A stretch of 61,525 nt of DNA from Anabaena subtropica FACHB-260 (GTDB taxonomy: Bacteria > Cyanobacteriota > Cyanobacteriia > Cyanobacteriales > Nostocaceae): contig NZ_JACJRF010000031.1 in NCBI RefSeq assembly GCF_014697105.1, forward strand, positions 1 to 61,525. The letters are read 5' to 3'. Shown here piece by piece: positions 1 through 61,525 of the stretch (the first letter of the stretch is position 1; every line of letters begins with the position of its first letter). A model generated the notes under the pieces. That model saw only the letters and a program-made list of their open reading frames with translations, made no database searches and had not been told where the DNA came from. The position numbers were made by a program, and so were the translations under genes.

Positions 1-83
1 GATATCGGGCATGGGCTGATTGTGGTTTTTGAGTTGTCGTTGTGAGAGACAATAACTCTACTACATCGGCCCTCTCTCTTCAT
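1..83 (-). CDS. Possible 5' end of a further cargo gene (partial)
   Basis: After the DUF262 gene stops at 97, an open minus-strand frame starts with ATG at 81-83 and stays open to the window edge (27 codons). The bases before it are purine-rich but too close to the ATG for a standard ribosome-binding site, and the short peptide resembles nothing I recognise. An hsdS or hsdR gene would be expected somewhere in this direction, but these residues do not show one. Confidence 0.2.
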   Translation of the reverse strand, partial: MKREGRCSRVIVSHNDNSKTTISPCPI

Positions 84-96
84 CCTCTTATTTTGG

Positions 97-1932
97 CTAA
101 GGTATTGACTCAAGCAACCTGTTTAAACGCTCTGGGTTCCAAATTTCCTCTGCAATCTTTTGATAAAGCTTTTGCCGTGCGTCCAAATCAGCTTTTTTAA
201 ATTCCTTATGAGGCTGAAACAGTAGCCCAGAGCGTTCCTTATATCTCAAAAAACCTGGATTATGGTCATAACATTGAGAATTAAGTGATTGAGCTAAAAG
301 ATTCTGACCGTAGTAATGAGGTAGTTTGTCAGCGTAAGGCAAGTCACCATAACTAGCATTAAATGACTTCGGCAGCAGTAACAATCCCCCAATACGGTTA
401 CGATACTCATAGAAATCTGCACTACTGGAAAACTCATCTGAGTGACGCTGGTGTTTATTTGCCCAAATATGCTCTACCTCATATCGAGTTTTACCAGTGG
501 CAATATATTCGCTATAACGTGATGGTATTCCCGATTGCGTTTCTATGTAATCTGTTATCCGAGCAAGGAATTGGTAAATAGCATTGTAGTTTTGCTGATG
601 CAGTAGCAGTCGTTCATTAGAAGCAAAAACTTCTGGTTCTGCATCTAACTTCTGCCGCATAATCGTTACAAGTTCAGTCGGTGCTTTCCCCCGAATATCC
701 CGCATAACCACAAACATGGCATACTGCATCGTGTTGTATGTAATGGTTCGGAAATTCCATAACCTCCGAGCAAGCAGAATATCAAGAAAACTTGCCGCTA
801 AACGAATCTTTTGATTTATGATACCTGGGTCATCATCTGGATTTAAAGGTGCAAGCAGCAATGGATATTGAAGGGTAAAACCGTGCTGTGCATTGTAGAA
901 AACTTCCTCTAACCCTGGTTTCAAGGAAATCGATGCTTCCCGCAACTGTAAGTATTGGCGACTATAAAATGCAAAATCTCGCTCTATGAAGCGCACAAAA
1001 TCAGCATTTTTGTTGAGTCCCATTTTCAGCTTATGGTCACGTACCCAACGGTGAAACTCTGTACTGATGCGGTCAAAGTCACCAGGGACAGCACCTTTTT
1101 TACGTTCCCGAATTGTCTGGGCGTACTGACTGCGAAGCCAAGTTTTAATCGCATCGGCTTCTTCATCTTTACCCAACTCTATCAATTCACTTACACGCTT
1201 TTTCCAAAGCTGATTCGCCTGAACCTTTTTAGCTTCATCACTGATATTCGCCAGCAAAAAGCCTTTAAGCATATCCGTAGGTGAAAGAGATAGCCCTCGG
1301 TCATTCATCGTTTCAAAAATGGTATAGGCATCCTCATCGGAGTAAGCTGTAATCTCAACGATGTGGACGTTCTCTATCAACCAGTCTATAAAGTAGGGTA
1401 AAGCTTCTTTAGTTAAATCTTGTGGGAAATATTCTTTAATATTGGCATAACGCGCAACAATATTCTTTACTGACTCTGGTTGATCGGTGTCATCAAAAGA
1501 AACGTTATTGAAGAGAGCTTCCATGCAAGCATTACGCTCTTCAACATCTAAATTAAAGGATTTTTTCCGATGCCTTTCGGAGAAAATTAAGTCGTCGAGT
1601 TTTACTTTGTCGGGGCGATCTTTTTGAAGATTATGCAGAAAAATTAGTAATAGAGATAAGGTAGTGAGGCGTTGCTGTCCATCAATAATGAATTTCTTTA
1701 TTTCTTTCTGGCTAACAATAATTGACCCCAAGAAATAATGCCCGTAATTTTCAATGGCTTCTGGTTCATGACTCGGATCAAAATCATTAAGGAATTTCCC
1801 GGCTAGGTCTTCCAGCAGTTCTTGAACCTGTTTGGGTTCCCACTTATATTCTCTTTGGTAATAGTCGATAGCGTATTTATTACCACTGAGCAGTTGACGA
1901 ATAGTTTTAGCATCACCCCGAATTTCTTTCAT
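97..1932 (-). CDS. DUF262/DUF1524 (GmrSD-like) restriction protein
   Basis: The N-terminal half is a DUF262 domain with the diagnostic IDGQQRLTTL motif near residue 80, a ParB/Srx-like nucleotide-binding fold. The C-terminal half has DUF1524 with YEVEHIWA, an HNH/His-Me finger-type nuclease centre, followed by NRIGGLLLLP. The architecture is that of single-chain GmrSD type IV restriction enzymes, which cleave modified DNA. I start at the ATG at 1932 (611 aa) rather than 13 codons upstream: a GAGGAAA Shine-Dalgarno lies just before it, inside the last codons of hsdM, and the gap to the hsdM stop is only 4 bases, so the two are translationally linked. It is cargo of the transposon. That it restricts foreign DNA together with HsdM is inference. 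Confidence 0.85.
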   Translation of the reverse strand: MKEIRGDAKTIRQLLSGNKYAIDYYQREYKWEPKQVQELLEDLAGKFLNDFDPSHEPEAIENYGHYFLGSIIVSQKEIKKFIIDGQQRLTTLSLLLIFLHNLQKDRPDKVKLDDLIFSERHRKKSFNLDVEERNACMEALFNNVSFDDTDQPESVKNIVARYANIKEYFPQDLTKEALPYFIDWLIENVHIVEITAYSDEDAYTIFETMNDRGLSLSPTDMLKGFLLANISDEAKKVQANQLWKKRVSELIELGKDEEADAIKTWLRSQYAQTIRERKKGAVPGDFDRISTEFHRWVRDHKLKMGLNKNADFVRFIERDFAFYSRQYLQLREASISLKPGLEEVFYNAQHGFTLQYPLLLAPLNPDDDPGIINQKIRLAASFLDILLARRLWNFRTITYNTMQYAMFVVMRDIRGKAPTELVTIMRQKLDAEPEVFASNERLLLHQQNYNAIYQFLARITDYIETQSGIPSRYSEYIATGKTRYEVEHIWANKHQRHSDEFSSSADFYEYRNRIGGLLLLPKSFNASYGDLPYADKLPHYYGQNLLAQSLNSQCYDHNPGFLRYKERSGLLFQPHKEFKKADLDARQKLYQKIAEEIWNPERLNRLLESIP

Positions 1933-1936
1933 AATG

Positions 1937-4063
1937 CTATTTTTCCTCGCTAACAATCTGGCGTAAAACACCTTCTGTTTCTGCTTCTAAAGCAAAGATA
2001 TCTGCGGCTATTTCTTCCAAACTCCGCAACGGTTTGAACTTATAAAAATATTTAGTAAAAGAAATTTCATAACCCCTGACCGTTTTCTCGTAATCTATCC
2101 AAGCATCTGGTACATGAGGTAGCACTTCACGAGCAAAATACTCGTCAATATCTTCCTTCAATGGCACATTCTCTGTATCTCGCAATTCAGAATCAGGCTC
2201 ATAAGTTACTGCATCTTTAGTTTTTTTCTTAATTACAGGTTCCGCCGTTTCGTCTTTCTCTGTGAATGTGTCATAAACTAACTTAAACTCTTTAGCAGTT
2301 AGTTTAAGTTCTTTCGCCTTCAGTGCTTTTTCAAATTCTTGCTTAACTCGATTAAAATCTTTGTGAGGTTCGCTGCCAAACAAGTCTTTTAATATCCCCA
2401 AAATTACACCATTTTTTGTAGCCGAGGTGATATTTAGTGGTATTTCCTGTTGTCCTACACTACTTGTGTTAGTAGATGAAGTAGTAGGACTTGTTCCTAG
2501 AAACTGCGCTACTTGTTCAGGTGTAACTTGAAAAGTTAACCTTAAAGGACGGTCAACAGTAATTTTATGATAACCAAAATCTTCGTTATCAAAAATTTTA
2601 GACTGTTCTGTTTCTTCAAACGCTAAAAATGTTTCTGTAATTCGCTGAATATCTGCTTGTGTTAGCTCACAATTTTTCTTACCTAAATTTTTTCTTAACT
2701 TGCCATACCATTCAGTGGCATCAATTAACTGTACCTTGCCTCGACGCTGTTCAGGTTTGCGATTAGACAGCACCCAAATATAAGTAGCAATACCCGTGTT
2801 ATAAAACATATTCAAAGGTAAGCCGATGATGCACTCTAACCAATCATTTTCAATAATCCAGCGACGAATATTACTTTCCCCGCCACCTGCATCACCAGTA
2901 AATAAAGCTGAACCATTATGAACAATTGCTATTCGACTACCCAAGGTAGTGGACTGCTTCATTTTAGAAAGCATATTCACCAAAAATAACAATTGACCGT
3001 CACTGCTACGAGGTAACAAAGTCAGCTTTTCTCCTGGTTTTAACCCAGGATGTTCTACAGCAAAACGGGGGTCTTTAACTTCCTTCTTTTTGCCATCAAA
3101 CACAGCTTCTTGGTCTACAGTCCAAGACTTGCCATAGGGAGGATTAGCAAGCATAAAGTCGAACTGTAAATCAGCAAACTTGTCATGAGAAATTGTTGAA
3201 CCAAACCAAATTTTTTCCGGGTCACGACCCTTAATCAACATATCCGACTTACAAATGGCGTATGTTTCTGGGTTAACTTCCTGCCCATATAACTCGATTG
3301 TGACTTTTTTCGCTGATTTTTCGACAAGATGTTGAATAAATGCTTCTGATTCTGTCAACATCCCCCCAGAACCACAAGCGTCATCATATACCAAATAAGT
3401 ACCACCTTGAATCTGATTTTCAACTGGCAGAAATATCAAATTCACCATTAACTGAATAATGTCACGAGGGGTGAAGTGTTCCCCCGCTTCTTCGTTATTC
3501 TCTTCGTTAAACTTGCGGATTAATTCCTCGAACACAGAACCCATGCCCAGGTTAGTTAATCCCTCATGAATAATCTCACCCTTTTCATTTTTAACTGCTT
3601 CAGAACTAAGGTTAATTTCCTTAGCAACAAATTTTTGAATTAGAGCATAAAGCCGATTACTTTCTACTAAAGTCTCAATTTGATTTCGCAGTTTAAACTT
3701 AGCAATAATCTCTTGTACGTTCTCGCTAAAACCATTTAAATAATTTTCAAAATTTGCCCGAATATCGCTAGGAAAATCGAGCAAGGTTTTAAAAGTAAAT
3801 TGAGAAGTATTATAAAATACATAACCCGTTACTCTAGGAAGCTGTTGCGCTATGGCATTTTGTCCGAAATTGCCTTCTTCCAGCCGCTTATAAAGTTCAA
3901 GTACCTTATCTTTAGTAGGTTCTAATAAGCAATCCAAACGCCGTAGTACCGTCATTGGCAGAATGACATCTCGGTACTTACCGCGTACATAGACATCTCT
4001 CAATACATCGTCGGCAATACTCCAGATAAAGTTAACAATAGTGTTGTGTGTCGTGTAATTCAT
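1937..4063 (-). CDS. hsdM: Type I restriction-modification DNA methyltransferase subunit
   Basis: A 708-aa N6-adenine methyltransferase. The N-terminal helical HsdM_N domain (about residues 8-140) is followed by the N6_Mtase domain with the SAM-binding motif DACGSGG near residue 228 and the catalytic motif IV NPPYGKSW near residue 306. The C-terminal 150 residues are the charged, helical tail typical of long HsdM proteins. The enzyme needs an HsdS specificity subunit to recognise DNA; neither hsdS nor hsdR is in the window, so they may lie upstream of position 1 or be absent. It follows the MerR regulator gene on the same strand after 80 bases and is followed 4 bases later by the DUF262 gene. 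It is transposon cargo. Confidence 0.93.
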   Translation of the reverse strand: MNYTTHNTIVNFIWSIADDVLRDVYVRGKYRDVILPMTVLRRLDCLLEPTKDKVLELYKRLEEGNFGQNAIAQQLPRVTGYVFYNTSQFTFKTLLDFPSDIRANFENYLNGFSENVQEIIAKFKLRNQIETLVESNRLYALIQKFVAKEINLSSEAVKNEKGEIIHEGLTNLGMGSVFEELIRKFNEENNEEAGEHFTPRDIIQLMVNLIFLPVENQIQGGTYLVYDDACGSGGMLTESEAFIQHLVEKSAKKVTIELYGQEVNPETYAICKSDMLIKGRDPEKIWFGSTISHDKFADLQFDFMLANPPYGKSWTVDQEAVFDGKKKEVKDPRFAVEHPGLKPGEKLTLLPRSSDGQLLFLVNMLSKMKQSTTLGSRIAIVHNGSALFTGDAGGGESNIRRWIIENDWLECIIGLPLNMFYNTGIATYIWVLSNRKPEQRRGKVQLIDATEWYGKLRKNLGKKNCELTQADIQRITETFLAFEETEQSKIFDNEDFGYHKITVDRPLRLTFQVTPEQVAQFLGTSPTTSSTNTSSVGQQEIPLNITSATKNGVILGILKDLFGSEPHKDFNRVKQEFEKALKAKELKLTAKEFKLVYDTFTEKDETAEPVIKKKTKDAVTYEPDSELRDTENVPLKEDIDEYFAREVLPHVPDAWIDYEKTVRGYEISFTKYFYKFKPLRSLEEIAADIFALEAETEGVLRQIVSEEK

Positions 4064-4143
4064 ATTGCCAGCACAGTAGGCGATTGCATCCCAATAGTTG
4101 TAACAGTTTAAGGTACAGTGGTGTCTGCTTTATACAGCCAGTC

Positions 4144-4599
4144 TTAATTTTTCTCTAACTTTTGACGCAACTGCTGATAAATCACGTCCAGCCAAACGGG
4201 AATCACAGGCTTACCTTCATCTAAAGATGCGATCGCCTTCGTTCTGTCATACTCCATTAGTGCAAGCGATACCTTTGGCACACCTAACGGTGAACGCTCC
4301 TGTGCTTCTAACAACAACATGAAGCGTTTACCTGTACCAGAACTAAATAACTCTGGTTCTTCGTCTCTCAGAGTTTTCAAGGTTTCGCAAGCGATATCAA
4401 AACTCAAACCTACAGACAGCCAATATACCATAGCTGCCAGCTCTACTAAATTGGTTTTTGAGTAATAAATACTACGCCCTATACCCGTATCACTAATGAC
4501 AGGAATTACCACCCCTTTTTCTCGCCAATACTGGAGTTGACGGAGTGTACAACCTGTAATTTGAGATGCTTCCTTACTTGTAAAAAATGTCTCCTGCAT
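4144..4599 (-). CDS. cvkR: MerR-type regulator of the CAST (CvkR-like)
   Basis: A 151-aa protein with an N-terminal MerR-type winged helix-turn-helix (FTSKEASQITGCTLRQLQYW, residues 6-25) and a short C-terminal dimerisation/effector part without metal-binding cysteines of the classic type. It is divergent from cas12k, with 69 bases between the start codons. Published work on an Anabaena CAST describes a MerR-type repressor, CvkR, in exactly this place, which represses cas12k and accessory CAST genes. The intergenic region here holds a strong inverted repeat (4623-4652) suited to a dimeric repressor. hsdM follows on the same strand, so cargo transcription may be linked to it. Confidence 0.88.
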   Translation of the reverse strand: MQETFFTSKEASQITGCTLRQLQYWREKGVVIPVISDTGIGRSIYYSKTNLVELAAMVYWLSVGLSFDIACETLKTLRDEEPELFSSGTGKRFMLLLEAQERSPLGVPKVSLALMEYDRTKAIASLDEGKPVIPVWLDVIYQQLRQKLEKN

Positions 4600-4622
4600 A
4601 GATTTTTATTTTACAGAAGACC

Positions 4623-4652
4623 TGTTTAATACAAATATGTTAGTATTGAACA
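4623..4652. promoter_or_regulatory. Inverted repeat between cvkR and cas12k, candidate CvkR operator
   Basis: The arms TGTTTAATAC (4623-4632) and GTATTGAACA (4643-4652) match in 9 of 10 positions as an inverted repeat, separated by a 10-base AT-rich centre. On the minus strand the repeat covers a plausible promoter for cvkR (TTGTTC, 16 bases, TATTAA). Its position suits autoregulation and repression of cas12k. Operator function is inference from position and symmetry. Confidence 0.6.
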
Positions 4653-4668
4653 AAATTGTTTATAACGT

Positions 4669-6585
4669 ATGAGCCAAATCACTATTCAGTGTCGTCTTGT
4701 AGCTTCTGAAACAACTCGTCATCAACTCTGGAAGTTAATGGCTCAGTTAAATACGCCACTGATTAATGAACTATTGGTTCAAGTAGCTCAACAGCCTGAG
4801 TTTGAAACTTGGCGACAAAAGGGCAAACACCCGACTGGTATTGTCAAAGAACTATGCCAGCCTTTGAAAACTGACCCTCGCTTTATTGGTCAACCAGGAC
4901 GTTTTTACACAAGTGCGATCGCCACAGTGAATTACATCTACAAATCTTGGCTGGCATTGATGAAGCGATCGCAATCTCAACTGGAAGGTAAAATGCGCTG
5001 GCTGGAAATGCTGAAAAGTGATACCGAATTAGTAGAAATAAGTGGTGTGACTTTAGAAAGCCTTCGTACTAAAGCTGCTGAAACACTGGCTCAATTTGCC
5101 CCCCAGCCAGATACAGTTGAACCACAACCAGCTAAAGGAAAGAAAAATAAGAAAATCAAAAAATCTGAAAAATCAGATAGCGACCGTAGCATTTCTCAAA
5201 TTTTATTTGAGGCTTACCGTGATACAGAAGACAACTTGACTCGTTGTGCGATTAGCTACTTACTCAAAAACGGCTGCAAAATCAACAATAAAGAGGAAGA
5301 TAGTGAAAAATTTGCTAAACGCCGCCGTAAACTGGAAATTCAGATTGAACGTCTAAGAGAACAACTAGAGGCACGAGTCCCCAAAGGCCGAGACTTAACT
5401 GATGCTAAATGGTTAGAAACTCTTTTGCTTGCCACTAATAACGCTCCTGAAAATGAAGCGGAGGCGAAATTTTGGCAGGACAGGCTTTTAAAAAAATCTA
5501 GCACAGTACCTTTCCCAGTTGCTTATGAAACCAACGAAGATATGACTTGGTTTAAGAACAAGCTTGGACGTATTTGTGTGAAATTCAATGGTTTGAGTAA
5601 GAAACATAGCTTTCAAGTCTACTGTGATTCTCGCCATCTCCACTGGTTCCAACGCTTTTTAGAAGACCAACAAATTAAACACAACAGTAAAAAGCAACAC
5701 TCTAGTGGTCTATTTACTCTCCGAAGTGGGCGTATTGCTTGGCAACAAGGAGAAAGTAAAGGCGATCCTTGGAAAGTTAACCACTTAATCCTTTACTGTT
5801 CTGTAGATACTCGCCTGTGGACAACTGAAGGAACAAACCTAGTTAGAGAAGAGAAAGCAGAAGAAATTGCTAAAACTATCACCAAAACAAAAGCCAAAGG
5901 AGAACTCAACGATAAACAACAAGCTTACATAAAACGCAAGAACTCATCTCTAGCGAGAATCGATAATCCCTTTCCTCGCCCCAGCAAACCCTTATATAAA
6001 GGTCAATCTCATATTCTTGTTGGTGTCAGCCTTGGTCTTGAGAAACCTACAACAGTAGCGGTAGTAGACGGCACTACCAGTAAAGTCATGACCTACCGCA
6101 GCATTAAACAATTACTGGGCGATAATTACAAACTGCTAAATCGACAGCGACAACAAAAACATTTATTGTCTCACCAACGGCAAATAGCTCAAATGCTGTC
6201 CGCACCAAATGAATTTGGAGAATCAGAGTTCGGGCAGTATGTCGATAGATTACTAGCTAAAGAAATTGTGGCGATCGCCCAAACATACAAAGCTGGCTCT
6301 ATTGTCCTGCCTAAATTGGGCGATATGCGAGAACAGCTACAAAGTGAGATTCAAGCTAAAGCCGAACAAAAATCAGATTTGATAGAAGTTCAACAAAAAT
6401 ATGCCAAACAGTACCGAGTTAGTGTTCATCAGTGGAGTTATGGTCGATTGATTGCAAATATTCGCTCGTCAGCAGCTAAGGCTGGAATTGTGATAGAGGA
6501 ATCGAAACAACCGATTCGAGGTAGCCCACAGGAGAAAGCGAAAGAACTAGCGATCTCCGCTTACCATTCTCGCAAAAGAAACTGA
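4669..6585 (+). CDS. cas12k: Cas12k, nuclease-inactive type V-K effector of the CAST
   Basis: A 638-aa protein, the usual Cas12k size. It is collinear with Cas12k proteins of cyanobacterial CASTs. The RuvC-I motif reads VGVSLGLE, with Ser at about residue 454 in place of the catalytic Asp. The position of the RuvC-II Glu reads IVLPKLGD, and the RuvC-III region ends in AISAYHSRKR. All three therefore lack the canonical acidic residues, as expected for an effector that binds DNA but does not cut. A lysine-rich segment near residues 155-170 (KGKKNKKIKKSEK) lies in a poorly conserved linker. With crRNA and tracrRNA it marks the target for TnsC/TniQ/TnsB. tracrRNA follows 40 bases later on the same strand. 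Confidence 0.97.
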   Translation: MSQITIQCRLVASETTRHQLWKLMAQLNTPLINELLVQVAQQPEFETWRQKGKHPTGIVKELCQPLKTDPRFIGQPGRFYTSAIATVNYIYKSWLALMKRSQSQLEGKMRWLEMLKSDTELVEISGVTLESLRTKAAETLAQFAPQPDTVEPQPAKGKKNKKIKKSEKSDSDRSISQILFEAYRDTEDNLTRCAISYLLKNGCKINNKEEDSEKFAKRRRKLEIQIERLREQLEARVPKGRDLTDAKWLETLLLATNNAPENEAEAKFWQDRLLKKSSTVPFPVAYETNEDMTWFKNKLGRICVKFNGLSKKHSFQVYCDSRHLHWFQRFLEDQQIKHNSKKQHSSGLFTLRSGRIAWQQGESKGDPWKVNHLILYCSVDTRLWTTEGTNLVREEKAEEIAKTITKTKAKGELNDKQQAYIKRKNSSLARIDNPFPRPSKPLYKGQSHILVGVSLGLEKPTTVAVVDGTTSKVMTYRSIKQLLGDNYKLLNRQRQQKHLLSHQRQIAQMLSAPNEFGESEFGQYVDRLLAKEIVAIAQTYKAGSIVLPKLGDMREQLQSEIQAKAEQKSDLIEVQQKYAKQYRVSVHQWSYGRLIANIRSSAAKAGIVIEESKQPIRGSPQEKAKELAISAYHSRKRN

Positions 6586-6616
6586 TTGACAAAACACCGA
6601 ACCTTGACAATAAAAT
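6586..6616 (+). promoter_or_regulatory. Candidate promoter of the tracrRNA
   Basis: TTGACA at 6586-6591 begins directly after the cas12k stop codon, and AT-rich -10-like hexamers (AATAAA or TAAAAT) lie 17 to 19 bases further on. This would start transcription near 6622-6628, where similarity to known V-K tracrRNAs begins. A second TTGACA at 6604-6609 is an alternative -35 element. No transcript data are available. Confidence 0.4.
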
Positions 6617-6623
6617 AAGGAAA

Positions 6624-6858
6624 TTCAACAGCGCCGCAGTTCATGCTTGTTACAAGCCTCTGTGCTGTGTAAGTTTGGGTTAGTTTGACTGCTGTTAAAC
6701 AGTCTTGCTTTCTGACCCTGGTAGCTGCCCACCTTGATGCTGCTGTTCCTTGAGGACAGGAATAAGGTGCGCCCCCAGTAATAGAGGTGCGGGTTTACCG
6801 CAGTGGTGGCTACTGAATCACCTCCGATCAAGGAGGAACCCACCTTAATTATTTTTTT
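6624..6858 (+). ncRNA. tracrRNA of the type V-K CAST
   Basis: The segment follows the known V-K tracrRNA layout: AGCGCCGCAGTTCATGC at its start, then GGGTTAGTTTGACTG with a paired stem and CTTGCTTTCTGACCCTGG, GTAGCTGC, a run ending in GGTGCGC, CAGTGGTGGCTACTGAATCA and CCTCCGATCAAGGAGG. These blocks are nearly the same as in the ShCAST tracrRNA. The 3' anti-repeat AACCCACCTT lies at 6837-6846 and a T-rich stretch follows at 6850-6858, a likely end. Exact ends are estimated. An open reading frame on the opposite strand over this RNA is a shadow. Confidence 0.93.
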
Positions 6859-7046
6859 GGCGAATCGAAGCGGGGTCAATTTTCCTGGGGATTCTGCCAA
6901 AAGTTCAAATCGCTTATCTAGTGAGGTTCATAGCCTTTAAAGTGTCAGTTAATTTACTTTTTTGAGTGTTGACTGATGAGCGATTTTGGGAGACATGGCA
7001 AAAATGCTTTTAGAACTATTGGCAAGCCAAGGGTTTGAGGTGCAGA

Positions 7047-7304
7047 GTTTCAACGCCCCTCCCAGCTAGAGGCGGGTTGAAAGCTGATGCCTTGCGATTT
7101 TACTTAGCAGCCAATACCTGTTTCAACGCCCCTCTCAGATAGAAGCGGGTTGAAAGAACGTATAAAGTGGTCAATTGTTGATTGTGATGGCGAGTTTCAA
7201 CGCCCCTCCCAGATAGAGGCGGGTTGAAAGATTCGAGTTAGTCAGTTAATAAATCAATTAAATTTGAGTTTCAAAAGCAATGTCAGAGTAAGGTGGGTTG
7301 GAAG
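7047..7304 (+). CRISPR. Type V-K CRISPR array: three canonical repeats and one degenerate terminal repeat
   Basis: Repeats of 37 bases lie at 7047-7083, 7120-7156 and 7194-7230. They begin GTTTCAACGCCCCTC and end GCGGGTTGAAAG, with two or three substitutions among copies. Spacers are 7084-7119 (36 nt), 7157-7193 (37 nt) and 7231-7267 (37 nt, very AT-rich). A fourth, degenerate repeat at 7268-7304 keeps GTTTCAA at the start and GGGTTGGAAG at the end but differs in its middle. The array has the same orientation as cas12k and the tracrRNA. I found no target in this window for the first three spacers. Confidence 0.95.
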
Positions 7305-7321
7305 ATGGGGCAGATTGAGAA
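7268..7321 (+). other. Degenerate repeat plus homing spacer directed at mutS
   Basis: The degenerate repeat (7268-7304) is followed by ATGGGGCAGATTGAGAA (7305-7321), identical over 17 nt to the mutS coding strand at 7593-7577. The next base differs (T against A). A short guide of about 17-20 nt behind a divergent repeat is the known form of self-homing guides in type V-K CASTs. It reads outward, toward the transposon end that adjoins its own target. Confidence 0.92.
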
Positions 7322-7465
7322 TAGAAAAGTTGAACACAACGTGAGTTTTAAAAGCTGTGTTATCGTGTGCCAAGTTTTATACATTACACAACACATCACG
7401 TTGAAAAGTTTAATGAGATTATTTTCTTAATAGTTAGTCAACACAATTTGAAAACAAAAAATTGT

Positions 7466-7535
7466 TAATATGGACATTAATTAATTAAAATTGACATTAA
7501 TTTGTTAACAGTGACAAATAATTAGTTAATGTACA
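7466..7535. repeat. Array-proximal transposon end with TnsB-type binding repeats
   Basis: Read inward on the minus strand, the end begins TGTACATTAACTAATTA and continues with TTTGTCAC. Two further copies of a TTAA(C)AAATTAATGTC-like motif follow, with GTCA/GTCC cores near 7511-7514, 7491-7495 and 7473-7476. The terminal TGTACA is at 7530-7535. Terminal TGTACA plus internal GTCA repeats is the pattern of V-K CAST ends. The base at 7536 and those after it belong to the target, and insertion should have duplicated about 5 bp beginning there. Confidence 0.88.
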
Positions 7536-7536
7536 G

Positions 7537-10101
7537 CTAAAGACCTTCACGCAATCCCATTGCAATCTTACTATGTTTCTCAATCTGCCCCATGACTTGT
7601 TTTGCCCGTTGAATGACCACGGCTGGTAAACCCGCTAACCGTCCTGCTTCGATACCATAGGATTTATCAGCGCCGCCTGGTTGGACTTGGTGCAGAAAGA
7701 TAATTTGGTCTGGTAATTCTTTGACTGTGACTTGATAATTAGCCACATTGGGTAACATTCCCGCCAGTTCGTTTAATTCGTGGTAATGGGTAGCAAAAAT
7801 GGTGCGGGAACGAATTTCGGTGGCGAGATATTCTGCTACCGCCCACGCAATAGAAAGACCGTCAAAAGTTGCGGTTCCTCTACCAATTTCATCTAGTAAA
7901 ACTAAGGATCTAGATGTGGCATGATTGAGGATATTTGCTGTCTCATTCATTTCTACCATGAAGGTAGATTGACCAGTGGCTAAATCATCAACTGCACCAA
8001 CACGGGTAAAAATGCGATCGCATACTCCCAACCTAGCAGATTTAGCCGGCACAAAACTACCAATTTGTGCCATTAACTGAATTAATCCCACTTGACGCAG
8101 GTAACAACTTTTACCACTGGCGTTAGGCCCAGTCAGAATAATCAGGTCAGGAAGTGAAATGTTTTCTTCCCCACTCCCCAAATTAGTAGAATTTGGCACA
8201 AAGAAGCCGGCAGGTAAGGACTGTTCTACAACTGGATGACGACCATCCACAATTCCTATTTCGCGCCCATGCACCATTTCCGGACGACAGTAACCTTGAT
8301 GCACCGCCAACTCTGCTAAACCACACAACACATCGGCGGCGGCTACGGCGCGGGAAAGGTTGCGAATTACTTCCGCCTGTTCTCCTACCTTTTCCCGCAA
8401 CGCCACAAATACCTCATATTCTAATTTATGTAAATCATCCCGTGCTGTAAGAATCCTGGCTTCCCGTTCCTTCAGTTCTGGGGTGATGTAACGTTCCTCA
8501 TTCTTCAGGGTTTGTTTGCGGATATAATTAGCGGGTACTTGGTCAGCTTTGGCGCGGGAAATACTGATGTAATAACCGAAGGTTTCGTTAAATCCTACTT
8601 TGAGGAGTGGGATTCCCGTTCTCGCCCTTTCGTCCACTTCTAAATTAGCAATCCATTGGTGGTCTGCTTCTACCGTCGCCTTTCTCTCATCCAATAAAGG
8701 ATTCACCCCAGGACGAATCAAGCCGCCTTCTTTCAGGTGTAGTGGTGGTGTTTCTACTAAGTGAGCTTGTATATTTTGTGCCAATTCCTCTAAAATTGAC
8801 GGTACTTTTTGCAAAGCTTTGAGAAAAGGCGAACGAGTATTAACTACTAAACTCGCTAATTCTGGTAAACGGGAGAGAGAATCAGCTAAAGCAACTAAAT
8901 CTCTAGCATTCGCTGTTCCTGAACTTGCTCGTCCTGTGAGTCTTTCTAAGTCGTAAATTTGCCGTAATAAATGCCGTAAATCTTGACGTAGAGGGGTATT
9001 ATCTACTAGTTCTTGAATGGTGTCTTGGCGTGAGCAAATACCTTTAATATCGAGTAGCGGTTGTAACAACCATCGCCGCAAAGCCCGACTCCCCATTGCC
9101 GTGCTAGTTTTATCTAATGCCCAGAGTAAGGAACCGTGAAAAGTGCCATCACGGACTGTTTGCGTGATTTCTAGATTCCGGCGGGTTTGGTTATCAACTA
9201 TTAAATAATCGGTAATAGTGTAGGTGCGGAGTCTTTGGAGAGTAACGGGGCTAGTTTTTTGGGTATCTTCCACATACTCCAACAACCCCCCAGCAGCACG
9301 GACTGCTAAAGGGAGATTGTCGCAACCCAAACCTTCAAGCGATCGCACCTTAAATTTCTGTAATAATGTACTTCTAGCTTCGGCTTGGGAAAAAGGTAGT
9401 TGCGGCCGCAAACTATAACAAAATGATGGTGGTAAACATTCTGGTAAGTGGGGTGAAGTTTCCCCCGGACGCAGCAGTGTACCCAAATCAGGGGCGTTGG
9501 TAGGAACAAGCACCTCGGACGGTTGCAAGCGCATCAATTCTTGGGTGAGATGTTCTAAATCACTACCCTGAGTTGTGAGAAATTCCCCAGTGGAGATATC
9601 TGCATAAGCTAAACCCCAATGATTACCAGTAATTACTACAGCAGCTAGGTAATTATTGCGTCTGGAACTCAGCATTCCTTCTTCTAGCAAAGTTCCTGGG
9701 GTGAGGATGCGCGTCACCTCCCGACGCACCAAGCCCACCGCTTCAGAAGCATCTTCTACTTGGTCACAAATCACCACAGCGTAGCCCTTTTCCACCAGTT
9801 GGGTAGTGTAGCGTTCCCAAGCATGGTGAGGGACACCAGTCATTGCTACCCGTCCGACTTCACCACCATGTTTACTTGTCAGAACTAATTCCAATTCTCT
9901 AGCTACTGTGACAGCATCTTGAAAAAACGTTTCAAAAAAATCACCTACCCGATACAGCAACAACGCATGAGGATACTTATCTTTAACCTCCACATAGTGC
10001 TGATACATTTTACTCAGCTTAGTCCGGTCTACTAGTTGAGTGTTGGCGTGGGGTGTTGGGGGAGTATTCGGTTGCGTTGGCTGAATGTCAGAAGCGGTCA
10101 T
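7537..10101 (-). CDS. mutS: DNA mismatch repair ATPase MutS
   Basis: An 854-aa MutS1 protein that binds mismatches and small loops and starts repair with MutL. The mismatch-binding domain has the GDFFETF motif (Phe-X-Glu-type contact, near residue 53). The core and clamp follow, then the ATPase with Walker A GPNASGKS at residues 658-665, a Walker B region [11 protein letters not shown] and FATHYHEL. The length is normal and the C-terminus is complete. The stop codon is one base from the CAST end, so the insertion did not damage the gene. The last 20 codons contain the CAST homing target. There is no close operon partner. Confidence 0.97.
7577..7596 (-). other. Homing protospacer and PAM inside the 3' end of mutS
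   Basis: On the minus strand, GTC (7596-7594) precedes ATGGGGCAGATTGAGAA (7593-7577). GTN is the PAM reported for Cas12k systems. From the first protospacer base to the last base before the transposon end (7536) is 58 nt, close to the insertion spacing known for V-K elements (about 50-66 bp). Confidence 0.9.
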
Positions 10102-10191
10102 AGATAGATGCTAGGATTTACGCACAGAAAAGCCACAATATTCGATGATAGCGTGATGTGTTGAGTTGGGGGGCGATCGCGCAAACTTTTT

Positions 10192-10812
10192 TTATGGTTC
10201 CATTATCTCTTGTAAAGTCATGAATAGGCGATCGCAGTACGGTGAAGCTTGGCGGACTTTGCTGACATCCAGCAATTCCAGCAGCTTAGAGGCGTGTTTA
10301 ATTTTCTGATACTCTCCCTTAGTAGTATTACGAGTAGCATCCTTGAGACTAGGCTCTAAGCTATCTTTAGCAATAGTCTCTACATTAGAGTTTGTGGAAA
10401 TAGCATTTTCTTTAAAACCTTTACCATAAAATTTTTTGAGCATTTCCATATCGGCAATCAACCAAGCCTCCATTGCTTGTACCATCAAATGACACTGGCT
10501 GTTATCAACTCCTGATGGTTTATCCCAATTATCCCTAAACTTTAAATGTTGCCAAGGTGACTCTACTTTTACCGATGCTTCTGCATCAACCAACAGTACA
10601 TTAAATGCGTCTGGATGGTCTTGCAAAGCATTCTTGAAGTCCCGAAAAGCATTATTACGAGTCCCACAGATAATAATACTCCATTTGACTTTTTTACTTC
10701 TTGCTAGTTCAACCAATGGCCTGAAAAATTGATTAAACCCTTGCCTAATTAATGCTTTTTGATTTTTACCATCACCACCACCTTCTACATAAATTCGCAC
10801 CTCCTTTACCAT
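10192..10812 (-). CDS. DUF4276 (TOPRIM-like) protein, partner of the adjacent ATPase
   Basis: A 206-aa protein beginning VKEVRIYVEGGGDGKNQK. The early Glu with glycine turn and the later LLVDAEA segment (near residue 125) are the acidic motifs of the TOPRIM-like DUF4276 family. Its start overlaps the end of the ATPase gene by 7 bases, so the two are translationally coupled and probably act together. ATPase/TOPRIM pairs of this sort (OLD, Gabija, PARIS families) often act as phage-defence nucleases. For this pair the function is inference. Confidence 0.75.
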   Translation of the reverse strand: MVKEVRIYVEGGGDGKNQKALIRQGFNQFFRPLVELARSKKVKWSIIICGTRNNAFRDFKNALQDHPDAFNVLLVDAEASVKVESPWQHLKFRDNWDKPSGVDNSQCHLMVQAMEAWLIADMEMLKKFYGKGFKENAISTNSNVETIAKDSLEPSLKDATRNTTKGEYQKIKHASKLLELLDVSKVRQASPYCDRLFMTLQEIMEP

Positions 10813-11999
10813 CGATTTCCCCCAATTTCACCCATCCGCCACAAGTCACCAAGATTATAATTTTCTAACCAATTCTTCAGTTTTTCAGCTTCAAGACTAC
10901 GCAGATGAGAACCTTTATCATCTCGTTCACATACTAATATTGATTCAGGATACTCAGTTAAAGCAGAAACCAAAGCATCAGAGTGAGTTGTGACAATTAA
11001 TTGTGTTCTTTGAGATGCTTCAATCAGCATTTCTGCAATAGTTGGTAAAATATCTGGATGTAAACCGATTTCTGGTTCTTCAAGACAAATTAGTGGTGGT
11101 GGAGTGGGGTCAAGCAGCAAAGCCATTAAAAATAAATAACGGAGTGTACCATCAGATAAACGATTTGCAGGAATTGGTTGAGTAAGTCCCTCTTCTCGAA
11201 TAAATATTTGTACTGTACCACCATATATTCTGACACTGAGTTCTTCTGCTGCTTCATAAAATTTATTCAATTTTTCAATGAGTTTTCTATTACCTATTGT
11301 GTGTTGTAAATTATTTAAGAATAGTCCTAAGTTGCTTCCATCTTCTAGTAAGGGATGTTCAGGTAAATCAGTTTTCTGAGCATTTCTTGGTTCTGAATAT
11401 CGCCCCATTTGCCAATGACGATATAAACTGATATTTGAAAAGCTTTTACTTATGTAAAAAAGTTCTGGATGCACTTCAGGGTCTCTTCTTTGAGATAAAA
11501 TAGACTGTTCCAAACTCAAATTATCTCTATTAATATAGGCTTTTAATCTTTCTCCATTTTTAGTAACATTATTTAATATAGGACGACCACTTTGATAACG
11601 ATAGTAAAAATAGACATCATCTTCAACTGGATATTTTTCTTCATCCTCTACAAGTTCGTCAACTAGCAATAGTCTTTGCCCTGTCGCAGTAAAGCTTAAT
11701 TGATAATGTAAATTCTGAGGTTTTTGTGGGTAGTCTAAAATAACCTCTATTGTAGCTATTAGATTTTTATCACTACCTTTCCAAAGAAACTCATTCACTC
11801 CCCCACCTTGACGAAATGGAACAAGTAAATCTGTAGGTGTCGCTTTTAAAATACCGATGGCTTCAATTAAATTAGACTTACCAGATGTATTTGGGCCTAT
11901 TAATACATTGAGTGGTTGTAATTCGATTTCTTCGCCTTCACTTCCATAAGAAAGAAAATTTCTTGACCTAATTTTATGGATGAATCTTTTGCCTTCCAT
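10806..11999 (-). CDS. RecF/AAA_21-like ATPase, likely defence-pair component
   Basis: A 397-aa ABC-type ATPase of the AAA_21 (SMC/RecF-like) class. Walker A is GPNTSGKSN near residues 35-43. The C-terminal half has the signature-like RLSDGTLRYL, Walker B LICLEEPEIGLHPD and the switch His in VTTHSDALV. No coiled coil long enough for a true SMC is visible. It overlaps the downstream DUF4276 gene. The coding DNA is visibly AT-rich compared with mutS, which may reflect transfer. It resembles ATPases of two-gene anti-phage systems; no experiment is implied by the sequence. Confidence 0.8.
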   Translation of the reverse strand: MEGKRFIHKIRSRNFLSYGSEGEEIELQPLNVLIGPNTSGKSNLIEAIGILKATPTDLLVPFRQGGGVNEFLWKGSDKNLIATIEVILDYPQKPQNLHYQLSFTATGQRLLLVDELVEDEEKYPVEDDVYFYYRYQSGRPILNNVTKNGERLKAYINRDNLSLEQSILSQRRDPEVHPELFYISKSFSNISLYRHWQMGRYSEPRNAQKTDLPEHPLLEDGSNLGLFLNNLQHTIGNRKLIEKLNKFYEAAEELSVRIYGGTVQIFIREEGLTQPIPANRLSDGTLRYLFLMALLLDPTPPPLICLEEPEIGLHPDILPTIAEMLIEASQRTQLIVTTHSDALVSALTEYPESILVCERDDKGSHLRSLEAEKLKNWLENYNLGDLWRMGEIGGNRW

Positions 12000-12469
12000 T
12001 TACGTATCCTATTCGGCTCATCATCTCTAAGCTTACTACGGAAATTGTTAAGCCTAAACGCAACCTTAACGCCAAGCAGTCACTTAAAGCTTCCCTTAAT
12101 GTAGCGTTTATCAGTATATATTCCTGCGGCGAGCTATGCCTACGCTCTAATTGTGCAAAAAATCACGCAAAGGCATTACCTGGTTCAACGTTATAATTTA
12201 TTAACTGGATAAAGCCAAGAGACTCTAGGTTACTTGTTTATTGCTGTAACCCAACTAAATCTATTCGGGGATAATCTGTAATTACTACTACTTTAAAAAA
12301 CCAAAGTCATTTATTACTATACTTAGTTGCATTGCTGGTCTTGTTCTAATACATTTATCTCGTTAGAGTACCCAGCCAAACAATTTAAATAACTATGGCA
12401 TGAGTGTTTTTAATAAGGACTTTAGTGCTTAGAAAAATTAGGACTAAAGTCCTTACTACGAACTGATGT
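12000..12469. other. Gene-free stretch with a dispersed-repeat fragment and a 13-bp inverted repeat
   Basis: I see no gene here. Positions about 12125-12150 carry a GC-rich fragment (GCGGCGAGCTATGCCTACGC) of the dispersed palindromic repeat family seen elsewhere in the window. The arms TAAGGACTTTAGT (12414-12426) and ACTAAAGTCCTTA (12443-12455) form a perfect 13-bp inverted repeat just downstream of the phosphatase gene. It may act as its terminator, but a T-run is weak. Confidence 0.6.
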
Positions 12470-14071
12470 TTATGCTTCTGGTGGTAAATCTACGCTGTAA
12501 ACTGTATCTCCTACTAAGTTACGTAGTGATACAGTCATTACTTTTGAGACAGCATCAATTTTGACTGCGCCGAAGAATTGCAAACCTGCGCTGGGAGGGC
12601 GATTTGCTCTTGTACCTGGGGGTAGGCTTTGAAAAATTAATTGGGGGCCAAAGGTGTTTTCTAATTGGTTGGGGCCGAATGTACCAGAGTTGAGAGGCCC
12701 GGCGACAAACTCCCAGAAAGGCTTAAAGTCTTGAAACTGGGCTTTGTTGGGGTCGTAATAGTGGGCAGCTGCGTAATGAACATCAGCCGTTAACCAGACA
12801 ACATTCTTGATATTTCTATTTTTGATAAATCTTAGTAAATCTGCAATTTCTAATTCCCTTCCTAAAGGTACGCCGTTGTCTGCGTTAGCCCAAGCTTCAA
12901 AATCAGTGCTACCATCTCTAACTATCAATCCCAAAGGCATATCACTAGCGATGATTTTCCATGTGGCTTTTGATGTGAGCAATTGTCTTTTTAGCCATTG
13001 TATCTGTGTGACACCAAGCATTTGTGTATCTTTGCTGGCTGTTGGCTGACGGTTGGGGGTGTTTCGACCCCGGTAGGTGCGCTCATCTAGCATGAAAATG
13101 TCTAGTGATGGGCCGTAGTTAAAGGAGCGATAAATTCTGGCTTGGTCTGTATTATTGGTTGCATAGTCAATAGGCAGATATTCCAAAAAGGCTTGTCTTC
13201 CCCTTTGCGCCAATAAGTTAACATCCTTGACTTGATAGCGGTTATCGTTGAGAATTTCGCCAGGATACCAGTTATTTGTGACTTCGTGGTCGTCCCACTG
13301 TGCCAACATGGGAACTTCAGCGTTAAAACGCTTAACATTTTCATCTAGCAAGTTGTAGATGTAGTTACCACGAAATTCTTTGAGTGTTTCGGCTACTTTT
13401 GATTTCTCTTCTGTGGTGATGTTGCGCCAAATTGTGCCGTCGTCTAATCTGACTTGTGCTTGAATTGGGCCATCAGCATAAATATTATCGCCGGAATGGA
13501 TGAAAAAGTCTGGTTGGAGTTGGCGCATGGTTTCATAAATTTTCATTCCACCAAAATCGGGATTAATACCCCAACCTTGACCGGCTGTATCACCACCCCA
13601 AACAAAGAATATGTCTCGTCCAGATATGGGGGGTGTGCGGAAAGTACCATCAACAGGAGCGCTGTAGGTGTTTTGATTATCTAAATCTTGGAAAAGCACC
13701 CGATAAAATATTTGTTGGTTTGGGGGGAGGTTTCTGAGATTAAGTCTGGCGGTGAAGTCGCTATTATCTAAGGCGTTAGGGCCTAACACCCGTTGCACGT
13801 TACTAAAAGTTTCGCTAGTGGAATATTCTACGATCATTTTGGCAGGGCGATCGCTCCGGCTCCAAATCACCACACTATTATTTGTGATATCTCCAGTGGC
13901 TACGCCATAAGGTATAGCAGGACGCATTCTATCAGATGTGATAATTGCAGGCGCTTGAGCAAAAACTTGTGATTTTGATACTAGATTTGTAGTGACAATA
14001 CCACCTGCTGTCATCGCTGAACGTAGCAAAAACTGGCGACGATTTAGCTTTAATTGATGATTTGGTTCCAT
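12470..14071 (-). CDS. phoD: PhoD-like alkaline phosphatase, TAT-exported
   Basis: A 533-aa secreted phosphodiesterase/alkaline phosphatase that would release phosphate from organic esters in the periplasm. The N-terminus has a twin-arginine signal (NRRQFLLRS, Arg 11-12, then a hydrophobic stretch and a VFA-QA-like cleavage region). The N-terminal Ig-like PhoD_N domain is followed by the metallophosphatase core with GGDTAGQG, HSGDNIYADGP, QWDDHEVTNNW, MLDERTYRG and WLTADVHYAAAH, all PhoD metal-site motifs. I choose the ATG at 14071; the frame extends five codons to a TTG. No Pho box could be defined with confidence. Confidence 0.92.
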   Translation of the reverse strand: MEPNHQLKLNRRQFLLRSAMTAGGIVTTNLVSKSQVFAQAPAIITSDRMRPAIPYGVATGDITNNSVVIWSRSDRPAKMIVEYSTSETFSNVQRVLGPNALDNSDFTARLNLRNLPPNQQIFYRVLFQDLDNQNTYSAPVDGTFRTPPISGRDIFFVWGGDTAGQGWGINPDFGGMKIYETMRQLQPDFFIHSGDNIYADGPIQAQVRLDDGTIWRNITTEEKSKVAETLKEFRGNYIYNLLDENVKRFNAEVPMLAQWDDHEVTNNWYPGEILNDNRYQVKDVNLLAQRGRQAFLEYLPIDYATNNTDQARIYRSFNYGPSLDIFMLDERTYRGRNTPNRQPTASKDTQMLGVTQIQWLKRQLLTSKATWKIIASDMPLGLIVRDGSTDFEAWANADNGVPLGRELEIADLLRFIKNRNIKNVVWLTADVHYAAAHYYDPNKAQFQDFKPFWEFVAGPLNSGTFGPNQLENTFGPQLIFQSLPPGTRANRPPSAGLQFFGAVKIDAVSKVMTVSLRNLVGDTVYSVDLPPEA

Positions 14072-14396
14072 ATTAATTAATGGCAAGCTGAAGCCAAAGG
14101 ATTACAGCATCAGTGTTTACCATAGCTAGTTATGACTAAAAGTAAAGGTGGAGTTATCTAAGGGTTAATATATATTTCTTGATAAATATTTTGGTACTAG
14201 TTCCGTTGCTTCTCGCCAAAATATGTTAAGCAATCATATTACTTAATATAAAACAATTTATCTGTTATTTTTACCTCTAATTAAAGTCTACTTAAACATA
14301 ATAACCACTAATAAGGAAATAATTAGGCAGGATTCAGCTGATAACTAACCCTTGCAGTTTGCATTGCTGACAAAGATTTACTGGGAGAAAACAGAT
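14072..14396. other. AT-rich divergent intergenic region
   Basis: This stretch separates the divergent phosphatase and PEP-CTERM genes and must contain both promoters. It is strongly AT-rich. I see no tRNA, repeat array or open frame with coding character. A GGGAGAA Shine-Dalgarno precedes the right-hand start at 14397. Confidence 0.5.
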
Positions 14397-14948
14397 ATGA
14401 AATTATTTCCACAATTAGCACTTACTACTGCCATCTTGACGATAGGTTTTGCTACTGTAGGTACACAAATTACCTCTGCGGCAATTGTCAACTACTCTTT
14501 TAGTGTGGATAGTTCTACCAAGAAAGGGGAAGGCTTTTTTAGTTTTGATGACTCAATTTTTAGTAATGACAGTATTCCAGAAACTTTAGTACAGTCACTC
14601 TATTTCCAATTTGATGGTGACTCTACCGTTTACACAGAAAAAGATGATTTAGCCTACCCTTTCTTCCCTGTTGTTTTTTCAACTACATTTTTAACAGGAA
14701 AGCCAACTGTGGGATTAAGCTATTCGTTTTTAGATAAAACTAATCTCTCTGAACCCATAGTTTATGAAATCGTTGGTGATAATTTTACAATCCTTTCTGG
14801 AAGTTTTGCCAATACAGAAATTGACTTTGGTGGTGTAAATTATTCCCAAATACCTGAGCCTGCAACCTTGGGTGGTAGTCTGTTAACTTTTGGTCTTGGT
14901 TTGATGTTGAAAAAAAAGTCAACATCAATGAAAAAATCTAAAATTTAA
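14397..14948 (+). CDS. PEP-CTERM sorting domain protein
   Basis: A 183-aa secreted protein. Residues 1-29 form a signal peptide ending near TSAAI. The middle is a Ser/Thr/Asp-rich beta-type domain I cannot assign. The C-terminus has the sorting signal IPEPATLGG, a hydrophobic stretch (LLTFGLGLML) and a basic tail, recognised by exosortase-type systems. The start is the ATG at 14397 behind GGGAGAA; the frame extends upstream to a TTG that lacks such a site. A convergent inverted repeat follows. Confidence 0.85.
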   Translation: MKLFPQLALTTAILTIGFATVGTQITSAAIVNYSFSVDSSTKKGEGFFSFDDSIFSNDSIPETLVQSLYFQFDGDSTVYTEKDDLAYPFFPVVFSTTFLTGKPTVGLSYSFLDKTNLSEPIVYEIVGDNFTILSGSFANTEIDFGGVNYSQIPEPATLGGSLLTFGLGLMLKKKSTSMKKSKI

Positions 14949-14970
14949 GGACAAGATATTTGTTCTATTT

Positions 14971-15005
14971 GGTAATTGGTAATTGTTTTTACCATACCAA
15001 TTACC
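14971..15005. terminator. Inverted repeat between convergent genes
   Basis: GGTAATTGG (14971-14979) and CCAATTACC (14997-15005) pair perfectly over 9 bp between the converging PEP-CTERM and AI-2E permease genes. Function as a two-way terminator is inference. Confidence 0.45.
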
Positions 15006-15044
15006 ACTTGCCATAAAAACTATTATTGTCCAACAAACATAATA

Positions 15045-16166
15045 TTATTCTTGATTAGTTAATACTTCTATTGAAGAAACATCAATACCAATTTCTATAT
15101 TTGTAGGTTCTGAATCAATATCCTTTATTTGATTTAATTCTCCATCCCGCCAACTATCAGCTATATCCTTAATAAAACTAGCGGTAGGAATAGCAATTAA
15201 TAAGCCTAAAACACCTCCCAATTTAGCCCCCAACAATAGAGAAATTACTACCCAAACGGGATTTAAGCCAGTTAAATTACCCAAAATCCGTGGTGCAATA
15301 AAATTAGAATTTACTTGGTCGATAGCAACAGCTACGCCTAAAACTTCTACCCCTAACCAAAAGTTTTGTAATGCCACCAATAGACTAACTATGGCGATAC
15401 CGATTCCTGTCCCAAAGGGGAAGAGGGAAAATAAACCAATTCCCAGACCAAAAAGTAAAGCTAAAGGAACTCGCAATGCTACAAATGCCAGTGTAATAGT
15501 TAATCCTAGTACAGCCCCTAGAGTGGCTTGACCGATAAAATAATTGTGAAAGTCCTCACGGAGTATTTGCCGCACTCTAGAACCAATATGGCTAGGAAAC
15601 CATTGATAAAGACCATCCCATAAGCGATCGCCATTTAGTACCATATAGATAGTCAACACCACCGTCAGCAATACGTTAACCACAACACCAATGGTATCAA
15701 AGGCGAAACCCAGGATTTTCCCAGTTACAGACTGTAATTGACTAGATACCTTTTCTAAAACTTGAGTAACTAGACCACTTAAATTTACAGGTAACTGCTG
15801 GGTAGCTGCCCATTTTTGGAACGCGTCAATTTGTTGACCCCCAGAATCAATCCAATAGGGCAGAATATTAACCAGTTCATTAAGCTGTTCTATGACTAGG
15901 GGTACTAAAGTCACACCCAATCCGACTAAAATCACCACAGCCAAGAGTAATACACTGCCAATAGCTAAGTTACGTTTTACCTCCTGTTTTTGGAAAAACC
16001 GAATTGGGTAGTCCAAAACAAAAGCCAACAGAACAGCAGCCGCAAAAATATTCACCAAAGGTTGAAAATACTGCACAACCTGAAGCAGCAGCCAACCGTT
16101 GAGAATGGCTACTGGAAAAGCCAAACCGACAGTTAACCATCTAGGCAATTTATTTACTGACTCCAT
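15045..16166 (-). CDS. AI-2E family permease (PerM-like)
   Basis: A 373-aa inner-membrane protein with about seven or eight hydrophobic segments: two near residues 15-55, one near 75-100, one near 165-185, and a block between 220 and 335 with the conserved PFGTGIG and LGGVLGLLIAIP motifs of the AI-2E/YdbE family. Members export or import varied small molecules or sodium; the substrate here is unknown. I start at the ATG at 16166, with GGAG nine bases before it. A GTG five codons upstream is the alternative. Confidence 0.88.
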   Translation of the reverse strand: MESVNKLPRWLTVGLAFPVAILNGWLLLQVVQYFQPLVNIFAAAVLLAFVLDYPIRFFQKQEVKRNLAIGSVLLLAVVILVGLGVTLVPLVIEQLNELVNILPYWIDSGGQQIDAFQKWAATQQLPVNLSGLVTQVLEKVSSQLQSVTGKILGFAFDTIGVVVNVLLTVVLTIYMVLNGDRLWDGLYQWFPSHIGSRVRQILREDFHNYFIGQATLGAVLGLTITLAFVALRVPLALLFGLGIGLFSLFPFGTGIGIAIVSLLVALQNFWLGVEVLGVAVAIDQVNSNFIAPRILGNLTGLNPVWVVISLLLGAKLGGVLGLLIAIPTASFIKDIADSWRDGELNQIKDIDSEPTNIEIGIDVSSIEVLTNQE

Positions 16167-16272
16167 GAGTGGTAACTCCACACGAGGGAACTAATTAATT
16201 CAAAATTCAAAATTTAAAGAACTTTTGGGTAATGGAAATGGAGAGGTGGATGAAAAAAAGAAGAACTGTTGA

Positions 16273-16716
16273 CTATTGACTATTGACGAGATCCTTTTCG
16301 ATAAACTCTAATAAAATTTGCTGTGGTATCGCGCCCAGAGGTTTCTCTCCCCCCGCGTTTGCTGAATAAAAGTTACCTTGACGAATATCGTCTGGTGTTA
16401 ATAAGCCCATATCCCAACCTTCATTTAACACCAGTTGATTAAATTCTACTAATAACGGCGCATGGAACACATGACGCACAACTACATTGTCGGCATAACA
16501 ACCAAATTTAAAAAAATGTGGGAGAACATAGCCAATTTCTTCTAAAATTTCTCGCTGTACTGCTATATCTGGTGTTTCGCCGGGTTCAATGTGACCACCA
16601 AACAGCGCCCAATGAGCAGGATAAGGAATATTGGGGATATCATCCCGCAGTTGCATGAGAAACTTATTATCTTGGTAAAGAATAGCGATCGCTACTTGTA
16701 TTGGTTGCTTACTCAT
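16273..16716 (-). CDS. NUDIX hydrolase
   Basis: A 147-aa protein with a complete Nudix box starting GHIEPGET near residue 41 and ending REILEEIGY, including the REXXEE metal-binding helix. Such enzymes hydrolyse nucleoside diphosphates linked to another moiety; substrate cannot be told from the sequence. The intergenic DNA downstream (16255-16290) has short TTGACTA-type heptamer repeats. Confidence 0.92.
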   Translation of the reverse strand: MSKQPIQVAIAILYQDNKFLMQLRDDIPNIPYPAHWALFGGHIEPGETPDIAVQREILEEIGYVLPHFFKFGCYADNVVVRHVFHAPLLVEFNQLVLNEGWDMGLLTPDDIRQGNFYSANAGGEKPLGAIPQQILLEFIEKDLVNSQ

Positions 16717-16747
16717 AAAATTATCGTGGAAGTTTCTGTCACCAGTA

Positions 16748-17125
16748 TTACTCCTCTTCTAGATAAACTTCTCCCAACTCTTCACCAGCTATAGGAATGC
16801 TTTTGTAGCGAACTTTACCTTTTACAACTACTGACTCTCCCTCTTTGAGATTATTTTGCTTAGTCACCACCCAGATTGTGCCAGTAGAATCATTAATTTT
16901 ATATGCCCGTCGCTGTAATAGGGGAACTTGTTTTTCTACTTTACCTTGGACGTAAACGGTAACTTGTTTATCTTGTATTGGTTTAATTTCCCGAATCGGT
17001 GTGATATTACGGACAAAGCTAATATTAACGTCCTGTAAACCAGACATATTCAGGGTATCGCAACCCCATAACCCCACAATTAATAAAAACATCAATCCCA
17101 GACCATGAAATTTTCGGCATTTCAT
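16748..17125 (-). CDS. Small predicted lipoprotein with OB-fold-like domain
   Basis: About 125 aa. The N-terminus MKCRKFHGLG is followed by a hydrophobic helix ending in LWGC, a lipobox-like site. The rest contains a beta-rich OB-type domain (VTVYVQGKVEKQVP to GKVRYKS) and an acidic tail. I start at ATG 17125; the frame reaches an upstream ATG, but those nine codons lie in a TGACTATTGAC intergenic repeat. No specific function is recognised. Confidence 0.75.
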   Translation of the reverse strand: MKCRKFHGLGLMFLLIVGLWGCDTLNMSGLQDVNISFVRNITPIREIKPIQDKQVTVYVQGKVEKQVPLLQRRAYKINDSTGTIWVVTKQNNLKEGESVVVKGKVRYKSIPIAGEELGEVYLEEE

Positions 17126-17180
17126 AAAAGTTACCAATTTGTCAATAGTCATTATTCATTAGTTCTCTTCTCCCCCTGCT

Positions 17181-17267
17181 ACGCCACTTGCTCCACTTGG
17201 GGAGACCCCTTCTCTACGAGAGGCTTCCGCCAACGCGTAGCGTCTCGTAGAGAAGACCGCAGTGGCT
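17181..17267. repeat. MITE-like palindromic element nested in another dispersed repeat
   Basis: Termini GCCACT (17183-17188) and AGTGGC (17261-17266) are inverted. An inner pair TTCTCTACGAGA (17210-17221) and TCTCGTAGAGAA (17243-17254) forms a 12-bp stem with a GC-rich loop. CCCCTGCT occurs directly on both sides (17173-17180 and 17268-17275), as a target duplication would. The flanks join into the CCCCCTGCTCCCTGCTC-type module seen intact near 25480-25510. Confidence 0.65.
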
Positions 17268-17428
17268 CCCCTGCTCTCCTGCTTCTTCTCCTCCCCTATA
17301 TGAGAAGATAAAACATATAGTCTAGTGGTAGAAACGACGCTACGGCATCAGATGGCAAGGCCAGCCATCATAATAATTACTGCGGACAACTGAAATTTGC
17401 GCTGAAGGCGAATCTTCTGGGAATTCTC

Positions 17429-18328
17429 ATGGAAACAAAAACTGCCAAACTTCTTGATGGTAAAACTTTAGCTGAAAAAATTCAAAAAGAACTTACTGCC
17501 CAAATCATAGAATCACAAGCCAAAATTGGTCGTCCTCCTGGGTTAGCGGTGTTGATGGTTGGTGATAACCCAGCCTCAGCCGCCTATGTGCGTAACAAAG
17601 AAAAATCCTGCGCTAAGGTGGGTATTGCTTCTTTTGGTAAGCATTTCCCAAAAGAAACTACCCAAACAGAATTAGAGGATGTCATTGCTGCACTCAACCA
17701 AGATGAACAGGTAGATGGCATTCTTGTACAGCTACCCCTACCTGAGCATTTGGACGCCGTGAAACTACTGCATCAGATAGAACCAGATAAAGATGCTGAT
17801 GGACTGCACCCAGTCAATTTAGGGCGGTTGGTACGTGGGGAGAGGGGTTTACGCAGTTGCACACCAGCCGGAGTCATGCGGCTATTAGCAGAATATGAAA
17901 TTTCTTTGCGAGGAAAGCAAGCTGTGGTGGTGGGACGGAGTATTTTGGTAGGGAAGCCAATGGCTTTGATGCTCCTCGAAGCTGATGCTACCGTGACTAT
18001 TGCCCACTCGCGATCGCAAGACCTCAAGTCCATCACCCAAAATGCCGATGTTCTCATTGCTGCTGCTGGTTTGCCAGGATTAATCACTGCTGACATGGTG
18101 AAACCAGGCGCTGTTGTGGTAGATGTGGGGATAAATCGTGTCACTGATGCTCATGGCAAGAGTCGCTTAGTAGGCGATATTAATTTTGCATCGATTGCTG
18201 GTGTAGCAGAATATATCACCCCAGTTCCTGGTGGTGTTGGTCCGATGACTGTTGCGTTGTTGTTACAAAACACTGTCACCAGCTATTTACAAGCAGCCGA
18301 GGAAAGTGGAGTCTTGAATGTTAAATGA
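17429..18328 (+). CDS. folD: Bifunctional methylenetetrahydrofolate dehydrogenase/cyclohydrolase
   Basis: A 299-aa FolD that interconverts 5,10-methylene-, methenyl- and 10-formyl-tetrahydrofolate in the cytosol. Visible motifs are the catalytic Tyr-Lys region [16 protein letters not shown] (Lys near residue 60), [12 protein letters not shown], the NADP-site [14 protein letters not shown] and the C-terminal [18 protein letters not shown]. The length is normal. The gene stands alone, with GGPP synthase 150 bases downstream on the same strand. Confidence 0.97.
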
Positions 18329-18476
18329 AAAATTACGAATCGTAACATAAAACATCATTTATCATTCATCCTTGATGATTACTGATGTATGAGTTAATCT
18401 TTCAGCACCAGAGCATCTTAAAATTGTGACGTGTATGACAAACAGCCAAAAGCCAAAAATTTAAGGAATTGCAAGA

Positions 18477-19406
18477 ATGGTAGCAGCTGATAACCTCCAG
18501 AAGATGTCAGAAGAAGCCAAATTTAACCTAGTAGCTTATCTCAAAGAGCGGCAAAAACTTTGTGAAGCTGCTTTAGATGAAGCCATACCTGTCATTTATC
18601 CAGAAAAAATTTATGAATCGATGCGCTACTCACTATTAGCTGGAGGTAAGCGCCTACGTCCCATTCTCTGTCTGGCTACCTGCGAAATGATGGGTGGGAC
18701 AATCGAAATGGCTATGCCAACAGCTTGTGCTGTGGAAATGATCCACACCATGTCTTTGATTCACGATGACCTACCAGCAATGGATAATGATGATTACCGT
18801 CGCGGTATGCTGACGAATCACAAGGTCTATGGAGAAGATATTGCGATTTTGGCGGGAGACGGCTTATTAGCTTACGCTTTTGAGTTCGTAGCTATCCGCA
18901 CTCCCGAAAGTGTATCTAGAGACCGAGTGTTGCAAGTAGTAGCCCGTTTAGGACGAGCATTGGGAGCAGCTGGCTTGGTTGGGGGTCAAGTGGTTGACTT
19001 AGAATCAGAAGGTAAATCAGATACTTCTCTAGAAACCCTCAATTTCATTCATAATCACAAAACAGCAGCTCTTTTAGAAGCCTGTGTGGTCTGTGGCGGC
19101 ATTTTAGCTGGGGCATCATCGGAAAATGTACAAAGACTCTCACGCTATTCTCAAAATATTGGGTTAGCATTTCAAATCATCGATGATATTCTCGATATCA
19201 CTGCTACTCAAGAACAGTTAGGCAAGACTGCTGGTAAAGACCTCCTAGCAAAGAAAGTAACCTATCCCAGCTTATGGGGAATTGAACAATCACGAGCCAA
19301 GGCTCAACAACTAATCGAAGCGGCTTGTGCAGAACTAGAACCATTTGGAGAAAGCGCACAGCCCCTCAAAGCGATCGCTCACTTCATCATCAACCGTAAT
19401 CACTAA
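18477..19406 (+). CDS. crtE: Geranylgeranyl diphosphate synthase (polyprenyl synthetase)
   Basis: A 309-aa trans-prenyltransferase. The first aspartate-rich motif DDLPAMDND starts at residue 97 and the second, DDILD, at residue 236; GGKRLRP lies upstream. It condenses isopentenyl diphosphate with allylic diphosphates, mainly to GGPP for carotenoids, chlorophyll phytol and quinones. An AGGAA ribosome-binding site precedes the ATG. The short-chain type and crtE name follow from similarity to cyanobacterial CrtE. Confidence 0.93.
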
Positions 19407-19542
19407 ACAAGCTCATAGTTGTTGTGTTCAGCACCTAGTATATGTAGGCAGGAAGCAGTAAAAATAATAATTACCACTGACAACTGACAACTGACAACAA
19501 CTAACAACTACTGCTAATATTGACTAACCAAACCAAAATACC

Positions 19543-20013
19543 ATGCAGGACATAGGCGACATTTTAGATAATCGGGTGCTGCTGGTTGCTCTGGTAGCTT
19601 GTTTTGTAGCTCAAGCTTTGAAGCTATTTGTTGAGCTAATTAAAAATCGCAAACTGAATGTACGCGTTTTAGTGACCACTGGCGGTATGCCCAGCGCTCA
19701 TTCAGCCCTAGTAACAGCTCTTGCTGCTGGTGTCGGGCAAACTCTGGGCTGGGCATCACCGGACTTTGCTCTGGCTACAGTTTTTGCCATCATTGTCATG
19801 TATGATGCAGCCGGAGTTCGTCAAGCGGCCGGTAAGCAAGCCCGTATTCTCAATCAAATGATTGATGAGTTATTTCATGAAAAACCAGACTTTAGCCAAG
19901 ATAGGCTCAAAGAATTACTAGGACATACACCCGTGCAGGTAATAGCAGGGTCAGCTTTGGGTATAACTATTTCTTGGCTAGCTAGGGCTTTATTAATAGT
20001 CAATAGTCCATAG
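19543..20013 (+). CDS. Divergent PAP2 family (DUF212) membrane protein
   Basis: A 156-aa protein with a conserved TTGGMPSAHSALVTALA motif near residues 45-62, related to the PAP2 phosphatase active site but with a reduced set of catalytic residues, and VMYDAAGVRQAAGKQA near residues 86-101. There are about four hydrophobic segments. Its function is unknown; it sits next to crtE in many cyanobacteria. The DNA after its stop is heptamer-repeat rich. Confidence 0.88.
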   Translation: MQDIGDILDNRVLLVALVACFVAQALKLFVELIKNRKLNVRVLVTTGGMPSAHSALVTALAAGVGQTLGWASPDFALATVFAIIVMYDAAGVRQAAGKQARILNQMIDELFHEKPDFSQDRLKELLGHTPVQVIAGSALGITISWLARALLIVNSP

Positions 20014-20061
20014 TCAACAGTCAAAATTTTTCAAGCCAGTTAATTAACTAATGACCAATGA

Positions 20062-20706
20062 CTATAACCTTACAACAGATCGCAGTAACATTACATTACG
20101 ACTATCTACTAACACAGCAAAGAAACCACGCTCATTGAGCCTTTGCAGTGTGTTATAAGCTTCTTGTTGATTAGTAGTGTAAACTGCCAATAAGAAAGGG
20201 CGTTGTCCGTAGGAAGCCAAACCTACATTACCGCCTACAGCTTGTTGTACGCTATTTACTAGTTCTGGACGGTTGAAATAGTCTACCAGTACGGCATATC
20301 CCTGACCTAAAGCTTGGGGATTATACGTCACCCTTGGAGGTGACGGTTGTTGTTGTGCTGTTGCTTCTCCAGGTCGTGTAGTAATGATGGCAGACAATCC
20401 CACGATGGTGTTGATATATCTAGCCCAACGGTTAGCATCGTCAATTCTTTTAAATCCGCCTATCCGCGTCACTGTATCATTCAGATATTGGCAGGTAGTA
20501 GTTTTAATTTCATTTGGTAAGGCATTCCGCAATTGCGTTTGATTTTCTGTGGTGGGACTGACTACCAGTAAAAGATACTCACCAGCACTGGGAGGTTGAC
20601 ATACAGGAGTAGCAGGTTGGGCATTTGCAGAATTTATGCTACCCATCAACCCCGCACTGGCGATCGCCAATCCTAATATACTAGGTAAAGTTGCAAATTT
20701 CTGCAC
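20062..20706 (-). CDS. Secreted protein with two SPOR-like repeats
   Basis: A 214-aa protein with a clear signal peptide (hydrophobic residues 8-25, cleavage near SANAQ). Two related segments follow, about residues 40-110 and 135-210, each with YLLLVVS/YAVLVDY strands and a helix containing ANRWA or YNTLQRLNERG, ending in short strands. This is the layout of SPOR-like peptidoglycan-binding modules. A proline/glutamine linker separates them. The binding role is inference. Confidence 0.65.
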   Translation of the reverse strand: MQKFATLPSILGLAIASAGLMGSINSANAQPATPVCQPPSAGEYLLLVVSPTTENQTQLRNALPNEIKTTTCQYLNDTVTRIGGFKRIDDANRWARYINTIVGLSAIITTRPGEATAQQQPSPPRVTYNPQALGQGYAVLVDYFNRPELVNSVQQAVGGNVGLASYGQRPFLLAVYTTNQQEAYNTLQRLNERGFFAVLVDSRNVMLLRSVVRL

Positions 20707-20819
20707 AAAATTTAAGATGTATAAATCATGAATTCCTTAAAAGATTCTATTTAGTTATTAGTCAATAGTCCATAGTCGAAACTGTGTTGGTCTAATGACT
20801 AATGACTAATGACCAGTGG

Positions 20820-21149
20820 CTAAGACGCTGTAGCCAAAGATGCTAAAGGATTAGGAATTGTTTCCGAAGGAGCCGAAAATTCTCCTGTAATGACATACTC
20901 TAACCGCAGTTTGAGCCAGGTAATAAACTGAGCATTGGTAGAAATAATTGCGGCGGCCGGCTGAGGACAATTTGCTTTAATTTCTGTAAACTCAGGTGCT
21001 TCTAAAAATGCAGGTTGGGGAACCAACCAAAAATCAATCTCTTTTTCTTGTTCGTGATAGTGGCGGGTGCGTTCTTTCAGCACTTCCTCTATAGGTTCTT
21101 CTTGTAACAAAAAGCGTCGGCTAGCCAAAACGTAATAATATGTTTGCAT
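20820..21149 (-). CDS. ycf54: Ycf54-type assembly factor of the Mg-protoporphyrin monomethylester cyclase
   Basis: A 109-aa protein starting MQTYYYVLASRRFLLQEEPI with the family-conserved KEIDFWLVPQPAFLEAPEF and WLKLRLEYV. Ycf54 stabilises the aerobic oxidative cyclase (AcsF/CycI) that forms the isocyclic ring of chlorophyll. I take the second ATG (21149) because AGAGG lies 6 bases before it; it abuts the first ATG. The gene is monocistronic here. Confidence 0.93.
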   Translation of the reverse strand: MQTYYYVLASRRFLLQEEPIEEVLKERTRHYHEQEKEIDFWLVPQPAFLEAPEFTEIKANCPQPAAAIISTNAQFITWLKLRLEYVITGEFSAPSETIPNPLASLATAS

Positions 21150-21251
21150 TGTCATCCTCTGATTACTAATAGTTTTAGGGTACAGTATTCGGACTGTAGG
21201 GGTATAGGGGTGTAGGTGTTTAAAACCTTTACACCCTTACATCCTCCCAAA

Positions 21252-21971
21252 CTAACTCTTGCGGGATTTTTTCAACCAAGAACTGAAAGGACAGCCACTT
21301 CCTTTGATTCCACTATTTGTGTTTTTACCACCAGCTGTTAGCTTATCTAAAAACAGCGTGTTGTCAAAATAGTGTTCTAAGGAAACAATTTTTAAGTCAT
21401 CGGTAACATGAGCAACACTCAATCCGATGATTTCGACTGTCTCGCCAGTCGGGGCATAATCTTTGTATGCACCTTGAAAATGCCCCCAGTGCCGCCATTT
21501 GAATGTTACAGTTGGTGGTCCAGAGTAAACTTCCAGAACTTCCCAAGGAAAGCCTTGAGGAAATGTTGTATGGAAGAGTTTCGCGGATGATTCAAAGCTT
21601 TCTTCGGATGCTTTGTAATTTTCAGAATCCGCCATAAATAAATTGTAAGTACCTTGGGCAGATAAATCTTCTGCTGTATACTCTGCTCCACCATTGGTAC
21701 TTACGCGAAACTGGTCGTTAACAATCGACAACCACTGCTGCGGGTCTGCTTTGAAAGATACCTCCATCTCGAAGGTTCTCACTAAGTTCTGTACGATCGC
21801 TTCCAGCGTACCCTCTAAGTGATTGCGTGTACTCTCTTTAGCAAGATTTTCTTTAGAACGAGAATAATCTGGAGGAGTCTGATAACGCCATTGAGCATCA
21901 GTACTTTCAGTAATCACCTGATCCCTGTCCTGCACCCAAAGCGGAAGGTTGTTAGATTGTGTTGCGCTCAT
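21252..21971 (-). CDS. SnoaL/NTF2-like domain protein
   Basis: About 239 aa. The C-terminal 150 residues look like a SnoaL-like NTF2 fold with TVTFKWRHWGHFQGAYKDY and GETVEIIGLSVAHVTDDLKI, typical of polyketide-cyclase-like ester cyclases. The tail GSGCPF with basic residues is unusual. I choose ATG 21971, preceded by GAGAG; the longer frame adds 16 residues without a clear site. The substrate is unknown. Confidence 0.7.
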   Translation of the reverse strand: MSATQSNNLPLWVQDRDQVITESTDAQWRYQTPPDYSRSKENLAKESTRNHLEGTLEAIVQNLVRTFEMEVSFKADPQQWLSIVNDQFRVSTNGGAEYTAEDLSAQGTYNLFMADSENYKASEESFESSAKLFHTTFPQGFPWEVLEVYSGPPTVTFKWRHWGHFQGAYKDYAPTGETVEIIGLSVAHVTDDLKIVSLEHYFDNTLFLDKLTAGGKNTNSGIKGSGCPFSSWLKKSRKS

Positions 21972-22090
21972 ATGAAGTCTCTCAAAATACCACAGATTTT
22001 CCAGATTTCGCAGTGACAACCCCTCTATAGAAGAAGCCGGGGAGCAAGTGGTATGGCAGGGAACACCCCTGCCTCTCTCTGCCTCTTTCC

Positions 22091-22810
22091 CTACTCCCCT
22101 CTTATCGCCTGTTTCATTTCCCGAACCGCTCTTTCTATGCCCACTAAAGCCGCCCGGCTGATGATGGTATGACCAATATTCAGTTCTTCCATGCCTGGAA
22201 GTGCAGCCACAGGGTAAACGTTCCAGTAGGTGAGTCCATGACCAGCGTTGACTCGCAGTCCGGCTTTAATTGCTTGTTCACACCCAGAGGCTAAAAATGC
22301 TAGCTCTTGTTTGCGGCTGGTTTCATTGGTCGCCTCAGCGTACCTGCCAGTGTGTAGTTCAATAAACTTTGCTTGTACCTTGACAGATGCTTCAATTTGT
22401 GCTGGTTCAGCATCAATAAACAAACTCACTGGAATGCTAGCACTCTGCAATTTACTGACGACCTCACCCATTCTAGCAATTTGCCCAACAATATCTAAAC
22501 CACCTTCTGTGGTGACTTCTTCCCGTTTCTCTGGAACTAGGGTTACATAATCAGGCTTAATGTCAAGGGCTATTCCCACCATTTCATCTGTAGCCGCCAT
22601 TTCCAAATTTAGGTGAGTACGCACAGTTTGCCGCAACAAGTGTACATCCCTGTCTTGGATATGCCGACGGTCTTCCCGTAGATGTACTGTAATACCATCA
22701 GCCCCGCCTAATTCTGCCAGTATCGCCGCCGCCACAGGGTCTGGTTCCACCGTTCGCCGTGCTTGCCGAATGGTAGCGATATGGTCTATGTTTACACCAA
22801 GTGTAGCCAA
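22091..22810 (-). CDS. pdxJ: Pyridoxine 5'-phosphate synthase
   Basis: A 239-aa TIM-barrel enzyme that condenses 1-deoxyxylulose 5-phosphate with 3-amino-2-oxopropyl phosphate to pyridoxine 5'-phosphate. Recognised by [16 protein letters not shown] at the start, [37 protein letters not shown] and [10 protein letters not shown]. The TTG at 22810 behind GGGAGATA gives the family's usual N-terminus; a GTG seven codons upstream (22831) is the alternative. Confidence 0.95.
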
Positions 22811-23330
22811 CCCAAATATCTCCCTATCCACAGTTCTTAGAGTATTTATCTTACCTGAGATTGTCTGTAAATTAATGCTCGAAAATGTAAATAGATAGAG
22901 CGTAGTCGGAGCATCGCCAATTAATTAAATTTAAGAATTACTATGTTTTGAAATTCCTCTTAAAAATTGGCTAGAGTAAAAATCTAGATTCAGAGTGAGG
23001 ATGCGCTGGATAATTGATTTAAGTTTAAATACATAGCTTACCTGTACCCATCGACATTGCTGAAAAGATTACTTTGGGTATATATACTTATAGTTAATAA
23101 AAATTTTAGTGTTAAATTTATTGAACAATCGTCATACAAGTGATGATTAAACTTAACAAAGCTAAGAAACTTAATCACAAATTCTCATTTTTCCATCATT
23201 TTGTAATTAAGCATTAAATAACCAAATTTTTTTCAGCAAAATAAATTTTATTTTTAAAAAATCTCATTTTAATTAATATTTTCAAACAGTGAATAAATTT
23301 TAAAAAACTAGAGTGTCAATCTCAATTAAT
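22811..23330. other. AT-rich divergent intergenic region upstream of the ethylene-receptor-like kinase
   Basis: About 500 bases of very AT-rich DNA between pdxJ and the kinase. Positions 22904-22920 hold a short GC-rich fragment (GCGTAGTCGGAGC) of the dispersed repeat family. I see no gene, RNA or clear operator. A long 5' leader for the kinase is possible. Confidence 0.5.
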
Positions 23331-25457
23331 ATGTCAGAATTGTGGACTTATTTTTTTAATTCATCGCCATTTATCCCACATGGGCATTGCTATCTATGGA
23401 AAACAGATTTAGTTTTGTTACATATAGTATCTGATGCCCTAATTGCAATAGCTTACTATTCTATTCCTGCTACGCTTTTTTACTTTGTCCGTAAACGGCA
23501 GGATTTACCATTTTATTGGATGTTTCTGTTATTTAGTGGATTCATTGTAGCTTGTGGTACAACCCACATCATGGAAATTTGGACACTTTGGTATCCTACT
23601 TATTGGGTGTCAGGCTTTTTAAAAGCTGCAACAGCGATAATATCTGTATTTACAGCCACAGCACTAATACCTTTAGTTCCAAAAGCTTTAGCTCTCCCTA
23701 GTCCTGCTCAACTAGAACGGGCGAATCAAGACTTAGAAAACGAAATATTAGAGCGATTAAGGGTAGAAGCAGAACTAAGAAAATATCAGAATCACTTAGA
23801 AGAACTGGTTGTTTTTCGTACTCATGAAATTAGCAAGACCAATGAGAAATTACAACAAGAAATTAACGAACGTCAACGTATATTGGAAGTTCTCAGAGAG
23901 AGTGAGGAACGCTACCGTTATTTAGCTGAGGCAATTCCCCAACTTGTGTGGACAGCTGATGCTAATGGTGAGTGCGATTATTTTAATCAAAATTGGTGTA
24001 ATTACACTGGGTTGACATTAGAGGCATCGTTGGGTTCTGGATGGTTATTAACGTTGCATCCAGAGGATGTAGAACGTGCTTATGAAGTATGGTTAAAAGC
24101 TGTAGAAACTGGTACTTTATACGAGAATGAATACCGCTTTAAGCGTGCTGTTGATGGTTCATATCGCTGGCAGTTAGGACGTGGTTTGCCACTCAAAGAC
24201 CACCAAGGTCGCGTAGTTAAGTGGTTTGGAACTTGTACAGATATTCATGAGCAAAAACAAATTCTAGAAGAACGAGCGCATCTGCTGGAATTGGAGCAAA
24301 CAGCCAGAGCCGAAGCCGAAACAGCCAACCGAGTTAAAGATGAATTTTTAGCAGTCCTCTCCCATGAGCTACGTACTCCCTTGAATGCGATTCTTGGCTG
24401 GTCTAAATTGTTACAAGAGCGCAAGCTTGACCAAGCAAGGACATCTCAAGCCTTAGCAACGATTGAGCGTAATGCTACATTACAGGTGCAACTCATTGAA
24501 GACTTGTTAGATATCTCCAGAATATTGCAAGGTAAACTAGTAATTAATATTACAAAAGTAAATTTGGTAATTGTTGTATTAACTGCCCTAGAAACCATGC
24601 GTCTTGCAGCCGAAACAAAGTCGATTCAGGTATCGACAAGATTTGCACCCAAGATGGGACAAGTCATGGGTGATTCTGCTCGCTTGCAGCAAGTTGTATG
24701 GAATCTTCTTTCTAATGCCGTTAAATTCACACCCAACGGCGGCAAGATAGAAGTACGTTTGGAGCAGGTTGAGCGCTATGCTCAAATCGTAGTAACGGAT
24801 ACAGGTAAAGGTATTAGCCCAGAATTTTTACCTTATGTGTTTGATTACTTCCGCCAAGCAGACAGCAGCTCTACTAGAAAATTTGGTGGACTAGGGTTAG
24901 GACTAGCAATTGTCCGTAAAATTGTGGAAATTCACGGTGGTACTGTGACAGCACAGAGCCTTGGGGAAGAACAGGGAGCAAGTTTTACCGTTCAATTACC
25001 AATGCTCCCAGAAGAAAGTTTGAGTGTGATAGATGATCAAAGTCATACTACATCAATAAGCACTAACTCTTTGCCTCTTGAGGGTATCAAGACCTTAGTA
25101 GTTGATGATGATGCTGATTCACGAGATTTCTTAGCTTTTATCTTAGAGCAAGAGGGAGCCGAGGTGAGCTTGGCTGCTTCAGCATGGGAAGCATTACAAC
25201 TATTGGCAAAAATCAAACCGGATGTTTTAGTCAGTGATATTAGTATGCCAAATATGGATGGTTATACATTAATCCGGCAAGTGAGGACTTGGACAACACA
25301 ACAAGGGGGAAAAATTCCGGCGATCGCTTTAACAGCTTTTGCGCGACAATATGATCGAGAACAAGCAATCCAAGCCGGATTCCAACTACATCTACCCAAA
25401 CCCCTCAACGCCGAAGAATTGATCGCCGCCGTTGTCGAGTTGGTCAATAGTCAATAG
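23331..25457 (+). CDS. Hybrid histidine kinase with ethylene-binding-like N-terminal domain
   Basis: A 708-aa protein. Residues 17-120 hold three membrane helices with Asp35, Tyr42, Ile45, Pro46, Cys75 and His79 spaced as in plant ETR1 (D25, Y32, I35, P36, C65, H69), the copper-dependent ethylene-binding site. A coiled coil (about 120-185), a PAS domain (about 190-310), HisKA with LSHELRTPLN (His345), HATPase with LLSNAVKFTPNGGKI and GLGLGLAIV, and a receiver domain with Asp636 follow. It is similar in plan to cyanobacterial ethylene receptors. The ATG at 23331 gives the normal N-terminus; a GTG lies six codons upstream. No output partner lies adjacent. Confidence 0.92.
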   Translation: MSELWTYFFNSSPFIPHGHCYLWKTDLVLLHIVSDALIAIAYYSIPATLFYFVRKRQDLPFYWMFLLFSGFIVACGTTHIMEIWTLWYPTYWVSGFLKAATAIISVFTATALIPLVPKALALPSPAQLERANQDLENEILERLRVEAELRKYQNHLEELVVFRTHEISKTNEKLQQEINERQRILEVLRESEERYRYLAEAIPQLVWTADANGECDYFNQNWCNYTGLTLEASLGSGWLLTLHPEDVERAYEVWLKAVETGTLYENEYRFKRAVDGSYRWQLGRGLPLKDHQGRVVKWFGTCTDIHEQKQILEERAHLLELEQTARAEAETANRVKDEFLAVLSHELRTPLNAILGWSKLLQERKLDQARTSQALATIERNATLQVQLIEDLLDISRILQGKLVINITKVNLVIVVLTALETMRLAAETKSIQVSTRFAPKMGQVMGDSARLQQVVWNLLSNAVKFTPNGGKIEVRLEQVERYAQIVVTDTGKGISPEFLPYVFDYFRQADSSSTRKFGGLGLGLAIVRKIVEIHGGTVTAQSLGEEQGASFTVQLPMLPEESLSVIDDQSHTTSISTNSLPLEGIKTLVVDDDADSRDFLAFILEQEGAEVSLAASAWEALQLLAKIKPDVLVSDISMPNMDGYTLIRQVRTWTTQQGGKIPAIALTAFARQYDREQAIQAGFQLHLPKPLNAEELIAAVVELVNSQ

Positions 25458-25467
25458 TCATTGGTCA

Positions 25468-26910
25468 TTAGTTCTCTTCTCCCCCTGCTCCCTGCTCTCT
25501 GCTCACCTGCTTCTTCTCACCACTCCCCACTCCCTCGTTTTCTGCATACTTCCGTAACTGCTGTAATAATTTTTCCTGAGATGATATGACAGTATTTACT
25601 TGAGATTGATTATCCGCAGTTGTCATATCAGTAGGTAATGAATTAGCGCTAAGAGAGGGAATGACAATATTGGGTTTGTTGGCTGCGGCTTTCATCGATT
25701 CTAAAGTGACAGCGACCTTTGCTTGCTGTTCCACTTGGTCTGTAGAAGACACCAAACCACTCAGACCATTGACTAATTGCCGGAGATTCTGCCGGAAATT
25801 AGCATCACCAGTCAATTCATCTAAATCAGATGTAATTTTTTGCGTATTTTCAAAAGTCACCCTGGCTGAATCTAAAGTCTGTTGCAGTACCAGAGCATTT
25901 TTCGGATCATTTAAACTCTGAGTTGCATCTCGTAAATTAGCCGAGGCTTGAGCCGCATTGGCTGAGAGACTTTCTAAATTTTCGATTAACTCTCCTTGAG
26001 TCAAGCGATTAAGACTAGGTGATAAGCTACTGACAGTGAGGCGCAGTTGATTGCTAGTTTCTGTAATATTATTCAAAGCGCTGACCAACGTCGAGCGATT
26101 GGTATTCACTAAGTTATCTAAGTCACTGAGCAAACGACTTGCTTGAGTTGCCGTTGTACCAAATTGACTGGCTGTAACACCTAATTGATTGACAGTTTTA
26201 GTAGTAGAAGCAGTCAGTTCATTGGTTGCTCGTTGTACAGTATTAGCGGTGGAGGCAAAAGTACCTAGCTGACCTTGAAAGCTTTTACTTAAGCTGCGAA
26301 AATCTTGGCTCAATGCGGCTACACCAGTAGCTGCTTCTGAGGAAGTTTCCAAAAGTTTATTAACATTTTGATAAAATTCAGGGTTGTTGTACACAGTAGC
26401 TAACTCAGTAGTACTACGAATGAGTGCATCCAGACTGATACCTATTTGTCCCTTCAATCGAGAATTATTACAAACGATGAGGCTGTTGTTACAATCCTTG
26501 TCCAAGGGTTTAGCGACGGTTTGCCCACTGGGTAGTGATGATTTGGGTGTGATATCAATAATACTTTCACTAATCAATCCACTCTGATTAGCCTCAATCA
26601 CTACATCACGGGGAATAATCAGGTCAGATTGAGAAATTTCAATTTCTACATCTACAGCATTCGGCCCTGGTCGAATTTGAGAAATGTTACCCACTTTTAC
26701 GCCACGATAGCGGACTGCTGCGCCTCTTTGCATCCCGCCTGCGTTGGCAAATTCTACAATTGCCTTATAAGAACTACGAGCAGCAGTGTACCTATTCAAC
26801 CACAAGAGGATAATTCCAAATGCCCCTAGCCCCAGCAGAAATAACAACCCTACTGAGCCTTCCCTCAATGTGCGTTGTGATGTAAAACGATTGGTAATAA
26901 AGTCTCGCAT
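25468..26910 (-). CDS. MlaD/MCE-domain lipid transport protein
   Basis: A 480-aa protein with one N-terminal membrane helix (residues 19-38), an MCE domain (about 45-125, with GGMQRGAAVRYRGVKVGNI) and a long helical region predicted to form coiled coils. It resembles MlaD and chloroplast TGD2, which bind lipids as hexamers beside an ABC transporter. The ATPase gene lies just upstream on the same strand (26983-27765). The last residues (REQGAGGEEN) are encoded by an intergenic-type dispersed repeat and are unlikely to be functional. Confidence 0.88.
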   Translation of the reverse strand: MRDFITNRFTSQRTLREGSVGLLFLLGLGAFGIILLWLNRYTAARSSYKAIVEFANAGGMQRGAAVRYRGVKVGNISQIRPGPNAVDVEIEISQSDLIIPRDVVIEANQSGLISESIIDITPKSSLPSGQTVAKPLDKDCNNSLIVCNNSRLKGQIGISLDALIRSTTELATVYNNPEFYQNVNKLLETSSEAATGVAALSQDFRSLSKSFQGQLGTFASTANTVQRATNELTASTTKTVNQLGVTASQFGTTATQASRLLSDLDNLVNTNRSTLVSALNNITETSNQLRLTVSSLSPSLNRLTQGELIENLESLSANAAQASANLRDATQSLNDPKNALVLQQTLDSARVTFENTQKITSDLDELTGDANFRQNLRQLVNGLSGLVSSTDQVEQQAKVAVTLESMKAAANKPNIVIPSLSANSLPTDMTTADNQSQVNTVISSQEKLLQQLRKYAENEGVGSGEKKQVSREQGAGGEEN

Positions 26911-26982
26911 ATTTTACCTCTACCCAAAAACTAGCCCTAAAGCACTCCGCACTCATTACAAACGTTGCGTGAAACGTCTCGT

Positions 26983-27765
26983 CTAACCGACTACCTGAAT
27001 TGGCCCTTTTACACTTCCACTGACAAATTGATTAATTAATGGATCATCGGTGCTATTTATATCATTAACTGTGCCTTCCCACTGCACTCTACCTTGATAG
27101 AGAAACACCAGTTTATCAGCTGTGCGGCGAATCGTACTATCTTGGTGAGTGACAATGGCATAGGTACTACAAACTCCTTGTGTACATTGCAATTCGCGGA
27201 TTAAATCTTCTATAACAGTGGAAGCAATTGGGTCAAGTCCAGCTGTGGGTTCATCGTAAAGCAAGACTTCTGGCCCCTCTGTGGGATTATCGGGATTAGA
27301 CATGATTGCGCGGGCAAAACTCACCCGTTTTCGCATCCCCCCAGAAAGTTCCGATGGGTAAAGATGACTGATTCGGGGTAAACCAACCATTTCTAATTTT
27401 TCTTCAACTAATTCTCGGATACGCGATCGCTCTAACTTGGAATGTTGGTACAGTAAAAATCCCACATTCTCTTCTACAGTCAAAGAATCAAATAATGCTG
27501 CTTGCTGAAATACCATACCAATCCCCACGGGGTCTTGACCATCCTCAATCAACCCTTCTCTTTTTACTCCCTGCACATAAACTTCCCCAGCATCAGGAGT
27601 AATTAAGCCAGCTATTACACGTAAAATTGTTGACTTACCAGTTCCTGAAGGGCCGATAATCCCTAAAGCTTCTCCCCGGTAAATCGTCAAATCTACGTTA
27701 TTTAAAACCTGATTGTTACCAAAAGACTTAGAAACGCCTTTAAGTTCAATTAGTGGTTCTGTCAT
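26983..27765 (-). CDS. MlaF-like ABC transporter ATP-binding protein
   Basis: About 260 aa. Walker A GPSGTGKST, the Q-loop FQQAALFDSL, signature LSGGMRKRVSFARA, Walker B VLLYDEPTAGLDP and the His switch in AIVTHQDS are all present. This is the MlaF/TGD3 type that energises lipid transfer through an MlaE permease. The MCE protein follows 72 bases downstream on the same strand; no mlaE is in the window. I take ATG 27765; the longer frame runs into the divergent promoter region of the oxidoreductase gene. Confidence 0.92.
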   Translation of the reverse strand: MTEPLIELKGVSKSFGNNQVLNNVDLTIYRGEALGIIGPSGTGKSTILRVIAGLITPDAGEVYVQGVKREGLIEDGQDPVGIGMVFQQAALFDSLTVEENVGFLLYQHSKLERSRIRELVEEKLEMVGLPRISHLYPSELSGGMRKRVSFARAIMSNPDNPTEGPEVLLYDEPTAGLDPIASTVIEDLIRELQCTQGVCSTYAIVTHQDSTIRRTADKLVFLYQGRVQWEGTVNDINSTDDPLINQFVSGSVKGPIQVVG

Positions 27766-27799
27766 TAGTCGGTTGTCGGTTGTTATTAATCTATAAAGT

Positions 27800-29350
27800 A
27801 TGAACTCAGCACTCTCCACTCCCCAATCCTCAATCGATGTCATCGTTATTGGTAGCGGTATCGGTGGCTTATGTGCTGCTGGGTTGTTGGCACGTTATGG
27901 TAACCGGGTAACAGTGTGTGAAAGTCATACAATTCCCGGTGGTGCAGCCCATAGCTTTAGGCGGCGCGGATTTGAATTTGATTCTGGCCCCTCCTTTTAT
28001 TGTGGTTTGACTGACTCACAGAGTTTGAATCCTGTCAAGCAAGTTCTCGATGCCTTGGGTGAATCTCTCCAAGTTATACCCTATGATCCTCTAGGAAAAT
28101 ACCATTTTCCTGAAGGAACTGTTGCAGTCTATAGCAACACTGAAAAATACCTTCATGAAGTAGAGAAAATTACGCCCCAAGGTGCAAAAGAACTCCAGCA
28201 ATTCATAGAACGCTTGTTGGGGTTATATGATGCCATGAAAAATATTCCCACCTTAGCATTACGCTCAGACTGGCAGGTAATTTTAGTTTTATTACAACGT
28301 TACCTACTATCTTTGGGGCAAATGTTAGCTTACTTACCCTTGCTTCAGTCTTCTGTGGGTAATGTCATGGATGCGACAGTTAAAGACCCTTGGGTAAGAC
28401 GACTCATTGATTTAGAATGTTTTCTCCTTTCTGGCTTAAAAGCACAAGGCACAATTGCCCCAGAGGTGGCTTTTATGTTGGGGGAACGTTCCCGTGTCGG
28501 TGTGGAATATCCTGTGGGGGGTAGTGCGGCAATTGTTAATGCTTTGGTGCGGGGGTTGGAACGTTGGGGTGGTAAGTTACGTTTGGGATGTCACGTTGAG
28601 CAGATTTTGGTGGAAGGTGGTAAAGCTGTGGGTGTGAGGTTACAAAATGGGGAAATTCTCAACGCGCCTATAGTGATTTCTAATGCCACGATTTGGGATA
28701 CTTACAATCACCTGTTACGTCCTGAAGATTTGCCTGCTACTTACCGCCAAGATGCTTTAGATACAACAACTATAGAAAGTTTTATGCACCTGCATCTAGG
28801 CATCAAGGCAGATGGGTTAGAAAATTTAACAGGACATCATGTAGTAGTCCATGATTCTCATCAAGATATCACCATCCCAGGTAATACCTGCATGATTTCG
28901 ATTCCCAGTGTGTGGGATGCAACTCTTGCATCAGAGGGACATCATGTAGTTCATGCTTACACCCTCGAATCCTATGCAGGATGGGAACGGAATGATGAGT
29001 ATGAAGTGAAGAAAACAGAGAAAGCACAAACTTTATACCGTGCCTTAGAGCGTATTATCCCCGATATCAGGGAACGTGTAGTATTGGAACTCATCGGTAC
29101 ACCCTTGACTCATGCTCATTACCTACGCCGCCATCAGGGAACCTACGGCCCTGCAATTGCGGCTGGTCAGGGGATGTTTCCTAGTACACATACCCCAATT
29201 CAGGGTTTGTATCGGGTGGGTGATAGCACTATGCCGGGAATTGGTGTGCCAGCAGTAGCAGCTTCTGGTATTTTATGCGCTAATACTTTGGTGGAGCGAT
29301 CGCAAACAATAGAGTTATTAAATACCATAAAAAAAACTGGGAATACTTAA
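27800..29350 (+). CDS. CRTISO/CrtH-like FAD-dependent carotenoid isomerase or desaturase
   Basis: A 516-aa flavoprotein. Residues 13-40 form the Rossmann FAD site (VIVIGSGIGGLCAAGLLARYG), followed by the second motif CESHTIPGGAAHSFRRRGF. The C-terminal FAD motif is GLYRVGDSTMPGIGVPAVAASG. The family includes CrtH (prolycopene isomerase) and phytoene-desaturase-like proteins; the GPAIAAGQGMFPS region fits CRTISO relatives. The exact reaction is not decided by sequence. Its stop codon lies inside the hairpin of a strong terminator shared with ftsH. Confidence 0.8.
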   Translation: MNSALSTPQSSIDVIVIGSGIGGLCAAGLLARYGNRVTVCESHTIPGGAAHSFRRRGFEFDSGPSFYCGLTDSQSLNPVKQVLDALGESLQVIPYDPLGKYHFPEGTVAVYSNTEKYLHEVEKITPQGAKELQQFIERLLGLYDAMKNIPTLALRSDWQVILVLLQRYLLSLGQMLAYLPLLQSSVGNVMDATVKDPWVRRLIDLECFLLSGLKAQGTIAPEVAFMLGERSRVGVEYPVGGSAAIVNALVRGLERWGGKLRLGCHVEQILVEGGKAVGVRLQNGEILNAPIVISNATIWDTYNHLLRPEDLPATYRQDALDTTTIESFMHLHLGIKADGLENLTGHHVVVHDSHQDITIPGNTCMISIPSVWDATLASEGHHVVHAYTLESYAGWERNDEYEVKKTEKAQTLYRALERIIPDIRERVVLELIGTPLTHAHYLRRHQGTYGPAIAAGQGMFPSTHTPIQGLYRVGDSTMPGIGVPAVAASGILCANTLVERSQTIELLNTIKKTGNT

Positions 29351-29367
29351 GTACTCCCAGGTTTTTG
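29331..29367. terminator. Bidirectional terminator between crtH-like gene and ftsH
   Basis: CTGGGA at 29337-29342 pairs with TCCCAG at 29355-29360, with the near-palindromic TACTTAAGTA between them. An A-run precedes the stem and GTTTTT follows, so it works on either strand. The isomerase gene's TAA lies inside the hairpin. Confidence 0.85.
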
Positions 29368-29384
29368 TAGACAAAGCTTAACTA

Positions 29385-31271
29385 TTACAGTTGTGGTACA
29401 AACTGCTGTTTGTCTGGTACTTCGGTGTACTCAGCCACAATTTGACGAAATTCTTCGCCGTCGATGGTTTCTTTTTCAATCAATAAATCAACTATGCGAT
29501 CGGTGACGGTGCGATGTTCACGCATAATCTTCTTAGCGTTTTCATAGCATTCATCAACAATTAGCCGGACTTGAGAATCAATCCGCGCTGCAATTGATTC
29601 TGAATAATCTGATCTGGTCATCCAGTCACGACCTAAGAATACTTCTCCTTGTTGACTTTCCAAGGACAAGGGGCCTAAATCAGACATACCAAATCTTGTC
29701 ACCATTTGTCTAGCCATTCCTGACACCTGTTGCAAGTCTCCGCCTGCACCAGTGGTAACTTCAGCAGAACCAAAAATGATTTCTTCGGCTGCACGACCAC
29801 CCAAAGCGCCGGTGATTCTAGCTTTGAGTTGGGAACGGGAGATTAAACCTTGTTCTTCGTTGGGAGTAAACCAAGTTAAACCTTGGGCTTGTCCTCTAGG
29901 AATCAAGGTAACTTTCTGCACTGGGTCATGGTCTTTTAATAAAGTCCCAACCAAGGCGTGTCCGACTTCATGGTAAGCAATTAAGCGTTTGCTCTTGCTG
30001 TCTACTAGGGGTGTTCCTTCCATCCCTGCAACGACTCTATCTACCGCATCATCAATTTCGGTAAGAGTGATACCTTCTTTGCGTCTTCTGGCGGTGAGAA
30101 TTGCGGCTTCGTTGAGCAAGTTAGCCAAGTCTGCGCCTGTGAATCCTGGTGTGCGGCGGGCGATCGCTTCCAGTGATACGCTAGGATCTAATTTCTTATT
30201 CCGGGCGTGGACTTGCAGAACTTCCAAGCGTCCTTTGATATCTGGAGCATCAACGGTTACTTGTCTGTCAAAACGACCAGGACGCAGCAAGGCTGCATCT
30301 AATACGTCGGGACGGTTGGTAGCAGCAATAATAATGATGCCTGTGTTACCTTCAAAACCATCCATTTCGGTGAGTAACTGGTTGAGGGTTTGTTCTCTCT
30401 CATCGTTACCGCCACCGATACCTGCACCCCGTTGTCTACCAACCGCGTCGATTTCATCGATGAAGATGATACAGGGGGCGTTATCTTTAGCTTTTTTAAA
30501 CAAGTCACGAACGCGGGAAGCACCCACACCCACAAACATTTCCACAAATTCCGAACCGGAAATGCTAAAGAAGGGAACACCAGCTTCCCCAGCGATCGCT
30601 TTTGCTAGTAAAGTTTTACCAGTCCCTGGAGGCCCAACTAACAGCACACCTTTGGGAATCCGCGCACCCACAGCTGTAAATCTTTCTGGCTGTTTGAGGA
30701 ATGTAACGACTTCTTGTAGTTCTTCTTTTGCTTCTTCGATACCAGCTACATCGTCAAACTTTACCCCAGTCTTGGCTTCCATTTGGAAACGCGCTTTGGA
30801 TTTGCCAAAGTTCATGGCTTGACCAGGCCCACCAGGAAGATTGTTAGAACGACGGAACAAAAAGAACAATCCAGTTATCAATAAGATGGGAAACACTAGA
30901 TTACCCAACAATCCCCAGATAGCCCCATCATTACGGGCTGGATGAGCGTCAAAACTAACTTTCTTTTCTTTAAGCTTGCTGATTAACTCAGGAGCGTTAA
31001 CTGGCAAATCCACCCGCCAACGTTGGACACGATTTTCAATATCTTGATCTTGCGCTTCTACGATGGCTGTTCTCCCGCCTTCATAGAGATCCACGTTGGT
31101 AACACGTCCAGCCTCTACGTATTCTAAAAAGCGACCATAAGTCATGCGAGTGTTTGCTGCATTCTTACTCATGTCAGCAGGCGCGCCAGCAAACGTCCCT
31201 TGCCAGAAGAAAAAGCCAATTACCAAAGCTGGCAATGTCCAGAGTATTAGGACTCTCCAAGAGAATTTCAT
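29385..31271 (-). CDS. ftsH: ATP-dependent zinc metalloprotease FtsH, FtsH2 type
   Basis: A 628-aa thylakoid/plasma-membrane protease. Two membrane helices (about residues 5-23 and 118-140) flank a lumenal domain. The AAA module has Walker A GPPGTGKT at 213-220, Walker [13 protein letters not shown] and the SRH; HEVGH at 434-438 binds zinc. The sequence is nearly collinear with FtsH2 (Slr0228) of Synechocystis, which removes photodamaged D1. The C-terminus keeps the [14 protein letters not shown] tail. Confidence 0.97.
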
Positions 31272-31563
31272 TTTAATTTGCCTCTAGATGCCAATTTACA
31301 ATTCACTATTTCTAGCAACTGGAGTTGCTAGACAGTTGTACAACGGATGTTTATAAATCCATTTTGTTTAATTTGATATCTAATCATGCACCGCCATAAA
31401 GCTATAAGACCATTATGTGAAATCTCAGATGCCGATAAGAATCTTAATTAAATTTAACTTAATTCTAATACAACATTGCAAGAGACTGGGGATTAGAGAT
31501 CAGGAAAGATGAGGAGAATGTAACTTAGACTGCCCATTCTCCCTCATTTTCCCAATCCCCAGC

Positions 31564-32058
31564 CTACTTGACTTCCGTAATTTTTAGCGTGTAGGGAAAA
31601 TACTTGCCTTTTTCGTAGGAACCGATCCAAACTTCGTAATTTCCGGACAACCATTCCCCACTTATGCCCGGATTTTTGCCGTCTAAGTCATCGTTACACC
31701 AAGTACCACCAGGGCCTTTAACTATGATGGTCGTATCTTGGGGAGCTTGCACTTGCAGTTTTAAGTAATCAAAATTACTTGTGAGTTTAATGGTGTGGTC
31801 TGGTGTTTCATCTATAAATCCGGTACAAGGGCCGGTAGGCGTTTCTATTCTGCCAGCAACTCGGTTCCCTGCTACTGAACCGCCACTCATACCCCGAACT
31901 ACCAAGGGATCGGGAGAAAATTTCTGACCGATGGTGACATCACCAAATATCGGTGGCGCTTCCTGAGCGTTACTTCCGGGATGAAGTGCCGAGATAACGC
32001 CGAGTGTGACCATTATTAAAGATACCCGGATGCCTCTATTTAGCGATGTTTTCGACAT
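31564..32058 (-). CDS. Secreted protein of unknown function, pre-peptidase C-like beta domain
   Basis: About 164 aa with a signal peptide (hydrophobic residues 9-25, cleavage near SNAQE). The mature part has three Cys and motifs like TGPCTGFIDETPDHTIKL and GPGGTWCNDDLDGKNPGIS. This looks like a calcium-type beta-sandwich found in many cyanobacterial exported proteins. The ATG at 32058 or a GTG three codons upstream (with GAGAAG before it) could be the start. No neighbour explains its role. Confidence 0.7.
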   Translation of the reverse strand: MSKTSLNRGIRVSLIMVTLGVISALHPGSNAQEAPPIFGDVTIGQKFSPDPLVVRGMSGGSVAGNRVAGRIETPTGPCTGFIDETPDHTIKLTSNFDYLKLQVQAPQDTTIIVKGPGGTWCNDDLDGKNPGISGEWLSGNYEVWIGSYEKGKYFPYTLKITEVK

Positions 32059-32219
32059 TGTAATCACATAAGCTTCTCAGTGTTTGTGAAGACACGAATT
32101 TTACAGAGTAAGTTCCCCTTCTGGGAGAAAATAACTATCCAAATTTTAGACGGAGAGTTCAATCTGAGCCACAGATCATTTTATAAAGTAAATCTTAATT
32201 TTGTAGTAGTGCGACCAAG

Positions 32220-33824
32220 CTAAAATCCTGCATCACGAGGTTTCACTAATTTCCACACTAAATAATGGTCATCTCCATACACAAGATTTGGTTGTAACTG
32301 ATACTTGTTAGCTATTTGCAGTCGCCAAGCATTTGTAGGATTGAGTAAGAAAATATCTGTAAAATTATTAGGTATATTAGGAAGTTTTTGGTCTGGCATT
32401 AGTTGAAACCTTGTTTTGGATTCTAAAAGATAACTTAAAGAAAATACATTGCCATAATTAATTTCGGAATAATTACTAATTAATAGTGGGCGAGATTTTT
32501 GATTGATAAATCTAGCAATCTGGGGATTACCATAACTTACACCCTTATTCCACCAAGTATCTGCTTGATAGTACACCCTAGAAGAAACTAAACCACAAAT
32601 AATTAAAAGTCCGATGATGAACTGCCAGATTCTGCGTTGTGACAGATTACCGTTATACATTTGTGTGGCGAGTAGGTAGGCGACAATGATTTGAATCCCT
32701 AAATAAGATGGTAATAAATAAGGTTCTGAGCCTAGACGAAGACCCCCAGAAGAAATAGCAGGCAGAATTAAAGGTAAAGCAGGTACTACAATTAAGGTAA
32801 TGATAAATAACCAAATTTGATAGTTAGTTGTGCGGTATAAGAAATAAATACCATATAATAATAAAATTAAAAAAAATGGTGATATTAAATAATTTATTTG
32901 GTTGTCTAAACCGATATTTAAATCAAAAAAACTCCTGCTGATTTGCACTACTAAAAAAGGAATTAAAGGTATTACATTTAGGTCTTGATTATTTATTCCA
33001 TCTGATGAGAGTATAAATTGAAAGAACTTAGCAAAAACAATCATTAGCCAAGGAAAAAATGCTAAAAAACCGAAAATGGTAGCTATGAAATAAGACCTTA
33101 CAGTTTCTGTCAAGCGTAGTTTAGCAATTAATACTACATAAACACCATGAGCGATCGCCACAAAAATAGTCCACAAACAAGTATATAAACTCAAAGCTAA
33201 AGTAATTACATAAATCCCCCAAGTTGTAAAGGGGTCTGATTTTTGTATTGATTGCAGACGTATCGCTCTTAGTAATGCAGTACTTGCAAGTATGATGGTG
33301 ACTAACCAGAGGATATATTCTCTGCTTTCTTGGGCGTATACTAGGTGCATAGGAGAATTAGCCATGAGAGCGATCGCTAAACTAGGTAGCGATACAGTTA
33401 CATTGAATAACTCTCGACAAAGCAAATAAAGGCACGGAAAAACTAATAAACTAATAAGTGCCGATAAATATCTAATTACTATTACTGAATTACCAAATAT
33501 TTCTACCCAAAACCTAGCAATAATATAATATAATGGTGATTTATCAGGGCTTTCAACTGCTAAAGACATAACTATATCATTAACATTTTTGTTCAAATTA
33601 GGGCGTTGAAATTCTGTAAAGTTTTCCCTCGAAATTATCCGCCCATTAAATATTTGTGGTGTTACTTCAGCTACCGTATAGCCAGATATCCTTAATGAAG
33701 TATAAGTTTCATCCAGTGAGTAAACTTTTCTGTCAATATAAACAAATCTAAATAATATACACATTACTAAAAGTAAAATCATTAAAAACCGTAACCAACT
33801 CGGCACGAGTCTAAAATGCCGCAT
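32220..33824 (-). CDS. Polytopic membrane glycosyltransferase, GT39/PMT-like
   Basis: A 534-aa protein with about ten hydrophobic helices. The first large loop carries YSLDETYTSLR with the Asp-Glu pair expected in GT-C enzymes, and SPDKSPLYYIIARFWVEIFG as in PMT_2 proteins. GT-C enzymes move a sugar from a lipid-linked donor to an exported acceptor. The C-terminus is a soluble domain. The donor and acceptor are unknown. I use ATG 33824, preceded by GAGAAA. It is single and AT-rich, with long gene-poor flanks. Confidence 0.78.
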   Translation of the reverse strand: MRHFRLVPSWLRFLMILLLVMCILFRFVYIDRKVYSLDETYTSLRISGYTVAEVTPQIFNGRIISRENFTEFQRPNLNKNVNDIVMSLAVESPDKSPLYYIIARFWVEIFGNSVIVIRYLSALISLLVFPCLYLLCRELFNVTVSLPSLAIALMANSPMHLVYAQESREYILWLVTIILASTALLRAIRLQSIQKSDPFTTWGIYVITLALSLYTCLWTIFVAIAHGVYVVLIAKLRLTETVRSYFIATIFGFLAFFPWLMIVFAKFFQFILSSDGINNQDLNVIPLIPFLVVQISRSFFDLNIGLDNQINYLISPFFLILLLYGIYFLYRTTNYQIWLFIITLIVVPALPLILPAISSGGLRLGSEPYLLPSYLGIQIIVAYLLATQMYNGNLSQRRIWQFIIGLLIICGLVSSRVYYQADTWWNKGVSYGNPQIARFINQKSRPLLISNYSEINYGNVFSLSYLLESKTRFQLMPDQKLPNIPNNFTDIFLLNPTNAWRLQIANKYQLQPNLVYGDDHYLVWKLVKPRDAGF

Positions 33825-34164
33825 AACTATTTTTCTCAAGAATTATTTATCTCACAATCACCCAATAAATAGGGGTATCTGGATGGTGTGCTGAAGTGTG
33901 TAGATGCAAGGTAACATCAAGTAAGCTATTGCCAATTTTATTCTCTCAATATCCGAAATCTGTGCATTGGCAATAATTATTCCACTATTATTAACAGTTA
34001 AAGACGTTGCCACAGCTTTTTTAGATACTATAATTAAGTGTTAAAAATCAAAATATGCTACGTAAAACCTTAGAAATAACCTATTTTAAGACTTTAATGA
34101 CTAAAGCATCTTATTTGAACATCTCCACCCCCTTATAGATGGAGATTGTGTCATTTTTTAGACA
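33825..34164. other. Intergenic region with a 7-bp inverted repeat
   Basis: About 340 bases without a gene. ATCTCCA (34121-34127) and TGGAGAT (34140-34146) pair over 7 bp just downstream of the acyltransferase gene, a weak terminator candidate. The remainder is AT-rich and includes the promoter for the glycosyltransferase. Confidence 0.45.
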
Positions 34165-34968
34165 CTACTTACCCAAACAATTCGGATAACGCCATCTGGT
34201 AAATTCTTGAATATTAGCTATAGTCAAAAAATCAATGGTTTTAAATTCCCGATCAATTGCTGGTAAACTACAAATTTTAGCTCCGACGTTTAAATATGCT
34301 TGTAAAATATTAGGAATGTCTACACGACAAACATCTGAACATTTGTGTGGAATATCTATATAAAATTGTGAATGGGGCAAGACTAAAATATTTTTGTGTA
34401 TCAGATTATGTTGTTCAAAATAATGATAAGCACAAGCACCTTCCCCAGAACATTGTGTTATTAATGAAGCGCATCCAAAAAAGTATTTGCTACAATTCAA
34501 AATAAGATAGTTAGCTAACCCTTCCCATAGTAATAAAAGAGATTGGAGGCTGCGATATTCTTTAGCTATACACGCACGTCCAATCTCCACAGATACCTTT
34601 AATACAGAATCAGGAATAGTATTGAGTTCAAATATATCAGCAGCATCAAATCCTAACCCTTGAGAAGCCATTTTATAGGTTTGCATCCTATAAGTACCTA
34701 CAGTTTTTCCAGTAAGTTTAGAAATTAGCATCAAATGATGGCAAACTGTGTCAAACTCATCTTGATCCATTTGATTCAGGCTAGAAGTAGTAAATCCTAA
34801 ACCTAATTCCAGATTAAAAACTTCAAACCGTAAGCGAAAAATAGATGCTAATTCTTCTTCAGTCTCAGCAAGTTTGAGAATGTATTTATCGGTTTCTAGA
34901 ATAGGAAAATCTTTGACAGTAGTAGGAGGACGAAGTAGGCAATTGATGTGGCGGTATGAAATTTCCAT
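34165..34968 (-). CDS. GNAT-type N-acyltransferase, OlsB-like
   Basis: A 267-aa protein of the OlsB/hemolysin-related acyltransferase family. The motifs RLRFEVFNLELG near residue 46, GTYRM and VSVEIGRACIAKEYRS (residues about 125-145) place it with ornithine acyl-ACP N-acyltransferases and PEP-CTERM-associated acyltransferases. These make lyso-ornithine lipids or acyl amino acids. No OlsA partner is nearby, so the product is open. Confidence 0.72.
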   Translation of the reverse strand: MEISYRHINCLLRPPTTVKDFPILETDKYILKLAETEEELASIFRLRFEVFNLELGLGFTTSSLNQMDQDEFDTVCHHLMLISKLTGKTVGTYRMQTYKMASQGLGFDAADIFELNTIPDSVLKVSVEIGRACIAKEYRSLQSLLLLWEGLANYLILNCSKYFFGCASLITQCSGEGACAYHYFEQHNLIHKNILVLPHSQFYIDIPHKCSDVCRVDIPNILQAYLNVGAKICSLPAIDREFKTIDFLTIANIQEFTRWRYPNCLGK

Positions 34969-35268
34969 CTGTCTTCCAACTTAATGGTGTGAAGATATAC
35001 TAACTTTTAGAATTTACTTACTATACTGTATTAGCGTATCAAAGCGATATTCCCGCAGCTTTTGCAAACAAATTGCGCCAACAGGATTAAGGATAGTAAT
35101 GTGGTTTTATTATGCGCTTAATTCACAATAAAAATCTGGCACTAGGATACAGAATTTCTTGAATATCAACTTTAGATAACCGTTGGATATACATTTACTC
35201 AAAGTTAGTAAAATTCGTAACTCGTAATCTAATAGTTAATTACGAATTACGAATTACGAATTACGAAC
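34969..35268. repeat. Intergenic region ending in a heptamer tandem repeat
   Basis: Four tandem copies of TTACGAA (35240-35267) lie directly against the nadK stop codon. Such short tandem heptamers are common between genes in Nostocales. The rest of the 300 bases shows nothing I can define. Confidence 0.8.
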
Positions 35269-36189
35269 TCAATTTTGCTGAGTATTAGTGTATCGAACCC
35301 TAGTACCGGCCCAAAGCAATTTCTCTCGTAGCGTTTGATAGTATGAATTGTTTTCCCGCAAAACGATAAACTTCGCCCGACAATCAGCCATTCGTATATC
35401 AACACGATGTCCAGGCCAAATTGAAGTAGCTAAAACCCCATCCATCCACAATTTGGTACTTAAATCGTAATCTCCCAAAGGCCAGATACTCACTACAGAA
35501 CCTGCGGGGAGAACGAGAGGACGACTAGAAAGACTCATAGGACAAATAGGAGTAATAGTAATCGCCTCCATACCATCGTGCATGATGGGGCCACTTGCAG
35601 AAACAGTGTAACCAGTCGAACCTGTGGGTGTAGAAACAATCAATCCATCGCCTACGTATTGATCTACTACCTCGCCGTCAATTTCCATTTCTAGAATAGA
35701 AGTGATCATACGATCAGCCGAAGCAGGTTTGACGCAAAATTCATTCAACCCAAGATATCGTTCTGTTACCGGTTCCAAATTCGTGCGGTGTCCTTCATAC
35801 ACAGTTGCTTGCAACATCATGCGCCGTTGAATAGCATAGCGGTCTTCAAACAGCCTGTCCCAAACTTTCTCTGTATCTTGGAATTCATCAACTGACTCGG
35901 TTAAAAATCCCAGATGACCCCCTACATTCACGCCGAGAATAGGGATACCAGCCGGGGCTAAATGTCTGGCACTGGTTAAAACAGTACCATCTCCACCTAA
36001 TACAATTGCCAGATCGATTGGTTGACTAGCTGAAGCTAAAAACACAGGATACGGGTTATCTTTTGGCCCGCTAGGCCCCATCAAGACCTGACAATTGCGA
36101 TTTTCTAGCTGCTTGGCGCAGAGTTCTGCCCAACGTTTGCTTTGAGAATCTCGCGCCTTATAAGCAATGATTACCTGCTTGAGTTGCAC
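35269..36189 (-). CDS. nadK: NAD(+) kinase
   Basis: About 306 aa. The diacylglycerol-kinase-like fold is marked by VLGGDGTVLTSARHLAP (GGDGT near residue 68), NVGGHLGFLTE, and GDGLIVSTPTGSTGY. It phosphorylates NAD to NADP. It starts 6 bases after the ndhE stop codon with GTG (36189); a TTG two codons upstream is the alternative. It probably shares the ndh transcript, linking NADP supply to the NDH-1 genes. Confidence 0.95.
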   Translation of the reverse strand: MQLKQVIIAYKARDSQSKRWAELCAKQLENRNCQVLMGPSGPKDNPYPVFLASASQPIDLAIVLGGDGTVLTSARHLAPAGIPILGVNVGGHLGFLTESVDEFQDTEKVWDRLFEDRYAIQRRMMLQATVYEGHRTNLEPVTERYLGLNEFCVKPASADRMITSILEMEIDGEVVDQYVGDGLIVSTPTGSTGYTVSASGPIMHDGMEAITITPICPMSLSSRPLVLPAGSVVSIWPLGDYDLSTKLWMDGVLATSIWPGHRVDIRMADCRAKFIVLRENNSYYQTLREKLLWAGTRVRYTNTQQN

Positions 36190-36195
36190 ACGCAA

Positions 36196-36501
36196 TTACC
36201 ACTTCAGGAGATTAAACTGCTCCATATCGACGGTATCGCGGTTGCGATAAATGGCCAGCACGATCGCTAAACCAACCGCCGCTTCAGCAGCTGCCACGGT
36301 AATCACAAATACTGTGAAAACCTGACCCTTAATTAATGTTGAGTCAAGAAAGTTGGAAAATGCCATTAAATTCAGATTAACAGCATTCAGCAGTAATTCA
36401 ATTGACATCAACACACGTACAGCGTTACGGCTAGTAATCAAACCATAAATGCCGATGCAAAACAAAGCTGCCGCAAGTAATAAAAAGTACTGGAGTTGCA
36501 T
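36196..36501 (-). CDS. ndhE: NDH-1 subunit 4L
   Basis: A 101-aa membrane subunit (NuoK homologue) with three helices, conserved [17 protein letters not shown] and [17 protein letters not shown]. It belongs to the proton-pumping membrane arm of the photosynthetic NDH-1 complex for cyclic electron flow and respiration. It lies 42 bases after ndhG and directly before nadK. Confidence 0.97.
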
Positions 36502-36543
36502 GAATCCTCGTATTCTTTCTGAAAAATCTAGCTTTCTTTGTTG

Positions 36544-37152
36544 TTACTCTTGAGTTTCGCTACCAGTGCCTACCAATTCTCTAGGACGTTCTGGCAATGT
36601 CAATACGGTTTGAGGCAAGTCTGAGGGTGTAACTTCAGGCAAGTACTCACGACGTGCCAAAATAATTGCTCCCACCATCGCCATTAACAACAAAACTGAA
36701 GCTAGTTCAAAAGGTAATAAGAAATCGCTAAAGAAATGCTCTCCAATCACAATTATGGAAGCATCACCAACTTTAGGAGTAATTGAGTAAGCCCAAGGTG
36801 TAGCCAACACCATCGTACTCAAGAGTGCGAATAATCCTACACTGACGATCGCCGTCAAAACTTTCCGTATCCCGGTACTAGGATAAGGCGTAAAATCTTG
36901 CCGCTTATTTACCAACATGATGGCAAACAAAATCAGTACGTTCACCGCTCCAACATAAACCAGCACTTGGGCAGCTGCGACAAAATCGCCATTTAGTAGC
37001 AGGTACAATCCGGCAATGCTGATGAATACACCCCCCAACAAAAAGGCAGAATAGACGATGCTGGATGCTAACACCACACCAAGGGCGCAGCCAATCAACA
37101 TCGTAGCTAGTATGCCAAAGGAAACAACCTGTACTCCTTCCGCTAGATTCAC
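36544..37152 (-). CDS. ndhG: NDH-1 subunit 6
   Basis: A 202-aa NuoJ homologue with five membrane helices, including the AAQVLVYVGAVNVLILFAIM segment with the pi-bulge region of complex I. The C-terminal tail after LARREYLPE is hydrophilic. It sits between ndhI and ndhE; the ndhI-ndhG gap has TCAGTTG-type and TTGACTA-type heptamers (37163-37238). Confidence 0.97.
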   Translation of the reverse strand: MNLAEGVQVVSFGILATMLIGCALGVVLASSIVYSAFLLGGVFISIAGLYLLLNGDFVAAAQVLVYVGAVNVLILFAIMLVNKRQDFTPYPSTGIRKVLTAIVSVGLFALLSTMVLATPWAYSITPKVGDASIIVIGEHFFSDFLLPFELASVLLLMAMVGAIILARREYLPEVTPSDLPQTVLTLPERPRELVGTGSETQE

Positions 37153-37238
37153 TTTTTTTTCCTCTGTCAGTTGTTAGTTGTCAGTTGTCAGTCGCTATTC
37201 TATGTTCTTTGCTACTGACTACTGACTATTGACTACTA

Positions 37239-37823
37239 TCATGCTTCTGTTTTTTCTACCAAATCTTCTGGACGTGCGCCAGCGCGGGGTGCATTGGCGG
37301 GTAGGTCGTGGGGTTCAAGTACACCTTTGGGTAAGTAAACTAGTTCTCTTAGTGGTGTCACCATTGGGTCGTCGGTAACTTTGTAGGGGAGACGACCTAG
37401 AGCCACACTATCATAGTTGAGTTCATGGCGATCGTAAGTTGCCAGCTCATACTCTTCTGTCATTGATAGACAGTTTGTTGGGCAATACTCGACACAGTTA
37501 CCACAGAAAATACAGACACCAAAATCGATGCTATAGTGATTTAGCTTTTTCTTTTTGGTGGCTTTGTCGAATTCCCAATCCACTACAGGTAGGTTGATGG
37601 GACATACTCGAACACAGACTTCGCAAGCGATACACTTATCAAATTCATAGTGAATACGACCACGAAAGCGTTCACCTGGAATTAGTTTTTCATAAGGGTA
37701 CTGTACGGTGACAGGACGGCGGCGCATATGGTCAAAAGTCACAGATAGCCCCTGACCAATGTAACGACCGGCTTGTACTGCTTCTTTGGCGTAATCACCA
37801 ACTTGCTTCAGGAACTTTAGCAT
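37239..37823 (-). CDS. ndhI: NDH-1 subunit I, two [4Fe-4S] ferredoxin-like
   Basis: A 194-aa NuoI homologue with two cluster motifs, [16 protein letters not shown] and [16 protein letters not shown], which carry electrons from ferredoxin in NDH-1 toward the quinone site. The N-terminal amphipathic part and the variable acidic C-terminus are normal for cyanobacteria. ndhA precedes it after 80 bases that hold a perfect 17-bp hairpin. Confidence 0.97.
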
Positions 37824-37856
37824 TTTGTCTCTCTCTCTTTTGAATTTTGGATGTTG

Positions 37857-37900
37857 AATTTTAGATTTTAGATTCAGTTCAAAATCTAAAATCTAAAATT
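37857..37900. repeat. Perfect 17-bp hairpin between ndhA and ndhI
   Basis: AATTTTAGATTTTAGAT (37857-37873) is the exact reverse complement of 37884-37900, with a 10-base loop. The arms are made of ATTTTAG heptamers. Within an operon it may be a transcript processing site, an attenuator or only a repeat; function is unproven. Confidence 0.8.
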
Positions 37901-37903
37901 GGT

Positions 37904-39022
37904 TTATCCACCAAAGGCGACGGGAAAGGCAAGTTTCAGGGCTGCGGTTAAAAGTAGATTCACTAAACCAACGGGTAACAAAAACTTCCATCCTAAATCT
38001 AGCAATTGGTCAATCCGCACCCGTGGCACTGTCCAACGTAAGAGGATAGCGATAAACACTAAAAAGTAAGCTTTGAGTAAGGTCATGGTGATACCCAAAG
38101 CAGCACTAATTACCTGTAATACTGGGTTTGCTTCGCTGACTCCTACCCAGCCAGCTAAAAGATTGATGGGAATAGGAAAATCCCACCCACCCAAGTATAA
38201 TACTGCTACCAACAGAGCCGAAAGTACCAGGTTAACGTAAGAACTGAGGTAAAACAGGGCAAATTTCATCCCTGAATACTCAGTTTGATAGCCTGCTACT
38301 ATTTCTTCTTCCGCTTCAGGTAAGTCAAAGGGCAAACGTTCGCATTCTGCCAGAGCAGCTATCCAAAAGATGATAAAACCAAGGGGTTGTCGCCAAATAT
38401 TCCAGCCAAGAATACCGTAGCCAGATTGCTGGTTAACAATATCCACAGTATTGAGGCTGTTAGACATCATGACGATCGCCAACACACTCAACGCTAAGGG
38501 AATTTCATAACTAATTGACTGAGCAGCTGCTCTTAGACCCCCTAAAAGGGAGTATTTGTTATTAGAGGAGTAGCCAGCCATCAACAAGCCAATTGGTTGG
38601 ATGCTAGATAAAGCAATCCACAAGAATATCCCTGTGCCTACATTCGTAATGACAATATTCTGTCCAAAAGGAACTATCAAATAAGACAGAAATACTGGCA
38701 GAACAACAAGAATTGGTCCGAGGGTAAATAGCCAAGGGTCAGCCTGAGCCGGTACAATATCTTCTTTAAATACCAGCTTCAGACCATCTGCTACCGGAGC
38801 CAGCAAACCCAAAGGCCCAATGTATTCAGGGCCAATTCGTTGCTGTGCTGCTGCCGAAATCTTCCGTTCTAGCCACACACACACCAGCACGCCCACCGTC
38901 GCCCCAATAAGCATCAGGATCATGGGCAGAGGCATCCAAATCGCTTTAGCTGCTCCTGGTGGTATTCCTAAATCCGTGACGGATTTAATAAACGTTCCTT
39001 GGAGGTCAATTCCTGAATTCAT
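37904..39022 (-). CDS. ndhA: NDH-1 subunit 1
   Basis: A 372-aa NuoH homologue with eight membrane helices. It contains [31 protein letters not shown]-type quinone-channel residues near 50-80 and the acidic loop [19 protein letters not shown]. NdhA forms the base of the quinone tunnel. It is the first gene of the run ndhA-ndhI-ndhG-ndhE-nadK. Confidence 0.97.
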
Positions 39023-39419
39023 GTTTTCGCTCTTTAAGTCATCAAGTCATGGTGAGTTACAATCATTAGCTAAACTAATACCTGCAACGACACCCATTAA
39101 TATCTCTGCTGAGATGACACCTGATTAAAGATTTGTTGCCATTTCCCATGCCTAGTATATCGTTGGATGGTTTTAGGCTTTTGTAACTCTGTGAGAACTT
39201 CTACTTATAGGTAGGATTGAGTCCGACTATGGGGAAGAAAAAGAAGCAGGCGGGGAACAGGGAGTATCGCTTTTTCCCCCGTTCCCTTGCCTCTTTCTAC
39301 AGTCCCTCACTAAAGCATCACAAATAAGCCGCTTCCATTTTGGCAACGGTTGTCAGCTTACTATTGATTTACTGATTCCCCGTAGCAAGGGGCTAATAGA
39401 CTGACGATATAACTGTCAG
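39023..39419. other. Intergenic region between ndhA and citrate synthase
   Basis: About 400 bases without a gene, containing the ndhA promoter region. A polypurine stretch near 39230-39270 (GAAGAAAAAGAAGCAGGCGG) resembles the GGAGCAGGG dispersed module. I see no other feature; only a short CTGAC/GTCAG stem lies near 39400-39419. Confidence 0.45.
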
Positions 39420-40556
39420 TTAACGTTGGTCAATGGGGGTATAGATGACGCTGTGTTTACCGTTATAAATCTGGGTAGGACGGAAGATGCGGTTTTCTTC
39501 GAGTTGTTCTTTCCAGTGAGCTAACCAACCGGCAACACGGGCGATCGCAAATATTGGTGTAAACAAGTCTGTAGGAATTCCCATCTTCCTATACACTAAA
39601 CCAGAGTAAAAGTCAACATTGGGATAAATCCCCTTGTGACCAAGTTTCTCTGCGACTACCCGTTCCATTTCTTGGGCGATGTCGTAGTACTTATCTGCAC
39701 CAAACTTGGCAAACAACTGTTCGGCGAGGTTTTGCAAGATTGTAGCCCGTGGGTCTTTAACTTTGTAGACACGATGCCCAAAGCCCATAAGCTTGTCTTT
39801 GCGTTGCAACCTCTCCTCTACATAAGGACGGACATTCTCCACAGAACCGATGTTTTCCAACATCTGAATTACTTCTTCATTGGCTCCACCATGTAGTGGT
39901 CCTCCCAAGGTTCCCACAGCACTAGCAACCACCGCGTAGGGGTCAGTCAAGGTGGAAGCTGTCACCCTAGCGCTGAAGGTAGAGGCATTCATTGTATGCT
40001 CGACATGGAGAATCAAGCAGATATCAAAGATTTTTGCCGCCAAAGCATCCGGTTCTTTCTCGTTGAGCATGTAGAGAAAATTGGCGGAATAATCTAAGTC
40101 ATCGCGGGGCTTTACGGGGTCATTACCTTTCCGCATTAACTGGAATGCTGCTACCATCGTCGGAATAGTAGCGATTAAGCGCACTACAGCGTCCCGAATG
40201 TAGGCAGGATTAGTTAGATCCCGACGGGAATAAAACAAACCTAAAGCAGCCGCAGAGGCTTGGAGCGCATCCATTGGATGACCGGACTCGGGAAAACATT
40301 TCATCATATCCCGAATCCGGTATTTGATCCGCCTGTGGAAGCGAACTTCCTCCTCAAATGCTTGCAATTCTTCTTGTGTCGGCAGTTCACCCCAGATGAG
40401 GAGATAAGCAGTTTCCAGAAAAGTACTTTTCTGCGCTAATTCCTCAATCCGGATGCCACGATATTCTAGTATTCCCTTTTGCCCATCTACATAACTGATA
40501 CTCGATTGGGCGGCGGGAATGCCTTCTAAACCAGGCTTGTATTCGCACACCATCAT
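39420..40556 (-). CDS. gltA: Citrate synthase
   Basis: A 378-aa type I-like citrate synthase. Catalytic His and Asp lie in LGGPLHGGANE, MGFGHRVYK and YPNVDFYSG. It condenses acetyl-CoA with oxaloacetate and feeds the 2-oxoglutarate branch used for nitrogen assimilation. The N-terminal SYVDGQKGILEYRGIRIEEL is the family start. No clear NtcA site was found upstream. Confidence 0.97.
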   Translation of the reverse strand: MMVCEYKPGLEGIPAAQSSISYVDGQKGILEYRGIRIEELAQKSTFLETAYLLIWGELPTQEELQAFEEEVRFHRRIKYRIRDMMKCFPESGHPMDALQASAAALGLFYSRRDLTNPAYIRDAVVRLIATIPTMVAAFQLMRKGNDPVKPRDDLDYSANFLYMLNEKEPDALAAKIFDICLILHVEHTMNASTFSARVTASTLTDPYAVVASAVGTLGGPLHGGANEEVIQMLENIGSVENVRPYVEERLQRKDKLMGFGHRVYKVKDPRATILQNLAEQLFAKFGADKYYDIAQEMERVVAEKLGHKGIYPNVDFYSGLVYRKMGIPTDLFTPIFAIARVAGWLAHWKEQLEENRIFRPTQIYNGKHSVIYTPIDQR

Positions 40557-40669
40557 GGCAACACCATTTGCTTAGTGAAATATCTGATCAAGCTAACTTA
40601 CCAGAAATTATTGTCGCCATAACAGTAGCCGATCTCACAACAATTCTTGAAAGAAATGTTGAAAAACAG

Positions 40670-41164
40670 TTACAGCAAGTACTTGGGGGGTGTCAACCAG
40701 AACAACTGACTACGACCCACAGGTAAACCTATTTCTGGTAGTTTTACTCCGATCATACCTGCTTTTTTCAAGACTAAGCTGTCTTTGGCTTCCCCCCATA
40801 GAAGAATTTCTGCCCAGTTACTTAAACAAGGCTCGTGTCCTACTAGGGCAATTTGGGCATTTTCAGGAAAATTTTTCGGTTTTAACCAATAATCCAGCCA
40901 ATTGAAAATATGGCCATGAGGAGCAAGGTAATTAGATTCCTCTAATTGGGAACTGAGTCCAAAAGCTAAAAGAATTTCTGCTGTTTGGCGAGCGCGGACT
41001 AAAGGACTAGTGACAATTAAATCAAATTTCAATCCCAATTTTAGGATGCGGAGGGCAACTTTCTCGGTTTTTTGTTTTCCTTCTTTGGTCAGCTCACGCT
41101 CTTCATCTTTGATACCAGTTTGTTGTGCTTCAGCGATGCCATGACGAATTAGATAAAGTTCCAT
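40670..41164 (-). CDS. sixA: Phosphohistidine phosphatase SixA
   Basis: A 164-aa histidine phosphatase of the SixA type. The catalytic RHG lies at residues 7-9 (LIRHG), VTSPLVRARQTAEILLAF holds the second arginine and VGHEPCLSNWAEILL the last active-site His. SixA removes phosphate from His of phosphotransfer domains. I start at the ATG at 41164 (MELYLIRHG); the longer frame adds eleven residues without support. Confidence 0.93.
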   Translation of the reverse strand: MELYLIRHGIAEAQQTGIKDEERELTKEGKQKTEKVALRILKLGLKFDLIVTSPLVRARQTAEILLAFGLSSQLEESNYLAPHGHIFNWLDYWLKPKNFPENAQIALVGHEPCLSNWAEILLWGEAKDSLVLKKAGMIGVKLPEIGLPVGRSQLFWLTPPKYLL

Positions 41165-41613
41165 AATTTTGATGTGTAAACAATGGCGTAACTGCACACC
41201 GTAGCTGATGAGCTACGCTCCGCCGTAGGCGATGGCGTTCCGCCCACCGTCGGTGATCGCACTTACATTATCTTGCCATACTTGACAACCGTGAGTGCAG
41301 ATGCTTCATCTCACGATAGGCGCTGGCGCAGCCTCTGTCTCCGCCACGCTCCGCGTACTCCTACGGAGAAGCAAGCTACTCGCAGCGTCCCGCAGGGAAC
41401 GTAGAGATGGCGTTCCGCCCGCCGTAGGTGACGCCAAAGTTTTCTCTACTAATATTTCTCATGTTCAATATGAAATGTTATTTTTTCTCTCAGTATTAAT
41501 ACTAAAATATTTTCTGTATAGATCAAAATTACCGTAAATATCTCATGTCCAATGACAATTTCTTGTTTTAAGCTCATGACACAAAAAATTCACAGCATTA
41601 AGTATTAACCCTC
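41165..41613. repeat. Cluster of dispersed palindromic repeats upstream of ipt
   Basis: The GC-rich strings GATGGCGTTCCGCC (41231 and 41407 areas), CGCCGTAGG and CGCAGCGTCCCGCAGGGAACG-like segments recur in 41205-41445, against AT-rich surroundings. They belong to the Nostocales dispersed repeat family seen also near 12130, 17240 and 47470. An 80-codon open frame across them is not a gene. The last 150 bases before 41614 are AT-rich and may hold the ipt promoter. Confidence 0.75.
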
Positions 41614-42336
41614 ATGCAACTGCATATAATTTTGGGACCAACCAGTATAGGCAAAACTGACCGATCTGTTGTATTAGCCAAACAAACCAAAGCACCTGTC
41701 ATTGTGCTAGACCGCATACAAATTTACCGAGAATTGACAACAGGTAGCGGCAGACCATTGATTGATGAACTTGACGGAACAACCCGTATATATCTTGAAG
41801 ATCGTCAGATAACAGATGGAGAGCTTACTACAGTTGAATCCTTATCATTAGCATTGCAGCACATCGATAGACTATCACAACAACATAATTTGCTGATTCT
41901 TGAGGGAGGCTCTATTTCACTCTGCACATCTCTATTTAAGAGTGGCATTCTGGATAACTATCAAACTACCATCGAATACTTGACGGTTCAGGATGAAGAG
42001 CTTTACCACAGTCGGATGTGGAGACGTATGCAGAAAGCACTCATGTATAATCCTAGACAGCCATCGCTTATAGAGGAGTTATCTAGAGTTTGGAAACAGC
42101 CCGAAAAATTGGCGTTTGTGCAAACAGTGGTTGGTTACGACGTACTAATAGACTGGTGCCAACGTTTTAATTTCTCACCAGATGAAATGTGGCATAATTT
42201 TCAAGACAATTCGCTCTACATTAATCTGACTCAAGAGATGTTTTCCGCTTACATACAGTACTCGCAAAACCAACGCAAAGCTTTTGATCAGCTTGTAATC
42301 GAGTATAAACAACGACGAACCTTGCTAACGTTTTGA
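41614..42336 (+). CDS. ipt: Adenylate isopentenyltransferase (cytokinin synthesis), Tzs/Ipt-like
   Basis: A 240-aa protein strongly like Agrobacterium Tzs/Tmr. The P-loop GPTSIGKT is at residues 8-15, the general base Asp33 in VIVLDRIQIYREL, then TGSGRP, GTTRIYLEDR and LILEGGSISL. These enzymes transfer an isopentenyl group to AMP to make cytokinin precursors, unlike MiaA, which is longer and acts on tRNA. It has no operon partner. It follows a dispersed-repeat cluster, and its stop codon lies within a perfect 18-bp inverted repeat. Biochemical activity of this copy is inferred. Confidence 0.9.
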   Translation: MQLHIILGPTSIGKTDRSVVLAKQTKAPVIVLDRIQIYRELTTGSGRPLIDELDGTTRIYLEDRQITDGELTTVESLSLALQHIDRLSQQHNLLILEGGSISLCTSLFKSGILDNYQTTIEYLTVQDEELYHSRMWRRMQKALMYNPRQPSLIEELSRVWKQPEKLAFVQTVVGYDVLIDWCQRFNFSPDEMWHNFQDNSLYINLTQEMFSAYIQYSQNQRKAFDQLVIEYKQRRTLLTF

Positions 42337-42386
42337 TGTTTTAAATTGCGCTGAAAATATAATTAGCACAATTTAAAACATCAAAA
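42331..42386 (+). terminator. Perfect 18-bp inverted repeat over the ipt stop codon
   Basis: TTTTGATGTTTTAAATTG (42331-42348) is the exact reverse complement of 42369-42386, with a 20-base loop. The stem includes the ipt TGA. The right arm ends in AAAA, not T's, so it is a strong RNA hairpin but an imperfect intrinsic terminator for the plus strand. Confidence 0.65.
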
Positions 42387-42717
42387 AACACAACGTCTTT
42401 AATATTTCCCATTCTCAGTTCAAGCTCAACCCAAAAGTTATTTTCACTCCTTGGGGAATTTTTTGGGTAGAATTTGGCTGAGTGTTTTTATACTGGATCT
42501 AAAAAAGCTTGTATCTGTCGGAGGATGAGTTAAAGAGACAAAAGTCATGTGTGACTTTATAGTTGATATTGGGAGGTATAGCAATCCTAAGTGAGTTGTC
42601 AGAAAATTCACCCCCAGCTATCGCTGTCCCCTCTTGTATGGGGACTTCAGGGGGATAATAACAATCCCAAATTCTCACGAATAATTTAGGACTGCTGTAG
42701 CACGGAGCGTCATCTGC
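42387..42717. other. Intergenic region upstream of the GGDEF-EAL gene
   Basis: About 330 bases with no gene that I accept. GGAG lies about 10 bases before the ATG at 42718. A C-rich/G-rich pair (CCCCTCTTGTATGGGG near 42627-42645) may form a small hairpin. Confidence 0.4.
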
Positions 42718-44475
42718 ATGACAAGCATCAGTGAAAATATTACTGAAAGCAATAAAGCTGAAGCGGCACTGCATGAAAGTGAAGCTAAATTTCGTTCGCT
42801 GATTCAAAATAGCTCTGACATCATTGGTATTTTTGAACCAGATGGAACCATTCGCTACGAAAGTCCATCCGTTGAGCGAATTTTAGGATACAAGCCAGAA
42901 GAACTAATCGGCAAAAACGCTTTTGATTTTATTCATCCTGATGATATTTCCAGCAATTCTGATAGCTTTAAGTACTTAGTTCAAAACTTAGGTGCTACTG
43001 TACTAGTAGAGTCTCGCTTTAGATGCAAAGATGGTTCATGGTGCTTTCTAGAATCAACTGGTAGTAATCTTCTTGATGAACCATCTGTGAGAGGCATAGT
43101 CATTAATTCCCGTGATATCACCGATCGCAAGTTAGCCGAAGAGCAATTAGTTCATGATGCCCTTCATGATGTTTTAACAGGTCTTCCCAACAGAGCTTTG
43201 TTCATGGATCGCTTAAGACGTGCGGTCGAGTATTCAAAACGGCATTCGGATCATCTGTTTGCTGTGCTGTTTCTAGACCTAGATCGCTTCAAGTTTATCA
43301 ATGACAGTCTAGGACACACATTTGGTGACCAATTACTAGTTATTATTGCTCAAAGGCTGATAGAATGCTTGCGCCCTACAGATATAGCTGCACGGTTTGG
43401 CGGAGACGAGTTCATCATTCTGCTTGAAGGTATTCAAGATATCAGTGACACAGTACGTGTTGTTGAGCGAATACAAGAGAAATTGCTACTTCCAGTGGCT
43501 TTAAGTGGACAAGAAATTTTTACCACAGTCAGTATCGGCATCAGCTTGAGTGGAACAGGTTATGAGCAACCGGAAGAACTCTTACGTAACGCCGACATCG
43601 CTATGTACCGAGCTAAGGCACGGGGTAAGGCGTGTTACGAAATATTTAATACCGATATGCACGTTCAGATAGTGGAACGCTTGCAGTTAGAAAACGACTT
43701 GCGCCGAGCAATTGAACGTCAGGAGTTCCAGGTTTATTATCAGCCAATTGTGTCACTGAAGACTGGAAGCATAACTGGCTTTGAAGCGCTTGTACGTTGG
43801 CTGCATCCAGAACAGGGAATTGTTTTCCCACAGGAGTTTATGCCAATCGCCCAAGAAACTGGGTTAATTATCCCAATTGATGAGTGGGTGCTGCGTGAGG
43901 CGTGTCGTCAGACAAAGCAGTGGCAAGAGGAATTTCTCCCTGAATCAACGAATTTAGATGAGCAGCCTTTGGGTATTAGCATTAATCTTTGTAGTCTACG
44001 ATTCAGTCAACAAAAGCTGCTGGAGGAGATTAATCAAGTACTACAGGAAACTGGCTTAGATGCCAAGAGTCTGAAGTTGGAGATTACAGAAAGCGTCATT
44101 ATGGACAATGGCGAGAATGCAACTACCATGCTCAAGCAACTGAGAAATTTAGGAATTGAATTGGCGATCGATGACTTTGGTACAGGATATTCTTCATTAG
44201 GTCGTCTCCATCATTTTCCGATTAATGGGTTGAAGATTGACCAGTCTTTCGTTAGTGGGAGAGGTGCGGAAGAAGGAAATTTACACATTGTTGAGACAAT
44301 AGTTACTCTCTCTAGAAAACTGGGTGTAGATGTGACAGCCGAAGGAGTGGAAACACCAGAGCAACTTCAAATACTCAGAGATTTGAAATGCGAATATGGA
44401 CAAGGATACTTTTTCTCGAAACCATTGGATAGCAAAGCAGCAAAGGCGTTAATTATCACGAATCCGCAATGGTGA
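42718..44475 (+). CDS. PAS-GGDEF-EAL cyclic-di-GMP signalling protein
   Basis: A 585-aa protein. A PAS domain (about residues 20-140) precedes GGDEF (intact motif at 228-232, with the inhibitory I-site RPTD at 219-222) and EAL (motif at 356-358, with DDFGTGYSSL and a TAEGVET loop). Both the synthase and phosphodiesterase centres look intact. The protein has no membrane segment. It begins with NITESNKAEAALHESE, which usually links two PAS domains, so the ancestor may have had a longer N-terminus. Confidence 0.93.
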   Translation: MTSISENITESNKAEAALHESEAKFRSLIQNSSDIIGIFEPDGTIRYESPSVERILGYKPEELIGKNAFDFIHPDDISSNSDSFKYLVQNLGATVLVESRFRCKDGSWCFLESTGSNLLDEPSVRGIVINSRDITDRKLAEEQLVHDALHDVLTGLPNRALFMDRLRRAVEYSKRHSDHLFAVLFLDLDRFKFINDSLGHTFGDQLLVIIAQRLIECLRPTDIAARFGGDEFIILLEGIQDISDTVRVVERIQEKLLLPVALSGQEIFTTVSIGISLSGTGYEQPEELLRNADIAMYRAKARGKACYEIFNTDMHVQIVERLQLENDLRRAIERQEFQVYYQPIVSLKTGSITGFEALVRWLHPEQGIVFPQEFMPIAQETGLIIPIDEWVLREACRQTKQWQEEFLPESTNLDEQPLGISINLCSLRFSQQKLLEEINQVLQETGLDAKSLKLEITESVIMDNGENATTMLKQLRNLGIELAIDDFGTGYSSLGRLHHFPINGLKIDQSFVSGRGAEEGNLHIVETIVTLSRKLGVDVTAEGVETPEQLQILRDLKCEYGQGYFFSKPLDSKAAKALIITNPQW

Positions 44476-44579
44476 CAATAATTGCTAGGGACAGTTCCCA
44501 ATTACGTTAGTTACAACCCTAGCCTCTAACCCTTAGTCTCTAGTCCCTAACTTCAACGAGAAATGCTAGAAATACCAGG

Positions 44580-45863
44580 CTACTCTGACTGAATTGGGTT
44601 ATCTTTAGGATTAACTAATCTCAGTAGCTTTTGCTTAATTTGAGCATCGAATACTTCCCACTTCATTCTGGCATAAGCGGAATTTTCGTTCCCACCAGAT
44701 AAAAAACCCATCGGTATCTCAAAGCCGCCAGCGCCTGTCCTACCACCACCAAAAAATCGACCTGTACTATCTTGACCAAAGGCTTCTTTGATAAATTCAT
44801 CAGGGTCTAAGGTGAGTTTAGTGGTTCTCAAAGAGCCGATGACTACTTCTAGTTCATCGTCTTCATCGTGAACGATGCCATAAACTACGGCCGTATGGAC
44901 ATTTTCTTCAGTAACGAGAAAATCTGCCGCTTGGGGGATAGCGTCGCGGTCATCGTAGCGCAAGTAACCCACGCCAGCAATGGAGAAGTTATTTTGGACG
45001 ATGCGATTTTTGAGCGATCGCTCGATCACATCCATTACTCGTTTGGAACGGTTAGCCTGGAGAATCGCGTTTAGCAATTGGGCATCATAAAATCGACTAA
45101 GATAGGCTGCTGCCATAAAGTCTTCTTCTTGCGCTTGCATCAGTCGATTTGTATCTGATCGCAAGCCGTGCATCAAGGCAGTCGCACATTTAACATGATG
45201 GCTGATGCTACTGTCTAAACCTAGTAAACCAGACTGGAGATATTGAGTAAAAATTGTTGCAGTTGCTCGCACATAAGGGCGAACATCAACAAAATCTGCT
45301 TTCAGTTCTGATTGCAGGCTATGGTGGTCAATCACTGCTACCAGTGGGATACCTGCCTGTTGCACAGCTGACAATAGCTGACTAGTTGTCCCCTGGTTAT
45401 CAATTAAAATAAACCCTTGATAAGATGATAGGTCTTTACCCTTGAGGGTTTGCGGTGTCCAGCGCTGGGCTGGCAAACCTGTAAGTTTAACTAGGGCAAT
45501 ATTTTCTTGGTGGCTTAAAGTCCCAGCATAAATAATTTCACACTTGATATCGTATTGTTGGGCGATTAATTGGTAAGTCCAAGCGCAAGAAAGGGCATCT
45601 GGGTCAGGGAAGTCTTGCAGAATTACCAACTGACGCTCATGTCGGTGTGATAATAAAGTCTTTTGCAATTCTTCTGACTTCTGGAAGGCAAGGGAATTGT
45701 TCCGTTGCCCTATATAAATACCTACTCCTTCACCTGTAGATGCTGGCAAGGATGGTTTGGTTAATGTCACTTCTGCTTCTTTGTCTATTTCAGGTTCTTC
45801 CGGATTTGGCTCTTTAGTCAATGAAAAACTCTCAGACTGCTTAAATGAAGAATTCAATTGCAT
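44580..45863 (-). CDS. DHH-family phosphoesterase, NrnA/RecJ-like
   Basis: A 427-aa protein with an N-terminal low-complexity acidic segment of about 70 residues, then the DHH domain (DFPDPDALSCAW, LIDNQG, AVIDHHSLQSE) and a C-terminal DHHA1 region ending in GRFFGGGRTGAGGFEIP. The family hydrolyses short oligonucleotides, pAp or cyclic dinucleotides. A neighbouring GGDEF-EAL gene makes pGpG degradation an attractive but untested role. I use ATG 45863; a TTG two codons earlier is possible. Confidence 0.87.
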   Translation of the reverse strand: MQLNSSFKQSESFSLTKEPNPEEPEIDKEAEVTLTKPSLPASTGEGVGIYIGQRNNSLAFQKSEELQKTLLSHRHERQLVILQDFPDPDALSCAWTYQLIAQQYDIKCEIIYAGTLSHQENIALVKLTGLPAQRWTPQTLKGKDLSSYQGFILIDNQGTTSQLLSAVQQAGIPLVAVIDHHSLQSELKADFVDVRPYVRATATIFTQYLQSGLLGLDSSISHHVKCATALMHGLRSDTNRLMQAQEEDFMAAAYLSRFYDAQLLNAILQANRSKRVMDVIERSLKNRIVQNNFSIAGVGYLRYDDRDAIPQAADFLVTEENVHTAVVYGIVHDEDDELEVVIGSLRTTKLTLDPDEFIKEAFGQDSTGRFFGGGRTGAGGFEIPMGFLSGGNENSAYARMKWEVFDAQIKQKLLRLVNPKDNPIQSE

Positions 45864-46653
45864 AAGCAAAGTTTTTGTAAATGTGAGGCTCTATTTATTT
45901 GTTCAGAGATATTGCCATCAGCAATTGACTGATTTAGCCCCACATTCTGATCTTCGCAAAAATCTAGCAATATGGGGATACATATCTCGGTATATTTTTT
46001 GTCAAAATGGAAAATTAGCAATCTGACAAATTCCACCATCATGCTGATAAAGTATGAAAACAAAGACTATGGGTTCTTGGGAAGGCATTATTAAATTTTG
46101 ATTCGTCTTTGTTATCTTTCGTTGATAAATGGGACAGGGTGCGAAGTTAAGCTATCTGCTATCACAGCTTTTGCTAATTCAAAGTTGAATGGGATGATTT
46201 TATTGTGTACGATTTATCTCTTACTAATTATTCCCATTAGGCATATTTTTTACATTCCCCTGGTTTACCTCGATGGGGTTTAGTTTTGACTTCACATTTC
46301 AGTCTATCCTTTGGTTGACAAAGATTTATACTCAATAGTCTATTGACCAGAATACGATTTTACAATTTTTTATATTTAAAAAAAAGACGAATTAATTCTG
46401 TTTTTCTGCTTATTTATGTGTTACTATTAGAGGCTGTTGGCTATTTTGTGGGTTAAATTCATCAAATCTATACTAAAACCTGAGGAAAAATATCCCTCAA
46501 AAAGTAGAGAAAGAAAATTCAACTTTATGCCCACTTTATGACCTGAATAAGCTGAACTTCAGGCTTAGAGTGTGCTACCAAAATAGACAAGCAACCACTA
46601 CACCTACTTGTAGGTGACAAATTAACTTGGGATATAAGGTTATTGTATTAGTG
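45864..46653. other. Long gene-free stretch (about 790 bases)
   Basis: AT-rich DNA, with short open frames on both strands but none with a ribosome-binding site and coding character. I find no tRNA, repeat array or palindrome longer than 8 bp. Promoters for the DHH gene must lie at its left end. A small RNA cannot be excluded. Confidence 0.45.
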
Positions 46654-47151
46654 TCAAAGTCCTATAACATATTTCTGCCACTCTTGATGCAAGCCAGTCT
46701 TCAGGTGTTTGCTGACCTCAAAATAGAGGCTACTATACGGCTGTCGAGGAAGATGACGGAGGGGCATACGAGCCTCCTGAGGTGTGCGATTGCCTTTTTT
46801 GACATTACAACGGACGCAAGCCGTCACGATGTTCTCCCAGCTATCACCACCGCCACGCGATCGCGGAATGACATGATCTAAAGTCAATTCGTCCCCTGTG
46901 TAACCGCAGTATTGACAGGTATGCCCATCACGATGCAAGATATTGCGGCGAGTAAGAGGAATTTCCTTATATGGAACGCGGACATAATGACGCAACCGGA
47001 TCACAGTTGGTAACGGAAAGTCCGAGTAAAGAAACTTGCCGTTGTGTTCAATGCGTTCTGCTTTGCCTTTGATTAACAGAACCGCAGCGCGTCGCCAGCT
47101 CGTTATATTGAGCGGTTCGTAAGAGGCATTTAGGACTAAAACCTTCCCCAT
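46654..47151 (-). CDS. HNH endonuclease family protein
   Basis: A 165-aa protein with an N-terminal MGKVLVLNASYEPLNITSWR domain and an HNH centre: HTCQYCG, LDHVIPRSRGGGDSWENIVTAC and CNVKKG. The zinc-binding CxxC pairs and the HNH residues are complete. This short type is universal in cyanobacteria, and its target is unknown. It is transcribed alone. Confidence 0.92.
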   Translation of the reverse strand: MGKVLVLNASYEPLNITSWRRAAVLLIKGKAERIEHNGKFLYSDFPLPTVIRLRHYVRVPYKEIPLTRRNILHRDGHTCQYCGYTGDELTLDHVIPRSRGGGDSWENIVTACVRCNVKKGNRTPQEARMPLRHLPRQPYSSLYFEVSKHLKTGLHQEWQKYVIGL

Positions 47152-47683
47152 TGATTAGCGCTCAAGGTATTAGTTTTACATATATTAACACAAATTTCCC
47201 CTTCTTGGCAGAAGAGGAAATGTGATACTTCCTAAATAATTCAGGAATTATCCGGAAGAGTATTTATGATTACGCAAAAACTCTCATAATAGGCGACTAT
47301 CCCACTAAACAGCAGAATTTTATCTCTTCTTCTTACAAGTGATTAGTAGTTAAAACCACCTGTTAATTTTAATTAAGTTGTTGCTTACCTAAAATTAAGT
47401 GGAGAGTAGAGAGTGCTGAGTTATGAATACTGAACGATAATTTCTTCCTCTCTGCTGCCAAAGCGTTCGCGTAGCGTCCCGCAGGGATGGGACATTTATT
47501 TAGTTGTAAGTCCCTGAGTGGGAGTTACGCAAAACAATTAAAAAAATTGACCCAAGTATGTTGTATCTGTTGCGAAATGCGCGTTAAACTTCCTGATTAA
47601 CTCTGATGTATTTATCAGAATAGGAAAGACAAATCAATCAGACATTCAATAGCTGAATAGTGGTGTGATACAAGGAAGTAAAA
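47152..47683. other. Intergenic region with a dispersed-repeat fragment
   Basis: About 530 bases without a gene. GCGTTCGCGTAGCGTCCCGC (47462 onward) is part of the dispersed repeat family. The rest is AT-rich. AGGAAG before 47684 is the ribosome-binding site of alr. Confidence 0.55.
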
Positions 47684-48871
47684 ATGTTAAGTCGTCAACA
47701 AGCCTCAAGTATGGCTTCTCATCAACAGTGTGATACTTACGCTTGGTTCTCACAACGTGCTTGGGTAGAAATTGACCTGGACGCGTTGTCACATAACGTC
47801 CAGCAACTCAAGCAATTTTTATCACCACATACTAAGTTAATGGCGGTGGTTAAAGCAGATGCTTACGGTCATGGTGCTGTGACAGTGGCGCAAATAGCCT
47901 TACAAGCAGGTGCTAGTTGGTTGGGTGTCGCCACGGTTCCAGAGGGGATTCAATTGCGAGAAGCGGGGATTCAAGCGCCAATTTTGATTTTAGGAGCTAC
48001 CCACACATCAGAACAGATTCAAGCGATCGCCCAGTGGCAACTCCAGCCAACCATAGGTAGTCCCAAACAAGCTTTGATATTTTCCAATACTTTGGAAACT
48101 ATCCAACATGATTCTCCCATACCTGTACATATTAAGTTAGATACGGGTATGTCTAGGTTAGGGACTAACTGGCAACAGGCTGGTGAGTTTGTCCAGTTAG
48201 TAGACCGTTTACCCCATCTGGATATTGCCAGTGTTTACTCCCACTTAGCCACAGCAGATAGTCCAGATCCAGAGATTATGCAAGAACAGCATAGACGATT
48301 TGAGGAAGCGATCGCCCAAATCAAAGCTTTGGGTATTAAAATCCCCAGCTTGCACTTGGCAAACTCAGCCGCAACCCTAGCCGACCAACGACTACACTAC
48401 GATATGGTACGTGTAGGTTTAGCTGTGTATGGACTCTATCCAGCTACTCATTTACAACAGGAAATTAACCTGAAACCAGTTATCCAAGTTCAAGCACGAG
48501 TTACCCACGTCAAAACCATTGCTATGGGTACTGGTGTAAGTTATGGGCATCAATTTATTGCCCCCCGTGAAATGCGCCTTGCAGTTGTTGGTATTGGTTA
48601 TGCTGATGGAGTACCGCGTAATCTGTCCCACAAAATGCAGGTATTGATTCGTGGTCAGCGCGTGCCACAAATCGGTACGATTACGATGGATCAGTTAATG
48701 ATAGATGTTAGTGCTGTGCCTGATGTACAAGAAGGGGAAATAGTCACTTTACTAGGGGAACAAGGAAAAGAAAGAATCACAGCTGATGATTGGGCAGAAG
48801 AACTAAATACCATTTCCTGGGAAATTCTCTGCGGCTTTAAACATCGCCTGCCTCGTGTAAGCGTGATGTAA
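47684..48871 (+). CDS. alr: Alanine racemase
   Basis: A 395-aa fold-type III PLP enzyme. The PLP lysine is Lys57 in VVKADAYGHG; the family also shows HIKLDTGMSRLG, YSHLATAD and the second catalytic Tyr in TGVSYGHQF. It supplies D-alanine for peptidoglycan. The ATG at 47684 has AGGAAG upstream; a Met at residue 10 is less likely. tRNA-Leu follows 100 bases downstream. Confidence 0.96.
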   Translation: MLSRQQASSMASHQQCDTYAWFSQRAWVEIDLDALSHNVQQLKQFLSPHTKLMAVVKADAYGHGAVTVAQIALQAGASWLGVATVPEGIQLREAGIQAPILILGATHTSEQIQAIAQWQLQPTIGSPKQALIFSNTLETIQHDSPIPVHIKLDTGMSRLGTNWQQAGEFVQLVDRLPHLDIASVYSHLATADSPDPEIMQEQHRRFEEAIAQIKALGIKIPSLHLANSAATLADQRLHYDMVRVGLAVYGLYPATHLQQEINLKPVIQVQARVTHVKTIAMGTGVSYGHQFIAPREMRLAVVGIGYADGVPRNLSHKMQVLIRGQRVPQIGTITMDQLMIDVSAVPDVQEGEIVTLLGEQGKERITADDWAEELNTISWEILCGFKHRLPRVSVM

Positions 48872-48968
48872 TTGAATGGTCAATGGGGGATTGTTATAGA
48901 TTTTAACTATTTCCCATTCTCTGTTGTATTTTTTCAGAAAAATGTGTTACGCTAGTATAGTTGCATAA

Positions 48969-49050
48969 GCGGATGTGGCGGAATTGGCAGACGCGCTAGA
49001 TTTAGGTTCTAGTTCCGAGAGGAGTGAAGGTTCAAGTCCTTTCATCCGCA
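48969..49050 (+). tRNA. tRNA-Leu(UAG)
   Basis: An 82-base class II tRNA. The acceptor GCGGATG pairs with CATCCGC, A is the discriminator, and the anticodon stem CTAGA/TCTAG encloses TTTAGGT with anticodon TAG. A long variable arm and GGTTCAAGTCC T-arm are present. CCA is not encoded. This is the tRNA type to which many known V-K CASTs home, but no CAST is inserted here. Confidence 0.97.
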
Positions 49051-49071
49051 TATAGATGAATAAGATAATAA

Positions 49072-49112
49072 AAGGGGCTTCAAAACTAGTACTTGGTTGA
49101 AGCCCATTTTTT
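49072..49112 (+). terminator. Rho-independent terminator after tRNA-Leu
   Basis: GGGCTTCAA (49075-49083) and TTGAAGCCC (49097-49105) form a perfect 9-bp stem, followed by ATTTTTT. It lies 24 bases after the tRNA. Confidence 0.92.
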
Positions 49113-49303
49113 ATGTCTGTTGATTGGTGGGTAATACCAATTCAAAATTAAGAAAGCCAGACATGACAAAGCTTTGGTTATGGGTATCTGTCGCATTCTT
49201 TTTTCAAAGTGGTATAAGAAATAGGGCGCAGACTTGATTTGAGTCAGGATTGCTATAGTAAATCAGTATTTAACGTGAGTCTGCAACGGAGGCGCACGTG
49301 TAT

Positions 49304-49993
49304 TTAATCGGGGTTTAGTAGAACAATAACCTGTGTAAGCTTGACTCCTAAAGGCTTCCAGTGGCGATCGCTAGAGGCAAAAGTAGCATCTCCAGAAACG
49401 GCTCGGTAAGCATTAGGATACTTCTCACCAGCATTGGCTGCTGCATCTACCCGTAAAACAAGTTTTCCTTGGTAGCGCGATAATTTGCTACTTTCTAACA
49501 AAATAGTACCGCCATAGTCCCAACCCAGTCCCAATACTTTAAAGTCACCTAACTTATTGCGTAACTCATTCCAAGAAGTTCCGACTCCAATACCTTCACG
49601 AGTTTTCCACGCACTACCCAAGTCACGCACATCCAAGGGTTTAGTCCGAGTTTTATCAGTCCAGACTATCGAAAATGACCGTCCTCGATTGAGATTTACT
49701 TGAGTTGCGGGAAAAATACCTATACCTTCAGGGCCATAAATGTTTTTATCAACCAAACGGGATGCACCAAAAATTCTTGCTAAATCTTTCCTTGTAGTTT
49801 TGCGGGTCACCGGGCCAACCCTTTCTCCAGGGACAATTAAGGTGTCTGTCAACTGTGGCGCTTGAGCAACCGTAAAGTTTTGATGGTGATTACTGGGTAG
49901 TGCAACTACTGGATTAGCTGAGTATCCCAGTAATAAAGTTAAGGTAGTAGCAGCAATGGTTTGAACAGATGGGTTCACAATTGACCTCGGCAT
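49304..49993 (-). CDS. Secreted protein of unknown function
   Basis: A 229-aa protein with a signal peptide (hydrophobic 12-31, cleavage near VVALP or AQAPQ). The mature part has VPGERVGPVTRKTTRKDLARIFG and GIGVGTSWNELRNKLG, a repeat-like pair seen in exported proteins of cyanobacteria. I do not recognise a catalytic site. It lies upstream of the helicase gene's end but is not obviously in its operon. Confidence 0.7.
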   Translation of the reverse strand: MPRSIVNPSVQTIAATTLTLLLGYSANPVVALPSNHHQNFTVAQAPQLTDTLIVPGERVGPVTRKTTRKDLARIFGASRLVDKNIYGPEGIGIFPATQVNLNRGRSFSIVWTDKTRTKPLDVRDLGSAWKTREGIGVGTSWNELRNKLGDFKVLGLGWDYGGTILLESSKLSRYQGKLVLRVDAAANAGEKYPNAYRAVSGDATFASSDRHWKPLGVKLTQVIVLLNPD

Positions 49994-50086
49994 AGAAAAT
50001 GAGTTCGTTCTTACTTTCTACAATTCCCCATTTCTAATTTCCCATTGCTCACTAAACAAATAACTTTTATGACAAGTCCCTATCCC

Positions 50087-52768
50087 TTACTCGACAACTT
50101 CATTGACTGGGAATCGATCAATCAGTTGCATGGCACGGTAGGCATTACGCTGTAAAACATCGGGTAAATTAGGAACATGGGGTATTTGGGATAATAAATC
50201 CAAACTCCGGCGTAAAATTCGCACCACATCACCTTCATCTAAGGTGGTGTTTTGGCAAAGTTCAGTCCATTCTGTTCCTAAAGCCCACTGTTCGACAAGG
50301 GCAATCAAGCCAATATAACGATTTTCTAAGCCAACAGGTAGGGCTACACCATGTCGATATTGCACCTTTAAGACGGCTCGACGGATTTTTTGTAATCTCG
50401 ACCATGCGTCGTCTATTTCGGGGGAAAGGTTGAAGTTTACTCTGCTATCTGGACGCGGAGTTTCTGTAACTAAAGCTGCAATGGTTGCGGCTAAGTGTTG
50501 TGGGTCTAAATCATTCAACTCACCACTAGCTAAAGCTAGACCTAACCACAATTCATTTTCTCCCCGAATGGCGGCGGCAATTTGACCCAATGCCGTGGGT
50601 ACTAAGTTATCCAAGCAATCAAATTGCTGCAATATGGTAATTAAATTGAGAAACTCTTCCCAATAGCGCTGGGATTGCTGTTCTACTTGCGCCTGCATCT
50701 CTTCAAGTTCGGCTTCAAGTTCGACATAGCGGGCGCGAGCTTTGAAAATCGTTGATACATTGCCTGATTGATGCAGAGGATGGGCTTCCAATTGGGCTTG
50801 GATAGCGGCGGTGCGGCTGAGTTGTTCTGCTACCTCTGGGGAGAGATACAGAGACTCTCCTGGGTCTGGGATACTTTGAGCGATCGCCATTGTTTCTCTA
50901 GCACCACGGCTGGATTGTCCTGGTTTCAGCATCAATTCTGGTGGTGGTAGGATGTCTGGCGGTACATCCACACGTGGTAACTCAGCATACAAATCAACTA
51001 CATCCGCAGTGGAAGCAACATACCATCGGTTATCTTGCCCTAAGCACACCAAACAGGGAGATTGAGTCGAACCTGAGGTTTTCCCCACTAACACTGCTTT
51101 TACAGGTGTGGAAACTGTAATATTTTTACCTTTCAGACTCAACAGTGTCCCAGAAATAGCAAAATCCAAGAGCATTTTGATTTGTTCTTGTCGCTCTTCC
51201 TGGGCTTGCGCCTCTAGTGTTTTTAATAACTGGCGTTCTACTTTCAACCGTTGCCGCAATTTTTCATAAATAGCTATGTCATTTTCGTCAACGGCGGCGA
51301 TTTGCTCTTGTAGTTTGGCTAAGTCGGCTTCTAGAGCCGCAATCTCTTCGTAATCTGGCCTTAAATGTAAGGTTGCCATGTACTGTCCAAAACTGCGTTC
51401 AATCAGTTCTTTGGTTTTTTCTATGGTGTGGGTTTGTAGTAAGTTCAAAACCATGCCATAGCTAGGCGTAAACTGACTCACTAGGGGGTCTGGTTTGGAT
51501 GTAGCTAAATACGCTGCTTCTTTTGATCCTTCAAAGGGAGTTTGTACAGTCACAACATGACCTTGCTTATCCATTCCTCGACGACCAGCCCTTCCCGCCA
51601 TTTGCAAAAATTCCGAAGCGTTCAATAGGCGGTGTCCGGTATCGGTGCGTTTGGATAGGGTGGAAATGACTGTTGTTCGGGCAGGCATATTAATGCCGGC
51701 TGCTAAAGTTTCTGTAGCGAATACAACTTTAATTAGTCCTTGTTGAAATAATTCTTCAACCAAGACCTTCCAGGCTGGTAAAATCCCGGCGTGGTGGGCT
51801 GCTATTCCTCGATAAAGGGGGGCGATTTGTCCAGAACGCCCGGCTTCAGGGTTACGGCTTAAGAAGTCATCGATTTGCCGTCGCAGTATCTGGGACTCTT
51901 CATTATCAACTAGCCATAAATCACCTACTTCTGCCACTGCTTTATCGCAACCCCGGCGGCTGAAGATGAAGTAAATCGCCGGTAGCATATCCCTTTGTTG
52001 TAGGTGATTGAGAGTAAAGATAATACCAGGGGCTTCTGGTCTGCCATTTTTCCCTCTATCCCCTTGTTTCTTTTTACCTCTATTTGCTAGACGGGGGTTA
52101 ATTTTAGTTTTGCTATCATTGAGCAGGGGAAACAGTCCCTTAGGATTGCAGTAGTGAAATTCTAAGGGAACAGGGCGAAAATCAGAGTAAATCAGGTCGG
52201 TGGGGCCATGAACGCGATTCAGCCAGTCGGTAAGTTGGTCGCTATTAGCAACGGTTGCCGATAGGGCTACTAACTGCACTCCACGGGGACAATAAATTAT
52301 TGATTCTTCCCAAACTGTACCTCGTTGGCGATCATTCATGTAGTGGCATTCATCCAACACGACTGCTTCCACATCTACTAAGGAGATACCAACTTGCCCA
52401 ATTGGTGTGCCATAGAGCATATTCCGAAAAATCTCTGTGGTCATTACCAAAATTGGCGCGTCTCTGTTGATGGAAGCATCGCCAGTTAACAACCCAACTT
52501 GGTCAAAGCCAAATTTGTCTCGGAAATCGCGTAATTTTTGATTAGATAACGCCTTTAAGGGAGTGGTGTAAAACACCCGTTTCCCCCGTGCTAAGGCACG
52601 ATAAATGGCGTATTCTCCTACTAATGTTTTGCCCGAACCTGTGGGCGCACATACGACAACAGAACGCCCCGCGTTAAGGGAGGCGATCGCATCTTTTTGA
52701 AACTGATCCAGATCAAAGGGAAATATCAACCCTAAGTCCAGTTCGGGAGACGGCGCAGGATAATTCAC
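50087..52768 (-). CDS. Ski2/Mtr4-like DEAD/H RNA helicase
   Basis: An 893-aa superfamily 2 helicase. Walker A APTGSGKT is at residues 41-48; DECHYM (DExH), SATVANSDQ, and QMAGRAGRRGMD (motif VI) follow. The C-terminal third has DSHCT-like helical domains (GELNDLDP, NLSPEIDDAW). Homologues act in RNA turnover. It is close to, but separate from, proC. Confidence 0.94.
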   Translation of the reverse strand: MNYPAPSPELDLGLIFPFDLDQFQKDAIASLNAGRSVVVCAPTGSGKTLVGEYAIYRALARGKRVFYTTPLKALSNQKLRDFRDKFGFDQVGLLTGDASINRDAPILVMTTEIFRNMLYGTPIGQVGISLVDVEAVVLDECHYMNDRQRGTVWEESIIYCPRGVQLVALSATVANSDQLTDWLNRVHGPTDLIYSDFRPVPLEFHYCNPKGLFPLLNDSKTKINPRLANRGKKKQGDRGKNGRPEAPGIIFTLNHLQQRDMLPAIYFIFSRRGCDKAVAEVGDLWLVDNEESQILRRQIDDFLSRNPEAGRSGQIAPLYRGIAAHHAGILPAWKVLVEELFQQGLIKVVFATETLAAGINMPARTTVISTLSKRTDTGHRLLNASEFLQMAGRAGRRGMDKQGHVVTVQTPFEGSKEAAYLATSKPDPLVSQFTPSYGMVLNLLQTHTIEKTKELIERSFGQYMATLHLRPDYEEIAALEADLAKLQEQIAAVDENDIAIYEKLRQRLKVERQLLKTLEAQAQEERQEQIKMLLDFAISGTLLSLKGKNITVSTPVKAVLVGKTSGSTQSPCLVCLGQDNRWYVASTADVVDLYAELPRVDVPPDILPPPELMLKPGQSSRGARETMAIAQSIPDPGESLYLSPEVAEQLSRTAAIQAQLEAHPLHQSGNVSTIFKARARYVELEAELEEMQAQVEQQSQRYWEEFLNLITILQQFDCLDNLVPTALGQIAAAIRGENELWLGLALASGELNDLDPQHLAATIAALVTETPRPDSRVNFNLSPEIDDAWSRLQKIRRAVLKVQYRHGVALPVGLENRYIGLIALVEQWALGTEWTELCQNTTLDEGDVVRILRRSLDLLSQIPHVPNLPDVLQRNAYRAMQLIDRFPVNEVVE

Positions 52769-52896
52769 TCAATTAATTTTTCAACCAGACTGTTTACTAT
52801 AGTAACGAGTCTTTTGTCAACTTCGATAGATGTCAGTTGTCAGTTGTCAGTTGATTTTGCACAACTAACCACTGACTACTCACCACTGACGAATAA

Positions 52897-53709
52897 TTAT
52901 TTCCCTAGTTCTTGCGATCGCCACGTAGCTGCTTTGACTGCTTCGATTAAAGCGGAACGAAATCCAGCTTTTTCTAGTTGGGCAATACCAGCTATTGTAG
53001 TGCCGCCAGGGCTGGTAACTCTGTCTTTGAGTTCGGCGGGATGGATTTTGCTTTCGTGCAGTAACCGGGCTGTTCCTAGCACAGTTTGTAAGGCTAGTTG
53101 ATTGGCGATTCCTCTCGGTAAACCGGATGCAACTCCTCCATCGGCGAGGGCTTCCACTAATAAAGCTACGTAAGCAGGGCCACTGCCAGAGAGTCCCGTG
53201 ACTGCATCCATTAAGCTTTCGGAAACTTCGACTACTTCGCCTACTGCCGAAAAGATTTGCTGTGCCAATTGATGATGTTGGGAGTTGGTATACACACCGG
53301 AGGTTATGGCTGTCACCCCAGATCCTACTGTGGCTGGGGTATTAGGCATGGCTCTAATTACTGGGGATTGAGGAAACGCTGCTTCTAGCTGCCTGAGAGA
53401 CACTCCTGCCAAAATTGAGATCACCAGGGGTGAGTTTTCTGTTAATACAATATCTGCTAATTCTTGGGCGAGCGCACTAAATACCTGTGGCTTCACCGCC
53501 AAAAATACCACTTCTTGAGCTTGTGTAAATACCAAGCTGTTATCTGTGGTAACACCCACGTTATACTTTTGTTGTAAAAAAGCTTGTCGCGCTGTTTGCG
53601 GTTCGCTGACTATGACTTCCGATGATTGATAAATTCCTCGCGCAATAAGGCGGGATAAGAGCGCTTCTCCCATTACCCCGCCACCAATTAAACCAAATTT
53701 TATAGTCAT
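52897..53709 (-). CDS. proC: Pyrroline-5-carboxylate reductase
   Basis: A 270-aa enzyme for the last step of proline synthesis. N-terminal Rossmann motif GLIGGGVMGEALL (residues 6-18), VFLAVKPQVF, RAMPNTPATVGSG, and the C-terminal GLSGSGPAYVALLVEALADGG and DRVTSPGGTT are all present. It follows sepF on the same strand, with 98 bases of TTAGTCA heptamers between. Confidence 0.97.
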   Translation of the reverse strand: MTIKFGLIGGGVMGEALLSRLIARGIYQSSEVIVSEPQTARQAFLQQKYNVGVTTDNSLVFTQAQEVVFLAVKPQVFSALAQELADIVLTENSPLVISILAGVSLRQLEAAFPQSPVIRAMPNTPATVGSGVTAITSGVYTNSQHHQLAQQIFSAVGEVVEVSESLMDAVTGLSGSGPAYVALLVEALADGGVASGLPRGIANQLALQTVLGTARLLHESKIHPAELKDRVTSPGGTTIAGIAQLEKAGFRSALIEAVKAATWRSQELGK

Positions 53710-53807
53710 TAGTCATTAGTCGTTAGTCATTGGTCAATAGTCATTAGTCAATAGTCAAAAATTTTGCAATTTGGACTCTTGACTATGGACTAATGACTAA
53801 TTTAACT

Positions 53808-54407
53808 TTATTGTGCCATCCGGTTGGTTTCGTTGCCCCAAGAAGTTGGATTGGTTGATGCGGGGGGACGTGCGGGGCGTGCTGGGGGTTGGGGTACTTC
53901 ATGAATAACTCCACCTTGGGTGCTAACTTGCACACAGCTGGGTGTAAACAAAAATATACTTTCGCCAATACGTTCTTGATGTCCATCTAGCGCGTAGGTA
54001 CCACCTGCAACAAAATCAACAGCCCGTTGTGCTTGATCTGGATCCATGATTGTCAAGTTCAGCACTACTGATTTACGCTCACGCAATGCTTGAATTGCCT
54101 GGGGCATTTCTTCAAATGTACGAGGTTCAAGCACCAATACTTCAGAAATTCCGTTAATTGCTCCTGGCATACCAATCACATTCCCCATCGTCGATTTTGT
54201 TCCTGTTGCTACGTCATCACCCATTGTAGACATGGGTTCGCGCCAACGTCGATTGTTTGGGGCAGCCTCTGTTGGTGCTGGTTGGGGATTTTCCTGTTGA
54301 TACAGATTTTGGTAGTTATCTGTATCAGGTTCTTCTTCGTAGTATTCGTACTCTACCTGTTCGTTAAGACCTACAAAGTCTCGTAGCTTAGAAAATATAT
54401 TGTTCAT
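53808..54407 (-). CDS. sepF: Cell division protein SepF
   Basis: A 199-aa SepF (Cdv2) with the N-terminal membrane-binding helix ([14 protein letters not shown]), an acidic Tyr-rich linker and the SepF domain ([30 protein letters not shown]-type, near residues 85-160). It anchors FtsZ to the membrane. The C-terminal Pro/Ala tail is normal for cyanobacteria. The adjacency of sepF and proC occurs in other bacteria. Confidence 0.95.
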
Positions 54408-54781
54408 TTAGTTGCACTCCTTCTGCAAATTGCCTCTAACTTATCCGGTTCATCATTAATGTAGCCAATCGAATCGCTACAAAAGGCAAATAGCCAATTA
54501 ATTTTATCGCTATTTGTAGCATCTACTACTGATATTGGCAATGAACTGGCGCTATTGGGAACGCCTGTACATTAACCTAGATACAATAATTGAGTCAAGA
54601 TTATATCCCAACAATTCTCCGAAAGAAAGTTGACTAAAGTTATGTTTAGTGCGTTTTCTCGTTTGTTTACTTTTGTTTACACTAAATATCTGGTAATTTA
54701 TTGCACTGGTATGGGCAAAAGTTGTCTGTATCCCATACCCAGCGCTAATTGATACGAGAAAAAAAGTACGAGTACTTCTGC
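54408..54781. other. Intergenic region upstream of sepF
   Basis: About 370 AT-rich bases between pipY and sepF. I see no gene, tRNA or strong hairpin. It probably carries the sepF promoter. Confidence 0.45.
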
Positions 54782-55450
54782 TTAAGTACGCTTGCCAAAC
54801 AAGATAGTCCCTAATCGTACCATCGTTGCTCCAGCTTGTACCGCCAGTTGGTAGTCACCTGACATACCCATCGATAACTGCTCCATCTTGATATGAGACC
54901 AGTCTTGTTCAGTAATTTCCTTAGCTAATTTTTGAGTACTATTAAATACATAAAAAATTTCCGCATCATTTAAACCAAAAGGCGGAATTGTCATTAAACC
55001 CTGAATTTGTAAACTTTTGCACTGGTTTAGTGCAGGTAAATCTGCTAGTAATTCTGGGACAGTCCAACCGGACTTATTGGGATCTGGGAGGATTTTCACT
55101 TGTAGGCAAACTTGGGGATTGACTCCTAGCTGTGGCGCTAATTGATCTAAGCGCTGTGCTAATTTCAAATTATCTACAGAGTGAATCCAGTCAAATTGTT
55201 CCAGAGCTTTTTTGGCTTTATTCGTTTGCAAATGCCCAATAAAGTGCCAAGTAATACCTGGTAAGTCTTGCAACTCGCCTTGTTTAGTCGCAGCTTCTTG
55301 GATACGATTTTCGCCAAAATCGCGGATACCAGCAGCATAAGCAGCACGAATAACTTCAGTCGGCATTTGCTTAGTTACAGCAATTAACCTGACTGAAGGC
55401 GGTAGTGAAGCCCGAATTTGAGTAATACGTTCGCTAATCGAACTAATCAT
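54782..55450 (-). CDS. pipY: PLP-binding protein PipY (YggS/PROSC family)
   Basis: A 222-aa fold-type III PLP protein. The PLP lysine lies in LIAVTKQMP (residue about 27); IRDFGENRIQEA, WHFIGHLQTNK and LSMGMSGDYQLAV are family motifs. It helps keep vitamin B6 and amino acid balance. Its ATG overlaps the pipX stop by 4 bases (ATGA), so the two are translated together, as in other cyanobacteria. Confidence 0.96.
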   Translation of the reverse strand: MISSISERITQIRASLPPSVRLIAVTKQMPTEVIRAAYAAGIRDFGENRIQEAATKQGELQDLPGITWHFIGHLQTNKAKKALEQFDWIHSVDNLKLAQRLDQLAPQLGVNPQVCLQVKILPDPNKSGWTVPELLADLPALNQCKSLQIQGLMTIPPFGLNDAEIFYVFNSTQKLAKEITEQDWSHIKMEQLSMGMSGDYQLAVQAGATMVRLGTILFGKRT

Positions 55451-55725
55451 TGGAAGGTGCGTTGGAAGACACTCTGAAGTTGATCGTACTCCTGTGATTG
55501 ACCATTGCGACGCAAAGTCCGCAAGCGATTTTCTAGCAACATTCTCGCTTCAGTACGTCCTATAGGCTGGAACTTGATCGCTTTAATGTCATTCACTACT
55601 AGAAAAAATAAGCGTTGGGCATAAAGTGTAGTGAACAGATCCTGGTTTTCATCAACCATGCAGATCCGATATAGCAAACCCCAAGTAGGGTGATTTATGT
55701 AAGTTTCCGAGTTTTCTGGATTCAT
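55447..55725 (-). CDS. pipX: NtcA/PII interaction protein PipX
   Basis: A 92-aa protein with the Tudor-like N-terminal part (TYINHPTWGLLYRICMVDENQDLFTTLYAQRLFFLV-type) and two C-terminal helices (EARMLLENRLRTLRR). PipX co-activates NtcA or is held by PII depending on 2-oxoglutarate. It overlaps pipY by 4 bases. Confidence 0.96.
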   Translation of the reverse strand: MNPENSETYINHPTWGLLYRICMVDENQDLFTTLYAQRLFFLVVNDIKAIKFQPIGRTEARMLLENRLRTLRRNGQSQEYDQLQSVFQRTFQ

Positions 55726-56301
55726 CTATCAATCAAGCAGGAGAATCTATAATTTTTTTCGCAGTTAAATACAAACATTCGGACGATAATATCTCTTGCG
55801 CCAGAATATTTGCATAAAGTCAGGTGAGAATCAGCAAATTTTACCCTTAAACGGAGCTTTTGAAGACCGTTATCTCATCCTCATGGGTAGATGAAGCCAG
55901 TAGAAGAGGTAGGGGTCAGGGGAAAAGAGTAGAATAATTTGTACCATATTCCGACCCCTGAGTCCCTAGTAGCCTTCTCGCAATTGTCAATGGCAGCATG
56001 GAAAATCCCTGATGCGTTTGTTTGCAATTTCCAGTGACATTGGGATGCGCCCTTTGAAGTTGTCGGCACAAATTCTTATACTACTGTTTACTCTAACTTC
56101 TCTCCATGTTGCCATAATTATCGCTTGTTGGAGCAAAATAGCCAACAGGCGCATTCTCCTAAGAACTGTTCCTGACAAACAGTCTGTATTGTTACAGTTT
56201 GAGAGGAAATTGAGGAGTAGGGAATGGGAAATTTAATTTTAAACTTTAGATGTTGGATTGAATAATCTAAAGTTTTGCGTTTTCCTCATCCCTAACCGCT
56301 T
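55726..56301. other. Intergenic region with an 11-bp inverted repeat
   Basis: About 575 bases. AAACTTTAGAT (56241-56251) and ATCTAAAGTTT (56265-56275) form a perfect stem downstream of the EcfT gene. A 74-codon plus-strand frame at 56012-56236 encodes one possible membrane helix, but it has no ribosome-binding site and poor codon choice. I leave it out as a gene. Confidence 0.5.
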
Positions 56302-57228
56302 TTAAATTTGATTACCAAAGACTACTCTTATTCCCCAGAATAGGGTGAGAATAGCGATCGCTAACCAGTCCCACGATTTTAAGCGCAAGTCGTGCCAAGG
56401 GACTCGGTGTTCGTTGGGGCTTGTAAAGCCACGTACCATCATGGCGCTAGCCATTTGTGATGCCCTCAATAGCAAATTTTCTAATAACCTTTCTGCAACA
56501 ATCATCCAAACTTTGACTGCGCCTTTTAAGCCTAGTTTTTTCCAATTAATCGCCCTAGTCATGATAGAACGGATTAAATTCTGCACTTCTTCTAAGACTA
56601 GGGGGATAAAACGCAAGGATAAAGTTAAGGTCAATGTAATTTCTGTTACAGGTATCTTAAACCGTCGTAGGGGCTGCATTAAGCTTTCTATACCAGATGT
56701 AATTTCTTCTGGTGCAGTTGTCAAAAGATATAAATTTGTGCTGTAGATGACGGTAAATATAATCGTACTTAAGCGCACAGCTAAGTCTAAGGAACGGCGA
56801 GTTACTCTAACTGGGCCTTTGTGAAACAGCACATAACTATAATTTTTACTACTCTTTACCTGTTGTGGAACATCGGGAGAATTATTTGTATTAGCTGGCT
56901 GGGTTAAAACTTGGGGGTTAGCTGGTAGACGTGGCTGATAGCTTACACCCAATCCATCAGGACTAATGGATGCGATCGCAAATACAAAAAAGGCTAGTGT
57001 TAATAACCAGCCCATCTGTTGTTGCCAGACTCGTCGGGGAATTTTCGCAATTAGTGTAAAAAGTATTAATAATGCTACCAGTAGTATCCGCCAGAAGTTA
57101 TTGGCAAAACTGTAACTAGTCAGAAAACTCATCAACCAGATAAACTTGACCCGTGGATCAAGTTTATGTAGCCAAGTTTGCGGTTGTTCTAGGTAAAGTC
57201 CTAAGGGTAGCGATCGCAGTAAGTCCAT
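56302..57228 (-). CDS. EcfT/CbiQ-type energy-coupling factor transmembrane protein
   Basis: A 308-aa protein. N-terminal PLGLYLEQPQTWLHKLDPRVKF is the usual ECF-T start; membrane helices lie near 30-62, 70-85, 155-170 and 285-305. The coupling helices hold ASQMASAMMVRGFTSP (Ala-Arg-Gly type). It would link ECF ATPases to a vitamin or metal substrate-binding unit, none of which is adjacent. Tandem repeats cover its upstream region. Confidence 0.88.
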   Translation of the reverse strand: MDLLRSLPLGLYLEQPQTWLHKLDPRVKFIWLMSFLTSYSFANNFWRILLVALLILFTLIAKIPRRVWQQQMGWLLTLAFFVFAIASISPDGLGVSYQPRLPANPQVLTQPANTNNSPDVPQQVKSSKNYSYVLFHKGPVRVTRRSLDLAVRLSTIIFTVIYSTNLYLLTTAPEEITSGIESLMQPLRRFKIPVTEITLTLTLSLRFIPLVLEEVQNLIRSIMTRAINWKKLGLKGAVKVWMIVAERLLENLLLRASQMASAMMVRGFTSPNEHRVPWHDLRLKSWDWLAIAILTLFWGIRVVFGNQI

Positions 57229-57320
57229 AGTTAATAGTCCATAGTTAATAGTCCATAGTTAATAGTCCATAGTCTGTAGTTAAATACTAATGACTAATGA
57301 CTATTGACTAAATGACTATT
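57222..57320. repeat. Tandem 14-bp repeat and heptamers upstream of the EcfT gene
   Basis: CATAGTTAATAGTC is repeated in tandem three times (57226-57267 area), followed by TAATGACTAATGACTATTGACT heptamers. The array touches the start codon of the EcfT gene, so its 5' leader is made of repeats. Confidence 0.85.
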
Positions 57321-57328
57321 GACAAATC

Positions 57329-58690
57329 TTACACGCGAGTTGCTCGATTGGCGCTACCGCTTTCCACATCTCTGACTTTTTTACTACGCCAAAGTAAGCG
57401 AATGGGAGTACCTTTAAAGCCTAACTGTTGGCGGAATTGTCTTTCGATATAACGACGGTAGTTGTCGTTAAAGCGTTTAGCTTCGTTGACAAATAAGGCG
57501 ATGGTTGGTGGTTGAGTACTTACTTGTGTACCATAGTAAATTCTACCTTGGCGACCACCACGAGAGGTCGGGGGAGAGTGCCAACTAACAGCGTCTTCTA
57601 GAACTTCGTTAATCACTGATGTACTAACGCGGCGTTTGTGTTCTTCATTGGCTTTAGTTACCAACTCTAAAATCTTTTCTACCCGTTGTCCTGTCAGCGC
57701 ACTGACATAGATAGTATCAGCCCATTCTGTAAAATGTAGCCGTGCTTCCAGATTTTTTTCGTAGTCGTAGATAGTATAGGAGTCTTTCTCTACCGCATCC
57801 CATTTATTGACGACGATGACGCAAGCCCTACCTTCTTCGAGAATTCTGCCTGCTAACTTTTGGTCTTGTTCGGTGACACCATCAAGGGCATCTATTACCA
57901 ATAAAACCACATCGGCGCGGCGAATTGCTTTAAAAGCACGGTTAATGCTAAAGAATTCTGTACCATAATCGATGCTTTTCTTTTTGCGAATCCCTGCTGT
58001 GTCAATTAGGCGGTATTTTTGTCCATCTCGTTCGATAAAAGTATCGATCGCATCACGAGTTGTACCAGAAATGGGGCTGACGATGACTCGTTCTTCGCCG
58101 ACAAAAGAGTTTAATAAACTGGATTTCCCGACATTTGGTCTGCCAATAATGGCAATTTTGATTTCGTTATTTTCTTCTAATTCGGTAACAGGAGGAATGT
58201 GTTTAATGAGTTCATCGAGTAATTCGCCTGTACCGTTGCCATGAATTGCAGAGATCGGGTAAGGTTCTCCTAAGCCCAGTTCCCAAAATTCGGAAGCCTG
58301 TATAAATCCCTGTTCTGGAGATTCGCATTTATTGACCGCTAGAAAGACTGGTACTGGTTGTTGACGTAACCACTCAGCTATTTCTTCATCTGCCGAGTTG
58401 GGGCCTGTTTGACCATTGACAACAAAGATAGCAGCACTTGCTTCGTTCAGCGCAGCTAGTGCCTGTTGGCGAATCAGGGGCAAAAATTCCGTGTCATCGT
58501 TAAAGACTAAGCCGCCTGTATCTACCACCTGAAATTCACGATCGCTCCAGTAAGCTGGTAAATACGTGCGATCGCGTGTCACACCCGGTTCATCGTGGAC
58601 GATCGCCGTTTGTTCCCCGGCGAGACGATTAACCAGGGTTGATTTGCCCACATTTGGGCGACCGATAATTGCAACAATTGGCAGTCCCAT
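57329..58690 (-). CDS. der: Ribosome biogenesis GTPase Der (EngA)
   Basis: A 453-aa protein with two GTPase domains. G1 motifs are GRPNVGKST (residues 10-18) and GRPNVGKSS (near 183), each with DTGG or DTAG and NKCE/NKWD. A KH-like domain follows (residues about 350-440). It acts in 50S subunit assembly. The single start ATG at 58690 fits the family. Confidence 0.97.
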
Positions 58691-58846
58691 AAACCAAGGG
58701 TAAGTAAGAGAGATACTATATCACATCTCTACATTTTAGCTACTTTAAGTCTGGATTTAATTTCTCCACCGCCTAGATGATTTACCACCAAGTTTAAATA
58801 AATAACATAACGGCATAACTGGCAGTCACATTACAGGAGATTCATC

Positions 58847-59770
58847 GTGAAAAATCGTAAGTGGCTTATCAAAGCCAGTATATTTGCTTGGCGATATTTA
58901 CGTAGGTTATTTTGGTTAGGATTATTTTGTACTTTACTATACGCCAAGTTAATTGAACCAAATTGGATTGAGATCAATTCTTTACAACTGACTCTACCTC
59001 ACCTAGCACCAGAATTTTATGGCTATCGGATTGTCCAAATCAGTGATATTCACCGTGACAGATGGATGACGACACGACGCTTACAGCGTATTGTTCACCT
59101 AGTCAACCAGCAACAACCGGACTTGGTAACAATTACAGGTGACTTAGTTACTCGCCATTTGTCGCCATTAATTCCATCTCTCAAGTTAGCTTTAGAGCAA
59201 CTTACACCCAAAGAACGAACTTTCGCAGTTTTGGGTAATCATGACCATGAGAACGACACCAAAACCCTTGTCAAAGTTCTCGAACAAAGTGGTGTATCTC
59301 ATCTTTGTAACGCTGTTCATACCATACAACGAGGCAGTGCCATGTTGCACATTGCTGGGGTTGATGATGTTGGGATGGGTAAAAGTCGGTTGGATTTAGT
59401 ATTACAGCAATTACCAAATCAAGGTTCGGCAATTTTATTAGTCCATGAACCAGACTTTGCTAATACTAGTGCAGCTACAGGAAGATTTGATTTACAACTA
59501 TCAGGACATTCTCACGGTGGACAAATAAGGCTTCCTTTTTTCAAGCCAGCTATTTTACCACCTTGGGGGCAAAAGTATTACTCAGGAGAATATCAAGTAG
59601 GCGAAATGCTGTTACACACTAACCGAGGTGTAGGAATGACAGGGTTGCACCTACGCTTTTTTGCCCGTCCTGAAATTACGGTGTTTACTTTGGTTACAGC
59701 AAAAAATGGGGAGTGGATGAAGAAGCAGGGGAGCAGGGGGAGAAGAGAACTAATAACCAATGACTATTGA
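58847..59770 (+). CDS. Metallophosphoesterase, YkuE-like
   Basis: A 307-aa protein with an N-terminal membrane anchor (residues 14-36) and a calcineurin-like phosphoesterase: QISDIHRDRWM, TITGDLV, LGNHDHEND, LLVHEPDFA and LSGHSHGGQIRLP. The GTG start has AGGAG upstream. The C-terminal 18 residues after MKKQGS are encoded by a dispersed intergenic repeat, so the true domain probably ends near TVFTLVTAK. The substrate may be lipid pyrophosphate or nucleotide; unknown. Confidence 0.9.
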   Translation: MKNRKWLIKASIFAWRYLRRLFWLGLFCTLLYAKLIEPNWIEINSLQLTLPHLAPEFYGYRIVQISDIHRDRWMTTRRLQRIVHLVNQQQPDLVTITGDLVTRHLSPLIPSLKLALEQLTPKERTFAVLGNHDHENDTKTLVKVLEQSGVSHLCNAVHTIQRGSAMLHIAGVDDVGMGKSRLDLVLQQLPNQGSAILLVHEPDFANTSAATGRFDLQLSGHSHGGQIRLPFFKPAILPPWGQKYYSGEYQVGEMLLHTNRGVGMTGLHLRFFARPEITVFTLVTAKNGEWMKKQGSRGRRELITNDY

Positions 59771-59787
59771 CTGTTGACTATTGTCAA

Positions 59788-59982
59788 TTAAAAACGCCAC
59801 CAGGTTTTTTGGGCATAAGCAATCAAGCCGATGGCGATCGCACCCAGAAACAATAATAAAATCACTCCACCAGGAATAAAGGTGAGAATACCAAAGCCTC
59901 TCAGGAGCCAGACAGCTATACCAATACCCAGAATTACCCCTAAAAGCTGAATTAATTTGCGATTTAAGGAAGATTGACTCAC
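59788..59982 (-). CDS. Small two-helix membrane protein
   Basis: A 64-aa protein with membrane helices near 12-30 and 36-57 and the end YAQKTWWRF. The GTG at 59982 has AAGGA six bases before it; a TTG seven codons upstream is less likely. The sequence looks conserved in cyanobacteria, but no function is known. Confidence 0.7.
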   Translation of the reverse strand: MSQSSLNRKLIQLLGVILGIGIAVWLLRGFGILTFIPGGVILLLFLGAIAIGLIAYAQKTWWRF

Positions 59983-60393
59983 TATTTTTCCTTCGATTTT
60001 CAAGTTTCCTATTACCCAATCTTAATTTTTATAATCCGATGTTGCATATTTGCATGATGAATTAAGATTTGTAACTGAGACTAAAGGTCTTTGTGTCTAC
60101 TCTACGGAAACGCCTAAAATTTTTAAATGCCACTCTGAAGGGCAATTATCCTCTGCGTATTTTCTAGTAGCTAGACTATCGACATGAAAGCTATTCTTTA
60201 AATAAAATTCATATCCTGGTTACATATACGGTTTTTTAAGTAAATTTTCTGAAAAATAACCTAAAAATGCTGAGTTTCAGAAAACTTGTGTGTTGAACTA
60301 GAACTAAAATTGATTAGGTTGGATTTCATGCCTTAGGATGGTGGGTGATTCAACCTATAAGGTGGAGAAGTTGAGGAGTAGGAATAATAAATT
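59983..60393. other. Intergenic region upstream of the SRPBCC gene
   Basis: About 410 AT-rich bases. I see no gene, repeat array or RNA. Purine-rich GTTGAGGAGTAGG lies before the ATG at 60394 and includes its ribosome-binding site. Confidence 0.5.
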
Positions 60394-60957
60394 ATGTCTG
60401 CATCTTATATTTCAGACCCAGTTATTGCAGGTACGGATATGACTTGGAGTCAAGAAAAGCAAAGCTTGTTGATGCAGGGTGAAATTTTAGTAGAAACGCG
60501 ATCGCATACTGCTTGGGGTGGTGCTGTGTCTGCTTGTATGTACTTACCCTTAGTGCGATCGCAGGTATGGCAGCAAATCACTGATTACCCTCGCTGGGTA
60601 CAATACTTTCCAGACATTACTAAAAGCGAAGTTTTGCAGCGTGGTGAAGTTAAACGTCTGTATCAAGCAGCACAAAAAGCTTTTTTCTTTTTCACTGCTC
60701 AAGTCGAAATTTATCTCAACGTTGTAGAAGTACTAGGTCAAAAAATTCAATTCCGTATGGAAAAAGGGACTTTTATTGACTTCACAGCCAATTTAGAACT
60801 CAAAGATTGTGGTAACGGGACTTTGCTAATTTATGGTGTCCAAGCTACTCCCCATATCCCGATACCTTCAATTTTCATTCAACAAGCGATGACTCTTGAA
60901 TTGCCTGCAAATATGCGTAAAATGCGACAAGTTATGTGTCAGCATCGGCATTGCTGA
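60394..60957 (+). CDS. SRPBCC (START-like cyclase/dehydrase) family protein
   Basis: A 187-aa protein. Residues 40-180 form a START/Bet v1-like fold with VRSQVWQQITDYPRWVQYFPD, the hallmark of polyketide_cyc proteins. It may bind a hydrophobic ligand. GGAG precedes the ATG. A shared inverted repeat separates it from the next, convergent gene. Confidence 0.85.
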   Translation: MSASYISDPVIAGTDMTWSQEKQSLLMQGEILVETRSHTAWGGAVSACMYLPLVRSQVWQQITDYPRWVQYFPDITKSEVLQRGEVKRLYQAAQKAFFFFTAQVEIYLNVVEVLGQKIQFRMEKGTFIDFTANLELKDCGNGTLLIYGVQATPHIPIPSIFIQQAMTLELPANMRKMRQVMCQHRHC

Positions 60958-60974
60958 ATTCAGGTATAAATTTT

Positions 60975-61020
60975 CTTTAATGCACTCTATAAAAAAAGAT
61001 ATAGTAGAGTGCATATTTTA
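60975..61020. terminator. Bidirectional terminator between SRPBCC and Nif11 genes
   Basis: ATGCACTCTA (60980-60989) pairs with TAGAGTGCAT (61005-61014) perfectly; ATTTTAT follows and TTCTTTAA precedes. It suits the convergent pair. Confidence 0.75.
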
Positions 61021-61040
61021 TGAAAGTGTAAATTGTGATC

Positions 61041-61274
61041 TCAAACTAATGATAACTGCTCACTCCTACTGGGTTCGCATTCAAACCATAATTGAGCTAG
61101 TTCATGTTCAGTAAAATTATAACCAAGAGTAGATGCAAAATTGACTATTTTAGTCTCATCCCAATGACAGCTACCAAATAAACCTGGACGACAGCATTTA
61201 ATAAAGTATTTTTGATAAATAGCTTCGTCTGACATCAAAACTTCATAAAAAGCGTTTGCTTGTTCTAAAGACAT
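61041..61274 (-). CDS. Nif11-family small protein
   Basis: A 77-aa protein beginning MSLEQANAFYEVLMSDEAIY with WDETKIVNFASTLGYNFTEHEL, the helix pattern of the Nif11 domain. Nif11 proteins include nitrogenase-region proteins of unknown role and leader peptides of RiPP products. There is no clear Gly-Gly cleavage site or core, and no modifying enzyme in the window. A Cys-Cys pair at about 27-28 and Cys36 lie in the middle. Confidence 0.75.
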   Translation of the reverse strand: MSLEQANAFYEVLMSDEAIYQKYFIKCCRPGLFGSCHWDETKIVNFASTLGYNFTEHELAQLWFECEPSRSEQLSLV

Positions 61275-61525
61275 AAATTTTCTCTCCTGAAATTTTATTT
61301 TTATAGTTAATAACCCTTACATCCAATTGTTAGATTATTCCGGTTTGAGGAGATAAAAATCTACGAAAGTTTATTCATTCTTTAAATCAAAAGTTTGGCA
61401 AAAAAGTTATGTATATTGCAGAAGTGTTGAATGTTAAGAAAAAGCCAATAAAAATAGCCCAAAATATGTTAGATTTTGGGCGAAGGATTAAAATATTTTA
61501 GTTTAACAGTGATTATAAATTCATT

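Follow-up and report, generated by a model that had tools for sequence, protein, structure and literature searches.

The window analysed here, the entire 61,525-nt contig C30 of Anabaena subtropica FACHB-260 (a 5.8-Mb genome in 104 contigs), carries the left part of a type V-K CAST, as judged by profile and sequence analysis. Taken together, the sequences argue that this element very probably uses the 3' end of mutS as its home address, that its anchor cassette probably passes between V-K lineages and that the element probably took part in a 22-kb inversion. The features on which this reading draws are as follows.

97-1971, minus strand: cargo, GmrSD-type (DUF262) restriction protein beside type I RM genes (Pfam GmrSD_N, GmrSD_C)
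1937-4063, minus strand: cargo, HsdM-type methyltransferase (Pfam N6_Mtase, HsdM_N)
4144-4599, minus strand: MerR-type regulator adjoining cas12k, the CvkR position (Pfam MerR_1; placement according to PMC9938897)
4669-6585, plus strand: cas12k, 638 aa (NCBIfam V_Cas12k, E 5.7e-296)
6590-6860, plus strand: presumed tracrRNA region (by position; the corresponding G209 stretch is similar to the window and C52)
7047-7083, plus strand: CRISPR repeat 1 (Rfam CRISPR-DR15, reported on the minus strand; repeat starts)
7120-7156, plus strand: CRISPR repeat 2 (Rfam CRISPR-DR15, repeat starts)
7194-7230, plus strand: CRISPR repeat 3 (Rfam CRISPR-DR15, repeat starts)
7268-7304, plus strand: degenerate anchor repeat, R* (sequence)
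7305-7321, plus strand: 17-nt anchor (homing) spacer (exact mutS match)
7512-7535, minus strand: left transposon end with terminal TGTACA at 7530-7535 (identical 24 bases at the right end on C38)
7536-7540, no strand: GCTAA, the 5 bp next to the left end, absent from the right-end flank (sequence of both ends)
7577-7593, minus strand: protospacer in the mutS coding strand (spacer match)
7594-7596, minus strand: PAM, GTC (sequence)
7537-10101, minus strand: mutS, intact, 854 aa (NCBIfam MutS equivalog, residues 30-841)
7536-29324, no strand: block inverted relative to G200, from mutS to a crtISO-like gene (G200 colinear with short gaps, in opposite orientation, beside rph)
27800-29350, plus strand: carotenoid isomerase-like (crtISO-like) gene whose 3' end departs from G201 and G211 near 29323 (TIGR02730 below cut-off; tails of 29 relatives; junction)

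A V-K element whose anchor matches mutS

According to PMC9938897, a V-K element has a truncated repeat, usually a 17-nt anchor that matches the flank, a GTN PAM and 46-82 nt between PAM and left end, and the present element fits this plan in the features tested, except for its target and its flanks. Cas12k scores 982.9 bits against a cut-off of 150 (NF038191); a small DNA-binding regulator is divergent from cas12k (MerR_1, 4144-4599, minus strand); the three CRISPR-DR15 repeats form an array reading toward the left end; and the truncated repeat is followed by an anchor that matches the flank at 17/17 positions, with GTC as PAM and 58 nt to the end. TnsB, TnsC and TniQ are encoded at the right end, where Mu-transpos_C, TniB and TniQ score above their cut-offs and the rve profile slightly below its own. 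The usual anchor target, a tRNA gene, is replaced by mutS, but since PMC9938897 says "usually," a tRNA target is not strictly defining for V-K elements. The 5 bp flanking the two ends differ (GCTAA versus AATAT), but a missing duplication cannot be used to exclude V-K membership, since only 4 of the 14 elements scanned showed one (see below).

The spacer at 7305-7321, ATGGGGCAGATTGAGAA, and positions 7577-7593 are exact reverse complements, and the PAM, GTC, occupies 7596-7594. The TGTACA end stops at 7535 and the mutS stop codon occupies 7537-7539, so that only base 7536 lies between them and the insertion sits one base past the stop, 58 nt from the PAM. A first-pass annotation had read the identity, the PAM and the spacing in the same way, and all three are borne out; its statement that the insertion spares the host gene likewise holds, mutS being intact and recognized as a MutS equivalog. 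Exact copies of the 17-mer in the 5.8-Mb genome are confined to the guide and mutS, and three further places match with 2 mismatches (the backwards control gave one match at ≤2 mismatches). By arithmetic, an exact 17-nt match would arise by chance within ~1 kb with a probability of ~1e-7. None of the 12 same-genus relatives showed a V-K end in the 117 nt behind the mutS stop codon.

The right end and probable inversion of a 22-kb block

The right end was located on contig C38 by TniQ and end-pattern searches. C38 reads, in order, rph, AATAT, TGTACATTAACTAATTATTTGTCA, tnsB, tnsC, tniQ, hsdR and a partial gene that we take to be hsdS-like. At 14515-14545 of locus L009, a repeat-like sequence, GTTCAACGCCCGTAGAAACGGGATGAATAC, lies at the contig end, adjoining the cut-off hsdS-like gene. 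In G209, a genome of the same genus, tnsB-tnsC-tniQ-hsdR-hsdS-GmrSD-hsdM-cas12k lie in a single contig that is 87-96% identical to C38 plus C30; because the gene order is the same, we treat C38 and C30 as one element of ~17 kb, with an unsequenced gap estimated from G209 at ~0.3 kb. The anchor of the G209 element targets tRNA-Arg.

The first-pass annotation had staked its reading beforehand on a duplication of GCTAA at the far end, and to the letter this prediction is refuted, the flank on C38 being AATAT. Synteny with G200, of the same genus, and a crtISO-like tail at the right end suggest that an inversion may be the reason. Behind rph, G200 carries the window in reverse, from 29331 to 7551. 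This stretch extends from the crtISO-like gene as far as the mutS end and is colinear but for a few short gaps, and ~0.8 kb separates rph from the crtISO-like gene. These two genes lie ≤1.5 kb apart in 5 of the 12 same-genus relatives; in the present genome, it is mutS, not the crtISO-like gene, that lies across the element from rph. Since the 22-kb block from mutS to the crtISO-like gene is in the opposite orientation in G200, the element appears to sit at an inversion breakpoint.

In line with this, the flank outside the right end reads, on the crtISO strand, ATATTCGGCAGTAA (ATATT CGG CAG TAA), and placed behind the window's ...GAGTTATTAA (TTATTA-A) it would encode ELLNIRQ-stop. The first bases of the joined tail agree with G201 (AATATTCTCCAG, tail DLLNILQKQ) at 10/12, a moderate support, because the tails of other relatives differ more; the supposed tail at the right end is short, at only 4-5 codons, and this part of the gene is variable from one relative to the next. 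In the window, the crtISO-like gene instead runs on toward the terminator of ftsH (29324-29385), its present neighbour. Of 172 other genomes with a match, the 29 that match best include 5 with rph near the crtISO-like gene but not one with ftsH there. The stretch at 29324 was also considered as another transposon end, wrongly, and the array spacers were rejected as guides for an insertion at the crtISO-like gene, matching at ≤12/17 with a GTN PAM in the window or L009.

Intramolecular replicative transposition from the mutS site, with the crtISO-like gene's 3' end, next to rph, as its target, would produce such a 22-kb inversion; recombination between two inverted element copies would be an alternative route. 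After the inversion, a single element would lie between mutS, to its left, and rph, to its right, with 5-bp flanks that do not match. The end search at ≤3 mismatches found no second copy where one would be expected, at the junction of the crtISO-like gene with the former neighbour of mutS; our guess is that it was lost by later deletion. Neither rph nor its surroundings on C38 were found in the 1.5 kb behind mutS in the 12 relatives, which have several different mutS neighbours, some of them common to two or more. This unstable gene order would also suit an inversion unrelated to the element, which would then just sit at the breakpoint, but that one breakpoint coincides with the transposon ends and that the right-end flank extends the crtISO-like reading frame make such a coincidence unlikely.

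Probable homing to mutS and mutL in other genomes

Cas12k matches were found in 141 of 217 genomes of the family, 121 of them above the curated cut-off (controls, 2/14, none above the cut-off). The anchor survey covered 85 loci: 68 regions behind Cas12k, chosen chiefly among the highest-ranking matches, together with this window, L007, L104 and 14 of 28 further loci, the other 14 having been left out as likely duplicates, judging by the lengths of their contigs. Anchors were present in 75, of which 65 target tRNA genes, 3 mutS, 3 mutL and 4 other sequences, and none was found in 10; the mutS share is biased upward, since this window and L104 (G019) entered the survey for their mutS, two tRNA-Leu targets were judged by hand (L096, which a group I intron adjoins, and L123, from likeness alone), and two G095 loci sharing one spacer may be a single element counted twice. 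That a protein-coding home site is unusual, as proposed at the outset, is thus supported by the 65 of 75 anchors directed at tRNA genes. Matches between anchor and target were 17/17 in 55 cases, 16/17 in 18 and 15/17 in 2. The four other targets (L092, L100, L149 and L191) could not be named as tRNA genes, mutS or mutL. Two of them fall within reading frames of no assigned name, and ~0.1 kb from the L100 target there is a match to a heterocyst sRNA, scoring at its cut-off.

A scan of the 217 genomes for the mutS spacer at ≤2 mismatches returned 6 genomes, 4 with exact matches and 2 with 2 mismatches (backwards control, 3 matches). The four exact genomes represent four genera, and in every one the spacer lies behind a repeat end and beside mutS, matching at 17/17 in the present genome (G000) and G156, 16/17 in G199 and 15/17 in G019. 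Cas12k-guided homing to mutS, proposed from this sequence alone, thus gains support from three more genomes in three other genera. In G156, G199 and G019, the distance from PAM to left end is 61 nt in each case. Between G000 and G156 the guide differs at one base (CAG/CAA), each version being identical to its own host's mutS, and the G019 spacer differs from its own mutS at 2 of 17 positions, both synonymous. The two matches with 2 mismatches, in G097 and G148, were rejected as anchors, agreeing at only 8/17 and 9/17 positions. A previous scan, of 388 genomes from the order, had matched 11, exactly only in G000, G019 and G156, with the rest near the control level (6 matches). Second tniQ-like stretches were seen in or near the elements of G156, G019 and G209 (L107, L105 and L211), which suggests nested or tandem elements.

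A corresponding scan for the mutL pattern returned 7 of the 217 genomes, 6 exact and 1 with one mismatch, and no control match. Five of the seven mutL-type anchors lie beside a mutL match, at 16/17 in G114 and G115 and 17/17 in G138, G141 and G150; the identity of MutL rests on NCBIfam in G150, on its C-terminal frame in both G115 and L185, the element of G141, and on the DNA match alone in G114 and G138. For the mutL-type spacers of G021 (L220) and G144 (L225), no mutL target was found within the 1.5 kb examined.

We propose that Cas12k with a short anchor crRNA would bind mutS and direct TniQ, TnsC and TnsB to an insertion site ~60 nt downstream, beyond the stop codon, so that the gene is spared. 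The coding-strand protospacer lies 40 nt from the stop-codon end in mutS and 7 nt in mutL, so that at a distance of ~60 nt from the PAM, an insertion would clear the end of the gene in both cases. A home site is likely to be a conserved gene end within reach, and the data suggest as a rule a conserved 17-nt stretch no more than ~60 nt from the gene end.

Probable exchange of anchor cassettes between lineages

A tree built from 47 Cas12k proteins needs four label changes to accommodate the four mutS elements, and the AU test on Cas12k rejects a single mutS clade (p 3.2e-4). It likewise rejects one clade for three mutL elements (p 3.1e-5); the remaining mutL-type loci, with no or too little Cas12k, stand outside the tree. 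The four mutS cassettes nevertheless resemble one another, at 0.74-0.85 identity over the 110 nt behind the spacer and ≤0.68 to any other; three of them adjoin a TGTACA end, and that of G156 a TGTCGA end. More broadly, the nearest-neighbour cassette has the same target type in 57 of 74 cases, near-copies included, against a shuffled mean of 7.3 and a maximum of 19. With a single mutS clade rejected on Cas12k but similar cassettes in all four mutS elements, the cassette appears to be handed from one lineage to another. We infer that recombination moves it, and that the degenerate repeat, the spacer and ~110 nt behind it would travel among V-K lineages as a unit.

The mutS cassettes might instead have arisen independently, since guides to one conserved motif would converge, and the mutL-type spacer of G021, whose surroundings are unrelated to those of other mutL cassettes (best 0.65), indicates that independent origin may happen. 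Against this, the 110 nt behind the mutS spacers are alike as well (0.74-0.85, against ≤0.68 elsewhere), and we consider independent origin quite improbable.

Element ends and target duplications

At ≤3 mismatches, a threshold that would miss more divergent ends, the 104 contigs contain two left ends (C30 and C52) and two right ends (C38 and C46), and the window itself only one. C52 (L007, 98-1181) carries a second V-K left end, at tRNA-Cys, with a 17/17 anchor and only the 3' part of cas12k; C46 (L016, 97-2788) has the other V-K right end, where tnsB is accompanied by a shortened tnsC frame that lies at the start of the contig. No pairing of right flanks (AATAT on C38, CAAGT on C46) with left flanks (GCTAA on C30, TTTAA on C52) gives a match. 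With two left and two right ends at hand, and divergent ends liable to be missed, the C38 right end could belong to another element, the true far end with its GCTAA duplication being unseen. The 87-96% identity of C38 plus C30 to the single G209 contig speaks against this, as does the apparently broken state of tnsC on C46 and cas12k on C52, each of which is, however, located where its contig begins, and we regard it as very improbable that C38 and C30 are parts of different elements.

How much weight the unmatched flanks can bear was judged from the 14 elements with the right side at hand, in a scan covering 900 bp before tnsB and listed end motifs. Matching 5-bp flanks were found in 4 (G129, G205, G154 and G150, the last at mutL), whereas 10, including the present element, had none; G158, with agreement at an inner site only, was not counted. 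Because absence is this common, through rearrangement or the limits of the scan, an absent duplication is weak evidence alone.

That the element landed untargeted behind mutS and copied its spacer from mutS later would suit both the high off-site insertion of V-K elements (PMC11406308) and the lack of a 5-bp duplication here, but the same PAM position 58-61 nt from the element in four genera, the 64 of 75 anchors lying 45-70 nt from the detected end and the matching duplication of the mutL element in G150 make this very unlikely.

Implications

V-K att sites are mostly tRNA genes and may differ even between close V-K relatives (PMC11406308). Non-tRNA homing is already known in general terms; home sites at mismatch-repair genes were not met in the literature searched, and mutS and mutL would add two such genes to those of V-K CASTs. 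The same literature yielded no case of Cas12k homing tied to mutS or mutL, though a prior mention is possible, and neither PMC9938897 nor PMC10293859 has the word "muts" in its main text. V-K transposition is replicative according to PMC11406308, which calls the handling of cointegrates in native hosts unknown; the inversion would be a natural trace of the fate, in such hosts, of replicative elements without TnsA.

Because homing keeps protospacer and PAM, nuclease-dead Cas12k could stay bound at mutS or mutL. The guide has the coding-strand sequence and so would pair with the template strand. One may speculate, at long odds, that Cas12k on the anchor crRNA, once MerR is relieved, might act as a roadblock on mutS or mutL transcription, lower mismatch repair and bring about a transient mutator state. 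mutS and mutL are the only protein genes that could be named among the anchor targets; were the roadblock real, this would reflect selection, not chance, and transposon activity would be tied to a transient mutator state.

Comparison with known systems

ShCAST, of Saito 2021, is reportedly a type V-K CAST that homes to tRNA genes. AnCAST is likewise a V-K CAST homing to a tRNA gene (PMC9938897). Like these two, the present element has Cas12k, a MerR regulator, an array, a truncated repeat with a 17-nt anchor spacer, a GTN PAM, its left end toward the target and TnsB-TnsC-TniQ at the right end; unlike them, its anchor matches the 3' end of mutS and its 5-bp flanks are unmatched. The C52 element of the same genome (L007) shares the identical 24-nt end and a 17/17 anchor, there with PAM GTG and 60 nt, but differs in targeting tRNA-Cys and in having only the 3' part of cas12k, at the contig start.

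Tn7 picks its site behind glmS through the protein TnsD, and type I-F3 elements use Cascade. The present element resembles both in having a home site behind a conserved gene that is left intact, and guide-directed homing is also described for type I-F3 CASTs (PMC11406308). With the SpyCI islands in mutL (PMC3430984) and a Vibrio mutS element (PMC5296598), it shares the placement of mobile DNA at mismatch-repair genes; unlike these, which reportedly alter mismatch repair, it leaves mutS intact and is targeted by a guide RNA.
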